From: Bacteroidales bacterium
Lineage (GTDB): Bacteria; Bacteroidota; Bacteroidia; Bacteroidales; UBA932
Length of the DNA stretch: 64,000 nucleotides
Reading direction: 5' to 3'
Assembly (NCBI GenBank): GCA_015060455.1
Contig: SUYM01000012.1
Location: 1-64,000, forward strand
Each line of letters begins with the position of its first letter. Positions within the stretch are counted from its first letter, which is position 1. Positions 1-64,000 of the stretch are shown here, piece by piece. The notes beneath the pieces were generated by a model, which was not told the DNA's origin, did no database searches, and was given only the letters and a program-made list of their open reading frames with translations. The translations under genes were made by a program, and so were the position numbers.

Positions 1-50
1 TTGTCTGCTGAAGCGTGATTTGCCATTGTTATTCTTTTTTATATTTTTCG

Positions 51-122
51 TAGTCGGTAGGGGAATCGAACCCCTCTTGCAAGAATGAAAATCTTGAGTC
101 CTAACCGATAGACGAACCGACC
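51..122 (-). tRNA. tRNA-Glu (anticodon TTC)
   Basis: Reverse complement folds as a cloverleaf: acceptor GGTCGGT/ACCGACT, anticodon arm CAAGA-TTTTCAT-TCTTG, T-loop GGTTCGATTCC. Confidence 0.95.
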
Positions 123-188
123 AAACTATACCTTTTTCACAAAGGGACTGCAAAGGTATAAAAAGTTTTTAATCTGACAAAATATTTT

Positions 189-1190
189 TTACTCTTTCTT
201 CCATTCCCACGAATAGAGCACCGATTCCACCTGCTTCAGATAGTTCTTCTTGTCGTATTTTGGAGCATATACAAACGCTTGCAGGAGAATCATATTCTGT
301 CCGTCCGGAGTATAGAACGCGTGGCTTACGAACGGACCGCCCATATAGTCTCCATATACCTCCCACAGTCCGCGGATCTCGGCGAACTCATGCACGCCGT
401 ATTTCTTGTATTTCACGGACGGGGTGATGATAGGACTTATCATCATATATGAATTTTCCCTCATGCCCGGCACATTTTCCCTGGTCATATTGTCCTGTGC
501 CTGCAACAGCGCCTCCGGGCTCATCATATCCACTCCTGCTTCAACAGGGTATTTATATATAAGTATGCCCTGCATGGTGAACTGTGTCTCATATGCAATC
601 CATATGAAATTGTCCTTGCGCGCCTTGAGTTTGTATCCCGAAGGGAAATGAGGCGAACCGCCTGCCATAGCCGTTACCACGGGTGCAAGGTTCAGTTCTT
701 CATATTTCTTTGTGTTTGATATGACCCTTGCCCTTTCCGCCTGCTCCAAAACCGCCTTGATCTTCTCGCAGTTGGTCATGAAGAGTTCTGTGGCGACCTC
801 CTCGGTAGGAGCGTTTATCTTGATTACGCACTGAGGCGCCGCCCATTGGTCATTCTTATAGATGACGCCCGGCTCAGTGACGTCAGTGCGGATGTTGAAT
901 GCGATGATGTTCCTGTGCAGTTGGAACATGCTGGTGAAGCCGGCCGGAGCCACATTGACAAGATCAAACATCGGCTCGCTCTGCGGAAGGTATGGGAAGT
1001 CGCAGGCCAGAGAGTCCCTCAGGGTGTTGCCCAATGAGCCTTCCCAATAGTCTTTTCCGATGACTACTACAACTTCTCCCGGTTTGCCGCTGATGTTCGG
1101 CATCAGGGCCTTCCTTCTTTTTCCGTTGTTGCAGGAGATGGCTGTCGCCGCCAGGAGCGCAATTAAAATGTATGTCGCAAATCTTTTCAT
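189..1190 (-). CDS. DUF4837 family lipoprotein
   Basis: 333-aa ORF with lipobox (AATAISCNN); sequence resembles the Bacteroidetes DUF4837 family. Confidence 0.75.
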   Translation of the reverse strand: MKRFATYILIALLAATAISCNNGKRRKALMPNISGKPGEVVVVIGKDYWEGSLGNTLRDSLACDFPYLPQSEPMFDLVNVAPAGFTSMFQLHRNIIAFNIRTDVTEPGVIYKNDQWAAPQCVIKINAPTEEVATELFMTNCEKIKAVLEQAERARVISNTKKYEELNLAPVVTAMAGGSPHFPSGYKLKARKDNFIWIAYETQFTMQGILIYKYPVEAGVDMMSPEALLQAQDNMTRENVPGMRENSYMMISPIITPSVKYKKYGVHEFAEIRGLWEVYGDYMGGPFVSHAFYTPDGQNMILLQAFVYAPKYDKKNYLKQVESVLYSWEWKKE

Positions 1191-1214
1191 ATTCTTCTTT
1201 TATAGATGTTTGAC

Positions 1215-2540
1215 TTATCTGAACAATCTTAATATATCGTTACCGAATGCGAGAATCATAAGACCGAATATAAGAATCATGCCTATTACCTGCATCACTT
1301 CAAGGAATTTGTCGCTTGGCTTGCGGCGGGTGATGATTTCATATAGGGTGAACACTATATGGCCGCCGTCAAGTGCTGGAATCGGAATCAGGTTCATGAC
1401 ACCCAGCATGATTGACAGCAGGGCTATGATGCTCAGGAAACTGTGCCAGTCCCATGTTGAAGGGAATATCTGACCGATGGCGATGAAACTTCCCACCGAT
1501 TTGTATGCTTCTGTGCTTGGTGTGAACACTAATTTCAGGTCCTGGATATATCCTCCGATGGTGGAGAATGTCTTCTTGAATCCGGCAGGGATGGCAGAAA
1601 GGAAATCATAATCCTTTGTTGCAAGTTCAGTAGGTGGAAGATACACTCCAAGACGTCCTGTGGTGTCAACCTGAATAGTCTGCATCAGAGTGTCGCAGCC
1701 TCTGAGAACGGCAACCTCGACTGCTCCTCCTGCGTTTGCTTCAAGCACAGGCCATGCGTCCTGGACAAACTCGACCCCTTGTCCTGCCACTGCAACTATT
1801 CTGTCTCCTTTGACAAGTCCGCCGTCGTAGTTGAGCGAACTCTCAGGTATGCTGTCAACCACAAACGGAACTGCCAGATCGAACATTCCCGGAGTCTTGA
1901 GGATGTCTCCTATGCGGGACTGGTCGATGTAGATGCTTACGGTGTCATTGTCCCGCAGCAGGGCAACCTTTTCCGCAGTCTGCCTCGCGAGATCTGCCTG
2001 AAGCATTCCGAAGTTCTCAGGCACATAATCATCCATGCTGATTATATGGTCCCCGTTGCGGAATCCCAGGTCGGAAGCCAGTTCATTGACATATATCTGC
2101 TTTCCATCATTGCTGATATATGCTTCTCCCCATATTCCGAGGATGCAGATATACATGATGATGGCGAAGATGAAGTTGAAAAGCACGCCTCCTGCCATCA
2201 CGAAAAGCCTCTGCCATGCCGGTTTTGAGCGGAACTCCCATGGCTGCGGCTCGCTTTTGAGTTGCTCGGTGTCCATCGACTCGTCGATCATTCCGCATAT
2301 CTTGCAGTATCCTCCCAGCGGCAGCCAGCCTATTCCGTATTCGGTCTCCCAATCGGCCGCCTTAGGGCAGAGTTTAAGGAACCATTTGCTCTTGGTGCTG
2401 AACAGTTTCACGCCCCAGGCATCGAAGAAAAGGTAGAACTTATCGACCCTAATGCCGAAAATCTTGGCGAAAATAAAATGTCCGAACTCATGAATCAGAA
2501 TGAGTATTCCTAATGCAAGTATCACTTGCAGGGTTTTCAT
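1215..2540 (-). CDS. rseP: RIP metalloprotease RseP (site-2 protease)
   Basis: HEFGH zinc motif near the N-terminus, PDZ region, C-terminal NLIPIPALDGGH motif. Start chosen at MKTLQVIL; ORF is open to 2573. Confidence 0.93.
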   Translation of the reverse strand: MKTLQVILALGILILIHEFGHFIFAKIFGIRVDKFYLFFDAWGVKLFSTKSKWFLKLCPKAADWETEYGIGWLPLGGYCKICGMIDESMDTEQLKSEPQPWEFRSKPAWQRLFVMAGGVLFNFIFAIIMYICILGIWGEAYISNDGKQIYVNELASDLGFRNGDHIISMDDYVPENFGMLQADLARQTAEKVALLRDNDTVSIYIDQSRIGDILKTPGMFDLAVPFVVDSIPESSLNYDGGLVKGDRIVAVAGQGVEFVQDAWPVLEANAGGAVEVAVLRGCDTLMQTIQVDTTGRLGVYLPPTELATKDYDFLSAIPAGFKKTFSTIGGYIQDLKLVFTPSTEAYKSVGSFIAIGQIFPSTWDWHSFLSIIALLSIMLGVMNLIPIPALDGGHIVFTLYEIITRRKPSDKFLEVMQVIGMILIFGLMILAFGNDILRLFR

Positions 2541-2553
2541 CAATATTATCATC

Positions 2554-3720
2554 TTATCTTGAAATTTTATCAATCAGTGTATTTGCTGTCGAATATGCAG
2601 CCGTGTTGGTTCCGAATATGCACCCGAGATCCGGTGTCTTTACGTATTCCACCTTCTCCATGGTCTCCCGCACCACGTCCGTGATGTCGTAGAATCCGAT
2701 TCTCTCTTTCAGGAAGGCCGCCACGGCCGCTTCATTTGCCGCGTTCATTATGCACGGCATGTTTCCGCCCTGTCGAAGAGCCTCGTAGGCAAGGTCGAGG
2801 GCAGGGAATTTCTGTCTGTCGGGCGCAAGGAAGGACAGGCTTCCAAGTTCGGCGAAATTGAGTTTTCTGCTGTCGAGCGGAAGTCTGTGCGGATAACTGA
2901 ATGCGAATTGGATGGCCTCTCTCATATCCGGATGTCCCATCTGTGCAATAACCGAGCCGTCCGCATACTCCACCATGGAGTGGATGATGGACTCGGGGTG
3001 TATCACCACGTCGATCCTGTCTCCCGGGGTGCCGAACAGCCAACGTGCCTCGATGATTTCCAGGCCCTTGTTCATCATGGTCGCGGAGTCGATGGTGATC
3101 TTGCTGCCCATGCTCCAGTTAGGGTGGTTGAGGGCCTGCTCGCGTGTCGCCTTGGCTATGTCATCACGGCTCCAGTTTCTGAATGGGCCTCCTGAGGCTG
3201 TCAGGTGTATTTTTTCTATGTCCGCGCCTGCCGAACCCATAAGGCATTGGAATATGGCCGAATGCTCGGAATCTACCGGGAGAATGCCGGCGTGATGCTT
3301 CGCCGCAAGGTCCATGACAATCTCTCCTGCCGCCACAAGGGTCTCCTTGTTTGCCAACGCTATCATCTTGCCCGCCTTGACTGCGGCGATGGTGGATTCC
3401 AGTCCGCTGAAACCGACCATTGAGGTCAGCACGATATCTATATTGTCGCTCTGTACCAGGTCGCAGACGGATTTCATGCCGGCGAACACTTTGACAAAAT
3501 GAGGTTTCAGCGCCTCCGCAGTCTGCCCATATCTGCCTTCATCGCATATCACGACATTGTTGGCGTCAAATTCGATGGCCTGCTGCACGAGCAAATCCCA
3601 ACTGCTGTTGGCTGTAAGCAGTTCAACTTCAAAGAGATCTCTGTGCTGGCGTATGACATCGAGCGCCTGCCTTCCGATTGAACCGGTGGATCCGAGTATC
3701 GCAATTCTTCTCTTTTCCAT
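2554..3720 (-). CDS. dxr: 1-deoxy-D-xylulose-5-phosphate reductoisomerase
   Basis: N-terminal ILGSTGSIGRQALDVI, NKETLVAAGE, VDSEHSAIFQCL and SASGGPFR-type motifs. Confidence 0.96.
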   Translation of the reverse strand: MEKRRIAILGSTGSIGRQALDVIRQHRDLFEVELLTANSSWDLLVQQAIEFDANNVVICDEGRYGQTAEALKPHFVKVFAGMKSVCDLVQSDNIDIVLTSMVGFSGLESTIAAVKAGKMIALANKETLVAAGEIVMDLAAKHHAGILPVDSEHSAIFQCLMGSAGADIEKIHLTASGGPFRNWSRDDIAKATREQALNHPNWSMGSKITIDSATMMNKGLEIIEARWLFGTPGDRIDVVIHPESIIHSMVEYADGSVIAQMGHPDMREAIQFAFSYPHRLPLDSRKLNFAELGSLSFLAPDRQKFPALDLAYEALRQGGNMPCIMNAANEAAVAAFLKERIGFYDITDVVRETMEKVEYVKTPDLGCIFGTNTAAYSTANTLIDKISR

Positions 3721-3725
3721 AGTCC

Positions 3726-4589
3726 TTAGAAACTTATGTATCTGGCAGGATCGACCGCGGTGCCCTTGTGCCAGAGTTCGAGGTGGAGGTGCGGACCGGT
3801 GGAAAGTTCTCCGGTGTTGCCTATGAGCGCAATCGGTGCACCGGCCGTAACTTTGTCGCCGGTCTTCTTGAGGAGGCTGCCGTTGTGCTTGTATATGGAG
3901 ATTATATCACCGTTGTGCTGGATTTCAACGGTGTTGCCGAACTCGTTGCTCCATCCTGCGTGTATGACTGTTCCGTCAAGTATGGCCTTCACGACAGTGC
4001 CCTGCGGTGCCGTGATGTCGAGGTAGGGATGGCTGACCTGGTTGTATCCTTGTGAAATGACTCCTTTCAGCGGGCTGAAAAAATGTACGCCCTCGATTGG
4101 GAGATCTCTTTTCTCCCTCTGCGCCGAGATTCCGAACTGCTCCTCCTGCTTCACTTTTTCACGCAGCAGAGAGTCTCTGCGCTGTATTTCCTCCATGTTC
4201 GCCTGTCTGGCTGAGGTCGGCATGCTGGCGTTGACCAGACTGTCTATCTTCACCGGGTCCATCCCCTCCATTACCCTTTTGAGGTTCTCGGAGTACAGTC
4301 CCCATTTATATATGACGGTTTCAAGTGAGTCGATGGTGATGGCATTCTGTATGGCCGCCTTTTTCGAGCGTGCGTCAGGATAGCCGGGGATGAATGTCCT
4401 CACCGGAGTATATGCTATTATGGAAAATATTGCTGCGCTGAGGGTCACAAGAATGGTGATGACTGCCACGAACATGCTTGTCCTTGTGAAATGGACTGTC
4501 CATAACTGCTTGTGCGACTGGTCATCGATGATGGCAAGCCTGAAATTGCTTCTCTTGTGTTCTTTGCCTGTCTTATGCTCTTTGCTCAT
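3726..4589 (-). CDS. M23 family metallopeptidase, membrane anchored
   Basis: N-terminal TM segment and C-terminal LytM signature (HPYLDI...GNTVEIQHNG...GPHLHLELW). Confidence 0.9.
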   Translation of the reverse strand: MSKEHKTGKEHKRSNFRLAIIDDQSHKQLWTVHFTRTSMFVAVITILVTLSAAIFSIIAYTPVRTFIPGYPDARSKKAAIQNAITIDSLETVIYKWGLYSENLKRVMEGMDPVKIDSLVNASMPTSARQANMEEIQRRDSLLREKVKQEEQFGISAQREKRDLPIEGVHFFSPLKGVISQGYNQVSHPYLDITAPQGTVVKAILDGTVIHAGWSNEFGNTVEIQHNGDIISIYKHNGSLLKKTGDKVTAGAPIALIGNTGELSTGPHLHLELWHKGTAVDPARYISF

Positions 4590-4603
4590 GTCTGCTTTTT
4601 TAC

Positions 4604-4611
4604 TAACTTTG
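4604..4611 (+). promoter_or_regulatory. Bacteroidetes -7 box (TAACTTTG) for ruvX
   Basis: TAnnTTTG match 8 nt upstream of the ruvX ATG. Confidence 0.5.
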
Positions 4612-4618
4612 CACCGAT

Positions 4619-5032
4619 ATGGACAGAATAATCGGCATTGATTACGGACGAAAAAGAGTGGGTGTTGCTGTCAGCGACCCTCTCGGGATTTTCGCGTCTG
4701 CCCTTGAAACGGTACATTCTGCAAAGATAATAGAATATCTCAAAAAATACGCTGAAAATGAGAATGTGGTGCGTTTTGTTGTGGGATATCCTATCAACAT
4801 GAATGGTGCTCCGTCAGAGGCGGCGAAGGATATTGATATATTCCTCAAACACCTTGCAAAGGCATTTCCGGACATTCCGGTGACATTGGAGGATGAACGG
4901 TTCACCTCCGTGCTTGCCCATCGTGCCATGATTGACGGCGGCATGAAGAAGCAGGACCGCATGAAGAAGGAGTCGGTCGATAAGATCAGCGCCGCCATCA
5001 TCCTTCAGTCCTACCTTGACAGAAACAGATAG
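4619..5032 (+). CDS. ruvX: Holliday junction resolvase RuvX/YqgF
   Basis: IGIDYGRKRVGVAVSDPLGIFA N-terminus and LEDERFTS motif. Confidence 0.93.
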   Translation: MDRIIGIDYGRKRVGVAVSDPLGIFASALETVHSAKIIEYLKKYAENENVVRFVVGYPINMNGAPSEAAKDIDIFLKHLAKAFPDIPVTLEDERFTSVLAHRAMIDGGMKKQDRMKKESVDKISAAIILQSYLDRNR

Positions 5033-5062
5033 TCATCCACCACAATCATCCTGAGCACCACA

Positions 5063-5090
5063 TGTCATCCTGAGCGAAGCGAAGGATCTG
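5063..5090. repeat. Dispersed palindromic element, CCT/AGG arm class
   Basis: tgtcATCCTgagcgaagcgaAGGATctg; same framework recurs in many intergenic sites of this window. Confidence 0.85.
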
Positions 5091-5118
5091 TAAAACTAAA
5101 AAGAACAAAAACGATACT

Positions 5119-5670
5119 ATGATACTACCGATTTATTTGTATGGAGCCGACGTGCTCCGAAACGAAAACAAAGACGCCGACCTTAACGACAAGGAAGCGA
5201 TCCTTAAACTCATTGAGGATATGAAGGAGACCCTCAAAGTCGCTGACGGATGCGGTCTTGCGGCCCCTCAGGTGGGCGTGAACCTTAATGTGGTCATTGT
5301 CGATGGTCGTGAACTCACCGAAACATACGACTATCTCCATGATTTCTTCCGCGTGATGATCAATCCTGTCGTGCTCGAAGAAAGCGAGGAAACATGTGAA
5401 TATTCGGAGGGCTGTCTGAGCGTGCCGGGAGTATATGCGGAGGTGCGCCGTCCTGCGAAGATAAAGGTCGAGTACTATAACGAGAATTTCGAGAAGGTCG
5501 TAGAGGAGTTTGACCGTTTCGGCTGCCGTATGGTGCAGCATGAACTTTCGCACCTGGAAGGCAACCTTTTTGTAGATAACATTTCGCCGATCCGCCGCAA
5601 GATGATCGCGCGCAAGTTGCAGGCGATCTCCAAAGGCTCGGTGCAGACACGATACAAATCGAAAAGATAG
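5119..5670 (+). CDS. def: Peptide deformylase
   Basis: GCGLAAPQVG, EGCLSVPG and QHELSHLEG motifs. Confidence 0.96.
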   Translation: MILPIYLYGADVLRNENKDADLNDKEAILKLIEDMKETLKVADGCGLAAPQVGVNLNVVIVDGRELTETYDYLHDFFRVMINPVVLEESEETCEYSEGCLSVPGVYAEVRRPAKIKVEYYNENFEKVVEEFDRFGCRMVQHELSHLEGNLFVDNISPIRRKMIARKLQAISKGSVQTRYKSKR

Positions 5671-5683
5671 GTTGTTGACTGTC

Positions 5684-5738
5684 ATTTCTTTCGCTACCGC
5701 TAAGCGGTAAGCCGATAGCGAGCGAAACGAGAAATCTA
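5684..5738. repeat. Dispersed palindromic element, TTC/GAA arm class with enlarged interior
   Basis: gtcATTTC...GAAATct flanking an internal taccgctaagcggta palindrome. Confidence 0.7.
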
Positions 5739-5751
5739 TAATCGTAAAACT

Positions 5752-7098
5752 ATGGGAGCATTTCACGCATACGACATCAGAGGAATCTACAATGTGGATT
5801 TCGACAAGGATACGGCCTACAAGGTGGGTTATTTCCTTCCTGAACTTCTTTCTGCCGACAAGGTGCTTGTGGGACGTGACGCCAGAGTATCTTCGCCGGA
5901 AATCCATGATTACCTTCTCAAAGGCATCACCGATGCAGGCGCAGACGTATATGATGTAGGACTGGCTACCACGCCTATGGTATATTTCGGCACTGCACAT
6001 TACGGCTTCAAGGCCTCTGTCCAGATCACCGCATCGCATAACCCTGCCGAATACAACGGCTTGAAGGTGTCTCGTGAAAATGCACTTCCGGTGGGTCTTG
6101 ATACGGGTCTGGGTCAGATAAAGGAGTGGATTGAGTCAGGACGCCCTTGCCCTGTGGCGGCAGTTCCGGGAAAGGTTCATCAGAAGGATATGAGGAAGGA
6201 TTATGTGGATTTCCTTCTTAAATATAAGGGGGACTGGTCAGACCTGAAAATCGCCATGGACGTATCCAACGGTATGGCTTCGCTCTTTGTTGATGATATT
6301 TTCGGTGATCAGCCGGCCTATATATATAAGGATATGGACGGGTCGTTCCCGAATCACGAGCCTAATCCGCTTGTGCCTGCAAATGTGGAGGACCTCAGGA
6401 AACTTGTGGCACAGACAAAGGCTGACATAGGAGTCATCTTTGACGGCGATGCGGACCGCGTGATGTTTGTGGATGAGAACAGCAGGTTCATATCTCCGGA
6501 CCTTATGATTGCGGTTCTCGGACATTATTTCCTTGAAGAAAGAGGGGAGAAGGGGTATATCCATCAGGACATCCGTTCCTCAAAGGCTGTGGGTGAATAT
6601 CTCGCTCCTATGGGCGGAATCATGAATACATGGCGTGTGGGTCGTGCCTATGCAGCCCTGAAACTGCGCGAACTTGACGGAGTGTATGGAGGCGAACTTG
6701 CAGGCCACTATTATTTCCGCGATTTCTTCTATTCCGACAGCGGACTCCTTGCCGCAATCCTCATTCTGAATGTGGTTGCAAAGAAAAAGGCGGAGGGCGT
6801 GTCTCTGAGCCAACTCATCGCACGCATTGAGAAATATCAGAACTCAGGCGAGATCAATTTCCGCCTCGACCGCAAGCAGGAAGCGATGGATGCCGTGCGC
6901 GACCATTTCATGAGTGCCGAACACTCGACTGCCTATATGGACTTCGACGGATACCGGGTGGAGTTCCCTGACTGGTGGTTCAATATCCGCCCTTCCAACA
7001 CAGAGCCATATCTTCGTTTTCTCTGCGAGGCAACAACAAAGGACCTTCTTGACGAGAAGGTTGCCAAGGCCCGGGAGATAATAAGCCGCTTTGCTTAA
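5752..7098 (+). CDS. Phosphomannomutase/phosphoglucomutase
   Basis: TASHNPAEYNG active site, DGDADR metal-binding loop, GEXXGH-type motif (GGELAGHYYF), RPSNTEP. Confidence 0.93.
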   Translation: MGAFHAYDIRGIYNVDFDKDTAYKVGYFLPELLSADKVLVGRDARVSSPEIHDYLLKGITDAGADVYDVGLATTPMVYFGTAHYGFKASVQITASHNPAEYNGLKVSRENALPVGLDTGLGQIKEWIESGRPCPVAAVPGKVHQKDMRKDYVDFLLKYKGDWSDLKIAMDVSNGMASLFVDDIFGDQPAYIYKDMDGSFPNHEPNPLVPANVEDLRKLVAQTKADIGVIFDGDADRVMFVDENSRFISPDLMIAVLGHYFLEERGEKGYIHQDIRSSKAVGEYLAPMGGIMNTWRVGRAYAALKLRELDGVYGGELAGHYYFRDFFYSDSGLLAAILILNVVAKKKAEGVSLSQLIARIEKYQNSGEINFRLDRKQEAMDAVRDHFMSAEHSTAYMDFDGYRVEFPDWWFNIRPSNTEPYLRFLCEATTKDLLDEKVAKAREIISRFA

Positions 7099-7174
7099 TT
7101 GTCCTCCGCCCGACAAAGGATATGCCTTATTGTGCGGTGGAGTGTAAGGCTTTGATACAGAGTAATTTAATATA

Positions 7175-7205
7175 ATTAAGGTGGGTCGAAAACGCCCACC
7201 TTAAT
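7175..7205. terminator. Bidirectional intrinsic terminator between convergent genes
   Basis: ATTAAGGTGGG-loop-CCCACCTTAAT perfect hairpin between convergent stop codons. Confidence 0.75.
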
Positions 7206-7246
7206 ATATGCATCTAATTGATACCTAAGGAGTTATATCCCACGGT

Positions 7247-8554
7247 TTATTCCCATTCGATGGTTGCTGACGGCTTCGGTGAGAGGTCGTAGCATACGCG
7301 GTTGACCATAGGCACCTCAGCGAGGATGCGGTCTGTAATCTTCATGAGGATTGGCCACTCGATCTGCTCGATTGATGCAGTCATCGCGTCGATGGTGTTC
7401 ACGGCACGAATGATGACCGGCCAGTCGTATGAGCGTGCGTTGTTGCGTACACCCACAGACTTGAAATCAGGAACCACAGTGAAATACTGCCATACCTTCT
7501 TGTCAAGACCAGCCTTTGCAAATTCCTCACGAAGGATGGCGTCTGCCTCGCGGAGTGCTTCAAGACGGTCACGTGTGATGGCTCCAAGGCAACGTACTCC
7601 AAGACCCGGACCCGGGAACGGCTGACGATATACCATTTCGTATGGAAGGCCGAGTTCTACACCGCAGGCACGGACCTCATCCTTGAAGAGTTGCTTGAGC
7701 GGCTCTACGAGTTCGAACTGGAGGTCCTCAGGAAGACCGCCTACGTTGTGATGTGACTTTACAACCTTAGCAGTCTTTGTGCCGCTCTCTGCAATGTCAG
7801 GATAGATTGTTCCCTGTCCGAGGAAATCGATGCCGTCAAGTTTGCGTGCCTCCTCTTCGAATACGCGGATGAACTCGCCGCCGATGATCTTTCTCTTCTG
7901 TTCAGGATCTGCAACGCCCTCGAGGAGTCCGAGGAAACGGTCTGTAGCGTTTACATATATAAGGTTAGCGTTGAGTTGGTTGCGGAACACTTCAATAACA
8001 TTCTCGCTCTCGCCCTTGCGCATAAGTCCGTGGTTCACGTGAACGCAATAGAGTTTGTCACCGATCGCTTTGAGGAGGAGGGCTGCAAGAACAGAACTGT
8101 CAACTCCGCCTGAGAGGGCGAGGAGGACCTTCTTGTCGCCTACCTGCTGACGGATGAGTTCCACCTGGTCGGCAACGAAGTTCTTCATGTTCCAGTTTGC
8201 CTCGGCCTTGCATGTGTCGAAAACGAAATCCTTTACAGCAGCCTTGATTGCCTCTTCGTCGTTCTCGAACTGTGCGAGTTTCACCTGGCAGAGTGCCTTG
8301 TCATGACCTGCTGCCATTACAGGGATGCCAGCCTCATATATCTCCGACAGTACGTCGATCGCAACCCCGTCAATTACATTGTTGGGACCACCGTTGATGA
8401 TGATACCCTTTACATTAGGAAGAGCCTTGAGTTCCTTGGCTGTGATGTCATGCGGGTGTATTTCGCTGTAAACGCCCAATGCACGGACTGCTCTTGCAAC
8501 CACCGTGTTCTCGTGGCTTCCGAGGTCCAGAATTACGATCATGTCCTGTTTCAT
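7247..8554 (-). CDS. guaA: GMP synthetase with truncated, catalytically degenerate glutaminase domain
   Basis: Intact ATP-pyrophosphatase P-loop (LALSGGVDSSV) and C-terminal dimerization domain (PFPGPGLGVRCLG ... KPSATIEWE). Only 435 aa; the N-terminal GATase lacks GICYG Cys and HPE. Confidence 0.93.
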   Translation of the reverse strand: MKQDMIVILDLGSHENTVVARAVRALGVYSEIHPHDITAKELKALPNVKGIIINGGPNNVIDGVAIDVLSEIYEAGIPVMAAGHDKALCQVKLAQFENDEEAIKAAVKDFVFDTCKAEANWNMKNFVADQVELIRQQVGDKKVLLALSGGVDSSVLAALLLKAIGDKLYCVHVNHGLMRKGESENVIEVFRNQLNANLIYVNATDRFLGLLEGVADPEQKRKIIGGEFIRVFEEEARKLDGIDFLGQGTIYPDIAESGTKTAKVVKSHHNVGGLPEDLQFELVEPLKQLFKDEVRACGVELGLPYEMVYRQPFPGPGLGVRCLGAITRDRLEALREADAILREEFAKAGLDKKVWQYFTVVPDFKSVGVRNNARSYDWPVIIRAVNTIDAMTASIEQIEWPILMKITDRILAEVPMVNRVCYDLSPKPSATIEWE

Positions 8555-8587
8555 ACTGTTTATTTATATTATACTGTTATTCTATTC

Positions 8588-8674
8588 TTTTCCTGTCCGG
8601 ATGCCCTTTCAGGGGTGTTGACCAGTGGAATTGTCTGGTCTGCATCGCGCGTACTTTCAATGTGTCCGGAAAAT
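8588..8674 (-). promoter_or_regulatory. Possible structured 5' leader of guaA
   Basis: Downstream of a TATTTTTG -7 box on the minus strand; contains GACCAG/CTGGTC and CCGGA/TCCGG pairings. Confidence 0.3.
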
Positions 8675-8728
8675 AATCCGCAAAAATAGAAAAAATGTAG
8701 AAACTGTTTAAATTTTTCTACGAAAAAT

Positions 8729-8806
8729 AATGATTATCCCTCATCAGTGCAGTAAAACAGGCTCTGCTTTCCCTGTGCGCTACATTGAAGGAACATTATC
8801 TGCACC
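8729..8806. repeat. 78-bp dispersed repeat, copy 1
   Basis: About 92% identical by eye to 45264-45341 (aatgattatcc...atcagtgcagtaaaacaggctc...gaacattatctgcacc). Confidence 0.85.
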
Positions 8807-8808
8807 CT

Positions 8809-9858
8809 TTACGGATAATCATTATCAGTTTCTAAATGTTTCAGACCCGCGCCCTCCTTGAACTGCAACTGATATAATTTCAGTCCGAACTCGCCGGCCA
8901 TTGCCATCAGATGGTCGAATATGTCGGATTGCAGTCTTTCATATTCATTCCAGACCTTGTCGCCAAGGAAGAAATACACCTCTATGGGCAGTCCGACCTG
9001 ATCCACCTCCCTCTGTGCTATGATCATATCAAGTTCCTGAACCACAGCATGATGACTCCGCAGATACCGTTCGATATAGACCCTGTACAGTTCCGTATTC
9101 GTCGGGAGCACTTCTCCGGCAGCGACAGTATAATCTGCCATCAGAGGAATACGGGTGCAGATGCTGCGGATCATATCCTCGGTGCATATCTGCAATGAAC
9201 TCACATCTATTCGTATCATCTTATCCACGCGTCTTCCCGGGCTCTCCTGCATGCCCCTCCAGTTCTTGAACGTGGTGTTGATGAGGGTGTATGGAGGGAT
9301 GGTGGAGATGGTGTTGTCCCAGTTTCTGACCTTGACGGTGTTGAGGGTGATTTCCTCCACCGTGCCGTTGGCGCTCCCGTCCGGCATCTGTATCCAGTCT
9401 CCGATGCGTATCATGTTGTTCCGGATAAGTACGGAACCGCTCACGAACCCCAGTATGCTGTCCTTGAATATCAGCATAAGCACGGCTGCGGAAGCCCCCA
9501 GACCGGTCAGAAGGGCTGTGGGAGACTTGTCGATAAGGGTGGAGGTTATTATGATGATGCCTACGAACACCAGTGCCACTTCCAGGGCCTGGACAAGACC
9601 GTTCAGAGGGTGGTGTCTGCTTCTGTCGCTCCTGTTGTACAGGTCAAGAAAGACATGCAGAAGCGAACTGCATATCAGCAGGGCGATGACAATAAGATAC
9701 ACTCTGTCTGCCTTGGTAAGGACCCGCATCAGGAATCCGTTCCTGACTATGTCTGAATGAATCACGAAGTCTCCTGCTATTCCGGGAATCAGCAGCAGAG
9801 TGTTCCGGAAGGCCTTCCGTTTGTTCGGGGTGTCTAAGAATGATCTGAATTTTAACAT
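8809..9858 (-). CDS. Mechanosensitive ion channel (MscS/YbdG-like)
   Basis: MscS pore/beta-domain signature: ALLTGLGASAAVLMLIFKDSILGFVSGSVL ... GDWIQMPDGSANGTVEEITLNTVKVRNWDNTISTIP. Confidence 0.88.
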   Translation of the reverse strand: MLKFRSFLDTPNKRKAFRNTLLLIPGIAGDFVIHSDIVRNGFLMRVLTKADRVYLIVIALLICSSLLHVFLDLYNRSDRSRHHPLNGLVQALEVALVFVGIIIITSTLIDKSPTALLTGLGASAAVLMLIFKDSILGFVSGSVLIRNNMIRIGDWIQMPDGSANGTVEEITLNTVKVRNWDNTISTIPPYTLINTTFKNWRGMQESPGRRVDKMIRIDVSSLQICTEDMIRSICTRIPLMADYTVAAGEVLPTNTELYRVYIERYLRSHHAVVQELDMIIAQREVDQVGLPIEVYFFLGDKVWNEYERLQSDIFDHLMAMAGEFGLKLYQLQFKEGAGLKHLETDNDYP

Positions 9859-9984
9859 ATGTTGACCTTACCCAACTACTGTGCCCAGGAACGGGTGCAT
9901 TTTCTAAAACTACGATTATCAGTATGCTGTAAAACATAGGTGTCACTGCGGTCTTCGCAAAAATTGTTCTGAATCATACTTCAA

Positions 9985-10012
9985 TCAAAAGCGGATAATC
10001 ACAATATTAACT
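9985..10012. repeat. 28-bp direct repeat, copy 1
   Basis: tcaaaagcggataatcacaatattaact, identical to 10390-10417. Confidence 0.85.
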
Positions 10013-10049
10013 AATGATTATCCGCAAACGGTGCAGAAAAACTCACCTG

Positions 10050-10389
10050 ATTACAATCTATAATCTCATCCGGGATTTGGGTACGTATTTCCGGATGAAC
10101 ATGGGAAATTTCGCTGCTCATCCGGGTTTCGGGGGTTGTTTTCCGGATGAAAACGTAATATTGTGGAGGGCGTCAGCAAGGTGTGGCGTCAAGATGCACA
10201 GCGGATGTCTCCATTTGACCCCGTTCAGGTATGACGGCTCGGCATGACGATGAGAGGCATAGTGCAAAAACATAGAAAAACTGCACTATGTACCCTTCAA
10301 AACGAGGAGACCTGCAGCAGTTTTCATGTATTTTTGCTGCAGGTCTACCGGAACTGCTGCCGAATTATTAATTCGGGATACCACTGCAC
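10050..10389. repeat. Dispersed non-coding element R1, inverted relative to R2
   Basis: Reverse complement of 46175-46387 at ~98% identity, apart from two insertions (about 52 bp and 75 bp). Confidence 0.9.
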
Positions 10390-10417
10390 TCAAAAGCGGA
10401 TAATCACAATATTAACT
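10390..10417. repeat. 28-bp direct repeat, copy 2
   Basis: Identical to 9985-10012. Confidence 0.85.
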
Positions 10418-10437
10418 TTAATTATCAGAAAAAGTGT

Positions 10438-10446
10438 GGGGGGGGG
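10438..10446 (+). repeat. Homopolymeric G tract (9 G)
   Basis: Uninterrupted run upstream of a TATATTTG -7 box at 10461-10468. Confidence 0.85.
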
Positions 10447-10460
10447 TAAGAAAAAAGTGT

Positions 10461-10468
10461 TATATTTG
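10461..10468 (+). promoter_or_regulatory. Candidate -7 box (TATATTTG) of the pilus operon
   Basis: TAnnTTTG match immediately upstream of the first operon gene. Confidence 0.5.
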
Positions 10469-10492
10469 CTGATTAATATCGGAAATAAAGTT

Positions 10493-12361
10493 TTGAATCG
10501 CCTTGGCATAATAGCGCTGACGTGCTTGTTTTTTGCGCCCTTTCTGAAAGCAAAGGAAAGGGATGCATACTCTTTTGTTGACAATATGGCGCTGAAAACC
10601 AATGCTTTCGAGTGGTTGATAACTGTTCCGAACTTCGGGTTTGAATATGATGTGGTAAGGACTACATATCAGAAGATGACTCTCGGTCTGACTGCAAAAT
10701 ACAATTGGAACTCTTACCATAAACTCACCCCCTCGACAGCATTTGACCTGCTTGACGTGCGTCCGGAGTTCAGATATTATCTGCGTGCCGATGCCAATAG
10801 CAGAAAGACGGAGAAACCATGGTGGGGCAAGATGACGCGTCGCTGGTGGGCTATGTATATAGGACCATATCTGTCGTATGGAAATTATACGTTCAAATTG
10901 GCACCCCAAGGGATTCATGGTTACTCTTTCGGCGCAGGTGTGAGTGTGGGATATGCGGCACCGCTTTATGAATACAATAAGGGGGCAGTGGATATTGAGT
11001 TCGGTTTTTCTCTCGGTCTGCAGGGATGTACACGTGATGTGTTTACATATAATCCGGAGGGATACTATTATATGAAGGTACCGGAAAAGAGCAAGGATCT
11101 TCATTTTACTCCGTTTCCGGTGGTGTCAGAGTTGAGGGTGGCCTTTGTGTGGAGAAAGCAGTCGATTGCCCATCAGGTGAAGATCTATGAGCAGAAGGCG
11201 AACTACCTTCACAAGAAAAAGACGAGTGTGGACAAATATATAAAACGGTCGATACCGGAATATATCAACGAATCCTTCTTTCATGACGGCAGGAAGTTGC
11301 GCGATATGATTGATGTTGTGACGGATCTTGAAACGATATGTGCCAGGGACCTGGATACCAATGCCATTGTTCAGTTTGATGCCGAGATGTCAGGTGTGAA
11401 ATCCAAGTATATGGCGACCTTGGATGGTGTTGATAGTGTGAGGTTTGAAAAGAGTTATCAGCAGACAAGGGATCAGTTGAGGAAGAAGGCTGGAAAGGAG
11501 CGGGACCGTCTGACAGATAAGTATTTGAAATTGTGTACGACATCGGCATATCAAAAGCAGGTGACAGAACAATTTGCTGAAATAATACTGGATGTCCTGA
11601 CAGATTCGATGATTTTCACTCCGGATGGAAAAAATGTGAAGGATAGTCTTGATTTTCAGGCCAATCTTGATTTCAAATGCGAAGAACGGCTTAAAAAGGA
11701 GGAAATACGGACGGTCTATAAGAATTTTGCATTCCTTAGGAACATCCGCCTGAAACGACCTGCGGCAAAGGATACTGCAAGATTTGCAGCATTCAGGCAG
11801 ACCTGGTTCAACCTCCGTGGCAAGGAGAAGGATTCTTCCGCACTGACACATGAATTTGATAAGAAATTCGGTTGGTACCTGTCAAGTTTCAATCAGAAGG
11901 ACAGTGCCGAGTTCATGAAACTGGACTCGCTGCTGAAAGTGAAACTGGCGGATATGGTGGAGAAAAGACGTAATGAACTTGTAGCCGCTCATTGTAGTAA
12001 GGAAACTCTGATGAAATTGGAGGATGCCTCACTAGCCAGACATAGGGCGGAAATCGAGAAGGTCCTGCCGCTCACTTTGCTGTATTCGGAAGGGAACCTG
12101 CGTGAGGCCAGGGAATTCCACAATGATGTCAACAACAGGTGCGATGTGCTGCTTAACAAGGAGAGATATGCTCAGACAGAGGCGGAACTCGAAGCGATCA
12201 GGGCAAAATATCCTCCTGTCAGGACAAAACAGGACAACAAGAGACTTGATTATATCGACAGTCAGGTGCTGAAACTGAAAGGAGAGGCAGAAAAGGCTCG
12301 TGACAACCTGGTAAGAATGTATATGCAGAAACGCCATGAAGCGTCAGGAAGAACACAATAA
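10493..12361 (+). CDS. DUF3575-like outer-membrane barrel fused to a long charged C-terminal region
   Basis: MALKTNAFEWLITVPNFGFEYDVV...VRPEFRYYLR is DUF3575-like; the remainder is Lys/Glu-rich and helical-looking. Start uncertain (TTG 10493 proposed); ORF is open from ATG 10244. Confidence 0.7.
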   Translation: MNRLGIIALTCLFFAPFLKAKERDAYSFVDNMALKTNAFEWLITVPNFGFEYDVVRTTYQKMTLGLTAKYNWNSYHKLTPSTAFDLLDVRPEFRYYLRADANSRKTEKPWWGKMTRRWWAMYIGPYLSYGNYTFKLAPQGIHGYSFGAGVSVGYAAPLYEYNKGAVDIEFGFSLGLQGCTRDVFTYNPEGYYYMKVPEKSKDLHFTPFPVVSELRVAFVWRKQSIAHQVKIYEQKANYLHKKKTSVDKYIKRSIPEYINESFFHDGRKLRDMIDVVTDLETICARDLDTNAIVQFDAEMSGVKSKYMATLDGVDSVRFEKSYQQTRDQLRKKAGKERDRLTDKYLKLCTTSAYQKQVTEQFAEIILDVLTDSMIFTPDGKNVKDSLDFQANLDFKCEERLKKEEIRTVYKNFAFLRNIRLKRPAAKDTARFAAFRQTWFNLRGKEKDSSALTHEFDKKFGWYLSSFNQKDSAEFMKLDSLLKVKLADMVEKRRNELVAAHCSKETLMKLEDASLARHRAEIEKVLPLTLLYSEGNLREAREFHNDVNNRCDVLLNKERYAQTEAELEAIRAKYPPVRTKQDNKRLDYIDSQVLKLKGEAEKARDNLVRMYMQKRHEASGRTQ

Positions 12362-13414
12362 ATGAAGGTGGAAGGTAACATATTGGCGATGGTTGTAATG
12401 ACTGTGTTTGCTCTGTCATGCAGTAAGTTTTACTATGGCGGAGTAAACGGTGATGACACTTGTCTGGAGGCCCTGGTGGAACCCGCTGATGCCGAACATG
12501 TCTATACCGTCATGGGCAGCCGTCTGGTGAATTCTGTTCATTATGTGTGGAAGGATACTGTGTCCCAGGTCATAAGGCATGGAGAGTATTATGCCGTGGC
12601 TTTTTATGCGGATACGGATGTTTATGAGATAAACAAGGTTACCGGTGAGGATGGCGAGATGGATGCCCTTGAAAAATTTGCTGCTGACAAGACGATGAGC
12701 ATGCAGGATATATATGTCAGTCTTCCTGTGATGGCAGATACGGACTATGGCAAACTGGCGGACTATAATCCTTATTCATCATTTATCAGACCGGCAGAAG
12801 GACTTTTTGCCTGTGATTTCATGAAGTTTACTGCCAGGGATACTGCCATGAAGATATCCTTCTCCCCGCGACCTTTGACTCAGAGCCTCACCTTCCGTCT
12901 GAAAGTAAGACCCGAGGAGGGAGTGACAGTTACCGGTTTGCGTGCGGCGGTGTCCGGTGTGGCGGGCAAGGTAAGGGTGATGTCCGGGATGGTGCGCAAT
13001 GACTCCAGGAATCCTACTTATAGGCAATATATCCCGATGCAGCAGGTTTCAGAGCAGGAGGTGATAATTTTTGAGGGTGAGACTCAGGTGTTGGGCCTGT
13101 TCCCATCATCTTCAAGTTTATACACATCAGGTGCGGGAATATTTCAGGCTGAAATAAGTGCTTCGGTGATGCTTGATGGTGTGGAGTACAAGCGGGTATT
13201 CTATGTGGGAATAAATATGAAGAGTGTGATAGAAAAGGCCGGACTGATGGAGGAGGCGAAGGATAAGTCAGGATTCAGAGTCTCCCGTTCGGAGGCTGTG
13301 CTTGAGGTGCCGGTCGTGTTGGAGGTCGGTTTTGACAAGGTGGTATCCGGTGAGGGTGAAGGGTATGAGCAGTGGTTTGTTCACGATAACGAAGATCTGG
13401 AATTTGAAGTGTAA
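12362..13414 (+). CDS. Lipoprotein, DUF5119/Mfa2-FimB-like (pilus operon)
   Basis: Lipobox FALSCSK; start overlaps the previous stop codon (taaatga); genomic context. Confidence 0.6.
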   Translation: MKVEGNILAMVVMTVFALSCSKFYYGGVNGDDTCLEALVEPADAEHVYTVMGSRLVNSVHYVWKDTVSQVIRHGEYYAVAFYADTDVYEINKVTGEDGEMDALEKFAADKTMSMQDIYVSLPVMADTDYGKLADYNPYSSFIRPAEGLFACDFMKFTARDTAMKISFSPRPLTQSLTFRLKVRPEEGVTVTGLRAAVSGVAGKVRVMSGMVRNDSRNPTYRQYIPMQQVSEQEVIIFEGETQVLGLFPSSSSLYTSGAGIFQAEISASVMLDGVEYKRVFYVGINMKSVIEKAGLMEEAKDKSGFRVSRSEAVLEVPVVLEVGFDKVVSGEGEGYEQWFVHDNEDLEFEV

Positions 13415-13426
13415 TATTATTATATA

Positions 13427-14641
13427 GTGTTGAGACGACTTACATATATGTTTCTTTTGACTCCACTGCTTATGGGGTGTCTGGATGATTCCTACAGGGG
13501 AACTCCGGACAGTCTGTATGGCTATGGTTCTCAGGAGATTCCTGTGGTTGTCGCTTTGGGTGATCCTACCGGAGGAATCGCAAAAGGTTCAGGAGTGATA
13601 GAAAATGTCGGGAACTGGACCGGAAAGCATATATATGTATATGCCTTCAACAAGGAGGCGGAGAATGCCTTCAGTTTTTACAGTTATGCAAGAAGGGACA
13701 GGTGTCTTGTAGATGGGTCTAATGACAATCCTAATTCGAGAGCAGGCAAGAAGGCCTACCTGACGGCAGATGACGCTTATGCCAAATGGGCCGTGGAGGA
13801 GGAAGATATGCTGTATCCTGTTTCAGAAGGTACCCCGTTGTCCTATGATTTCTTTGCATATTATCTTGATGATATCGACCCTCCATATACCTCGTACAAC
13901 AGGACAGAAAATTCGATTTCCGTCGATATTGAGATTGATGGTTCTCAGGATATAATGTCCTCCAAGGCTGAACTGACTGATGAACAGTTGAAAGCGTTTA
14001 CAGAGAAGGATAAGGTGTCTGTGCTGGAAAATGCCTTCAGTTTCTATACGGCACAAAGAAATATTGCTCCGACATTCATGTTCAAGCACCATCTCGTGAA
14101 TCTGGAGTTTGAATTAGTGTCAGACCTGGTGTCAGAGGAACCTAAGACAGTGACTGTTCATGCCATGTCTGTGGAATCTCAAACCAAGGCTACATTTGTG
14201 GTTGCAGACCGTGATGGAGCACGTCTGGGACTGACCTTCAGAGGTGGCCTGAGGGAATTGCCGCTAAGGCAGAAGGACGGGACTGATATGCCTGATGACA
14301 AGTATGTCATTCACAGTACTTCGTGGGATCCGGAAGGGGCAGAGGATTATGATCGGGAAACAATCAGGATGGATGAGGGCCTGTTGGTGGCTCCTGCACA
14401 GGCATATGACCTGTACATGGTCATGACCGAGAAATATGATAATGGAAAAGTCGTGATTGAAAGACAGAAGAGTCTGATTGACATCACTTATCCCAAAGGA
14501 TTTGTGGCGGGAAATAAATACAAGGTGAAACTGGTCATAAAAGGCGCCATCAATGTTTTGGCTTATGTGGATGTTGAACCTTGGGGGACAGGAGGAAAAC
14601 TTGATGTGGATACAGAATCAGACAAACCGGACATAGAATGA
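13427..14641 (+). CDS. Fimbrillin-family lipoprotein (Mfa-like)
   Basis: GTG start; lipobox LLMGCLDD; YDFFAYYLDD...DIMSSKA...FMFKHHLVNLEFE pattern shared with the next two ORFs. Confidence 0.7.
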   Translation: MLRRLTYMFLLTPLLMGCLDDSYRGTPDSLYGYGSQEIPVVVALGDPTGGIAKGSGVIENVGNWTGKHIYVYAFNKEAENAFSFYSYARRDRCLVDGSNDNPNSRAGKKAYLTADDAYAKWAVEEEDMLYPVSEGTPLSYDFFAYYLDDIDPPYTSYNRTENSISVDIEIDGSQDIMSSKAELTDEQLKAFTEKDKVSVLENAFSFYTAQRNIAPTFMFKHHLVNLEFELVSDLVSEEPKTVTVHAMSVESQTKATFVVADRDGARLGLTFRGGLRELPLRQKDGTDMPDDKYVIHSTSWDPEGAEDYDRETIRMDEGLLVAPAQAYDLYMVMTEKYDNGKVVIERQKSLIDITYPKGFVAGNKYKVKLVIKGAINVLAYVDVEPWGTGGKLDVDTESDKPDIE

Positions 14642-14688
14642 TTTTTATACCTTTTATACTTATTTATTAACCTAAAAAACAAAAAGAA

Positions 14689-16488
14689 ATGAAAAGAATT
14701 TTCACTTTCTGTGCAGCCGTAGCAATGCTCGCTGCATGTGTGAAGGAGGCTCCAAAGACTCCTTCTGCCAATGGCATCACGACTCCGAATGAGGACGGTG
14801 CTCCTATGGCGATTCAAATGAAGTCAAATGTCGTGGCTTCGGTTGAGACAAAGGCTCAGGGTAGTGTTGACGCGTTTAACAAAAACCAGAAACTCTATAT
14901 CTATGGTATAGAGAGAGCAGCAGAAATGGATTATACAAGACTTGTGCGTCTTGTTGATAACGACAATGTCATCTATCCGCAGGCATTCCCTAATAATGAC
15001 GGACTTGTTGACCTGAAATATGCCGTTGAAGATGAAGACGATAATGTCGTGATGAAACCTTACTATTACGAGGGCAGCAAGACTTATGATTTCTATGGCT
15101 ACTATATAGATGATCTTGAATCTGACCCAAAGAAGGAAACTGATAGGATTTATGTTCCGATTCAGATTACCGGAGGTGAGGACATCTTGACTGCCAAGGC
15201 AAATCCACAGGTTGATGCTGCAGGAAAATTGGATTACAGATATGCTTATTCTGCATATGCTGCGCGTCGCGATGTTCAGCCAAAACTTACATTCCAGCAT
15301 AAACTTGTTCAGTTCACTTTCAAGGTTAAATCTTGTTATGAACCAGAGGAAGGTGATCCGGATCTTATTGTTGATAGTTTGTCAATTACGACTAGATACA
15401 AGGCAAATCTTCAGGTAGCACCAGTCGGTAAACTTGAAGATATCGACGGAGATACAAAGGAACTTTTCCTTTGTGAACTTGATGATAATGGTAAACTCGT
15501 AAAGTTGGACACACTAGAAGTACCTAAGAAGTCTTCTCAGAAGAACACTAGAGACCTTGGACAGAGCCTGATGGTTATTCCTAATGATACGTACGATCCT
15601 GAAACTGGTGACTTGTACGACTTTACACTTTATACGACATACGACGGAGTGTCAACACCTGTTTCCGGTCAGATAAAGTTCGATGACATTGCCATTAAAA
15701 TCCCCGGACAAAAACAGTTTACGGCCGGTTATTCTTACGAGGTTACAATCTTGGTTTATGGTCTTGAAAGGATTGAACTGACTGTTGCACTGACTCCTTG
15801 GAAAAAGGGTGGTAGCATAGAAATCGATACAGATGAGCCGCCTACAATCTGGGATGAGAATGGTAATGAAATTACGGGAAATGAACCTACAGAACCAGGT
15901 GCGAGCCATAAGATTACGGATAAGAGTGGAAATGAGATCACTATCTACAAGTCAGAGGGTGAGGAACCAGCAGTGGGTGACTTGGCTTCTCCGGACGGTT
16001 TGTATGAAATGCTGGATGGCACATCAATCTTGATTGAAGGAGGCGTAATCACTGAGATCAGACCGGCAAGTTATGTAATCACTGACAAGGACGGAAAGGA
16101 GATCACTATCTACCAGGCTGAGAGCGAGGCTCTTGCAGTAGGCGTATCTGCTTCTCCAAACGGAACGTATGTTATGGAGGATGGAAGCACAATCGTCATT
16201 ACTAAGGGCAAAATCGCCTCAATCACTCCTGCTCAGGGCGAAGAAGAGGAAGAAGAGGAAATTGTTCCGACTCCGACTCCAAGTTATGTAATCAATGACA
16301 AGGACGGAAATGAGATCACTATCTACCAGGCTGAGGGCGAGGCTCTTGCAGTAGGCGTATCTGCTTCTCCAGACGGAACATATGTTATGGAGGATGGAAG
16401 CACAATCGTCATTACTGATGGCAAAATCGCCGAAATCACTCCTGCTCAGGGCGAAGAAGAGGGTGGTCAGGACGAGCCACAAAACTAA
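14689..16488 (+). CDS. Fimbrillin-family lipoprotein with C-terminal tandem repeats
   Basis: Lipobox MLAACVK; YDFYGYYIDD...DILTAKA...LTFQHKLVQFTFKV; three ~60-70 aa C-terminal repeats. Confidence 0.78.
   Translation: MKRIFTFCAAVAMLAACVKEAPKTPSANGITTPNEDGAPMAIQMKSNVVASVETKAQGSVDAFNKNQKLYIYGIERAAEMDYTRLVRLVDNDNVIYPQAFPNNDGLVDLKYAVEDEDDNVVMKPYYYEGSKTYDFYGYYIDDLESDPKKETDRIYVPIQITGGEDILTAKANPQVDAAGKLDYRYAYSAYAARRDVQPKLTFQHKLVQFTFKVKSCYEPEEGDPDLIVDSLSITTRYKANLQVAPVGKLEDIDGDTKELFLCELDDNGKLVKLDTLEVPKKSSQKNTRDLGQSLMVIPNDTYDPETGDLYDFTLYTTYDGVSTPVSGQIKFDDIAIKIPGQKQFTAGYSYEVTILVYGLERIELTVALTPWKKGGSIEIDTDEPPTIWDENGNEITGNEPTEPGASHKITDKSGNEITIYKSEGEEPAVGDLASPDGLYEMLDGTSILIEGGVITEIRPASYVITDKDGKEITIYQAESEALAVGVSASPNGTYVMEDGSTIVITKGKIASITPAQGEEEEEEEIVPTPTPSYVINDKDGNEITIYQAEGEALAVGVSASPDGTYVMEDGSTIVITDGKIAEITPAQGEEEGGQDEPQN
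16069..16464 (+). repeat. 213-bp (71-aa period) in-frame tandem repeat, about 1.9 near-identical copies
   Basis: Unit starts at 16069 and 16282; a more divergent third copy lies at 15905-16068. Confidence 0.9.
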
Positions 16489-16509
16489 TCGTACAGAAAC
16501 TTATCAGTA

Positions 16510-17706
16510 ATGAAAAGATTCAGTATCATATTTCTTTTTGCTCTTGCCGCTTTCGTGGCAGGATGTTCTAAGGATATAGAGACTGGGAAAAATCCGATCA
16601 ATCAGCGTCCTTCGTGGATCGATGACGAAACGCAACTTGTGCCTATCCAGTTCGGAACTTCCGGCATGGGCGTCAAGACCCGTTCAAGATTCGAAAACCT
16701 GGAGGCTATGTATGGTAAGACATTGGGTGTTGTAGGCGTGGATGTCAATCATGACTTGACAACCACCGGCTCGGATGTGTTCTGTCTTAATGACGAAATC
16801 GTCACTTGCGGAGATGTTGGAGGAAAAACTATGATCATTTTCGATGAGCCTCGATATTATCCGTATAGATCAGACTACAACTATTCCTTCTTCTCATATT
16901 ACAGGGGAGAAAATCCGGCGGCACTCTCTTATGACAGCGAGAGCATCAAACTTCCTTTTACGGGCAAGTATTGGGGATGTCAGGATATTGTCTGGGCTAG
17001 GACGGATGCGGACACCATGTTCGTCAAGAAATCTGCCGGAGAATATGTTCCGGCGTCCAGGGATGAAGCCGTCGGTTATTATAACGGCTACAATGCTTCC
17101 TATATGAGGTTTCTTGCGAAAAATGGCCTGTATGACACCAACCTTCCGACATTGTCATTTGAGCATGCTACAACCAATATCAGATTTGTTGCTGTGCTTG
17201 ATCCGACGGTAGTCACATCGTTTGACATGGTGCCTGTGATTACCGAAGTACGCCTTTCAGGAGATGAGGTCTATACGGGGGCATCCTTGAATGTTGTACA
17301 CAAGGATGCACTTCTCGCGGGTACATTCGATGTTTCCAACGATACGACAACTATTACCCTGCATGGGGGAGATGGCAAGACTGCGTTGGACATTACCCCT
17401 GATGAAGATGGTGAGGAACTTCTCGATGGATTTTTCCTTCAACCGATAAGTGAGAACAGTAAACTCCATCTTGAACTTGACCTTGAGTTCAGCAACGGTT
17501 CCACTACGACCGTGGAGACCGATATAAATAAGCATGTCAGGTTTGAAGCAGGATACTTCTACACTTACCAGGTGAAACTTTATAGGACTGTGGGAATTGA
17601 AATCGCAGTCAAGGAACTCGAGGAATGGCATAACGGCTTTGCCACTGATGTCAGCGATGATGTTCTTGGAACCGATGATACCCCTGTTCTCAATGGTGTT
17701 TCATAG
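16510..17706 (+). CDS. Fimbrillin-family lipoprotein
   Basis: Lipobox FVAGCSK; YSFFSYYRGE...DIVWART...LSFEHATTNIRFVAVL. Confidence 0.75.
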   Translation: MKRFSIIFLFALAAFVAGCSKDIETGKNPINQRPSWIDDETQLVPIQFGTSGMGVKTRSRFENLEAMYGKTLGVVGVDVNHDLTTTGSDVFCLNDEIVTCGDVGGKTMIIFDEPRYYPYRSDYNYSFFSYYRGENPAALSYDSESIKLPFTGKYWGCQDIVWARTDADTMFVKKSAGEYVPASRDEAVGYYNGYNASYMRFLAKNGLYDTNLPTLSFEHATTNIRFVAVLDPTVVTSFDMVPVITEVRLSGDEVYTGASLNVVHKDALLAGTFDVSNDTTTITLHGGDGKTALDITPDEDGEELLDGFFLQPISENSKLHLELDLEFSNGSTTTVETDINKHVRFEAGYFYTYQVKLYRTVGIEIAVKELEEWHNGFATDVSDDVLGTDDTPVLNGVS

Positions 17707-18297
17707 ATGAAGTCTCTATTTAATATTTTCAGGATCCCGGCAGTAATCATTGCTGCCGGGCTTATCCTGTTTTCTACCAAGGCTAATGCCCAACAGGTCG
17801 CATTGAAGACCAATGCTTTGATGTGGACCGTTCTCACTCCAAATATAGGGGCGGAGTTTGTACTGGGTGAGCGATATAGCCTTGACCTCTCCGTATTCGG
17901 ACATTATAATCCGTATGGAGTGGATTCTAAAATTCTTGCAGTGCAGCCCGAGTTCCGATACTGGTTTAACGGAAGACCGATGATCAGAGAGTTTGTCGGA
18001 GCCTCGACAATGGTTGCAAAATATGATTTTGATATAAAACGACAGGTTCATGACGGATATGCCGCTTCGGCAGGTGTGGTTGGAGGATATGTGTTCCTGT
18101 TGGGCAAAAAGAAGGATACAAAGTGGAGGTTGGAGTTGTGCGGAGGTATATCCCTGCTGTTTTTCAGTCAGAAACAGCATTATAGGGATGATAATTACGA
18201 TGACTATTTTATTGAGCAGGTTGCTGCTGCCAATTCGTGGGGATATAAGATTTTTCCCGCAAAATTAGGTGTGACATTTACTTATATAATAAAATAA
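17707..18297 (+). CDS. DUF3575 family outer-membrane protein
   Basis: QQVALKTNALMWTVLTPNIGAEFVLGERYSLDLSVFGHYNPY...VQPEFRYWFNGRP. Confidence 0.85.
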   Translation: MKSLFNIFRIPAVIIAAGLILFSTKANAQQVALKTNALMWTVLTPNIGAEFVLGERYSLDLSVFGHYNPYGVDSKILAVQPEFRYWFNGRPMIREFVGASTMVAKYDFDIKRQVHDGYAASAGVVGGYVFLLGKKKDTKWRLELCGGISLLFFSQKQHYRDDNYDDYFIEQVAAANSWGYKIFPAKLGVTFTYIIK

Positions 18298-20841
18298 ATG
18301 GTGCGTAGGTATCTTGAATTTCTCGTTGTCTCCGTAGTCCTGCTTCTTGGCGGGATTGATTGTTTTGCGCAGTCAAAAATCCTTGTGACTGGCAAACTCA
18401 GGAATAAGGATGATGAGCCTGTGAAGGGTGCCTTTGTGTTTGCTTTCGCGACAGAGGAAGAAGGAAATTATGAGTTCAGACTGGCCTCGTCCGAGGACAT
18501 GAAGGAAATGATATATCAGCCTATCATGCCTCATGTCTATGGAATCACTTCAGAAAGCGACGGAACCTATGAGATTACAGTACCCTCAAATGGATCGTTG
18601 ATTTTTTATAATCCCCATTGTACTCCGGTCCTGGTGCATGTAAGGGGCAAGAGGGTTCATAATCCGAAGATGGATGCAAACATACAGTTGGATGCGGCCA
18701 CGGCTACAGCAGAGAGTGGAAGCACCAAGACAAAAAAGGGAAGGACCGTCGTGGTCGGGAATAAATATAGCGTGAGGGATTTCCCTTATATATTGAACAA
18801 GGACAGGTTGGGCGAAATTGAGAGCGTAGGCAGGACAAATGCCAGACTCGTCACTCAGATGTTTCTTGTAAACAAATCAGGAACGGACACTCTCTGGTAT
18901 CATAAGCCAAGGGTCATGGACGGGGAACAGTATCATGCGACCCAGGCGTTACGCAACAATGATCCCCTGTATGAACTCGCAGAAGGTCATTCTTTTGATA
19001 AATCCAGGGATACACTGATCTTCAATCACGTCTTTGAACTTGTGAATCCCAAGGAGGATTATTATTGCAAGGCGCATATCTGGATTGAGGATTATATAAA
19101 GGTGTTCTATTGCGATACTGTGGAACTGCTCAATACGGGCAGGGTATCACGTCCATTCCAGTTTCTTGAATATTCGTTTGAATATGGCCAGTTGGATCAT
19201 AATCGGTTCAAGAAGGAAGCCAGGAAGACTCCTGTGGATGGTTCGAAGGATATGAAACTCAAATTCAGGGTCAATTCCTCCCAACTGGATATGTCTGACA
19301 GTGAAACCATGGCTTCTTTGGATTCACTGAAAGCGGAACTCCGACAGATATGTAATGATCCGGCTTCTGACCTTATAGATATAAATTTTTACGGATTTTC
19401 GTCTCCGGAAGGTAAGTATGACAAGAATCTTTCATTGTCTGGACAGAGGACCTCAACTGTTAAGAACAGCGTGCTTTCAGCCCTTCCTCGCGAATTTCAG
19501 AAATTGGGACGGCGTTCCAAGGGTGAGGTGGCTTCATGGAGTCAGGTGGCTGATATACTTGAAGCCGACAGTCTTGTTATGCAGGCTCTTGAGGTAAGGA
19601 AGATCGTCGCGGACAACCCGAAGAACATTGATGCACAAGGAGCAAAAATCAGGGGCCTGAGTTACTATCGTTCGGAAATAGTGCCACGCCTGGAGCAACT
19701 TCGCGTAGTCCGTTGCGAATACAAGACAGTGGTCACGCGTAAACTTGAACCTGAGGAGATCATGGCCCGATACAAGGCGGACCCGAATTTTGAAGGGGAT
19801 TATGAGTTCACCCTCAATGACTATTGGCATCTTTTCGCGATGGTCAAGGATAAAGACGAGTTGGAGAAACTTTATAGAAAGGCCATAAAGGTGGCATGGG
19901 CCGAGGAACGTGAGCATTGGATGCTGCCTGCCAATAATCTGGCTGTCATGTTATTGGAAAAGAAACAGGTGGACACGACATTGTTGGCCCCGTTCATCAG
20001 CCGGAAATTCGGTCTGAATGCAACCCCGATGGACAGGAACGGCAAGAAACTGCTGGTCAATCATCCTTCTGTGGTCATGAACCAGGTGCAGATGTATATG
20101 CTGGCCAAGGAATATGAGAAGGCGGAGGAACTGTCTTCCCTGCTTGAAACCCAGAATCCTGTGCTGCGCGCAATCGTAAGGTGCCTTGGAGGCTATATCG
20201 ATCCGGAAGACCCGAGCGATGCCAGAAGAATTGATGAGATATGCCGGTCCTCTGCGCGGAATACGGCCATAATCAACATGTACAATGAGGTATATGATTC
20301 GACGACGGCTGTGATTCTCAATAAATTGCCAAAGGACGAACCTGTTACTCTTTATCTGAAGGCTCAGAGAATATGTCTTGAACACGCCAATCAGGCGACA
20401 TATCTGAAGACGAGGCCTTTTGACAGGGAAACGGATCCCGATTTTGAACATCCGGAGGACAAATGGTCCGATTTCGCCACCCCGGAACAGATGAACAAGC
20501 AGGCGAAATTTATCCGGAAACTGGAAGCGAAAGTCCGTGAATATGAGAGGCTTCAGGTGGATTATGCCAATCCCGTGCTTGTGCCGTTTGAAGAAACGAT
20601 GAACTATTTCAGGTACGAGTTGGATCAGGCTCGGGAAAAACTTGCAAAGATGAAGACCGGCGAGGACCGTGTGTTCAATAAGTATGAGGGGGATATCAAG
20701 GCATGGGATGCGGCCAGGGCTTACCTTGTCAAATGTTTTGCTTTGGACAAGAAGTATATTGAAATCGCAAAACGGGATGCCGACATCAATGAGGATCTCT
20801 ACAATGATATAATGGGTATTGAAAAGGAGGGGAAAAGATGA
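18298..20841 (+). CDS. Pilus-operon protein with OmpA-like segment (DUF3868-like)
   Basis: Signal peptide; N-terminal Ig/carboxypeptidase-like region; FYGFSSPEGKYDKNLSLSGQRTSTVKNSVL resembles an OmpA C-terminal motif; long C-terminal repeat region. Confidence 0.6.
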   Translation: MVRRYLEFLVVSVVLLLGGIDCFAQSKILVTGKLRNKDDEPVKGAFVFAFATEEEGNYEFRLASSEDMKEMIYQPIMPHVYGITSESDGTYEITVPSNGSLIFYNPHCTPVLVHVRGKRVHNPKMDANIQLDAATATAESGSTKTKKGRTVVVGNKYSVRDFPYILNKDRLGEIESVGRTNARLVTQMFLVNKSGTDTLWYHKPRVMDGEQYHATQALRNNDPLYELAEGHSFDKSRDTLIFNHVFELVNPKEDYYCKAHIWIEDYIKVFYCDTVELLNTGRVSRPFQFLEYSFEYGQLDHNRFKKEARKTPVDGSKDMKLKFRVNSSQLDMSDSETMASLDSLKAELRQICNDPASDLIDINFYGFSSPEGKYDKNLSLSGQRTSTVKNSVLSALPREFQKLGRRSKGEVASWSQVADILEADSLVMQALEVRKIVADNPKNIDAQGAKIRGLSYYRSEIVPRLEQLRVVRCEYKTVVTRKLEPEEIMARYKADPNFEGDYEFTLNDYWHLFAMVKDKDELEKLYRKAIKVAWAEEREHWMLPANNLAVMLLEKKQVDTTLLAPFISRKFGLNATPMDRNGKKLLVNHPSVVMNQVQMYMLAKEYEKAEELSSLLETQNPVLRAIVRCLGGYIDPEDPSDARRIDEICRSSARNTAIINMYNEVYDSTTAVILNKLPKDEPVTLYLKAQRICLEHANQATYLKTRPFDRETDPDFEHPEDKWSDFATPEQMNKQAKFIRKLEAKVREYERLQVDYANPVLVPFEETMNYFRYELDQAREKLAKMKTGEDRVFNKYEGDIKAWDAARAYLVKCFALDKKYIEIAKRDADINEDLYNDIMGIEKEGKR

Positions 20842-22115
20842 TCAGATTTCGTACGACTATATTGATGCTTGTGTTTTCTGTGTGCTTCTTTTCTGCGGGG
20901 GCGCGGGATACTGCTGTGGGATTGCCTGAAAAAGAGGACACGAGCCGGGTGGAAAACAAAAAGAAGTCCGGGCCGATTGCTATCGATAACTGGGGGGATG
21001 CATCCAGATATATAAGACAGCGTAGAGATGTGAGCGCACCTAAGACGCCTTTTGTTACAGATAAATTCAGGGAAAACCTGCATCTGGGAGTTGTGGGACT
21101 TGCCCGTGCTCCGTTCTCGGATGATTATGCCTTTGCTTATGGTGCGGGAGTATCGGCATTGAAGTGGTTCAATACTTCTTTGGGTGTCCGTGCGGATGTC
21201 TTGGGAGAGTATATGCACAGCAATCTTACAGGGAATCGTGTTGGTGAGTTGTCGGTTGGATGCTCGCTGTTGTTTAATGTGTCTTCCTATATCTCCGGTT
21301 TTGACAAAATGCGTTTCTGTGAGGTATCTACTGTGATGGGAGTGGGATATTCCTGTCGTTGGGACCTTATGACAGAGCATTACTTTGCCGGTAATGTCGG
21401 TGTAAATATCAATATGAGGCTGGGCAAAGGGCTGTCTCTTTATTTGGAGCCTCACCTGCCTCTGTATTTGGGAATCGGTGGACTTACATATGGTTTTGCT
21501 ACCAGTGCAGGAATTTATTATGACCTGTCAACCCAGTTGTATAAACCGACTATTGCTGGAAAGTATTATGTGTTCTGCTCAGGCGGAATGCAGTTGCAGA
21601 ATTCCGAACTGGTGAAAATGGCTTCGGACAAGGATTATTCCACAATAGGTTATACGACGTCCTTGGGCTTTGGCCGCCGTTTTGACGATTATCTGGCTTT
21701 GAGACTGTCGGCTCTTTATTCCACCCATACATGGACAGTCTATTATGGCGGCAAGGCTATGCCTGCCAGATATTTTGCCTTCAGGGCCGAGGTGGAGTTC
21801 GATGCCTTGAGTCTGATTCTGGACAAGTGCGGTGTGAAGAACTTTCCTCTCGGCTTTGGTGTCGTTTTAGGACCTGAGGCGGGATGCCTGATCAAGAAGG
21901 ATCTTGGAGAGACTCTCACAAGACACTATGTAGGACTGACCGGCGCATTCCATCTGGATTATCATTTCGGAAAGAGGGTCGGTGTCTTCATTGAGCCACG
22001 TATGTCCCTGCTGCCATACAGCGCCCCTCATGACTCGAGTACAGCAAATAATGCCTACCGAAACTATTACGACGGTCTGTTCAATCTGACATTAGGCGTC
22101 GAGGTGGATATTTAG
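20838..22115 (+). CDS. Predicted outer-membrane beta-barrel protein (pilus operon)
   Basis: Signal peptide; alternating aromatic/glycine strands; overlaps the upstream stop codon; terminal valine-aspartate-isoleucine strand. Confidence 0.55.
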   Translation: MIRFRTTILMLVFSVCFFSAGARDTAVGLPEKEDTSRVENKKKSGPIAIDNWGDASRYIRQRRDVSAPKTPFVTDKFRENLHLGVVGLARAPFSDDYAFAYGAGVSALKWFNTSLGVRADVLGEYMHSNLTGNRVGELSVGCSLLFNVSSYISGFDKMRFCEVSTVMGVGYSCRWDLMTEHYFAGNVGVNINMRLGKGLSLYLEPHLPLYLGIGGLTYGFATSAGIYYDLSTQLYKPTIAGKYYVFCSGGMQLQNSELVKMASDKDYSTIGYTTSLGFGRRFDDYLALRLSALYSTHTWTVYYGGKAMPARYFAFRAEVEFDALSLILDKCGVKNFPLGFGVVLGPEAGCLIKKDLGETLTRHYVGLTGAFHLDYHFGKRVGVFIEPRMSLLPYSAPHDSSTANNAYRNYYDGLFNLTLGVEVDI

Positions 22116-22153
22116 ATCCGGTCAATCGTTTATAGTCATCAAATTTATAGTAT

Positions 22154-22180
22154 AAAAATGGCGCATTGTGCGCCATTTTT
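22154..22180 (+). terminator. Intrinsic terminator of the pilus operon
   Basis: AAAAATGGCGCA-ttg-TGCGCCATTTTT perfect hairpin with T-run. Confidence 0.85.
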
Positions 22181-22182
22181 AT

Positions 22183-22190
22183 TATTTTTG
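22183..22190 (+). promoter_or_regulatory. -7 box (TATTTTTG) for purE
   Basis: TAnnTTTG match about 30 nt upstream of the purE ATG. Confidence 0.5.
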
Positions 22191-22219
22191 CGGGATTGTA
22201 GAAAATACTTGACAAATAT

Positions 22220-22687
22220 ATGAAAGTAGCAGTAATCATGGGATCGACCAGCGACCTTGACATCATGTCGCAGGCGATAAATGTCCTCGAAGATCTCGGG
22301 GTGGAAGTAGTTAAGAGAGTCATCAGCGCACACCGTACTCCTGACCTTATGTGCGAGTTTGCAAAATCGGCAAAGGCAGAAGGTATCGGTGCCATCATTG
22401 CCGGAGCAGGCGGGGCGGCCCACGTGGCAGGTGTCGTTGCCGGCATGACCACAGTTCCTGTAATCGGAGTCCCTATCCAGACCAAGGCTCTCGGCGGAAT
22501 GGATTCGCTTCTTTCCATTGTGCAGATGCCTGCCGGTATTCCTGTGGCGACTATGGCCATCAACGGAGCCAAGAATGCAGGCCTTTTCGCAGCCCAGATT
22601 CTTGCGCTGACAGATGCGGAACTGTCTGCAAGACTTGACGCCTTCCGCGCTGCACAGACACAGAAAGTGCTGGATGCGACAATTTAA
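22220..22687 (+). CDS. purE: 5-(carboxyamino)imidazole ribonucleotide mutase
   Basis: [17 protein letters not shown] and [24 protein letters not shown] motifs. Confidence 0.97.
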
Positions 22688-22690
22688 AAA

Positions 22691-22739
22691 GATGTCTCGA
22701 CTTCGCTCCTTTGTTATCCTGAGCGCAGCGAAGGATCTG
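22691..22739. repeat. Dispersed palindromic elements (partial GTC class plus CCT/AGG class)
   Basis: gatgtctcgacttcgctcc followed by ttATCCTgagcgcagcgaAGGATctg. Confidence 0.75.
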
Positions 22740-22765
22740 TTTAAAGAATACAACTGAATCACTAT

Positions 22766-25700
22766 ATGAACAACTATCGCATTTACGTAGAAAAGTACCC
22801 TGAATTTCAGGTGGAAGCACGCAGCCTCTTGAGCGAGTTGAACGAAAACCTTCAACTTGATCTCTCGACGCTGCGTCTGCTCAATGTATATGACCTCTTC
22901 GGTTTCTCGAAGGACCTTCTCGAGAAGAGCCGCTACAGCGTGTTCGGAGAGATCGTGACCGACAGCGTGACCGACGAGTGTAACCTCGAAGGCGCGAAAT
23001 ATATTGCCGTGGAGTACCTTCCGGGCCAGTTCGACCAGAGGGCGGCTTCAGCAGTGGATTGCGTGCGCCTTATAGACCCGTCCGCACAGGTAAGCATAAA
23101 GAGTTCGAAACTCATCATCCTGCCGGCAGACACAACAGATGAGGTGATTGCCAAGATCAAGAAATATTATATCAATGCGGTGGAGTCCCGCGAGAAGGAC
23201 CTCTCGAAACTCAATGCAATGGAGCAGCCGGAGGTGATACCGGTACAGGTCCTCGAAGGCCTGACCGCCCTCACGGAAGAGGAACTTGCACCGTATTGCA
23301 AGAAGATGGGGCTGGCAATGAACGCCGATGACCTCCGTGAGGTTGTCAATTACTTCAAGGCCGAGGGACGCGATCCGTTCGAGACCGAACTCCGTATCCT
23401 TGATACATATTGGTCTGACCACTGCCGTCATACAACCTTCACCACAGAACTTGAAGACATCGATGTGGAGGAGTCCTTCCTCAAAGACGAGATTGACGGC
23501 ACGCTCAACCTCTACATGAAGATCCGCAAGGAACTCGGACGTGAGAACAAGGGCCTGAACCTTATGGACATGGCCTGCATCGGCGCGCGTTACCTCAAGA
23601 GCAAGGGCCTTCTTGATGATATGGAGGTAAGCGAGGAGAATAACGCATGCAGCATCTATGTGGATGTCGATATAGTTGACGACGAGGGCGAGATGACCAC
23701 AGAAAAGTGGCTTCTCCAGTTCAAGAACGAGACACACAACCACCCGACTGAAATCGAGCCGTTCGGTGGTGCGGCAACCTGTCTGGGCGGTGCCATCCGT
23801 GACCCTCTTTCAGGCCGTGCGTATGTTTATCAGGCTATGCGCGTGACAGGAGCAGGTGATATCTATCTCCCTGTGGCCGACACCATGCCGGGCAAACTTC
23901 CGCAGAGCATCATTTCACGTAAGGCCGCTCACGGATATTCAAGTTACGGTAACCAGATCGGACTTGCGACGACTCATGTGCGTGAGGTATATCACGAGGG
24001 ATATGTTGCAAAGCGTCTCGAAGTGGGTGCAGTTGTCGGTGCAGTGAAGGCTGACAGCGTACGTCGCGAAAGCCCTGCCCCTGGCGATGTGGTCCTCCTT
24101 CTCGGCGGCCGTACAGGTCGTGACGGAGTAGGTGGAGCGACAGGCTCGTCAAAGGAGCACACTGAGGAGTCTCTCGAGACCTGCGGCAGCGAGGTTCAGA
24201 AGGGTAATGCACCAGAGGAAAGGAAACTCCAGAGGCTTTTCCGCCGTCCTGAGGTGACAAGACTCATCAAGAAATCCAACGACTTCGGTGCTGGCGGCGT
24301 CAGCGTGGCGATCGGCGAACTTACCGACGGTCTTGACATATACCTTGACAGAGTGCCGACAAAGTATAGCGGACTCAACTCCACAGAACTGGCCATCAGC
24401 GAGTCGCAGGAGCGTATGTCGGTTGTAATCGAGGCAAAGGACAAGGAAGCTATGATGGCTTACTGCGCAAGTGAGAATGTAGAGGTAACCCATGTTGCTG
24501 ACGTTACTGACAGAGGCCGCATGCGTATGTTCAACGGTGAGAGAATGGTGGTTGACCTTTCCCGCGAATTTATCGACAGCGCGGGAGCAAAGCATTACGC
24601 AAAGGCTACCGTAGGTGCAGTCGAGCAGAAGAATCCGTTTGAGCGTAATGTGGAGGGTGAAAACCTCCGTGAGAAGATGTTCAACAATCTCCAGGATCCT
24701 AATGTTACTTCACAGAAGGGTCTGATCGAGATGTTCGACTCTTCTATCGGCCGTTCGACAGTCCTTATGCCGTTCGGAGGTATGCTCCAGACCACTGAGA
24801 CACAGGTGTCTGTACAGAAGCTTCCTACTGACGGATATACTGATACCGCGTCTATCATGGCGTTCGGTTACAACCCGTTCATCGCAAGCTGGAGCCCGTA
24901 TCATGGCGCTGCATACGCAGTAGTCGAGGCATGCTCGAAGGTTGTTGCCGCAGGTGCATCATACGAGAAGATGCGTTTTTCTTATCAGGAGTATTTCGAG
25001 AGAATGACCGACCGCAAGTCATGGGGCAAGCCGCTTTCAGCCCTTCTTGGTGCCCTCAAAATGCAGGTTGAGTTCGGTCTCCCGTCTATCGGTGGCAAGG
25101 ACTCCATGAGCGGAACATTCGAGAACATCAACGTGCCGCCTATGCTCATGGCCTTCGGTATCACCACTGTCGATGCTGAGCAGGTCATCTCTCCTGAACT
25201 CAAATACGAAGGCAACAAACTGTATCTGGTCAAGCATACTCCACTTGACAACCACATGCCGGATGTGGAGCAACTCAAGGCCAACTGGAAGTTCATCCAC
25301 GAGCAGGTGCTCTCTGACAATATCGTTTCTGGCTATGCACTCGGATTCGGAGGCGTTGCCGAGGCTATCTGTAAGATGTCTTTCGGTAACGGTCTTGATG
25401 CCAAGATAAATATGGATGAGGCAGAACTCTTCAACTACGGTTACGGTTCCATCCTCGTCGAGGCAGAGAATGCCCTCGACTATCCGAATGCGGTCCTCAT
25501 CGGTGAGGTGACTGACGGAGAGGAGAGCGAACTTACGGTGAACGGTGTCAAGTTTGACCTTTTCGAACTCATGGATGTCAACGGCGCCAAGTTCGCACAG
25601 GTATATCCTGATACTGCCGAGGCATATCACAAGGAGGTCGTTCCTGCCGGAATGGAAGATGTGAAGCCTCTCAAAGTCAAGAAATCCCAGATGAAATATA

Positions 25701-26524
25701 AGGGCGAACCTGTTCAGAAGCCTATTGCCTATCTCCCTGTCTTCCCTGGTACGAACTGTGACTATGATTCAGCCAAGGCTTGGAGAAATGCCGGTGCCGA
25801 GGTCCGCATGAGCGTGTTCTGCAACCTTACCGAAGATGATATATTCAGGTCTATAGCCGAGATGAAGAAGAATATCGACGAATGTCATATCCTTATGATC
25901 TGTGGCGGATTCTCTGCTGGTGACGAACCTGACGGAAGCGGTAAGTTTATTGCAAACGTGCTGAACAACAAGGAGATAGCGGACGCAATCCATGCTCTGC
26001 TCGATCGTGGCGGACTTATTCTCGGTATCTGCAACGGATTCCAGGCCCTTGTGAAGTCGGGTCTTCTCCCGTACGGCCGTCTGGGCATGGTGACCAAGGA
26101 AAGCCCAACACTCTTCCGCAACGACATCAACCGTCATATCTCCCAGATTGTGACCACCCGCGTGGGCACGACCAACTCCCCTTGGCTTTCAGGCTTTGCT
26201 GTGGGTGATCTTCACACAATTGCAGTAAGCCACGGTGAGGGTAAGTTTGTGGTGAACGAGGAACTTGCGCGCGAACTCTTTGCAAACGGTCAGGTGGCAT
26301 TCCAGTACGTGGATCCGCTTGAAGAAGAGCCTACGATGGAGTCACCGTACAACCCTAACGGCTCATACTACGCTATCGAGGGTATCATCAGCAAGAATGG
26401 ACAGATTCTCGGAAAGATGGGACATACCGAGCGTTATGAGGGCAACCTGTTCAAGAATATCATGGATGAGGGGCTTGAGCAGCCGCTCTTTGACAATGCG
26501 GTGGCTTACTTTAGAGGAGAATGA
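22766..26524 (+). CDS. purL: Phosphoribosylformylglycinamidine synthase
   Basis: 1252 aa; FKNETHNHPTEIEPFGGAATCLGGAIRDPLSGRA; C-terminal GATase with FPGTNCDYD, GICNGFQALVKSGLLP and HGEGKF. Confidence 0.97.
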   Translation: MNNYRIYVEKYPEFQVEARSLLSELNENLQLDLSTLRLLNVYDLFGFSKDLLEKSRYSVFGEIVTDSVTDECNLEGAKYIAVEYLPGQFDQRAASAVDCVRLIDPSAQVSIKSSKLIILPADTTDEVIAKIKKYYINAVESREKDLSKLNAMEQPEVIPVQVLEGLTALTEEELAPYCKKMGLAMNADDLREVVNYFKAEGRDPFETELRILDTYWSDHCRHTTFTTELEDIDVEESFLKDEIDGTLNLYMKIRKELGRENKGLNLMDMACIGARYLKSKGLLDDMEVSEENNACSIYVDVDIVDDEGEMTTEKWLLQFKNETHNHPTEIEPFGGAATCLGGAIRDPLSGRAYVYQAMRVTGAGDIYLPVADTMPGKLPQSIISRKAAHGYSSYGNQIGLATTHVREVYHEGYVAKRLEVGAVVGAVKADSVRRESPAPGDVVLLLGGRTGRDGVGGATGSSKEHTEESLETCGSEVQKGNAPEERKLQRLFRRPEVTRLIKKSNDFGAGGVSVAIGELTDGLDIYLDRVPTKYSGLNSTELAISESQERMSVVIEAKDKEAMMAYCASENVEVTHVADVTDRGRMRMFNGERMVVDLSREFIDSAGAKHYAKATVGAVEQKNPFERNVEGENLREKMFNNLQDPNVTSQKGLIEMFDSSIGRSTVLMPFGGMLQTTETQVSVQKLPTDGYTDTASIMAFGYNPFIASWSPYHGAAYAVVEACSKVVAAGASYEKMRFSYQEYFERMTDRKSWGKPLSALLGALKMQVEFGLPSIGGKDSMSGTFENINVPPMLMAFGITTVDAEQVISPELKYEGNKLYLVKHTPLDNHMPDVEQLKANWKFIHEQVLSDNIVSGYALGFGGVAEAICKMSFGNGLDAKINMDEAELFNYGYGSILVEAENALDYPNAVLIGEVTDGEESELTVNGVKFDLFELMDVNGAKFAQVYPDTAEAYHKEVVPAGMEDVKPLKVKKSQMKYKGEPVQKPIAYLPVFPGTNCDYDSAKAWRNAGAEVRMSVFCNLTEDDIFRSIAEMKKNIDECHILMICGGFSAGDEPDGSGKFIANVLNNKEIADAIHALLDRGGLILGICNGFQALVKSGLLPYGRLGMVTKESPTLFRNDINRHISQIVTTRVGTTNSPWLSGFAVGDLHTIAVSHGEGKFVVNEELARELFANGQVAFQYVDPLEEEPTMESPYNPNGSYYAIEGIISKNGQILGKMGHTERYEGNLFKNIMDEGLEQPLFDNAVAYFRGE

Positions 26525-26528
26525 TAAC

Positions 26529-26553
26529 GTCATCCCCGGTTGACCGGGGATCT
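26529..26553. repeat. Dispersed palindromic element, CCCCGGT/ACCGGGG arm class
   Basis: gtcATCCCCGGTtgACCGGGGATct. Confidence 0.8.
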
Positions 26554-26571
26554 AAAAAAACGAACGAAACA

Positions 26572-27960
26572 ATGTGTAATTGTAAAAAGATAATGGATGA
26601 CAAGCTGCACCACGAGTGTGGTGTGCTTGGAATTTATGGCGTGCAGGATGCTGCAGGCCTGGCGTATTATGGCCTTCATGCTCTCCAGCATAGGGGACAG
26701 CAGGGATGTGGCATCGTGACAGTTGACGCAGAGGGCGAATTCCATCGCGTGAAAGGTGATGGACTGGTGACAGAGGTGTTCAACGAGTCAAAAATGGCCC
26801 TTCTTCCGGGCGATATGGCCATCGGCCATGTGCGTTACAGCAACGCAGGATGCAAGGGAACGGAGAATCTCCAGCCATTCCTTTTCCATCACAATTCGGG
26901 CGACTTTGCATTGGCAAACAATGGACAGATAGTCAACTATCGCCAGCTACGTGAGGAACTCGAAGATAAGGGAAGCCTTTTCCAGTCGTCTTCTGATGCG
27001 GAAGTACTTGCCCATCTTATCAAGAAGCAGGGTATTGATAAGGAACAGCCTCGTATCAATTCTCTCAAGAACGCCCTCAATATGATGGACGGTGCGTTCG
27101 CATTCGTCGTTATGACAGGCCGTCGTATCTATGCCTGCCGTGACAAGTACGGATTCCATCCGCTTGCTCTCGGTAAACTGGGCGATGGATATGTTGTTGC
27201 CAGCGAGACTTGCGCGTTCGATGTCCTCGGAGCGGAGTATATCCGCGACGTCGAACCTGGTGAAATCGTTACTATCGACCACCATGGAGTACGCAGCCAG
27301 TTCTACGCACCGACCGAGCGTCATGCGATGTGTGCGATGGAGTATGTCTATTTCGCCCGTCCTGACAGCGATATAGAGGGTTGCAATGTGCATAATTACA
27401 GAAAGGAGTCTGGCAGGATCCTGTTCAAGGAGGCGCCTGCTGATGCGGATATCGTCATTGGTGTCCCTGATTCAAGCCTTTCTGCAGCACAGGGTTATGC
27501 AGAGGCCAGTGGCCTTCCATACGAGATGGGTCTTATCAAGAGCAAATATGTAGGTCGTACATTCATTCTTCCGACCCAGTCTCTCCGTGAGAAGGGCGTG
27601 AAGATGAAACTCTCCCCGGTAAGATCTATCGTCAAGGGCAAGAGGGTAGTGCTGGTGGATGATTCCATCGTGCGCGGTACCACTTCCCTCAAGATCGTGA
27701 AAATGCTTCGTGAAGCCGGAGCCGCCGAGGTACATGTCCGCATTGCCAGCGCTCCGCTGAAATACACCTGCTACTATGGCGTGGATGTCCACACCCCTGA
27801 AGAACTCATAAGCAACAGCAACAGCGTAGAAAAGGTGTGCGAACTCATAGGCGCGGACTCGCTGGCCTTCCTCTCCCACAAGGGAATGTTGGATGCAGGC
27901 CGCCGAAGCGACCTCTGTCTCGCATGTTTCAACCATAAATATCCTACAAAACTGTATTAG
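26572..27960 (+). CDS. purF: Amidophosphoribosyltransferase
   Basis: HECGVLGIYG (Cys nucleophile after short propeptide), HALQHRGQQGCGI, PRPP motif VVLVDDSIVRGTT. Start set at MCNCKK; the upstream ORF extension runs through the repeat. Confidence 0.95.
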   Translation: MCNCKKIMDDKLHHECGVLGIYGVQDAAGLAYYGLHALQHRGQQGCGIVTVDAEGEFHRVKGDGLVTEVFNESKMALLPGDMAIGHVRYSNAGCKGTENLQPFLFHHNSGDFALANNGQIVNYRQLREELEDKGSLFQSSSDAEVLAHLIKKQGIDKEQPRINSLKNALNMMDGAFAFVVMTGRRIYACRDKYGFHPLALGKLGDGYVVASETCAFDVLGAEYIRDVEPGEIVTIDHHGVRSQFYAPTERHAMCAMEYVYFARPDSDIEGCNVHNYRKESGRILFKEAPADADIVIGVPDSSLSAAQGYAEASGLPYEMGLIKSKYVGRTFILPTQSLREKGVKMKLSPVRSIVKGKRVVLVDDSIVRGTTSLKIVKMLREAGAAEVHVRIASAPLKYTCYYGVDVHTPEELISNSNSVEKVCELIGADSLAFLSHKGMLDAGRRSDLCLACFNHKYPTKLY

Positions 27961-28012
27961 GATAGAATGAAGGGCGGTTGGATACCGCTAAATGATTAAA
28001 TATAAGGCATAT

Positions 28013-29821
28013 ATGCAGGAAATTAGAAATATCGCCATCATCGCGCACGTTGACCATGGCAAGACGACCATAGTCGACCGCATGATCTATCAGGCTCGTC
28101 AGCAGCGTGAACAGGAGAAACTTGGCGAACTGATCCTTGACAATAACGACCTTGAAAGAGAAAGGGGTATAACCATTCTTGCCAAGAATGTATCCGTTGT
28201 ATATAAAGGAGTGAAAATCAATGTCATCGACACTCCTGGCCATAGTGATTTCGGCGGAGAGGTGGAGCGTGTGCTGAATATGGCGGACGGTGTGATCCTT
28301 CTGGTGGATGCATTCGAGGGCTGTATGCCGCAGACACGTTTCGTGCTTCAGAAGGCCATCGAGATGGGCAAGAAGCCTGTGCTCGTGATCAATAAGGTGG
28401 ATAAACTCAACTGCCGCCCGGACGAGGTGCAGGAAGAGGTGTTCGACCTTATGTTCTCCCTCGGTGCGACTGAGGACCAGTTGGATTTCCGCACGATATA
28501 CGGAAGCGCGAAGCAGGGCTGGATGTCATACGACTGGAAGCAGCCGACAGAAGACATCACTGCACTTCTTGACACCATCCTTGAAGTGATTCCTGCTCCT
28601 AAATATAACGAAGGAACGCCACAGATGCTGATTTCGTCTCTGGAGTATTCTCCGTATGTAGGCCGTATCGCAGTCGGACGTATCACCCGTGGCACCTTGC
28701 AGGCAGGTCAGAACATTACCCTCTGCAAGCGCTATGACATACAGCAGAAACAGAAGATCAAGGAACTGATGATATTTGACGGCCTCGGAAAGGCTAAGGT
28801 CGATGAGGTCAAGTGTGGAGACATCTGTGCAGTTGTGGGTATTGAAGGCTTCGAGATCGGTGACACCATCGCAGACTTCGAGAATCCTGAGGCGCTTCCT
28901 CCTATCGAGGTTGATGAGCCTACCATGAGCATGCTCTTCTGCATCAACAATTCACCGTTCTTCGGCAAGGAAGGCAAGTTCGTGACCTCGCGCCATCTCA
29001 AGGAACGTCTTGACAAGGAGTTGGAGAAGAACCTTGCCCTGCGTGTCAAGCCGGGTCCTAATGCTGACTCGTTCATAGTCTATGGCCGTGGAGTGCTGCA
29101 TCTTTCTGTGCTTATCGAGACCATGCGCCGTGAGGGCTTCGAACTTCAGGTCGGTCAGCCTAAGGTGCTTGACAAGATGATCGGAGGACAGAGGTGCGAA
29201 CCTATTGAGAATCTTACCATCGACCTTCCGGAGGAGTTTGTGGGCCGTGCCATCGAGATGGTGACCCGCCGCAAGGGCGCTCTGATCCAGATGGAAGGCA
29301 GGGGAGACCGCACTCATCTGGAGTTTGACATCCCCTCGCGCGGACTTATGGGACTGCGAAGCAACCTGCTCACAGCCACTCAGGGTGAAGCGGTGGTCGC
29401 TCACCGTCTGAAAGGATATGAGCCATATAAGGGTGATATAGAACGTCGTACAAACGGCTCGCTTGTATCTCTTGAAACAGGTGTGTCGGTGGCATACTCG
29501 ATGGACAAACTTCAGGACCGCGGCCGTTTCTTCATTGAGCCGGGAGTGGATATCTATGAGGGTCAGGTGGTGGGAGAGCATACCCGCGAAAGAGACCTTA
29601 ACATAAATATATGCAAGACCAAGAAACTCACCAATATGCGTGCGTCCGGAAGTGATGACAAGGTGATGCTTCCGCCGCCTGTGGTGTTCTCGCTGGAGGA
29701 GGCTTTGGAATATATTCAGGAGGATGAACTTGTTGAGGTTACTCCTAAGTCCATGAGGCTTAGGAAGATAATCCTGAACGAAATCGAGCGCAAAAGGAAA
29801 AGTTCCGATTTTAATTGCTGA
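28013..29821 (+). CDS. typA: Translational GTPase TypA/BipA
   Basis: [46 protein letters not shown]. Confidence 0.97.
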
Positions 29822-29837
29822 TAACAAAAATATTTCT

Positions 29838-29845
29838 TACCTTTG
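29838..29845 (+). promoter_or_regulatory. -7 box (TACCTTTG) for the DUF177/rpmF operon
   Basis: TAnnTTTG match 28 nt before the proposed ATG. Confidence 0.5.
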
Positions 29846-29872
29846 CGGGCTCAAATTTATTTATGGGTAGGA

Positions 29873-30397
29873 ATGAACGAGAATTTTATCATACCTTTAA
29901 ATGGTTTGACGGCTGGGAAAAACGAGTTTTTTCTGCATGCCGGCAAGGAGTTCTTCGATAGTTTTGAAAACGAGGAAATCTTCGATGCAGACCTTCAAGT
30001 AAGGATTCTGGTTGAGAAATCGGGCCGATATATCGGGGTTGACTGCGATATCAAGGGGGAGGTTACAGTGGAGTGCGACAGGTGTCTTGACATGGTTGAC
30101 ATGCCCATAGACACACAGGTCAGGCTGAGCGTGAAATTCGGCGATGAAGAGGTTTCCGAGATCGGTCAGGAAGGGGAGAGAGAGGTGATTTTTGTACGGG
30201 AAGACGAGGCTGTCCTGGATATGAGTCAGATAGTATATGACTATGCTTGTCTGGCGCTTCCGATGCAGCGGACACATGAGGTTGGAGGATGTAACCCTGA
30301 TGCGATGAAGTACTACAGTGCTCCGGAAGGACACGACTACTTCAACGAGGAGGAAGAGATGAATCCTTTCGCCGCCCTGAAAGGCATGTTCAAGTAG
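29873..30397 (+). CDS. DUF177 (YceD-like) protein
   Basis: Upstream of rpmF; VECDRCLD and internal acidic pattern typical of the family. Confidence 0.85.
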   Translation: MNENFIIPLNGLTAGKNEFFLHAGKEFFDSFENEEIFDADLQVRILVEKSGRYIGVDCDIKGEVTVECDRCLDMVDMPIDTQVRLSVKFGDEEVSEIGQEGEREVIFVREDEAVLDMSQIVYDYACLALPMQRTHEVGGCNPDAMKYYSAPEGHDYFNEEEEMNPFAALKGMFK

Positions 30398-30398
30398 A

Positions 30399-30560
30399 AG
30401 ATGTCTCGACTGCGCTCGACATGACAAACCTTTGTTGTCATCCTGAGCGGAACGAAGTGAAGTCGAAGGATCTTTCGTTCTGTCATCCTGAGCGTAGTGA
30501 AGAATCTTTCGCCCTGTCATCCTGAGCGGAACGGAGTGGAGTCGAAGGATCTGTAAACAA
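30399..30560. repeat. Cluster of four dispersed palindromic elements
   Basis: One inverted gatgtctcgactgcgctcgacatgaca followed by three tgtcatcctgagc... copies. Confidence 0.85.
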
Positions 30561-30590
30561 ATGAATATTAATAATTAAAAATATAGTAAA

Positions 30591-30773
30591 ATGGCACATC
30601 CAAAACACAAGGTCTCTAAGCAGAGACGTGACAAAAGAAGAACACATGATGTAGCAGTGGTTCCTACACTCGCTACTTGTTCAAACTGCGGTGCAACAAT
30701 CATGTACCACAGAGTATGCCCAGAGTGTGGCTACTATAGAGGTCGTCAGATCATCGAGAAGAAGGCTGAGTAA
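30591..30773 (+). CDS. rpmF: 50S ribosomal protein L32
   Basis: MAHPKHKVSKQRRDKRRTH...CSNCGATIMYHRVCPECGYYRGRQ. Confidence 0.97.
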   Translation: MAHPKHKVSKQRRDKRRTHDVAVVPTLATCSNCGATIMYHRVCPECGYYRGRQIIEKKAE

Positions 30774-30794
30774 TCGGTCTTCTTATTGAATTTT

Positions 30795-30866
30795 GGCCCT
30801 GTAGTTCAACGGATAGAATGGAAGTTTCCTAAACTTTAGATAGCAGTTCGATTCTGCTCGGGGCTA
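30795..30866 (+). tRNA. tRNA-Arg (anticodon CCT)
   Basis: Acceptor GGCCCTG/CGGGGCT, anticodon arm GAAGT-TTCCTAA-ACTTT, T-arm AGCAG-TTCGATT-CTGCT; encoded CA follows. Confidence 0.93.
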
Positions 30867-30869
30867 CAG

Positions 30870-30910
30870 ACTCGCAAATCGCTTAACGGTGGTTTGCGAG
30901 TTTTGTTTTG
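30870..30910 (+). terminator. Intrinsic terminator after tRNA-Arg
   Basis: ACTCGCAAA...TTTGCGAGT followed by tttgttttg. Confidence 0.7.
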
Positions 30911-31016
30911 TGGACGGCGCATCTGTTTCCGGTCACAGTATGATGCAGGCCAGGCAGGATGGTGGAAATGGAACGGATATTGGAAATGTCGAAGGGAACG
31001 ATTAAAACGAACTGCT

Positions 31017-31487
31017 ATGTTTTACAATTTTCTGTTTCCCCAATATCTGAGAGGAAGGGCGGTGTCATTGATTCTTCTTCTGATCAGGATCTTCTTCGCA
31101 GTCATGTTCTTCATGCATGGCCTGGACAAGATGCGTAATTTCGATGTACTCTCAGAGACCTTCCCGAGTATCATGGGATTGGGTTCATACACCACCCTCA
31201 TGTTGGCGATATTCTGCGAGTTTGCCTGCTCGCTTTTTCTGATGACAGGGCTCATTACGAGGATAATCCTCATTCCGATGATACTGTCCATGGCTGTGGC
31301 CTTCTTTGATGTGCATGACGGAATGATGCCGCAGGGCGAACTCTCGCTGATTTATCTTATCGTTTTCTTCGGGCTTTTTATCTGCGGTCCGGGGAGATAT
31401 AGTGTTGATTATCTGATAGATAAGAGATTGCAGAAGGATAGGCAGAATGACGAGGAAGCAGCCCGGACTCTAAACGGAAAGGCGTAG
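31017..31487 (+). CDS. DoxX family membrane protein
   Basis: RIFFAVMFFMHGLDKMRNF...LFLMTGLITRIILIPMILSMAVAFF. Start at MFYNF preferred over the upstream extension. Confidence 0.85.
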   Translation: MFYNFLFPQYLRGRAVSLILLLIRIFFAVMFFMHGLDKMRNFDVLSETFPSIMGLGSYTTLMLAIFCEFACSLFLMTGLITRIILIPMILSMAVAFFDVHDGMMPQGELSLIYLIVFFGLFICGPGRYSVDYLIDKRLQKDRQNDEEAARTLNGKA

Positions 31488-31519
31488 GATTGAACGGGAG
31501 AAAGGTTTTGAAAATTTGA

Positions 31520-33308
<1,789 letters not shown>

Positions 33309-33312
<4 letters not shown>

Positions 33313-34367
33313 GGTGGATGAAGGTCATATCGGTATGCTTCCTGCTGGCAATCTCTGCATCAGTGTATAGCCAAGAGATTACCACGTCGGGCGATAATGA
33401 AATCGACGTAGGCCACATGCTCTTCGGCCATATCGGAGACTCCTACGGCTGGCACATAACCGACTGGAAGGGTCAGCATATAACCATCCCGCTTCCGTGC
33501 ATAGTCCATAGCAGGACCACCGGCTGGCATGCCTTCATGTCCTCGAAAATAGAACACGGACACTCGTACAAGGGATTTTCACTCGCAGAGGAAGGCCGCT
33601 ACAAGGACAAGATCGTGGAAACCACCCCGGACGGGCAGCAGGTGCGGCCGTTTGACATATCCATAACCAGGAACGTAGCCTCGCTGATCTTCTCCGCCCT
33701 GCTGCTGATAGGCATAGTCCTTTATGCAAGGCGGTGGTATGCCAGGAACGACGCTCGGGAAAAGGCTCCGGGAGGACTTGCCGGGCTTGTGGAAATGATG
33801 GTGATGATGGTGCAGGATGATATAATCAAGGATGCTGTGGGGCCGGAATACAGGAAATATTCCCCTTACCTTCTGACAGCGTTCTTCTTCATATTCCTGA
33901 GCAACCTTCTCGGCATCGTGCCTTTCTTCCCGGGAGGGGCGAATGTGACGGGAAACATTGCCGTGACGATGGTGCTGGCCATGTGCACATTCTTCGCGGT
34001 GAACATGTTTGCAGACAGGCATTATTGGAAGGAAATTCTCTGGCCGGATGTGCCGGTGTTTCTGAAATTTCCGATACCGCTCATGCAGATGATAGAGATA
34101 TTCGGTATGTTCACCAAGCCGTTCTCCTTGATGGTGAGGCTGTTTGCCAATATAATGGCGGGACATGCGATGATATTGGGACTTGTGTCGGTGATATTCG
34201 TGACTGCAAAGTTAGGTCCGGTAATCAACGGGTCGATGACAGTGGTCACCATGCTGTTCGGAGTGTTCATGGACTGTCTGGAACTGCTTGTGGCGTTCAT
34301 CCAGGCCTATGTGTTCACGATGCTCTCCAGCGTGTTCATCGGCATGAGCCGGCAGACGGAGCATTAG
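33309..34367 (+). CDS. atpB: F1Fo ATP synthase subunit a
   Basis: MVRLFANIMAGHAMI signature; signal-like N-terminal extension. Start set at MRWMKV. Confidence 0.95.
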
Positions 34368-34368
34368 A

Positions 34369-34480
34369 TGTCTCGACTTCGCTCGACATGACAGTAAGGA
34401 CCTTACAGCAATTGTCATCCTGAATGTTTCACTGTCATCCTGAATGTTTCACTGTCATCCTGAACGAAGTGAAGGATCTG
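34369..34480. repeat. Dispersed palindromic elements in the atpB-atpE gap, with a 20-bp tandem duplication
   Basis: gatgtctcgacttcgctcgacatgacag, then tgtcatcctgaatgtttcac x2, then tgtcatcctgaacgaagtgaaggatctg. Confidence 0.85.
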
Positions 34481-34510
34481 AAAACAATGTATAACTAAAA
34501 TATAAAAACT

Positions 34511-34768
34511 ATGTTACTTTCAACAATTCTTCTTCAGGCCGCAGGACTGGCCGTATGGGGAAAGGTCGCCGGAGCAATCGGCGCCGGAATCGCGGCAATC
34601 GCAGCAGCATGGGGCATCGGCAAGATCGGTTCATCTGCAATGGAGGCCATCGCACGTCAGCCGGAGTCGGCAAACAACATCCGCACGGCAATGCTTATCA
34701 TCGGTGCGCTTGTCGAGGGTGCCTGCCTTTTCGCAATCATCGCCTGTCTGATGGCAATCGTGATGTAA
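34511..34768 (+). CDS. atpE: F1Fo ATP synthase subunit c
   Basis: Two TM segments, IARQPE loop, ion-binding Glu in ALVEGACLFAI. Confidence 0.96.
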   Translation: MLLSTILLQAAGLAVWGKVAGAIGAGIAAIAAAWGIGKIGSSAMEAIARQPESANNIRTAMLIIGALVEGACLFAIIACLMAIVM

Positions 34769-34769
34769 T

Positions 34770-35282
34770 ATGAATCTGTTGCTACCTGACAGCGGTCTTC
34801 TGTTCTGGATGACCATAATCTTTGCCATGGTGTTCTTCGTTCTTGCGAAGTTCGGCTTTCCTGTGATCACGGGTATGGTGGAGAAACGTCGTTCCCGGAT
34901 TGACGAATCCATAGAGGCTGCACGTAAGGCCGAGGAGGCCATTGCCCATCTGACCCAGGAGCAGGAGCGCATCATTGCAGAGACACGTGCCGAGCAGGCG
35001 CAACTCAAGAAGGATGCGGCTGCCGAGCGTGACAGGATGATTGCGCTGGCACGCGAACAGGCTCGCGTGGAGGCGCAGAAGATCATGGATGAGGCCAAGG
35101 TGCGCATTGCCGAAGAAAAGGAGGATGCACTCAGGGATATGCGGCGGGAGGTGGCAATGCTCTCCCTCGCCGTAGCCGAGCAGGTGGTGCGCAAGGAACT
35201 GCAGTCGGACAAGGGACAGCAGGAACTGGTGGATACGCTGCTGGACCAGATGTCCGGCAATGACGTGAAATTGTCATCCTGA
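34770..35282 (+). CDS. atpF: F1Fo ATP synthase subunit b
   Basis: N-terminal TM plus long charged helix, KFGFPVITGMVEKRRSRIDESIEAARKAEE; position in operon. Confidence 0.94.
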   Translation: MNLLLPDSGLLFWMTIIFAMVFFVLAKFGFPVITGMVEKRRSRIDESIEAARKAEEAIAHLTQEQERIIAETRAEQAQLKKDAAAERDRMIALAREQARVEAQKIMDEAKVRIAEEKEDALRDMRREVAMLSLAVAEQVVRKELQSDKGQQELVDTLLDQMSGNDVKLSS

Positions 35283-35310
35283 GCGAAGCGTAGAGAAGTC
35301 GAAGGATCTG
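35271..35310. repeat. Dispersed palindromic element overlapping the atpF stop codon
   Basis: tgtcatcctgagcgaagcgtagagaagtcgaaggatctg; the TGA stop lies within cctgagc. Confidence 0.85.
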
Positions 35311-35317
35311 TTACATT

Positions 35318-35872
35318 ATGAATACAGGAATAATAGCATCAAGATACGCAAAAGCCTTTCTGGAGTATGTAACCCAGGAGGGTGCCGGAGAAAATGTATA
35401 TTCTCAGGCATGTGCCCTTGTGTATATGTTCAGCACCCTTGAACAGTTCAAGGAATATGTCGAGAGTCCTTCCGACATATCCGTTGACAGAAAAACGGAA
35501 CTGCTCACCGCGGCGCTCGGCTCTCCTGTGGATCCTGCCATCGTCAGTTTCCTGAAAATGGTTACGGCCCATCGCAGAACGGAATTCTTTCCCCGGATGC
35601 TCCTGTCCTTCATCGAACAGTACAGGAAGCAGAATGATATAATGGTGGGACGCCTTGTCTCGGCAGTCCCCATAGATGGTCTTCGCCAAAGGCTGGAGGA
35701 CATGTTCCATGACAGGACAGGCGCACAGGTCCATCTTGAAGAAAATATCGACAGTTCTCTGGTCGGCGGTTTTGTCTTCGAACTTGACGGATACCGCCTT
35801 GATGCAAGCGTAGAAAGCCATTTAGAACGCCTCCGCAGACAGATTGTCGAAAAGAACAACAGAATAGTATAG
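35318..35872 (+). CDS. atpH: F1Fo ATP synthase subunit delta
   Basis: [13 protein letters not shown]-terminus, [29 protein letters not shown]-terminus. Confidence 0.95.
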
Positions 35873-35874
35873 AT

Positions 35875-37458
35875 ATGAATACAATAAAACCATCGGAAAT
35901 ATCTGAGGTGCTGCTGAGCCAACTCAAGCAGATCGGGTCAGAACTCCATTATGAGGAGGTCGGCAAGGTTTTGCAGGTGAGTGACGGGGTGGTGCGCATA
36001 TATGGGCTGCTCAATGCCGAGGCAGGGGAACTTCTGGAGTTCGACAACGGTATCATGGCCGTTGTGATGAACCTTGAGGAGGACAATGTCGGCGCTGTGC
36101 TTCTCGGACCGACCGACCGCATTAAGGAAGGCATGAGCGTAAAGCGTACCGGCCGTATCGCATCCATAAATGTGGGTGAGTCCATGCTGGGGCGTGTGGT
36201 GAATCCGCTTGGCGAACCGCTTGACGGAAAGGGACGCCTGGGCGGGGAACTCATGCAGATGCCGTTGGAGAGGAAGGCTCCGGGCGTGATCTTCCGTCAG
36301 CCGGTGACCGAACCGCTTCAGACAGGCCTCAAAGCCATAGATTCGATGATTCCGATAGGTCGTGGTCAGAGGGAACTCATCATCGGAGACCGTCAGACCG
36401 GTAAGACAGCCATAGCGTTGGACACCATCATCAATCAGCGCAGTGCGTATGAGGCAGGACAGCCGGTATATTGCATATATGTGGCAATAGGCCAGAAGGG
36501 CTCGACCATTGCGAATATTGTCAATACGCTGAAAAAGCACGGCGCGCTTGATTATACAGTAGTCGTGGCTGCCACTGCCGCAGATACCGCTGCTTTAAGG
36601 TATTATGCCCCTTTTGCCGGTGCAGCCATCGGAGAATATTTCCGTGATACGGGCAGACATGCCCTGGTGGTATATGACGACCTGTCGAAACAGGCTGTGG
36701 CCTATCGTGAGGTGTCTCTGATTCTGCGCCGTCCTTCCGGTAGAGAGGCATATCCGGGTGATATATTCTACCTTCATTCAAGACTTCTGGAACGTGCAGC
36801 CAAGATCATCGGCCAGCAGGAGGTCGCGGAGAATATGAACGACCTGCCGCCTTCGCTCAAAAGCAAGGTGAAGGCCGGAGGTTCATTGACGGCTCTTCCT
36901 ATCATCGAGACGCAGGCGGGAGACGTTTCTGCATATATCCCTACAAATGTGATCTCCATCACGGACGGACAGATCTTCCTTGAAGCGGACCTGTTCAATC
37001 AGGGATTCCGTCCTGCGGTGAATGTGGGTATTTCGGTTTCGCGTGTGGGTGGAAGCGCTCAGATAAAGAGCATGAAGAAGGTGGCAGGTACCTTGAAGAT
37101 AGACCAGGCGCAGTATCGTGAACTGGAAGCGTTCTCAAAGTTCAGCAGCGATATGGATCCGATCACGGTGATGACCCTTGACAAGGGACGAAAGAACAAC
37201 AGGCTTCTGGTGCAGTCCCAATATGCTCCGATGCCTGTGGGCGAGCAGGTGGCCATCCTCTATTGTGGCACAAAGGGGCTTCTGAGGGATCTGCATATAG
37301 ACCAGGTGGATGATTTTCAGGTAACCTTCCTCAGCAAGATGAGGGCCTTCCATCAGGACGATGTGCTGACACCCCTCTCCCAGGGGGCCACGGACCCGCG
37401 GATCTTTGACATAATAGAACACGAAGCATTGTCAATAGTTCATGGAATGATGCCTTAA
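35875..37458 (+). CDS. atpA: F1Fo ATP synthase subunit alpha
   Basis: [28 protein letters not shown]; 527 aa. Confidence 0.97.
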
Positions 37459-37465
37459 ATAAAAT

Positions 37466-37536
37466 AGAAAAACAACCTGTCGCGCAAGCGAACATTTACC
37501 CGGATAGGGCCGAGCGGTGAGGCAGGTTGTTTTTCT
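37466..37536. repeat. Conserved-core hairpin element, copy A (atpA-atpG gap)
   Basis: 14-bp perfect arms AGAAAAACAACCTG/CAGGTTGTTTTTCT around a core AAGCGAACATTTACCCGGATAGGGCCG shared with 58477-58564. Confidence 0.8.
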
Positions 37537-37545
37537 GGAATATAT

Positions 37546-38484
37546 ATGAGTTCACTGAAGGAAATAAAGACCAGAATCAATTCGGTCAAAAGTACGCTGA
37601 AGATAACCTCGGCCATGAAGATGGTCGCGGCTGCCAAACTGCATAAGGCCCAGAACACCATCGGCGGCAAACTGCCTTATGAGCAGCAACTTCGCCGTAC
37701 CCTTGCCGGAATGCTTCAGGACGACGATATGCAGAAGGCCATCCACGACGAACTCGGTCTGGGGGACAGCAGGAGCGGCTCCCTTGTCAGCCTGCGAGAT
37801 GTCCATGTAGATGAATACCCTTCAAAGGAGACCGTCTCGCGCGTGGCCCTGGTGCTTTTCTCGTCAAACTCTTCTCTCTGCGGCGCCTTCAATGCCAATG
37901 TCATAAGAGAGTTTCATCACACCTATGAGGCCTTGCAGGAGAGGGGATATGAGCCGGAAGACATTGATGTATATGCCATAGGAAGGAAAATTGCAGATGC
38001 TGCGGTCAAGTCAGGACTGACCCTTACAGAAGACCTTTCGGCCATGGCGGACAAGCCTTTGTATGACGATGCCGCAGACCTCGCCATGACCCTTGTAGAT
38101 AGATTCGTGTCCGGAGAGGTGGGACAGATAATCCTGATATACAGCCATTTCGCGACAGCGGCCAGCCAGCCTGTGGTGCGCGAAAACTATCTGCCCATGG
38201 CCATGCATGACCTTGACACCACTTCTGAACCGGTGGATTATATCCTCGAACCGGACCCTCTGGAACTCGCTAGAGAACTGCTTCCTATGGTGCTCAGGCT
38301 CAAACTCTACACAGTCCTTCTCGACGCGAACGCCGCCGAGCACGCAGCCCGCACGATAGCCATGCAGATCGCTTCCGACAATGCCAGGAATCTCATTGCC
38401 GAACTCACCCTCGCATACAACAAAGGCCGCCAACAGGAGATTACGGCAGAAATCCTTGATCTTGTCGGCGGCAACGTCTTATAG
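37546..38484 (+). CDS. atpG: F1Fo ATP synthase subunit gamma
   Basis: SLKEIKTRINSVKSTLKITSAMKMVAAAKL N-terminus; ELTLAYNKGRQQEITAEILDLVGG C-terminus. Confidence 0.96.
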   Translation: MSSLKEIKTRINSVKSTLKITSAMKMVAAAKLHKAQNTIGGKLPYEQQLRRTLAGMLQDDDMQKAIHDELGLGDSRSGSLVSLRDVHVDEYPSKETVSRVALVLFSSNSSLCGAFNANVIREFHHTYEALQERGYEPEDIDVYAIGRKIADAAVKSGLTLTEDLSAMADKPLYDDAADLAMTLVDRFVSGEVGQIILIYSHFATAASQPVVRENYLPMAMHDLDTTSEPVDYILEPDPLELARELLPMVLRLKLYTVLLDANAAEHAARTIAMQIASDNARNLIAELTLAYNKGRQQEITAEILDLVGGNVL

Positions 38485-38493
38485 TCCTTTCGG

Positions 38494-39606
38494 CTATTTT
38501 TCCAGCATCTTCAATATTTCAGTACCGGCCAGCAGGAAGGCGCCGACTCCATAGACATCTGTAGAATCCTTTGTGACCTTGTCAGGCGAGGCACCGACCG
38601 GTTGTACATATCCGAGTTTTCCATCAGGATTGACACTTTCGACCAGGCCGCTCCATGCCTTCTTCAAGGCCTTTTCATATTTCGCGCCGTCAAGGATGCC
38701 ATTGTTGATTCCCCATGCGAGACCATAGCAGAAGAAAGCGGAAGCACTGTTTTCCGGTGTAGGATATGAGTCCGGATCGAGGAGACTGGCGTGCCAATGA
38801 CCGTCTTTATCCTGTGTCTTCAGCACAGCGTCAGTCATCTGCTTGAAGATGTCCACAAAATATGAACGCTCCGGATCATCAGCAGGAAGGTTGTTGAGTA
38901 TCAGAGGTATGCCTCCATATACCCAACCGTTTCCTCTGGCCCAGAACTGCTTGGCTCCGTTCGCCTCACGCAGTTTTATTCTCTTGCAGTCGCGATAATA
39001 GAGCCCTTCCGAGCGGTCATACAGGGAGTCAGTTGCAGTCTTGTATTCGCTGATAAGATAATCTCTATATACGTCTTCGCCTGTAAGTGTATATAGTGCA
39101 GCATAAACCGGCGGAGCCATGAACAATGCATCGGACCATGACCATCTGTTGCTCTTGCCGACAGGGTCCTTCTTTGAAAGTGCAGCATCGGAAGGATGGC
39201 TTGCAACATAGAAGGCACGCTCTTTAAGAGGCTGGATCATCTTCCCCTTCTTGTGTTTCTTATACATTTCAATGTACATCTGTCCCACACAGATGTCATC
39301 TGCATGGTATGAGCGGCCAAGAAGTCCCCATTTTTCTTCCTTTCCCACGCTCATGAGAAAATCGGCAGCCTTGGTGTCGCCTGCCTTTTCTGCCCAATGA
39401 TACATTCCTATATAGAGCGCTCCATTGTGCCACCCGGTCTTTTTATATTTGACATTTCCGAAATTGTCTATCTGCCAATCAGAAACTGCACGGCAGACTT
39501 CCTTTACGGCATCTTCTGTCAGTTTGTCTGAATATGAACTTTTTTCGTTTGCCGACAATGTAATGGACAAGACAGCGATTGAAATGATGGAAAGAAATTT
39601 TTTCAT
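38494..39606 (-). CDS. Glycoside hydrolase family 88/105 protein (unsaturated rhamnogalacturonyl hydrolase-like)
   Basis: Signal peptide; WSWSDALFMAPPVYAAL, WARGNGWVYGGIP, SASAFFCYGLAWGI. Confidence 0.9.
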   Translation of the reverse strand: MKKFLSIISIAVLSITLSANEKSSYSDKLTEDAVKEVCRAVSDWQIDNFGNVKYKKTGWHNGALYIGMYHWAEKAGDTKAADFLMSVGKEEKWGLLGRSYHADDICVGQMYIEMYKKHKKGKMIQPLKERAFYVASHPSDAALSKKDPVGKSNRWSWSDALFMAPPVYAALYTLTGEDVYRDYLISEYKTATDSLYDRSEGLYYRDCKRIKLREANGAKQFWARGNGWVYGGIPLILNNLPADDPERSYFVDIFKQMTDAVLKTQDKDGHWHASLLDPDSYPTPENSASAFFCYGLAWGINNGILDGAKYEKALKKAWSGLVESVNPDGKLGYVQPVGASPDKVTKDSTDVYGVGAFLLAGTEILKMLEK

Positions 39607-39657
39607 GGTTATCAGTTAAAGTGTCTTATGGGTTAACCTGATTTTGTCTTTATATGC

Positions 39658-40896
39658 TTATGCCAGTTTATGGATAGCCAGTCCCGAGCGGAGTTTCGGC
39701 TCGAACCATGTGGTCTTCGGCGGCATGATGTTGCCTGAATCTGCAATGTCGATGAGTTGCTTCATGGAAACAGGATAGAGGGCGAAGGCAACTGCCATCT
39801 CGCCGCTATCGACTCTGCGCGAAAGTTCGCCAAGTCCACGGATTCCGCCGACGAAATCTATTCTTTTTGAAGTGCGAAGGTCTGTGATGCCGAGAATCTT
39901 GTCCAGCACGAGATTGGACAGAATGGTCACGTCAAGCACTCCGATAGGGTCGTTGTCGTCATATCGCCCTTCCTTTGCAACGAGCGAGTACCATTTGCCC
40001 GACAGATACATCGAGAACTCATGGAGTCTGCACGGCTTGTATATCTCACAGCCTTCTTCACGAACCTCGAAATCGGCAGACAGCGCTTCAAGCAACTGCT
40101 CTGGGGTCAGTCCGTTGAGGTCCTTCACCACGCGGTTGTAGTCGATGATCTTAAGTTGGCTGTCAGGGAAGGCGACTGTCATGAAATAGTTATATTCCTC
40201 CTCTCCAGTATGGCTTGGATTCTGTCCGCGGAGTTCTGCTCCCACACGTGCTGCGGCTGCCGTACGATGGTGACCATCAGCGACATAGAAGGCAGGGATT
40301 CCGGCAAAGATCTCTGTTATGCGGGCAATGTCCTCCTCTGAGTCAATCACCCAGAAATGATGACCGAAACCGTCCTCCGCCACGAAATCATACTCCGGTT
40401 CGCCTGCGATATAACGCTCCACAATGGCGTTCACCTCGGCGTTGTCCGGATAGGCAAAGAATACAGGCTCGATGTTGGCATTTTGGATGCGCACATGGAT
40501 CATGCGGTCGTCCTCCTTGTCCTTGCGGGTAAGTTCATGCTTCTTGATGGCTCCTGAGGCATAGTCATCGGTGTGGGCGCACATCACAAGTCCATACTGT
40601 GTGCGGCCGTCCATAGTCTGTGCATATACATAGTAACATGGCTTCTCGTCCTGCACAAGCCAGCCTTTCTGCTGCCATGCCTTGAAATTCTCCACTGCCT
40701 TGTCGTATGCCGGCTGGCTATGCTCGTCGATGATAGGGTCGAAATCGATTTCCGGCTTGGTGATATGCAGAAGGGATTTCTCTCCGGCTTCCGCCTTGGC
40801 CTCTACCGAGTTGAGCACGTCGTATGGACGCGCTGCAACTTCTTCTACATATTGTTTCGGTGGTCTAACCGCCGCAAATGGTCTGATCTTTACCAT
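39658..40896 (-). CDS. DUF1015 family protein
   Basis: RPFAAVRPPKQYVEEVAARPYDVLN...YVADGHHRTAAAARVG. Confidence 0.9.
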   Translation of the reverse strand: MVKIRPFAAVRPPKQYVEEVAARPYDVLNSVEAKAEAGEKSLLHITKPEIDFDPIIDEHSQPAYDKAVENFKAWQQKGWLVQDEKPCYYVYAQTMDGRTQYGLVMCAHTDDYASGAIKKHELTRKDKEDDRMIHVRIQNANIEPVFFAYPDNAEVNAIVERYIAGEPEYDFVAEDGFGHHFWVIDSEEDIARITEIFAGIPAFYVADGHHRTAAAARVGAELRGQNPSHTGEEEYNYFMTVAFPDSQLKIIDYNRVVKDLNGLTPEQLLEALSADFEVREEGCEIYKPCRLHEFSMYLSGKWYSLVAKEGRYDDNDPIGVLDVTILSNLVLDKILGITDLRTSKRIDFVGGIRGLGELSRRVDSGEMAVAFALYPVSMKQLIDIADSGNIMPPKTTWFEPKLRSGLAIHKLA

Positions 40897-40899
40897 ATA

Positions 40900-41811
40900 T
40901 TACTTGTTTACCTGGAATTTGACGCATCCGATCTCAAAGAAATTCACAATCTGATGTGCGGCCGCAAGACCTGCATGGACATTGGCCTCTGCTGTCTCGG
41001 CTCCCATCTTCTTCGGAGTGGCAAACACCCTGTTTCCGAACTTTTCTTTCAGTTCGGCGATGCACGAAGGAGCAACGTCAGTCGCAAATTTGAGGTCAGG
41101 TCTGTCAGTGAGTGCCCTCATCAGTCCCTCCTCGCACACAAGTTCCTTGCGGGCCGTGTTTATAAGGCAGCCTCCTTTCGGCATCTGAGTAAGGAATTCA
41201 TATTTTATAGACCCCTTTGTCAGAGGCGTAGCAGGGATGTTGACCGATACGAAATCGCAACTTTCATATAGTTTGTCGTATGAGAAGGTGTGCTCCCATC
41301 TGTTGTGTTTTTCCTTGATCTCATCAGTCTTGACCAGCACTTCCATACCAAGGGCAACAGCCTTTCTGGCAATGAGTTGGCCGATGTTTCCGAAACCGAT
41401 GATGCCGAGTCTTTTGCCGCTGAGTTCGCAGCCTGTGCCTGGGTTGAAGCAGTTTCTGGACATATAGATCATCAGACCTATGGCAAGTTCAGCCACTGCA
41501 TTTGCGTTCTGTCCCGGAGTGTTCATGACCACGATTCCACGCTCCGTGCATGCGTGCAGATCCACATTGTCATATCCTGCACCGGCGCGTACCACAAGTT
41601 TGAGTTGCTTTGCAGCCTGAACGACCTCGGCTGTAACCTTGTCTGAACGGATAATCATTGCATCGACATCGGCTACGGCTTCGAGGAGTTGTGACTTGTC
41701 TGTATATTTTTCCAGGCGGACCAGTTCATGTCCGGCCTTTTCAATGATTTTCTGTATGCCGCCCACCGCGGCAGCGGCAAATGGCTTCTCTGTTGCTAAA
41801 AGTACTTTCAT
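40900..41811 (-). CDS. serA: D-3-phosphoglycerate dehydrogenase-like protein
   Basis: RAGAGYDNVDLHACTERGIVVMNTPGQNANAVAELAIGLM; adjacent to serC. Confidence 0.88.
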   Translation of the reverse strand: MKVLLATEKPFAAAAVGGIQKIIEKAGHELVRLEKYTDKSQLLEAVADVDAMIIRSDKVTAEVVQAAKQLKLVVRAGAGYDNVDLHACTERGIVVMNTPGQNANAVAELAIGLMIYMSRNCFNPGTGCELSGKRLGIIGFGNIGQLIARKAVALGMEVLVKTDEIKEKHNRWEHTFSYDKLYESCDFVSVNIPATPLTKGSIKYEFLTQMPKGGCLINTARKELVCEEGLMRALTDRPDLKFATDVAPSCIAELKEKFGNRVFATPKKMGAETAEANVHAGLAAAHQIVNFFEIGCVKFQVNK

Positions 41812-41822
41812 ATTGTTTTTTA

Positions 41823-41911
41823 GATTTCTCCACTCGCTTCGCTCGGTCGAAATGACAGTTAATGGTCGCTCGGTCGCTTTCTGTCATCTCGAGCGAAGTC
41901 GAGAGATCTGA
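41823..41911. repeat. Dispersed palindromic elements (TTC/GAA inverted copy and CTC/GAG copy)
   Basis: gatttctccactcgcttcgctcggtcgaaatgaca and tgtcATCTCgagcgaagtcgaGAGATctg. Confidence 0.8.
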
Positions 41912-42985
41912 TTATTTATGTAATGCTTCAAACTCCTTCATGCAGTCCACAAGTGCCTGTACGCTCTCCATAGGACATGCATTGTAGATGGATGCGCGGA
42001 ATCCGCCCACAGACCTGTGACCCTTGATGCCCGTCATGCCCTTTGACTTTGCAAACGCCATGAACTCGTCCTGGAGAGCCTCCTTGCCCTCTGCCATCAC
42101 GAAGCATACGTTCATGATTGAGCGGTCCTCGACTGCTGCGGTTCCCCGGAACATGCTGTTGCGGTCTATTTCACCGTAGAGCAGTTCCGCCTTTGCCTTG
42201 TTTATCTTCTGAATTGCCTCTACACCGCCCTGTTCCTTGAGCCAGCGTAGAGTCTCGTTCATCACGAATATCGAGAATACCGGCGGAGTATTGAACATCG
42301 AACCGCCGTCTATATGTGTCTGGAGGTTGAGCATGGTCGGGATATATCTGCTTACCTTTCCGAGCAGGTCCTTATTCACGATGAAGAACGCCACTCCGGC
42401 AGGACCCACATTCTTCTGCGCACCACCGTAGATCATTGCGTATTTGCTTACATCCACCGGACGGCTCATGATGTCAGACGACATGTCCGCGATAAGCGGA
42501 ACAGGGGAGTCAAGGTCTTCGTGAAGTTCCGTGCCGTAGATGGTGTTGTTTGTCGTCACATGCAGGTAGTCGAGGTCGGCAGGAATCTCGAATCCCTTTG
42601 GTATATAGTTATATACGGTTTCTGCCGAAGATGCGATGGCGTATGCGTTGCCGAGACCTTTTGCCTCTTTGAGAGCCTTCTTCGCCCATACACCGGTTTC
42701 CAGATATGCAGCCTTGTTTTCAAGGAAGTTCATCGCAACATAGAGGAAGCCGAGGCTTGCACCACCGCCGAGGAATACAACCTCGTGAGTGTCAGGGATA
42801 TTGAGGAGTTCTTTCCAGAGTGCACGGCATTCGTCCATGACACTTTCCCACTCCTTAGTACGGTGCGATATAGAGATGACAGGAATACCTGTGCCTTTAA
42901 AGTCTTTCAATGCTTCGATTGCTTTGTCGATGGCCTGCTGTGGAAGGACGCATGGACCTGCGGTAAAGTTGTGTACCTTTTTCAT
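41912..42985 (-). CDS. serC: Phosphoserine aminotransferase
   Basis: [15 protein letters not shown]...[12 protein letters not shown]...[15 protein letters not shown]. Confidence 0.96.
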
Positions 42986-43001
42986 ACGTTTTGAAGTTCG
43001 T

Positions 43002-43454
43002 TTAGAAAATATGTTTTGAATCTGTTATCTTTTCGCAATAGCAGCACAGAAGCGATACCTCGTTGCCGTTTTCTATTGTCGTGAATTTTGTCTTTATCGG
43101 CTGGTGATTGGTCACGCACTTAGGGTTCTTGCATTTTGCGATACCTATGATCTCGTGCGGCATGACCAATTTTTTCTTCTCCACCACCTTGAACCCGCGT
43201 ATCACATTAACAGTGGCCTTTGGGGCTATAAGTGCGAGTTTGTTAAGTTCCTCATCTTCAAAGAACTTGTCGGCAATCTTGATGATGCCTTTCTTGCCGT
43301 ATATCTTGCTGGCAAGGTTGATGCCGATGGTGATCTGGCTTTCCACCCCCTTGAGGTTGAGGATGTCGAGTGCCTTATATACGTTTTCCGCAGGAATATG
43401 GTCAAGTACCGTACCATTCTCCAATGCGCTTACTACCAATTCTTTTCTTCCCAT
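43002..43454 (-). CDS. pyrI: Aspartate carbamoyltransferase regulatory subunit
   Basis: [25 protein letters not shown]; zinc site CKNPKCVTN...LLCCYCEK. Confidence 0.96.
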
Positions 43455-43463
43455 GATGAAATA

Positions 43464-43580
43464 TAGATTTCTCCACTCGCTTCGCTCGGTCGAAATGACA
43501 ATTAATGGTCGCTCGGTTGAAATGACAGTTAATGGTCGCTCGGTCGCTTCCTGTCATCTCGAGCGAAGTCGAGAGATCTG
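43464..43580. repeat. Dispersed palindromic element cluster (TTC/GAA and CTC/GAG classes)
   Basis: Near duplicate of 41823-41911 with an extra internal ggtcgctcggt unit. Confidence 0.8.
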
Positions 43581-43581
43581 T

Positions 43582-44487
43582 TTAACGATATCCGAGCAGG
43601 TATGAAATGATTGCCATTCTGACATAAAGACCGTTCTCCGCCTGCTTGAAATAATATGCGTAAGGAGTCTCGTCAACATCCTGAGTGATTTCCGTCACCC
43701 TTGGCAGAGGATGCAGGATCTTCATGTTGTCCCTTACGTTTCCAAGCATATCCGCACTTAATGTATATACATCCTTCACTCTTTCATATTCCATCGGATC
43801 GGTGAACCTTTCCTGCTGCACGCGTGTCATATAGAGGATGTCGCAGTCGTTGAGGTGCTCTTCAAGAGATGTGGTCTCTATGTATTCTATGCCCTTGCTG
43901 TCAAGGAACTGCTTGTATTCCTTAGGCATCTTGAGTTCCTCGGGAGCAGTGAATATGAATTTCGGATTGAAATGGGACATCGCCTGAAGAAGGGAGTGGG
44001 TGGTGCGGCCATATTTGAGGTCTCCTACCATATTTATTGTAAGCCCTTCAAGCGTGCCCTGAGTCTGCAATATCGAATAAAGGTCAAGCAGAGTCTGAGA
44101 AGGGTGCTGGTTGGCTCCGTCTCCTGCATTCACCACAGGAACATCAGCAACTTCCGAAGCATAGCGTGAACTGCCTTCGAGAGGGTGGCGCATGACGATC
44201 ATATCCACGTAGTTGTTGACCATCTTGATGGTGTCTTTCAGCGTTTCACCCTTGCTCTGACTGGTGTTTGAGGCATCCGAGAAGCCAATGACCTTTGCAC
44301 CGAGACGGTTGATCGCTGTCTCGAAACTCAGCCTGGTCCTTGTCGAAGGCTCAAAGAAAAGGCTTGCGATGACCTTTCCCTGAAGGAAATTCTGCTCTCT
44401 GTTCCGCTCGAATTCCCTTGCCGTTTCCAGCACATGAAGAATTTCCTCTTTCGTAAAATCTCCGATAGAAATCAAACTCTTTTTCAT
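43582..44487 (-). CDS. pyrB: Aspartate carbamoyltransferase catalytic subunit
   Basis: [45 protein letters not shown]. Confidence 0.97.
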
Positions 44488-44582
44488 ACGTATATCTGCT
44501 ACAAAAACATATTAAAATCGTCGCAGGTGGTGCCGAAATCGTGGGTGCCTGCTACACTTTTGCGGTGATATTGCTGCAGGTG

Positions 44583-45197
44583 CTACAGCGATTCCAGTCT
44601 GCATCCTTCCACATCGCCCATCCTCTCCTCAAATGTCTCCACCAAGGACAGCCTCACATTCACATCTACGCTGCACTCCATGTCAAACTTCTGATTCTTC
44701 TGCTCCAAGCCCATATCCTTGCATACCTTCATGACTGCGTTCATGCTCATATACCCGAAATGCACCCTGTACATCTTCGAAGCGATCTTCTCCACAATCT
44801 CAGCGTTTGCCAGTGCGTCAGCAGTCGAACTCTTGTATGCGCGGATCAGTCCCGGTATCCCTAATTTTATACCCCCGAAATACCTCACGACCACCACAAG
44901 TATGTCGCTCAGTCCGTTGGAGTCTATCTGTCCCAGCACCGGTCTGCCGGAAGATCCGGAAGGCTCGCCGTCGTCATTCGCCCTGAACCTGTCGCCCAAG
45001 TATCCGAGGCGATATGCATAAACGTGGTGCCTCGCGTCAAAGTACTCCTTTTTCAGCGCCGCCACAATCTCCTTCACTTCCTCCTCAGTTTCAACGGGGT
45101 ACGCATGGGCAATGAACCTGCTGCCATTGTCCTTGAAGAGACCTTTTGCCTCACCGGCGATGCTCTTGTACGAGTCCTTTATCTGGTCGCTATCCAT
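44583..45197 (-). CDS. YigZ/IMPACT family protein
   Basis: GSRFIAHAYPVETEEEV, DDGEPSGSSGRPVLGQI, VVVRYFGGIKLGIPGLIRAY. Confidence 0.93.
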   Translation of the reverse strand: MDSDQIKDSYKSIAGEAKGLFKDNGSRFIAHAYPVETEEEVKEIVAALKKEYFDARHHVYAYRLGYLGDRFRANDDGEPSGSSGRPVLGQIDSNGLSDILVVVVRYFGGIKLGIPGLIRAYKSSTADALANAEIVEKIASKMYRVHFGYMSMNAVMKVCKDMGLEQKNQKFDMECSVDVNVRLSLVETFEERMGDVEGCRLESL

Positions 45198-45263
45198 ACA
45201 ACCCTCAAATTTAGTATTATTTAATGGAAAAACCGAAATAATAACGAATAATCATTCAAATAA

Positions 45264-45341
45264 AATGATTATCCGTTATCAGTGCAGTAAAACAGGCTCC
45301 ACTATCCCTGTGCGCTACATCGAAGGAACATTATCTGCACC
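45264..45341. repeat. 78-bp dispersed repeat, copy 2
   Basis: About 92% identical to 8729-8806. Confidence 0.85.
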
Positions 45342-45505
45342 TTTAACGCCAAATACATCCGTCCCGAAATACTGTCTCCTGCCGGCGGCTGACACACACG
45401 CAAAAAAACGGCGAAAAACTGTGGGTGTGTCCGTGCGGCTTTTCCGATACCAGTTTCTGAGGCATAGCCATCGTGCATGCTTCACTATTCGCCAAAGGAC
45501 CGGCA

Positions 45506-45553
45506 CGAAGCAGGCGAGCGATACCTGAAGGGCTCGCTCGCGAACCTGCTTCG
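45506..45553. repeat. Long hairpin
   Basis: CGAAGCAGG-CGAGCGA-loop-TCGCTCG-cgaa-CCTGCTTCG. Confidence 0.7.
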
Positions 45554-45886
45554 AGCAGGAGGAGATCATTTATTCCGCCTGCGGTGCCGCGCTGATGTTA
45601 TCTGCGCCACAAATGCCGCGCGACAACACCAGCATCATAAATACCGTGACAGTACCAGCATCGGAAATCCCGCGCAGTATCTGCATCACAAATGCTTCAC
45701 ATCAGCACCTGCATCTTTTGCGGAGACCTGGAACGGGGCATATTTGTAACTCGCAGACTATCAAGTATATACAAAAGGCAGTGTCGCCACTCTACCCCTA
45801 AAACAGGGGACCTATGACATTCACCTTTTGTACTCCGTTGATAATCAATATATTACAAAAAACACCCCGCTCCAGGTTTCCGCAAA

Positions 45887-45996
45887 AAACACTGCCGACC
45901 AGCCAACACTAAGAGAGGCCTGCAACATCTCTGGTCTCTGCAAACACTGCCGACTAACCAACACTATGAGAGGCCTGTAACATCTTAGGTCTCCGC
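45887..45996. repeat. 55-bp tandem repeat, two copies
   Basis: aaacactgccgaccagccaacactaagagaggcctgcaacatctctggtctctgc repeated with few changes. Confidence 0.85.
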
Positions 45997-46086
45997 ACAA
46001 CACTCCCCACCGGACGACCGTGACAAAAAATCGGCGAAAATTGTAACGAAGGTCCTCAAAACCGGCATTTCAGCCTCGAAAACAAG

Positions 46087-46126
46087 ACGACCGTGACAAA
46101 ACCAGGCAGATTTTTGTCACGGTCGT
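46087..46126. repeat. Perfect 15-bp-stem hairpin
   Basis: ACGACCGTGACAAAA-loop-TTTTGTCACGGTCGT; the 5' arm also recurs directly at ~46013. Confidence 0.8.
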
Positions 46127-46134
46127 TCAAAAAT

Positions 46135-46182
46135 CACTGCACCCTTTGCAGATAATCATTATTATCCGCAAAGGGTGCAGTG
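46135..46182. repeat. 48-bp near-perfect palindrome
   Basis: CACTGCACCCTTTGCAGATAAT-CATT-ATTATCCGCAAAGGGTGCAGTG, one mismatch. Confidence 0.85.
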
Positions 46183-46387
46183 GTATCCCGAATTAATAAC
46201 TCGGCAGCAGTTCCGGTAGATTTGCACTATGCCTCTCATCGTCATGCCGAGCCGTCATACCTGAACAGGGTCAAATGGAGACATCCGCTGTGCATCTCGA
46301 CGCCACACCTTGCTGACGCCCTCCACAATATTACGTTTTCATCCGGAAAACAACCCCCGAAACCCGGATGAGATTATAGATTGTAAT
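46175..46387. repeat. Dispersed non-coding element R2, inverted relative to R1
   Basis: Reverse complement matches 10050-10389 minus its two insertions; about 3 mismatches seen in ~213 bp. Confidence 0.9.
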
Positions 46388-46388
46388 A

Positions 46389-46425
46389 AAGCCTTGATGC
46401 TTCATTTCGTCATGCATCAAGGCTT
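46389..46425 (-). terminator. Probable terminator hairpin of the DUF2147 gene
   Basis: AAGCCTTGATGC/GCATCAAGGCTT 12-bp perfect stem just 3' of the gene. Confidence 0.6.
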
Positions 46426-46445
46426 CAATATATGCAGATGTATCC

Positions 46446-46871
46446 CTATTTCACGCGGAACCAGTCCATTGTTCTGCCGAGGAGTCCCATGCGGTCCAGT
46501 GAACCACGCACTTTAAGAATGTCTCCCTCCACTTTCATAGAGCAGTTGTAGGTCTTGCCGTTGCCCGGATCGTAGATTTTTCCTCCGCTATATTCGTCGC
46601 CGTCCTTTTTCAGGCCACTGAGCATATTCAGACCGATCAACTTACGGCTACGGAGTTTTTCGTCAGGGTTCTTGTCGTCAACAGCCGGAGTGCCGTCCGC
46701 TTCTATCGGCTTCTCAAGCCATACGATTTTTCCGTTGAACACATTTCCCTGCTGGTAGACTTCAACGATAGCAGTCCCGTCTTCAAGTTTCCAGCGTCCG
46801 ATCACGTCCTGCGCAAATCCTGCAGCAAAAGAGCCGAGCATGAAAACTATGCAAAACAAAATTTTCTTCAT
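46446..46871 (-). CDS. DUF2147 domain protein
   Basis: Signal peptide; DVIGRWKLEDGTAIVEVYQQGNVFNGKIVWL...DPGNGKTYNCSMKVEGDILKVRGSL. Confidence 0.85.
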   Translation of the reverse strand: MKKILFCIVFMLGSFAAGFAQDVIGRWKLEDGTAIVEVYQQGNVFNGKIVWLEKPIEADGTPAVDDKNPDEKLRSRKLIGLNMLSGLKKDGDEYSGGKIYDPGNGKTYNCSMKVEGDILKVRGSLDRMGLLGRTMDWFRVK

Positions 46872-47057
46872 TTGGTTCAGATATTAATTGGTTTAAACAT
46901 GCCGCAAAGTAGACCACTTCCCCCCGAAACGCCAACTTTATGTGGTGTAATGCTGCTTTCTGTGGTAAAATGCCTCAAAATGCGGAGGTGAGACGCCCGT
47001 TTGTCGGATGTAACATTTATTTAACAGCCGAAGTATTGCCGGAGTGAAAAATCTCCG

Positions 47058-47065
47058 TACCTTTG
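47058..47065 (+). promoter_or_regulatory. Orphan consensus -7 box (TACCTTTG)
   Basis: TACCTTTG with TTG ~20 bp upstream; no plus-strand ORF downstream. Confidence 0.5.
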
Positions 47066-47071
47066 CACCCG

Positions 47072-47147
47072 GTTATTAGTTTTAGTGTTATTAATTATGT
47101 GGTTAGTATGAGGTGCCCCACGCGAGTGGCGCAACTCATTTTTTTAT
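47072..47147 (+). ncRNA. Candidate small RNA between an orphan promoter and an intrinsic terminator
   Basis: Promoter at 47058-47065 and a strong rho-independent terminator at 47108-47145. Confidence 0.35.
47108..47145 (+). terminator. Plus-strand intrinsic terminator
   Basis: ATGAGGTGCCCCAC-GCGA-GTGGCGCAACTCAT stem (12 of 14 paired) followed by T7. Confidence 0.75.
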
Positions 47148-49234
47148 ATTGTCACCATCTCTTGGTATTTGACCGGAATTTGTTGATTGTCTGGCGACTG
47201 AATGTCTGCATATTCTTCTGTGGTTTTCTTGAAGTATTCCTTGGCGGCTTCCTTCATTTTTGTGAAGTGCTCCTGACATCGCTCTTCTCCCCAACAATCG
47301 TTGTATTGATAAATCATGTCTGATTTCAAAGAATCTATGAAGCCATGACTCCTCTTGTCAAGATAAGAAGCCCGTTTTTCTTTGTAGGACTTATTGTTGT
47401 AACTGGAATTGTCTTGGCTTGATATCAGGGCGAGGTTGCCGAAATCGTCGCAATTTGAAATTTTCTCCTCATCAAACTTTGGCGTTTGCGGGGAGATGTG
47501 TTCTATCGAGTTTTTTGAGTTGATCCGATATTCTTTCCATCTTTGATTTCTGTCGTCCTCCCGGGTTTTCCAGAGTATATACTCCATCTTATAGAAAAGG
47601 TAGTGTGCGAAGCCGCAGCCTTTGGATTCGCATATCCTTTCGTGGAAACAGTTATAATAATCTTCTGCATTACCTGGCTTCAAACCTTCTGACATCACAG
47701 TGTATGTTCTGATGATCATATCGTCTTCATGCCTTTGGCAAAGAAGGTTGTTATCCAATTCCTGAAGGTATTTGAGCAAGGTGCCCGGGTCATCTTCGGT
47801 AAGAGCCTTGTATATGAAAGGACAGATCCAGTGCTCATAAATACGAGGCTGAGAAAAATAGAGCATGCTCTGCAATTGAGACATGTCGTTTATATTTTCC
47901 GAGAGGTCTCTTGTGACAGATAGGGTGCCTTGCCCTGAGTTTTCGTAGATTCTGAGTTTCTTTATAGCCAGGACGGGTTCACGAGAGTGCTCTGTAGAAA
48001 CAAATTTGACTACATGTCTGTCAAAGGCATATCTGACTTTCCACAATAGGTGTAAGAATTTCACTGAGGCTTTCTTGTTTTGATTGTTTTCCAGCCAGTT
48101 TATAAACGGAGAGAATATATGCAGAAGTTTCTTCTCGTTGAAAATATTGATGTCGCATCTGTCGCCACAGCCATATATGTTGATTTTGTCGCTTACCAGG
48201 AAGATGCGCAATGTATAGAGCAGAAGCATAGGGAATGATGCTATGCTCCTGACGGTTTCACCATATTTGTCAGGGCGGTTATTTTCTGCACACTCCGGTC
48301 TGTAATTCTTTATGATTTCTAACAGGTCTTCGGAACGAGTTATGTCGTTGACTTCGTTATGAACTCTCTCATTTATAAATTGCTCCAGAAATCTGTCATC
48401 AAAGTCCAAATCACTTTCCCCTCCGCCGTTTTTGGCTTTCAGCAGGTCTTTCCATGTCAGTCTGGGGTCCTGGTGGTATATGTTGGATTCAATATAGCCG
48501 GACATGTCTGAGCAACTGTCCCAGAGTTGTCCATATCTTATGAGCATGTCTTCGTTGTCATCAATATCTCGTCTTACCGTCTTTAAGATCCGTGACTTCA
48601 ATATATCTGTCTGCGACAGTTGTTGTCCTCTGCCGTTAATCAACTCGAATATTTTATTCAGGTCTGCATCGTCGGGTATCCGAGTCTCGATCAGGACTAC
48701 ATTTGTCAAAAGATATTCTGCGAAATCCCGAAGACTGTTCTTTCTGTCGTCAAGTTCTAAAAATGACCGGATATGTCCTGCCGCGTCAATCAAATTTCTC
48801 AGATCCGGAATGTCGTCATGTAAAGTTGAATCAAGACCAAGAGTGCTGATGAACTCTGATACTTTTGGTCTGATTGAAAAACAAATTCTTTCCCTGCCGG
48901 ATTTCTTGCAAAAATCTGTCAGGATGTCTGGAGCGTTATCTGCCAGGAGACACCGTAGTGTATTGCAAGTGAGCCATAAGGTTGTGAATCTCTGCTGCCC
49001 GTCTATCAGGTCAAATGTTCTGTCTGCTTCTCTGTTCGGAGCCGTCATGATTCCTCCAAGGAAGTATTTTTGTTCCTTGGTCTCAAACGCATTGTATATG
49101 TCTTCCAGCAGCGTGTTGACTTGAGCCTGTTTCCAGACGTAAAGTCTCTGATATATAGGGACGTTAAAATATTTGTCCTCTTTTACAATGTCCGTCAATA
49201 TAATGTATGCTGACCTGTATTCAGAATTGTTCAT
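47144..49234 (-). CDS. DUF262 + DUF1524 (GmrSD-like, HNH-type) protein
   Basis: FDLIDGQQRFTTL (DUF262) and C-terminal IEHISPQTPKF...DDFGNLALISSQDNSSYNNKSYKEKR (DUF1524/HNH). ORF is open to 49282. Confidence 0.85.
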   Translation of the reverse strand: MNNSEYRSAYIILTDIVKEDKYFNVPIYQRLYVWKQAQVNTLLEDIYNAFETKEQKYFLGGIMTAPNREADRTFDLIDGQQRFTTLWLTCNTLRCLLADNAPDILTDFCKKSGRERICFSIRPKVSEFISTLGLDSTLHDDIPDLRNLIDAAGHIRSFLELDDRKNSLRDFAEYLLTNVVLIETRIPDDADLNKIFELINGRGQQLSQTDILKSRILKTVRRDIDDNEDMLIRYGQLWDSCSDMSGYIESNIYHQDPRLTWKDLLKAKNGGGESDLDFDDRFLEQFINERVHNEVNDITRSEDLLEIIKNYRPECAENNRPDKYGETVRSIASFPMLLLYTLRIFLVSDKINIYGCGDRCDINIFNEKKLLHIFSPFINWLENNQNKKASVKFLHLLWKVRYAFDRHVVKFVSTEHSREPVLAIKKLRIYENSGQGTLSVTRDLSENINDMSQLQSMLYFSQPRIYEHWICPFIYKALTEDDPGTLLKYLQELDNNLLCQRHEDDMIIRTYTVMSEGLKPGNAEDYYNCFHERICESKGCGFAHYLFYKMEYILWKTREDDRNQRWKEYRINSKNSIEHISPQTPKFDEEKISNCDDFGNLALISSQDNSSYNNKSYKEKRASYLDKRSHGFIDSLKSDMIYQYNDCWGEERCQEHFTKMKEAAKEYFKKTTEEYADIQSPDNQQIPVKYQEMVTI
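47146..47182. repeat. 37-bp direct repeat, copy 1 (covers the 3' end of the DUF262/DUF1524 gene)
   Basis: atattgtcaccatctcttggtatttgaccggaatttg, identical to 50754-50790. Confidence 0.95.
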
Positions 49235-50678
49235 AAGCACTTTCTGCCCATTTAAGTTTAACGTCTCTAAGGTCTCCGTCATAATTTTTTCCGAAGTATT
49301 TTTTGCATGCTTCTATATAGCAGTTTATTGGCCCGTTCTCAGGCTTTTTGTGCTCATCTTTCAGAGTGAGGGAAGATATGTAGGCGAACACTTCCTGTGG
49401 CTCGTAACTGATCTGGATCAGATCCAGGATATTGTTCTCGCGCGTGAAATTCCTCATAGCCACCTCCTTTAAGTAATAAGTGTTCAGACGGATTGTTCCG
49501 ATTATATAGTCAGTATATAATGCGAAGCGATAAAGTTCCCGACTGCCGAACTTATCGTAGTAAGCCATCACCATTATGATGAAAAAGTCGGTAATATATT
49601 TGCTGGACCGGGAATCAATATATAGTTTTTGGTAAAGTTCCCTGACTTTGCGCACGGTCCTGTCTGATGTTTCCTTCTCAAACAGGTTCTGTGCTATCGT
49701 GTGGTAAGTGTCAAAGAAAGCGAAGACACTAACTCCTTTATATAGGGGCTGTCTTATGCTGAACAGATGACTTTTATCCTCGCTGCTGTCGTCTTCCGGT
49801 ATCTCCTGCTTGTTTGAAAGGGAGTGCGAGTGTGTGAATTTTCTATGACTTCCAGCAGGATAGTAGCAGATGGTGTTGCCGTGATTCTTTAACGGATTGT
49901 CAGCAAATTCCTCCATGGCGGAATTATAGTCGGACCTGTTCTCAAAGTCCTTGCCTTTCCATCTGCGGATTCTCCATAATGCCATGTCAACAAGATTGTC
50001 CAGATAATCTTCCGGGGAATTACGGAAGAGATTACTCCTGTTCGTCTGAATGTCTTGCCACCTTCTCGCGCAGTCGATCCTGAGGGCATTGTCGTTCTGT
50101 ATTGCCCTCAGATGCACGGCCTTCATTACATCTACGGCAGCCGGCTGTATGCCCCGATTGTTTTGGGAATCAAAGAAGGTGAATGCGTCATCCTCGCTTT
50201 CTGTCATAATGACGCAAAATTTCAGATGGTTGAAAATGTCGGATATGTTGACAGACGAGGGTTTACCACCCAATTGAGACTTTGCGTATTCGAGGTTGCT
50301 GTGGATGTTTTGCCTGGACAAATGATGGCTGAATGAAAAGTTTAACTGCTGACTGTATTTTATCAAAGCAGAGTCGTCACCATTTAATATGTAGTCAATA
50401 AGCAGGATGGAGGTGAGACGCTGCTGACCGTCAACTATGTTCATGACTTTGTTTGACTCATTTTTATGTATAATGAGAGTGCCCATGTAGTACCAGCAAC
50501 CAGGGACGGAGCGGGATTCCAGAAATTCTCTCCAGTCATCCAGAAGTTGTCCGATTTTCTTGTTGCTCCAGACATATGGACGTTGGTATGGCGGAATCTG
50601 GATTGTATAACCCTTATCCTTGATTAGTTGGAAAAGTGTTTCGTAGGAAGGGTTTTCAACATGAATGTAATCGGTCAT
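49221..50678 (-). CDS. DUF262 domain protein
   Basis: YQRPYVWSNKKIGQLLDDW and MNIVDGQQRLTSILL; overlaps the start of the downstream DUF262 gene. Confidence 0.85.
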   Translation of the reverse strand: MTDYIHVENPSYETLFQLIKDKGYTIQIPPYQRPYVWSNKKIGQLLDDWREFLESRSVPGCWYYMGTLIIHKNESNKVMNIVDGQQRLTSILLIDYILNGDDSALIKYSQQLNFSFSHHLSRQNIHSNLEYAKSQLGGKPSSVNISDIFNHLKFCVIMTESEDDAFTFFDSQNNRGIQPAAVDVMKAVHLRAIQNDNALRIDCARRWQDIQTNRSNLFRNSPEDYLDNLVDMALWRIRRWKGKDFENRSDYNSAMEEFADNPLKNHGNTICYYPAGSHRKFTHSHSLSNKQEIPEDDSSEDKSHLFSIRQPLYKGVSVFAFFDTYHTIAQNLFEKETSDRTVRKVRELYQKLYIDSRSSKYITDFFIIMVMAYYDKFGSRELYRFALYTDYIIGTIRLNTYYLKEVAMRNFTRENNILDLIQISYEPQEVFAYISSLTLKDEHKKPENGPINCYIEACKKYFGKNYDGDLRDVKLKWAESAYEQF

Positions 50679-50704
50679 TGTAGCGGTTATTTTATGTCAG
50701 AGTG

Positions 50705-50712
50705 CAAAGATA
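50705..50712 (-). promoter_or_regulatory. -7 box (TATCTTTG) of the DUF262 pair
   Basis: On the minus strand TTG-N19-TATCTTTG, matching the Bacteroidetes consensus. Confidence 0.6.
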
Positions 50713-50753
50713 TACATTTTGTAAATGACCGCAACCTGTACCGTACAATGCTA

Positions 50754-50790
50754 ATATTGTCACCATCTCTTGGTATTTGACCGGAATTTG
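50754..50790. repeat. 37-bp direct repeat, copy 2 (upstream of the ridA-like gene)
   Basis: Identical to 47146-47182. Confidence 0.95.
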
Positions 50791-50791
50791 C

Positions 50792-50799
50792 TAAATTTG
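50792..50799 (+). promoter_or_regulatory. -7 box (TAAATTTG) of the ridA-like gene
   Basis: TAnnTTTG with TTG at 50769-50771, inside the direct repeat. Confidence 0.5.
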
Positions 50800-50828
50800 C
50801 ATGGTTTTGACCTTTAAATTTTGATAAT

Positions 50829-51203
50829 ATGAAACGAGTAATAGCAACCCCTGATGCACCCAAGGCGGTGGGCCCATATTCACAGGCCATTGAAGTGAAC
50901 GGAACACTTTATATTTCGGGTCAGATTCCGGTAAATCCGGCTGACGGAAAGGTCCAGGAGGATATTGTCGCTGCGGCTCACCAGTCGTTGAAGAACATCG
51001 GCGCCATTCTCAAAGAGGCGGGCATGACATACGACAATGTGGTGAAGACAACCGTCCTTCTTGCTGACATCGCTGATTTCAAGGCTGTCAATGAGGTTTA
51101 TGCTGAGTATTTTACAGGTGACAAGCCTGCACGTGCCTGCTATCAGGCAGCAGCCCTTCCTCTTGGAGTGAAGGTTGAGATTGAGGCGATCGCAGTGAAA
51201 TAA
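50829..51203 (+). CDS. RidA family (YjgF/YER057c/UK114) protein
   Basis: IATPDAPKAVGPYSQAIEVNGTLYISGQIP...ARACYQAAALPLGVKVEIEAIA. Confidence 0.95.
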   Translation: MKRVIATPDAPKAVGPYSQAIEVNGTLYISGQIPVNPADGKVQEDIVAAAHQSLKNIGAILKEAGMTYDNVVKTTVLLADIADFKAVNEVYAEYFTGDKPARACYQAAALPLGVKVEIEAIAVK

Positions 51204-53338
51204 TGAGCAGAAAGGCGCTCATAACCCTGATTGCAATCCTTGTGGCGGCCTTTGCTGCCATAGGGATTGCCATTTGTTTTCTATATGCCGGGACTGGTGA
51301 TGGTTCCGCCTCGGACCGTTCTGCCGGTCTGCCCTCTGTGCTGAAAGTGGTGCCGTCAGATGCTTCATTGGTCGCCTATGGCAAGGTAGGATGCATCTGT
51401 CCGTTTGACGACGATATCTTTGACGGGCTGAAACGTCATGACATGAGCATATCCATGCATCATTCCGGGAAACTCCAGACTCTGTATGCATTTGATGTGA
51501 GGAGGGCGGACAAGGAGCAGATTGACGCCATCACCGGATATCTTGTCTCGGAAGGCTATGTCTGTGAGGTTGAGGATGATATGCTGATTTCTTCCCGCTC
51601 GGCAAACCTGCTTAAGTCAGCCGTCCGTCATCTTCAAGAAGGGGTTTCCATAAAGGATGTAGCGTCCTTCATGCGCGCTTTTGAGTCTGCCGAAGGCAAA
51701 AACTCACTCTTTCTTTCGGCTGCACATGCCCGCAGACTGCTTTCTTCCGGCTTTACTTCCAAGGTGCTCTCCCGCTCTGCCTTCATTTCGAAGGTGGCCG
51801 ACTGGTGTGCCCTTGATATTGATGATTCAATGCCATTAGGCTTCGAAGGCTCTCTGATATATGATGGCGAACCGGACGAATTTGCAACCGCACTTCAAAC
51901 CTGTACCCCTGGTATTTGCTCTGTTGCCGACTATCTTCCGTCATATACTCTTTTTGCCCTCTCTCTTCCGATGTCCGACCATGCAGAATACCGGAAGGGA
52001 TACAGCACGTTCGCGGACTCTCGCGGAAAACTTGAATCGATGCGTCTCAAACAGACGAAACTCGAAGGCAGATACTCGCTTTCCCCTGAGGATTTCTTCC
52101 AGCAGTTGGGGCTGAAAGAACTTGCGGCAGCAGTCATGTATATAGGCGGAAAGAAGGAAAAGGTGATTCTGATGCACATAGACAGCCGCAAGCCTGAACT
52201 GATTTTCCGTGATGCTTCCATAAAGACATTGCGTGGGTATGTTCCTGTTGTCCATGAATGGAAATATTCCGGTTTCCTGGCCTCGGTCTATGGCGATTTC
52301 TTCGCTTTGGATGACGAATCATGCTTTACATATATGGATGGGTGGCTCATTGTCGGAAGCCGCCGGGCAATTGATGAATATGTAACCAAGGACGCCCTGC
52401 ATTACACTCTGGCGGAATATGCGTCACATGCAGGCAGAAAGGATATTCTTTCTGCCGGACCTGCCCTTGCCGTGGCATATTTCTCGTTCACTGCCGAAAA
52501 GGAACGCATCAATTACTATGTGAATCAGGGCTTTCTTGACGGCCTTCGTGACTATGTGGGTCAGGCCCAATATACTCCGGCCGTGCTTTATCTGTCAAGG
52601 ACCGATGACCGCATGGAGGTGTCCGCAGCAATCGAAGGCCTTGAACTCAGCCGTCTGAAGGCTCCTGTAAGTGACAGGGGAGACTCTCTGGTGAATGTGC
52701 CGAAGGGCCCTTTCAAGGTCATCAATTCCAGGACCGGAAAGGTCAATTCCTTCTATCAGAACAAGCATATGTCCCTTTGTCTTCGCGACGAGAACGGCAA
52801 GGACCTCTGGGGAGTGCCTTTTGACAAGCCGATATGTGGCACGGCGGGCAATGTCGATTGTTACAAGAACGGAAAACTCCAGATTCTCTTCGGCGCAGGC
52901 AGTCAGTTGTATATAATTGATGTGCTTGGCCGTTATGTCAATGGCTATCCGGTGGATCTCAGGAATGAAATCCTTATAGGTCCGCAGGTGTATGATTTCT
53001 CCTCGGACAGGAATTATTCCCTCATGGTGCTGCATAAGGACAATACGGTGCAGATGTACGACCTTCGTGGAAAGAAAATTGCCTCATGGAAGACGATTTC
53101 CGTCAAAGGTCAGACAATCAAGGCGATGCCGTCGCTTCTTGAAGTCGGGCAGGATAGATATTGGGTGGTGAGGACTTCGATTCAGACCCTCATATATCCT
53201 GCCAATGGCGGCAGACCGCTGACAGACTTCAAGGATGACATGATGATCATGCCGGACAGTGAAATAATAATAACAGAAGATATGAATGTTGAGGTGACCT
53301 GCTATGATGGAAAGACACGTCAGGTGACTCTTAAATAA
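51203..53338 (+). CDS. Uncharacterised 711-aa membrane-anchored protein
   Basis: N-terminal TM; C-terminal region with repetitive beta-propeller/PQQ-like strands (CLRDENGKDLWGVPFDKPI...YDLRGKKIASWKTI); start overlaps the ridA-like stop. Confidence 0.6.
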   Translation: MSRKALITLIAILVAAFAAIGIAICFLYAGTGDGSASDRSAGLPSVLKVVPSDASLVAYGKVGCICPFDDDIFDGLKRHDMSISMHHSGKLQTLYAFDVRRADKEQIDAITGYLVSEGYVCEVEDDMLISSRSANLLKSAVRHLQEGVSIKDVASFMRAFESAEGKNSLFLSAAHARRLLSSGFTSKVLSRSAFISKVADWCALDIDDSMPLGFEGSLIYDGEPDEFATALQTCTPGICSVADYLPSYTLFALSLPMSDHAEYRKGYSTFADSRGKLESMRLKQTKLEGRYSLSPEDFFQQLGLKELAAAVMYIGGKKEKVILMHIDSRKPELIFRDASIKTLRGYVPVVHEWKYSGFLASVYGDFFALDDESCFTYMDGWLIVGSRRAIDEYVTKDALHYTLAEYASHAGRKDILSAGPALAVAYFSFTAEKERINYYVNQGFLDGLRDYVGQAQYTPAVLYLSRTDDRMEVSAAIEGLELSRLKAPVSDRGDSLVNVPKGPFKVINSRTGKVNSFYQNKHMSLCLRDENGKDLWGVPFDKPICGTAGNVDCYKNGKLQILFGAGSQLYIIDVLGRYVNGYPVDLRNEILIGPQVYDFSSDRNYSLMVLHKDNTVQMYDLRGKKIASWKTISVKGQTIKAMPSLLEVGQDRYWVVRTSIQTLIYPANGGRPLTDFKDDMMIMPDSEIIITEDMNVEVTCYDGKTRQVTLK

Positions 53339-53362
53339 GTATAAAATCTTAACCGTTTAATA

Positions 53363-55018
53363 ATGGAATTTACATCAGTCAACAAAATTTTTGAAAACTC
53401 TTTCAAGAAGAATTGGGACCGCCCTGCAATATCCAATTATCAGGGTGTGACGTTGCATTATAGGGATGTTGCCCGCAGAATCGAAAAAATGCATATCATG
53501 TTCGAGGAATGTGGTCTGCAGAAGGGTGACAAGGTGGCGATATGTTCGAGGAACCAGGCGAACTGGGCTGTGGCCTTCCTCTCTGCAATGACTTACGGTG
53601 CGGTACCTGTTCCGCTCCTGCATGAGTTCAAGTCAAGTAACATCCATCACCTTGTGAACCATTCTGAGGCAAAGATACTTTTTGTGGATGATGTCATCTG
53701 GGAGGGTCTGACAGAGACTGAAATGCCGGATCTTCATGCAATCATCCAGGTCAACACCTTCAAACTTCTCTATGCCTCGGACGAAAGGATCACCTCTGCA
53801 CGCGAGCATCTCAATGAACTTTTCGGAAGAAAATATCCGAATGTGTTCACCAAGGATGACCTCAATTATTATGAGGACAGTGCTGATGAACTTGCCATAA
53901 TCAACTACACCTCAGGTACTTCCGGTTTTTCGAAGGGTGTGATGATACCATATCGCGCAGTACGCTCGAATATCGAGTTTGCCAAGGAGGTTCTTCCGGG
54001 TCTGGACAACACCAGGAGCGTCGTATCCATGTTGCCGTCAGCACATATGTACGGCCTGATGTTCGAACTCCTGTATGAACTCTGCGTAGGTGCTCATGTG
54101 CATTTCCTCTCACGAGTGCCGAGTCCTAAGATCATCATGCAGGCTCTTGCCGAGGTGAAGCCGTATGTGATCATCGCAGTTCCGCTGGTCATCGAGAAGA
54201 TATATAAGACCAAGGTGAAGCCTATCCTCGAAAAGGAAGGTATCAAGGTCCTCATGAAACTTCCTATCCTCAATCAGGTCCTGCTCAACAAGATAAGGAC
54301 AGAACTCATCAATGCCTTCGGAGGAGAGTTCTATGAGGTCATCATAGGTGGTGCGGCGTTCAACAAGGAGGTGGAGGCCTTCTTCAAGAAGATGAATTTC
54401 CCGTTCACGGTGGGTTATGGCATGACCGAGTGTGCGCCTATCATTGCATACGATGACTGGCAGGCGGAGAAACTAAATTCATGCGGAAAGGCGGTTGTGA
54501 ACATGCAGATAAGGATTGCTTCTGCAAACCCGCAGGAGATTCCGGGCGAGATCCAGATCAAGGGCGACAATGTGTTCTTGGGATATTACAAGAACGAGGA
54601 GGCTACTAATGCTGTCTTTACTGAGGACGGCTGGTTCTGCACCGGCGACATGGGTGTTCTCGATGCTGAGGGCAGCCTGTTCATCAAGGGACGTACGAAG
54701 TGCATGATTCTCGGACCGAGCGGCCAGAACATATATCCGGAAGAGGTGGAGACAGCCATCAACAGTCATCCGTATGTGGTTGATTCACTCGTGGTTGAGG
54801 ATAACGGAGGTCTGACAGCCCTTATATTCCCTGATTTCCCTTCCGGTGCCCGTGAAGGAATGGATCAGGAAGCATTTGTAAAGCACATCGAGGGACTTCT
54901 TCCTGAAATCAACAAGGACCTTCCGAACTATGCCAAACTCAAGAGGATCAAGGTCATGATGGAAGATTTCGAGCGCACACCAAAGAAGAGCATCAAACGC
55001 TATCTCTATCAAAGATAG
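53363..55018 (+). CDS. AMP-dependent synthetase / long-chain acyl-CoA ligase family
   Basis: INYTSGTSGFSKGVMIPYRAV, GYGMTECAPIIAYDDW, WFCTGDMGVLDAEGSLFIKGR. Confidence 0.92.
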   Translation: MEFTSVNKIFENSFKKNWDRPAISNYQGVTLHYRDVARRIEKMHIMFEECGLQKGDKVAICSRNQANWAVAFLSAMTYGAVPVPLLHEFKSSNIHHLVNHSEAKILFVDDVIWEGLTETEMPDLHAIIQVNTFKLLYASDERITSAREHLNELFGRKYPNVFTKDDLNYYEDSADELAIINYTSGTSGFSKGVMIPYRAVRSNIEFAKEVLPGLDNTRSVVSMLPSAHMYGLMFELLYELCVGAHVHFLSRVPSPKIIMQALAEVKPYVIIAVPLVIEKIYKTKVKPILEKEGIKVLMKLPILNQVLLNKIRTELINAFGGEFYEVIIGGAAFNKEVEAFFKKMNFPFTVGYGMTECAPIIAYDDWQAEKLNSCGKAVVNMQIRIASANPQEIPGEIQIKGDNVFLGYYKNEEATNAVFTEDGWFCTGDMGVLDAEGSLFIKGRTKCMILGPSGQNIYPEEVETAINSHPYVVDSLVVEDNGGLTALIFPDFPSGAREGMDQEAFVKHIEGLLPEINKDLPNYAKLKRIKVMMEDFERTPKKSIKRYLYQR

Positions 55019-55042
55019 CAAACTGTCATCCTGAACCCCGAC

Positions 55043-55073
55043 ATGTCATCCTGAACAAAGTGAAGGATCTGTA
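55043..55073. repeat. Dispersed palindromic element, CCT/AGG class
   Basis: tgtcATCCTgaacaaagtgaAGGATctg, preceded by a half copy. Confidence 0.75.
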
Positions 55074-55075
55074 AT

Positions 55076-55480
55076 ATGGAAAAATTCGACCAGAGTTATA
55101 TTGAAATGGCAGGCGTATGGGCCCGCAACTCCTACTGCAAACGCCGTCAGGTGGGTGCCCTCATCGTCAAGGACCGTATGATCATATCCGACGGCTACAA
55201 CGGCACCCCGTCCGGGTTTGAGAACATCTGCGAAGATGAGAACGGAGTGACCAAGCCGTATGTCCTCCATGCCGAGGCCAACGCCATCACCAAGGTGGCC
55301 AAGTCCGGCAACAGCAGCAATGATGCAACGCTTTATGTAACAGCCTCTCCGTGTGTGGAATGTGCTAAACTTATTATTCAGGCAGGTATAAAGAGGGTGG
55401 TCTATCGTGATGCCTACCGTATCACAGACGGCATAGACCTCCTGCTCCGTGCCGGCATCGAAGTTGAACAGGTGCAGTAG
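55076..55480 (+). CDS. dCMP deaminase / cytidine deaminase family
   Basis: HAEANAITKVAKSG...SPCVECAKLIIQAGIKRVVY zinc-binding motifs. Confidence 0.93.
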   Translation: MEKFDQSYIEMAGVWARNSYCKRRQVGALIVKDRMIISDGYNGTPSGFENICEDENGVTKPYVLHAEANAITKVAKSGNSSNDATLYVTASPCVECAKLIIQAGIKRVVYRDAYRITDGIDLLLRAGIEVEQVQ

Positions 55481-55522
55481 CGCCTGTCATATCAAGCAGT
55501 GTCGAGACATCTGTAAACAATT

Positions 55523-57091
55523 ATGAAGAATAATAAAAACATATTGACAGCGCTCCTGGGCATAGTCCTGGGAGTTGTTCTTACGCTCTCATTCTCCAGG
55601 ATATGGCAGACCCGCAAGTTTGACGGCGACTACAACCGCTGGCGCAAACTCAATCTCATCCTGCATGAGGTTCAGAAGAACTATGTCGATACCATAGATA
55701 TGGCCGGAATGACCGATGCAGCCGTTGTCGCGGCCTTGGAGAAACTTGACCCGCACTCTGTATATCTGCCACCAGTGGAACTCTCGGAGGCGGATACCGA
55801 ACTTTCGGGAAATTTCGAAGGCATAGGCATCACCTTCAATGTGCCGGAAGATACAGCCATCGTCCTCAACACCATTCCGGGCGGACCTTCCGAGAAGGCA
55901 GGTCTGATGCAGGGCGACAGAATCATCATGGTGGGTGAGAGGACAATAGCAGGCAACAAGACCCCTCAGGATACGATGATCCGTCTGATGAAGGGCCCGA
56001 AAGGCACAAAGGTCAAGATCACTGTAAGCCGTCAGGGCACCCGTATTCCGTTTGACATCACCCGCGACAAGATACCTGTTCACTGTGTCGATGCGGCATT
56101 CATGATAGACGACAGGACAGGATATATCAAACTCTCCAAGTTTACAAGGACCACATATCAGGAGTTCGCCCAGGCCACATCGAAACTCATGGAGCAGGGT
56201 ATGAAGGAACTGATATTTGACCTGCGCAGCAACACCGGGGGCTATCTGGACCAGGCCTATCTGCTGACCAATGAGTTCCTCAGAGATGGGGATCTGGTGG
56301 TCTATATGGAAGGTCTTCATCGCAACCGGGAAGACCTCTATGCCAATGGCAGGGGAAAGTTGAAGGATATCGGTCTGAATGTCCTTATCGATGAGGGTTC
56401 GGCCTCGTCAAGCGAGATATTTGCAGGAGCCATTCAGGACAATGACAGAGGACTTATCCTCGGACGCCGCTCCTTCGGAAAGGGACTGGTGCAGGAGCCT
56501 ATAAACTTTACGGACGGCTCAGGTATCAGACTTACGGTGGCACGCTTCTACACTCCGTCAGGCCGCTGCATCCAGAAGCCGTACGACAAGGACTATGCTT
56601 ATGATATATATGAAAGGTACAGTCATGGCGAAATGACCTCGGCTGACAGCATAAAGGTGGATACCTCTGCTGTATATTATACCATCAAGGGCCGCAAGGT
56701 CTATGGCGGAGGAGGAATCATTCCTGACGTATTCGTGCCGATGGACACCACTAAGGCAACCAAGTTCCATATAAACTGCACCAGAAAGGCCACAGCGATG
56801 CGCTTTGCATCTGCGATGTTCGATAAATATAAGGACTCTCTTGCACAGATTTCCGATTTTGAGACCCTCAGGACTTATCTTGACGGCCTCGGTCTCGAAA
56901 AGCAGTTCCTTGATTACGCTTCCCGTGTAGATGGTTTTGTCCCTAAGGCCGGGGAGTGGGAGCAGACCCGCGAATATTTCATGCCTAATGTCTATGGCCT
57001 CGTCGGACGCTACTCAAAGGTCGGCGAAGAGGCCTTCTACCGCTTCTACCTCCCGATCGACGACACCATTCAGGCTGCGCTGAAGCATTGA
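55523..57091 (+). CDS. S41 family C-terminal processing peptidase
   Basis: PDZ domain; LIDEGSASSSEIFAGAIQDNDRGLILGRRSFGKGLVQ catalytic motif. Confidence 0.95.
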   Translation: MKNNKNILTALLGIVLGVVLTLSFSRIWQTRKFDGDYNRWRKLNLILHEVQKNYVDTIDMAGMTDAAVVAALEKLDPHSVYLPPVELSEADTELSGNFEGIGITFNVPEDTAIVLNTIPGGPSEKAGLMQGDRIIMVGERTIAGNKTPQDTMIRLMKGPKGTKVKITVSRQGTRIPFDITRDKIPVHCVDAAFMIDDRTGYIKLSKFTRTTYQEFAQATSKLMEQGMKELIFDLRSNTGGYLDQAYLLTNEFLRDGDLVVYMEGLHRNREDLYANGRGKLKDIGLNVLIDEGSASSSEIFAGAIQDNDRGLILGRRSFGKGLVQEPINFTDGSGIRLTVARFYTPSGRCIQKPYDKDYAYDIYERYSHGEMTSADSIKVDTSAVYYTIKGRKVYGGGGIIPDVFVPMDTTKATKFHINCTRKATAMRFASAMFDKYKDSLAQISDFETLRTYLDGLGLEKQFLDYASRVDGFVPKAGEWEQTREYFMPNVYGLVGRYSKVGEEAFYRFYLPIDDTIQAALKH

Positions 57092-57094
57092 TGG

Positions 57095-57133
57095 AAAAGC
57101 GACTTGGAAGATAAAACCAAGTCGCTTTTTTAC
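57095..57133. terminator. Bidirectional intrinsic terminator
   Basis: AAAAGCGACTTGG/CCAAGTCGCTTTT between convergent genes. Confidence 0.85.
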
Positions 57134-57858
57134 TGTGCTATAAATCTGTAAAGAATCTCGCCGGTCTGGTTGTGGGGAGCGGTAGGGGATGCGGAGAAAC
57201 GTGAAAGACGGGCGGCGCGGATGGCAAACTCTCTCAGGCAGTTGTCGCTTGAAGAAACGGCGTCAAGAACTTTCGCTGCTGTAACCTGTCCTGAATTGTT
57301 CACAGTTATTATTACTGTGACATCACCGCTGCCGTAACACCTGTATGCAGGTATTTTCAGGTGGCTTGCCTTGCGGCCGTCAAGGGTATATGACACTACG
57401 GAAGGGCCGCTGTATTCCTTTTTCTTGTCATCCTCCTTCTTTTTCTTCTGCTCGGACGGCAGTTCCACAGTCTCCTCGCGTGCATCTTCCAACTCCTGAC
57501 CTGCCCTCAGTTCATTGGCAAGCCTTTCTGCGTCCTTGTACAACTGGTCTGCATCGGTGTTCCTGTCATCCTTGAGTTTCGCTCCGGCATCGACAGCAAT
57601 GTTTCGGATGGGCTCAGATGAATTGCGTGAGGCTGCGATGAGTTCGTCAAGACGTCGGCTGACCTCCTCTCTGAATGCCTCCTCTCTTGCGCGCTGCTCG
57701 ATTTCCTCCTGCTTCGAGAAGTCCAGCACGAAACTCTCCTCCCTGCGCAGGGTGGAGTCAATCTGGTATGCAAGCATGGCAATAATCACCACCAGATGGA
57801 ATATGATGGTGACATACAGGCCTGCACGGTCCTCCTTATTTTTGAAGAACTTTTTCAA
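57130..57858 (-). CDS. TonB-like energy transducer protein
   Basis: N-terminal TM, charged spacer, C-terminal GDVTVIITVNNSGQVTAAKVLDAVSSSDNCLREFAIRAARLSRF. Confidence 0.75.
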   Translation of the reverse strand: MKKFFKNKEDRAGLYVTIIFHLVVIIAMLAYQIDSTLRREESFVLDFSKQEEIEQRAREEAFREEVSRRLDELIAASRNSSEPIRNIAVDAGAKLKDDRNTDADQLYKDAERLANELRAGQELEDAREETVELPSEQKKKKEDDKKKEYSGPSVVSYTLDGRKASHLKIPAYRCYGSGDVTVIITVNNSGQVTAAKVLDAVSSSDNCLREFAIRAARLSRFSASPTAPHNQTGEILYRFIAQ

Positions 57859-58447
57859 TTGTTGCTGAAATCACGTCGATGGCTACCTTGTTGTGACCGC
57901 CCTGAGGAATGATTATGTCCGCATATCTCTTGCTCGGCTCGATGAACTGGAGGTACATCGGCTTGACCGTCTTGGTGTATCTTTCGATGACCCATTCTGC
58001 CGTCTTGCCTCTTTCTGCAATGTCTCTGGATATGACTCTCATCACCCTGTCGTCATCGTCCGCATCCACAAAGAGTTTGATGTCCATCTGCTCTCGCAAC
58101 TCCGGGCATGTGAACACAAGGATGCCTTCTACGATGATCACCTCTGCCGGTCTGACAGTCACTGTCTCGTCCTTTGAACGGGAACATGTAATATAGGAAT
58201 ATACCGGCTGCTCGACACTCCTTCCTTCTTTCAGTTCCTTGATATGCCGGCAGAGAAGTTCGAAATCGATGGAGTCGGGATGATCGAAATTATGATCCCT
58301 CTTTTCCTGGTCTGTGCAATGACTCAGGTCCTTGTAGTAGGCATCCTGAGGGATGACCACCACCTTGTCTTTCAGTTGCCCGGTGATGGCCTTCACAACT
58401 GTCGTCTTGCCCGAACCGGAACCCCCGGCTATTCCAATTATCATCAT
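57836..58447 (-). CDS. udk: Uridine kinase
   Basis: IGIAGGSGSGKTTVVKAI, FDHPDSIDFELL. Confidence 0.95.
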   Translation of the reverse strand: MMIIGIAGGSGSGKTTVVKAITGQLKDKVVVIPQDAYYKDLSHCTDQEKRDHNFDHPDSIDFELLCRHIKELKEGRSVEQPVYSYITCSRSKDETVTVRPAEVIIVEGILVFTCPELREQMDIKLFVDADDDDRVMRVISRDIAERGKTAEWVIERYTKTVKPMYLQFIEPSKRYADIIIPQGGHNKVAIDVISATIEKVLQK

Positions 58448-58476
58448 GATGTTGTAAATTTTAGCGTTCAGGGAGC

Positions 58477-58564
58477 ATTAGAATCGGGACCGGCCTTTAA
58501 GCGAGCATTTGCCCGGATAGGGTCGCGAAGCGATAGGGAGCGAAAGGCCGGTCCTGATTCTAAT
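58477..58564. repeat. Conserved-core hairpin element, copy B (udk-asnS gap)
   Basis: 21-bp arms ATTAGAATCGGGACCGGCCTT/AAGGCCGGTCCTGATTCTAAT (one G-T) around AAGCGAGCATTTGCCCGGATAGGGTCG. Confidence 0.8.
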
Positions 58565-59954
58565 ACTCTGCGTTCTTCGGTGTACGAGGGAATGGTATCA
58601 CATCACGGATATTGCTCATTCCGGTCACGAAGAGAAGAAGTCTCTCAAAGCCGAGGCCGAAGCCGCTGTGTGGAGCGGATCCGTAACGGCGTGTGTCAAG
58701 ATACCACTCAAGACCCTTCCTGCTCATTCCGAGTTCGTCGATGCGCGCTTCCAGTTTTGAAAGTGAAGCCTCACGCTCAGAGCCTCCGATAATTTCTCCG
58801 ATCTTAGGGAAGAGCACATCCATTGCACGCACAGTCTTTCCGTCCTCATTCTGCTTCATGTAGAACGCCTTGATGTCCTTAGGGTAGTCTGTCAGGATTA
58901 CAGGCTTCTTGAAATGATTCTCTACAAGGTATCTCTCATGCTCGCTCTGAAGGTCTGTTCCCCAACTTACAGGATACTCCCATTCTACTCCTGCTGCCTC
59001 AAGGATCTTTACTCCTTCTGTATATGAAAGGCGTACGAACTCAGTGTCAGCCACGCCTTCGAGGCGCTCTATAAGTTCGTTGTCATATCTGTCATTGAGG
59101 AACTTGATGTCGTCGTAGCAGTTGTCAAGTGCATATTTTACAAGATACTTGATGAACTCCTCAGCAAGATCCATGTTGTCTGTGATGTCATAGAATGCCA
59201 TCTCCGGCTCGATCATCCAGAACTCTGCAAGGTGGCGCGGGGTGTTGGAGTTTTCAGCGCGGAAGGTCGGACCGAAGGTGTATATGTTTCCGAGAGCCAT
59301 GGCTCCGAGTTCGCCTTCAAGCTGTCCGCTCACCGTAAGGCTGGTCTCCTTGCCGAAGAAGTCCTTGCTGTAATCGACGCGTCCCTTCTTGTCGCGTGGG
59401 AGGTTCTCCATGTCAAGAGTTGTGACACGGAACATCTGGCCTGCTCCTTCACAGTCTGATGCTGTGATCAGCGGAGTGTGTACATATACAAATCCCCTTT
59501 CGTTGAAGAATGTATGGATTGCATATGCCATTTTGCTGCGGATACGGTAAATCGCTCCGAAAGTATTTGTACGAGGGCGCAGGTGAGCCACAGTCCTGAG
59601 GAACTCAAATGAGGTGTCCTTCTTCTGAAGAGGGAAGCGCATAGGGTCGCACTCTCCGTAAACCTCTATCTCGCTCGCCTGGATCTCTGTCGCCTGGCCG
59701 CCGCCCATGGACTCTACGAGTTTGCCCCATACGGCAATGCACGCTCCTGTCGTTACTTTTGCAAGTACAGCCTCATTCTCCGGAGTCTTATCGACAACAA
59801 TCTGTATATTATTTATAGTAGAACCATCGTTGAGGGCTATGAACGCCACGTTCTTGTTTCCTCTCTTTGTCCTTACCCATCCTTTGGCAAGAACCTCCTT
59901 GCCCGGCTCGCTTGTGAGCAGGTCTTTTACCTTGGTTCTGATAACTGTTTCCAT
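58560..59954 (-). CDS. asnS: Asparaginyl-tRNA synthetase
   Basis: Class II motifs ([50 protein letters not shown]). Confidence 0.96.
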
Positions 59955-60027
59955 TATATGTTTCTGTTTATATTCCTAACCTGCAAATATAACTAATTTA
60001 TATAAATTGTGAAATATGTCCCGGTAG

Positions 60028-60062
60028 AGATCGCCACGTCGCTATCACTTCTCGCGATGACG
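60028..60062. repeat. Dispersed palindromic element, CGC/GCG arm class
   Basis: Minus strand cgtcATCGCgagaagtgatagcgacgtgGCGATct. Confidence 0.7.
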
Positions 60063-60071
60063 TTATGCAAA

Positions 60072-60098
60072 AAAAAGCAGCCCGTCGGACTGCTTTTT
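60072..60098. terminator. Intrinsic terminator of the ExbB/D cluster
   Basis: AAAAAGCAG-cccgtcgga-CTGCTTTTT. Confidence 0.85.
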
Positions 60099-60118
60099 AA
60101 AAATATTGATAGGAGGGA

Positions 60119-60583
60119 TTACTCTCCCTTTCTTGCTGTGTACATGATCTTCAATGCCGAGCACTTGCGGAGTTCCTGCTTCACGTCGGTCACGATACCC
60201 ATACGGGTGTTCTCGTCAGCCTTTATGGCAACGGTCATGAACGAACGGTCTGCCTCTGACATCGCGTCACGCTCTGCTGCAATGAAGTCGCGGATCTCAG
60301 CCGTAGTCTTGAAGGTGTCGTTGAGCTGGATACGTGAATCAGTACCGTACTGGCCCTGGAGAGGCTTGATAGGTGTACCGATGTTTATGTATGAAGTCAA
60401 GTCCTTTCTTTCAAGTTTTGCTACCTCTGACGCCTCTGGAAGTGTTACCATAACCTTGCTTTCTGTCTCACGCATGGTGGTTGTCACCATGAAGAAGAAG
60501 AGCAGCATAAACACGATATCGGAAAGTGAGCCTGAAGGTGGCTGTGGCACTGTCCTTTTCTCTTTCTGTTTGAATTTTGACAT
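60119..60583 (-). CDS. ExbD/TolR family protein
   Basis: PSGSLSDIVFMLLFFFMVTTTMRE TM segment with conserved Asp. Confidence 0.9.
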   Translation of the reverse strand: MSKFKQKEKRTVPQPPSGSLSDIVFMLLFFFMVTTTMRETESKVMVTLPEASEVAKLERKDLTSYINIGTPIKPLQGQYGTDSRIQLNDTFKTTAEIRDFIAAERDAMSEADRSFMTVAIKADENTRMGIVTDVKQELRKCSALKIMYTARKGE

Positions 60584-60598
60584 ATTGCTTTTCTCCTA

Positions 60599-61174
60599 TT
60601 ATTTCTTTGAGACATCCTTAGGCTCTGCCTCGGAAATGTTCTGAGGAACAGCCTTTCTTACAATAACCTGTTCGTCCTCGTTACATTTGATATAGACCTT
60701 GCCGAAGTTTGCCATGGCGAACTCGTCGCGGAGTTCGTTGACAGCCTTCACGAGTTCGTTCTGTACGGCGATGTATGCCTTGTAACTGGTACCACGGTCA
60801 TTCTGAAGCGAGATGACTCCCTTGGAAACCATGCATGGGCCGAATCCTTCGATTTCGATCTCCTCCTTTTCTGGAAGGTTCGGATCGTTGTTAGGATTTG
60901 AGAGGAACTCTTTGATCTTATCTTTGAGGAAGACTACATCCATAGGCTCAGTACCAGCAAGAAGTCTGTCGGCAGAGTTAATCTTCACAACGATGATGTT
61001 GCGGCGATTAACCTTCTGGTCCTCCACCTTCTGATTCGGATCAGGCATAGGAGGAAGACGACGCTGAAGACCCTTGTCCTGATCCATGGTGGTAGTCATC
61101 ATGAAGAAACAGAGCAAGAGGAACGCCATGTCCGCCGTTGAACTTGAATTGATTTCTGGTGTTTTCTTTGCCAT
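60599..61174 (-). CDS. ExbD/TolR family protein
   Basis: INSSSTADMAFLLLCFFMMTTTM TM segment with conserved Asp. Confidence 0.9.
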   Translation of the reverse strand: MAKKTPEINSSSTADMAFLLLCFFMMTTTMDQDKGLQRRLPPMPDPNQKVEDQKVNRRNIIVVKINSADRLLAGTEPMDVVFLKDKIKEFLSNPNNDPNLPEKEEIEIEGFGPCMVSKGVISLQNDRGTSYKAYIAVQNELVKAVNELRDEFAMANFGKVYIKCNEDEQVIVRKAVPQNISEAEPKDVSKK

Positions 61175-61182
61175 GTCGTTAA

Positions 61183-61614
61183 TTATTTACGGGTTGCACC
61201 GATAATCCAACCGGCTACAAGAGCCACAAGTGAACCTCCGAAGAGGAGATATGTAAGATTGAGTATGGTGTCAGTTAATTTGAGGGTGCCGTCAGATACA
61301 GGATCTCCAAGGTAGCCGACAGCAGGGGTTCCCGGTGCGAGCGCCCAAGCAATCAGAATGATCACAGCGATGGCAGCAATACCGATGCCCAGTTTGACGA
61401 GGGACTTCGGATTGTTCATGCCGCCGATCACAACCACGCCGAGAATAACTGCGGCGATGGCGATCAAAGCATAAGCATAGGCACAGTAGAGCATTATGTC
61501 AACAGGGAGGTCACCGCTCTTCTCGAATCCGATGGCGAAACCGAGGAAACTGAGGATGGCTCCGATGACGAAAAGTCCTACAAGAACCCATTTGATTATT
61601 TTGTCGTATTTCAT
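61183..61614 (-). CDS. Uncharacterised integral membrane protein in the ExbB/D cluster
   Basis: 143 aa, about four hydrophobic segments; located between exbB-like and exbD-like genes. Confidence 0.65.
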   Translation of the reverse strand: MKYDKIIKWVLVGLFVIGAILSFLGFAIGFEKSGDLPVDIMLYCAYAYALIAIAAVILGVVVIGGMNNPKSLVKLGIGIAAIAVIILIAWALAPGTPAVGYLGDPVSDGTLKLTDTILNLTYLLFGGSLVALVAGWIIGATRK

Positions 61615-61649
61615 TGTATGGAAATGTCAAATGTTAGTTTTCCTTATAC

Positions 61650-62429
61650 TTATTTCTGGTACTTCACCAGGATATCCATGAGAGAGATTGAAGCATCCTC
61701 CATCTCGATAGTGAGGGACTCAACCTGTGAAAGGATATAGTTGTAGAAAATCTGAAGGATAACGGCAACGATCAAACCACCCACAGTAGTGATCAAAGCG
61801 ACCTTCATACCACCTGCAACGACTGCCGGAGACATGTCACCTGCAACCATGATGGCGTCAAATGCCTGGATCATACCGATAACTGTACCCAAGAATCCGA
61901 GTGATGGTGCGATAGCGATGAAGAGAGAAATCCATGAGAGGTTCTGCTCCATTCTGCTTGACTCTACTCCACCGTAAGAAACGAGAGCCTTCTCAGCCTC
62001 CTCGAGGTTCTGACCCTTGATAAGACGGTCAAGTGCCTGATAGAAGATTGATGCAACAGGACCACGCTCGTTGAAGCAGATCTGTGCTGCAGCCTCAATA
62101 CCTTCCTCTTCAAGGGCAGCCTCAACTTTTGCAAGGAGGTTCTTTGTGTTGGTCTTTGAGAGAGCAAGATAAAGGATACGCTCGATACAGAGAGCAAGAC
62201 CGAGGATAAGACAAGCGATAACGAGTGCCATGAAGCCTGCACCACCTTCGATGAACTTAGTCTTAAGAGCCTGGTGCATAGGAACTTCCTCAGGAAGAAC
62301 CTCCTCAGCAGCAGGTGCTGCTACCTCTGTTGCTGCTGGCTCGGCAGCCTGCTCGTCCTGAGCTGCTGCATTCTGTGCAGAAAAGGCCATAACGCCCATT
62401 ACTGCCAAAAACATGAAAATTTTTTTCAT
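61650..62429 (-). CDS. MotA/TolQ/ExbB family proton channel
   Basis: LFIAIAPSLGFLGTVIGMIQAFDAIM...VAGGMKVALITTVGGLIVAVI; Ala/Glu/Pro-rich N-terminal extension after a signal-like segment. Confidence 0.93.
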   Translation of the reverse strand: MKKIFMFLAVMGVMAFSAQNAAAQDEQAAEPAATEVAAPAAEEVLPEEVPMHQALKTKFIEGGAGFMALVIACLILGLALCIERILYLALSKTNTKNLLAKVEAALEEEGIEAAAQICFNERGPVASIFYQALDRLIKGQNLEEAEKALVSYGGVESSRMEQNLSWISLFIAIAPSLGFLGTVIGMIQAFDAIMVAGDMSPAVVAGGMKVALITTVGGLIVAVILQIFYNYILSQVESLTIEMEDASISLMDILVKYQK

Positions 62430-62527
62430 AATTGTTTTTGTGTGTTTTGATTAATAAAGTTATTGATTTTGTATGTGTATTCGTAAAATCGGTGCAATTT
62501 AGTAAATAAATTTCAAACGGCAATAAT

Positions 62528-63565
62528 TTATTTGGTTATTTCTCCTCTGAGGTCTGTTTCAAGGAGCGCCGCCCTTTGTGTATTGTCATAATCTGTCCCC
62601 ATAAGGAAGAAGAGTTTGGCAAGGGCGCTCTCCGTGGTGCTGTCATACCCGCTGACAATCCCTGCTTCCTTAAGGCACTTTCCTGTTGCATAGATGTCCA
62701 TGTTGACGCTTCCCGCCCTGCATTGGGTGACGTTCAGCAGTATCTTTCCCATCGCGACGGCCTCCTTGATCATGTCGAGGAACCACTCTTTGGACGGTGC
62801 GTTTCCGGCCCCGTAGGTCTCCAGGATGACAGCCTTGCTTTCGGGAGCGCATAGAATGCCCCTGACAACCTGCGGAGTTATCCCGGGATGAATCTTGAGG
62901 ACTGATACGTTGGTATTCAGTGACTTATGGAATATCGGGGTGGAAGTCCAGTCCTCGGGTTTCAGGATTATGCCTGTGTTGTATCTTATGCTGATGCCGG
63001 CCTCTGCAAGAGGTGGGAGATTCTCGGAGCGGAAGGCCCGGAAGTGGTCGGAGTTGACCTTTGTGGTCCTGTTTCCGCGCATGAGGATGTTGTCGAAATA
63101 TATGCACACCTCAGGCACGAGGGCATGGCCTTCTTCGTCCTTTGCTGCGGCGATCTCTACCGCGGAGATGAGGTTTTCCTTTCCGTCGGTGCGCGGCATG
63201 CCGATAGGTAACTGACTGCCTGTCAATATGACAGGTTTTGTAAGCCCTTCTATCATGAAACTTAGTGCAGATGCCGAATATGCCATGGTGTCAGTTCCGT
63301 GCAGGATGACGAAACCGTCGTAACTGTCATACCTCTGCTCTATAAGTTCCACAAGCGTCACCCAACTCTGTGGCTCTATGTCGGAAGAGTCTATCAGGGG
63401 GTCGAAGGTAACGGCGTCTATCTTGTAGGCAAACTTGCGCAATTCGGGAACCTCAGCAAGTATCTGGCTGAAATCGAAAGGACGCAGGGCCTGGATTGTC
63501 GGGTCTTCCTTCATTCCGATGGTTCCTCCTGTGTATATCAGGAGTATTGAAGATTTCGGGCTCAT
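62528..63565 (-). CDS. ansA: Type I L-asparaginase
   Basis: ILLIYTGGTIGM, VILHGTDTMAYSASALSFM, PVILTGSQLPIG. Confidence 0.95.
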   Translation of the reverse strand: MSPKSSILLIYTGGTIGMKEDPTIQALRPFDFSQILAEVPELRKFAYKIDAVTFDPLIDSSDIEPQSWVTLVELIEQRYDSYDGFVILHGTDTMAYSASALSFMIEGLTKPVILTGSQLPIGMPRTDGKENLISAVEIAAAKDEEGHALVPEVCIYFDNILMRGNRTTKVNSDHFRAFRSENLPPLAEAGISIRYNTGIILKPEDWTSTPIFHKSLNTNVSVLKIHPGITPQVVRGILCAPESKAVILETYGAGNAPSKEWFLDMIKEAVAMGKILLNVTQCRAGSVNMDIYATGKCLKEAGIVSGYDSTTESALAKLFFLMGTDYDNTQRAALLETDLRGEITK

Positions 63566-64000
63566 ATGTTGAAAAGTTGTTTGGCGTTTTCGGTCGTCTG
63601 TGCGGCAATCTCGCTGATGTCAATGCCCTTTATTCCGGCAAGTCTGGATGCGATATGCGGTATGTATGCGCTTTCGTTCCGCTGTCCTCTGAAAGGTACT
63701 GGCGTCAGATACGGAGAGTCGGTTTCAAGCAGGATCCTCTCCAAGGGGATGTCCTTGACCGTTTCTGCGATGGATGCCTTCTTGAAGGTGAGGACACCTC
63801 CGATGCCGACATGCCAGTCTCCGAGTTTCTGGATTTCGCGGAAGGTCTCCCTGCTGCCGCTGTACGCATGGAAAACGCCCCTCAGGTCCAATGAGCGGCA
63901 ACTCCTCAGGATGTCAAGTATGATCTCGGTGGATTCGCGTGAGTGGATGATCACAGGCAGGTTTAGTTCGTGCGCCTTCTGCAACTGTATGCGGAAGACC
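63562..64000 (-). CDS. TatD family hydrolase (5' end beyond the window)
   Basis: LPVIIHSRESTEIILDIL...GVFHAYSGSRE...LLETDSPYLTPVPFRGQRNES; reading frame runs off the window. Confidence 0.93.
   Translation of the reverse strand, partial: VFRIQLQKAHELNLPVIIHSRESTEIILDILRSCRSLDLRGVFHAYSGSRETFREIQKLGDWHVGIGGVLTFKKASIAETVKDIPLERILLETDSPYLTPVPFRGQRNESAYIPHIASRLAGIKGIDISEIAAQTTENAKQLFNI

Follow-up and report, generated by a model that had tools for sequence, protein, structure and literature searches.

A TgvAB-type gene pair bounded by a perfect 37-bp direct repeat between an sRNA-like element and ridA in an uncultured Bacteroidales genus

Results and Discussion

The window analyzed here, a stretch of 64,000 nucleotides from a Bacteroidales bacterium, carries two DUF262 genes between the copies of a perfect 37-bp direct repeat. 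The best explanation was that a TgvAB-type module was recently inserted between the terminator of an sRNA-like element and the promoter of ridA with duplication of a 37-bp target, which we consider probable. At the window locus itself, the insertion reading was well supported by analogy with sister loci, and not proven there. The arrangement bears on the open question of how defense genes that have no recombinases or transposases move between genomes. With three repeat-scarred TgvAB loci in one genus, one of which has a sequence-level empty site in a sister species, the length and choice of the target and the polarity of the event become readable.

A 37-bp direct repeat at the borders of the gene pair

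The earlier note had described a perfect 37-bp direct repeat around the genes, and this description was accurate. The sequence ATATTGTCACCATCTCTTGGTATTTGACCGGAATTTG was found on the plus strand at 47146-47182 (left copy) and at 50754-50790 (right copy), with zero mismatches and with the copies spaced 3608 bp apart. Searching the 64,000-nt window at up to three mismatches returned only these two copies, against 0 expected in 100 shuffles, and the whole 2.5-Mb assembly, in which the window is contig 14, held the sequence exactly twice with no further match. The bases flanking the two copies differed immediately, and the repeat could not be extended to the left or right. When an equal geometry (500-bp flanks and a 3.5-kb gap) was slid over the rest of the window, repeats reached no more than 14 bp at 526 positions. 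The perfect identity of the copies suggested that the event was recent. The remaining long repeats of the window were tandem surface-protein repeats or REP-like intergenic repeats.

A divergent TgvAB-type pair

The unique segment between the copies (47183-50753, 3571 bp) had a GC content of 42.5% vs about 49% in its flanks, and both of its genes lie on the minus strand. The TgvA-like gene (49221-50678, 485 aa) is the first of the pair and overlaps the TgvB-like gene (47144-49282, 712 aa) by 62 bp. Domain profiles and alignment placed PF03235 (GmrSD_N, DUF262) at the N terminus of both proteins (E 1e-31 and 3e-28) and PF07510 (GmrSD_C, DUF1524) in the TgvB-like protein only (E 4e-16). The TgvA-like protein has DUF7834 instead, a domain also present in the TgvA-like protein of an E. 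coli plasmid, and the Pfam layout of that plasmid pair and of the pair in genome G425 was identical to that of the window pair. Solved relatives returned by a profile search were SspE and other DUF262 chains.

In V. cholerae, both TgvAB genes are needed, and the system restricts phages with modified cytosine (PMC11411939). As in that system, the window genes are adjacent and overlapping, both encode DUF262, and DUF1524 occurs in the second only (PMC11411939). The QR, DGQQR, FxxxN, and His-Me residues are likewise conserved. Invariant alignment columns of the TgvA-like protein were Q32 R33 (QR), D83-R87 (DGQQR), and F169/N173 (FxxxN); those of the TgvB-like protein were Q45 R46, D94-R98, and F212/N216, together with E594 H595 P598 (EHxxP), N616, and N625 of the His-Me nuclease. 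Identity of the pair to the aligned homologues was only about 23-34%, and the window TgvB extends beyond its homologues by some 22 residues at the C terminus. The plasmid homologues lie in a type I restriction context (between hsdS and hsdR in E. coli, after hsdS in Vibrio aerogenes), whereas the window pair stands alone between the sRNA-like element and ridA, outside a type I operon. Close orthologues of the pair were sought across the genus and the order, and none were found.

By domain content and alignment, the window pair is a new, divergent TgvAB-type pair, and we class it as a modification-dependent (type IV) restriction module of the two-protein TgvAB/GmrSD type. Both DUF262 domains would be predicted to sense modified cytosine (e.g., glucosyl-hydroxymethyl cytosine) with NTP, and the His-Me domain of TgvB to cut phage DNA. 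A gene and domain survey of the segment agreed with the claim that no recombinase is encoded inside. Transposase domains and terminal inverted repeats were also sought in the inserted segment and not found; a DDE or composite transposon was dropped as an explanation, as the segment was without inverted ends and without a transposase.

Direct repeats at sister TgvAB loci

The earlier note had proposed searching other DUF262 loci for the same repeat. Two of them carried direct repeats of their own, and the three repeats had no sequence in common. Fifteen TgvAB pairs were compared (8 from the genus, with the window included, 5 from the order, and 2 from plasmids), scoring the best ungapped repeat between left and right flanks, with 210 mismatched left-right pairings as the control. 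Tight repeats were present at three loci: the window (37 bp, score 37), G256 (21 bp, score 21), and G021 (22 bp, score 19). The other 12 loci scored 8-11, and the mismatched pairings (n = 210) scored at most 12. Repeats above background were therefore absent from 5 of the 8 genus loci and from all 7 others, indicating that such a scar either is not a general feature of these loci or disappears with time.

The G256 repeat, ACGGCACGAAGATGCCAAAGA, occurred in exactly two copies in that genome, one on each side of the pair. The G021 pair separates AbiEi from AbiEii, named from a naming search together with sequence; its left border is AAAGAACTGGCAGAATATGAAT and its right border AAAGAACTTGCAGAATATGAAT (22 bp, one mismatch). 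In the sister species G258, the homologous AbiE region (83% identity) was uninterrupted at this junction and had AAAGAACTTGCAGAATATGAAT once; by sequence comparison, G258 carries the single-copy empty site of the G021 sister locus. Other AbiE loci of the genus likewise aligned across the AbiEi-AbiEii junction, so that what happened in G021 is polarized as an insertion. Within the stretch duplicated there are the stop region of AbiEi and a start codon, allowing both AbiE partners to stay readable.

Search for the empty site of the window locus

The earlier note had described the segment as behaving like a clean insertion and proposed looking for empty-site strains with a single 37-mer. The anatomy, and the analogy with target-duplication insertion at the sister loci, supported the former; the empty site of the window locus was not found. 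The 37-mer was absent from 400 genomes of the genus (about 400 species) searched with the ridA region, a second selection centered on genome G154 yielded the same set, and an exact search of GTDB contigs and IMG/VR with its 31-bp core gave no matches. The sRNA-ridA order that excision was expected to restore was also missing from the relatives, in which ridA follows guaA-bipA-yceD-tRNA-Arg. This order was read in relatives with 97-100% identical RidA, wherever the contig reached far enough, and a few relatives had extra genes between tRNA-Arg and ridA. Because ridA follows tRNA-Arg in relatives, the sRNA-ridA neighborhood is a derived arrangement of the window lineage, so that only further strains of this species could show the empty form. 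G372 and G021 also have insertions upstream of ridA, which were considered as further repeat cases and dropped, as they showed no repeat of at least 12 bp.

Among the alternatives, site-specific integration would treat the 37-mer as the core of an att site, recognized by a tyrosine or serine recombinase acting in trans, with the module as a recombinase-less satellite or a remnant of a larger element. We consider this unlikely, even though a 37-bp identity block is of normal size for att sites and the window genome encodes tyrosine recombinases. A trans-acting recombinase stays a rival because of genome G281, in which a 0.8-kb toxin-antitoxin insert without a recombinase lies upstream of ridA and is flanked by 26-bp copies of the 3' end of tRNA-Arg, a classical integrase target, and looks like integrase use. 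Against this, the window insertion site has no tRNA (the tRNA-Arg of the window lies 20 kb away, at 30795-30867), and by profile the genome has no more than two genes for tyrosine recombinases, roughly what XerC/XerD alone would account for, and we take them to be these. The 37-mer had no more dyad symmetry than shuffles (its best 11-bp arm match was 6 of 11, typical of shuffles) and no likeness to dif, and a dif/IMEX module was dropped for the same reasons. A single att site was further argued against by the three TgvAB-locus repeats, which share no motif and differ in length (37, 22, and 21 bp, unrelated sequences). Fixed-length transposase duplication with terminal inverted repeats was not seen either. 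With neither a shared att motif nor a transposase-type duplication, insertion with a variable target duplication remains.

Junctions with the sRNA-like element and ridA

The left flank ends in a conserved sRNA-like element with a terminator hairpin (47071-47145, plus strand); an Rfam search with this element gave no match. The T-tract of its terminator stops at 47145, and the left repeat copy begins at the next base, 47146. The idea that this sRNA serves as an integration hotspot was dropped, as its copies occur in varied contexts and none of those examined adjoins a homologue of the pair.

As had been claimed, the left copy encodes the end of TgvB: read on the minus strand, it gives the 12 residues QIPVKYQEMVTI with which the 712-aa protein ends. 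The stop codon lies at 47144-47146, with a single base within the left copy. In the alignment, each of the seven TgvB homologues stops near residue 690 of the window protein, and the repeat-coded tail (residues 701-712), which makes up the final 12 residues of the C-terminal extension, is therefore not family sequence.

The right copy carries the -33 region of the predicted ridA promoter, as the earlier note had also stated, with TTG at 50770-50772. By consensus match only, this Bacteroidetes-type promoter spans 50770-50799 on the plus strand (TTG-N19-TAAATTTG). The right copy ends in its spacer, and the -7 box TAAATTTG follows just beyond, at 50792-50799, upstream of ridA itself (50829-51203, plus strand; open reading frame and Ribonuc_L-PSP domain profile). 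The outer flanks thus abut the T-tract on the left and the -7 box at the correct N19 spacing on the right, as expected for one split target.

The same junctions weighed on a reverse origin, in which gene duplication or template switching placed a copy of the 37-mer, native to the 3' end of tgvB, beside ridA, where it joined the promoter. The left copy is open and in frame with TgvB, as this would predict; yet none of the seven aligned homologues reaches as far as the coded tail, no more tgvB homology was present beside the right copy, and a random fragment would rarely supply a -33 box at the correct spacing. We regard such an origin as very improbable. The least credible alternative was an assembly artefact, in which a strain mixture or traversal of a repeat node joined the pair to both flanks; the assembly is fragmented (51 contigs, 83% complete) and the repeat is known from assembled sequence alone, but ordinary sequencing reads are longer than 37 bp, comparable repeats occur in independent assemblies of other species, and the gene ends and promoters at both junctions are biologically sensible.

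Proposed course of the insertion

Under the insertion that we favor, the module would have recently entered the short stretch that separates the terminator of the sRNA-like element from the promoter of ridA. The 37 bp may have been duplicated when the target was opened by a staggered break, or by a strand switch during replication, and both sides were then filled in. The right copy would have retained the -33 box of ridA after insertion, while the left copy would have come to encode the 12 C-terminal residues of TgvB. A promoter of its own may come with the module, as a tgvAB promoter was predicted by consensus match only inside the inserted segment (50705-50734, minus strand; TTG-N19-TATCTTTG). 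By this course, insertion could spare both neighbors, with a promoter box rebuilt at the window and overlapping stop and start codons rebuilt at AbiE.

Since the module is without a recombinase, both its insertion and its rare loss by recombination between the copies would need host or trans functions. The earlier note had suggested such reliance, and the absence of a recombinase inside the segment was in keeping with it; a site-specific recombinase acting in trans was not favored, given that the repeats have no common motif and the 37-mer no dyad. A broader idea, which we hold to be very improbable, is that TgvAB-type modules of the genus move as units, by themselves or with host assistance, and duplicate 20-40 bp of target on insertion; entry could conceivably be at staggered nicks made by the TgvB His-Me nuclease itself, a homing-like use of a defense nuclease.

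Comparison with known systems

Insertion of restriction-modification genes with target duplication has published precedent (PMC3031569, PMC3874152, PMC1643837). Insertions with long target duplications were described by Nobusato et al. 2000 and Furuta et al. 2010, as cited in PMC3031569 and PMC3874152, and for some restriction-modification insertions the duplicated stretch is reported to measure roughly 100 bp (PMC3031569, PMC3874152, PMC1643837). As in those cases, the unit here has no recombinase of its own, its direct repeats vary in length and sequence, and the repeat is single-copy in an empty relative (at the sister locus). Unlike those cases, the empty site was found at the G021 sister locus and not at the window, and an uncultured Bacteroidales genus carries the system, a type IV module. 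Because the duplications were 21-37 bp, and not on the order of 100 bp, the window scar would represent a short-duplication variant of known restriction-gene movement. An old idea, restriction-gene insertion with target duplication, is thereby made testable in an uncultured gut lineage.

Indels in Haloquadratum walsbyi mostly have direct repeats of 4-20 bp and were read mostly as repeat-mediated deletions (PMC3119063). Common to both is accessory DNA flanked by short direct repeats, of which the other strain has one copy (PMC3119063). They differ in that the sister event, polarized by the interrupted AbiE operon of G021, was an insertion. BrxU and SspE have the DUF262-DUF1524 domains in common with the window pair, but each is a single chain, whereas the window system consists of two proteins.

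Occupied and empty insertion sites

A TgvAB pair, a two-gene type IV restriction module, is inserted between AbiEi and AbiEii in one genome of the genus (G021, contig C60, locus L134, 1387-6671), and the AbiE junction was uninterrupted in another (G258, contig C31, locus L153, 1501-2380). These loci belong to two species and cleanly show the occupied and the empty state of the site, the target duplication being 22 bp long.

A 0.8-kb toxin-antitoxin module was located upstream of ridA in a third genome (G281, contig C113, locus L146, 17261-18095), bounded by 26-bp repeats that each reproduce the 3' end of tRNA-Arg and encoding no recombinase within those 0.8 kb. Read from its sequence, the module comprises a putative Phd-like antitoxin and a putative ParE/RelE-like toxin. 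tRNA-Arg and ridA adjoin each other in most relatives; in the window they are separated by ~20 kb of mainly core genes (30795-50828), including doxX, ATP synthase, serA/serC and pyrB/pyrI, and this separation is a lineage-specific rearrangement.

The sRNA-like element

The sRNA-like element (47071-47145, + strand) has a second copy in the window's own genome (contig C43, 67546-67621) and, of 400 genomes from the genus, 338 carry it, frequently two or more times. Its 40-nt 5' part, GGTTATTAGTTTTAGTGTTATTAATTATGTGGTTAGTATGAG, is nearly unchanged among copies and contains the mini-ORF ATG TGG TTA GTA TGA, followed by a terminator hairpin whose stem differs from copy to copy. A -33/-7 promoter was predicted upstream of the window copy from its consensus match, and searching Rfam with the element returned no match.

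Other repeats in the window

Near-identical intergenic inverted repeats lie 36 kb apart at 10050-10389 and 46175-46387 (exact blocks of 74, 46, 30, 25, 25 and 20 bp), and a shorter direct-repeat family is common to 8743-8806 and 45278-45341. REP-like intergenic repeats of the TCTCGACTTCGCTCGA / TGTCATCCTGAGCG family, which occurs several times within the window, were observed at 41821-41910 and 43464-43580. A 213-bp tandem repeat (16099-16462) falls within a predicted surface-protein gene (14689-16488).
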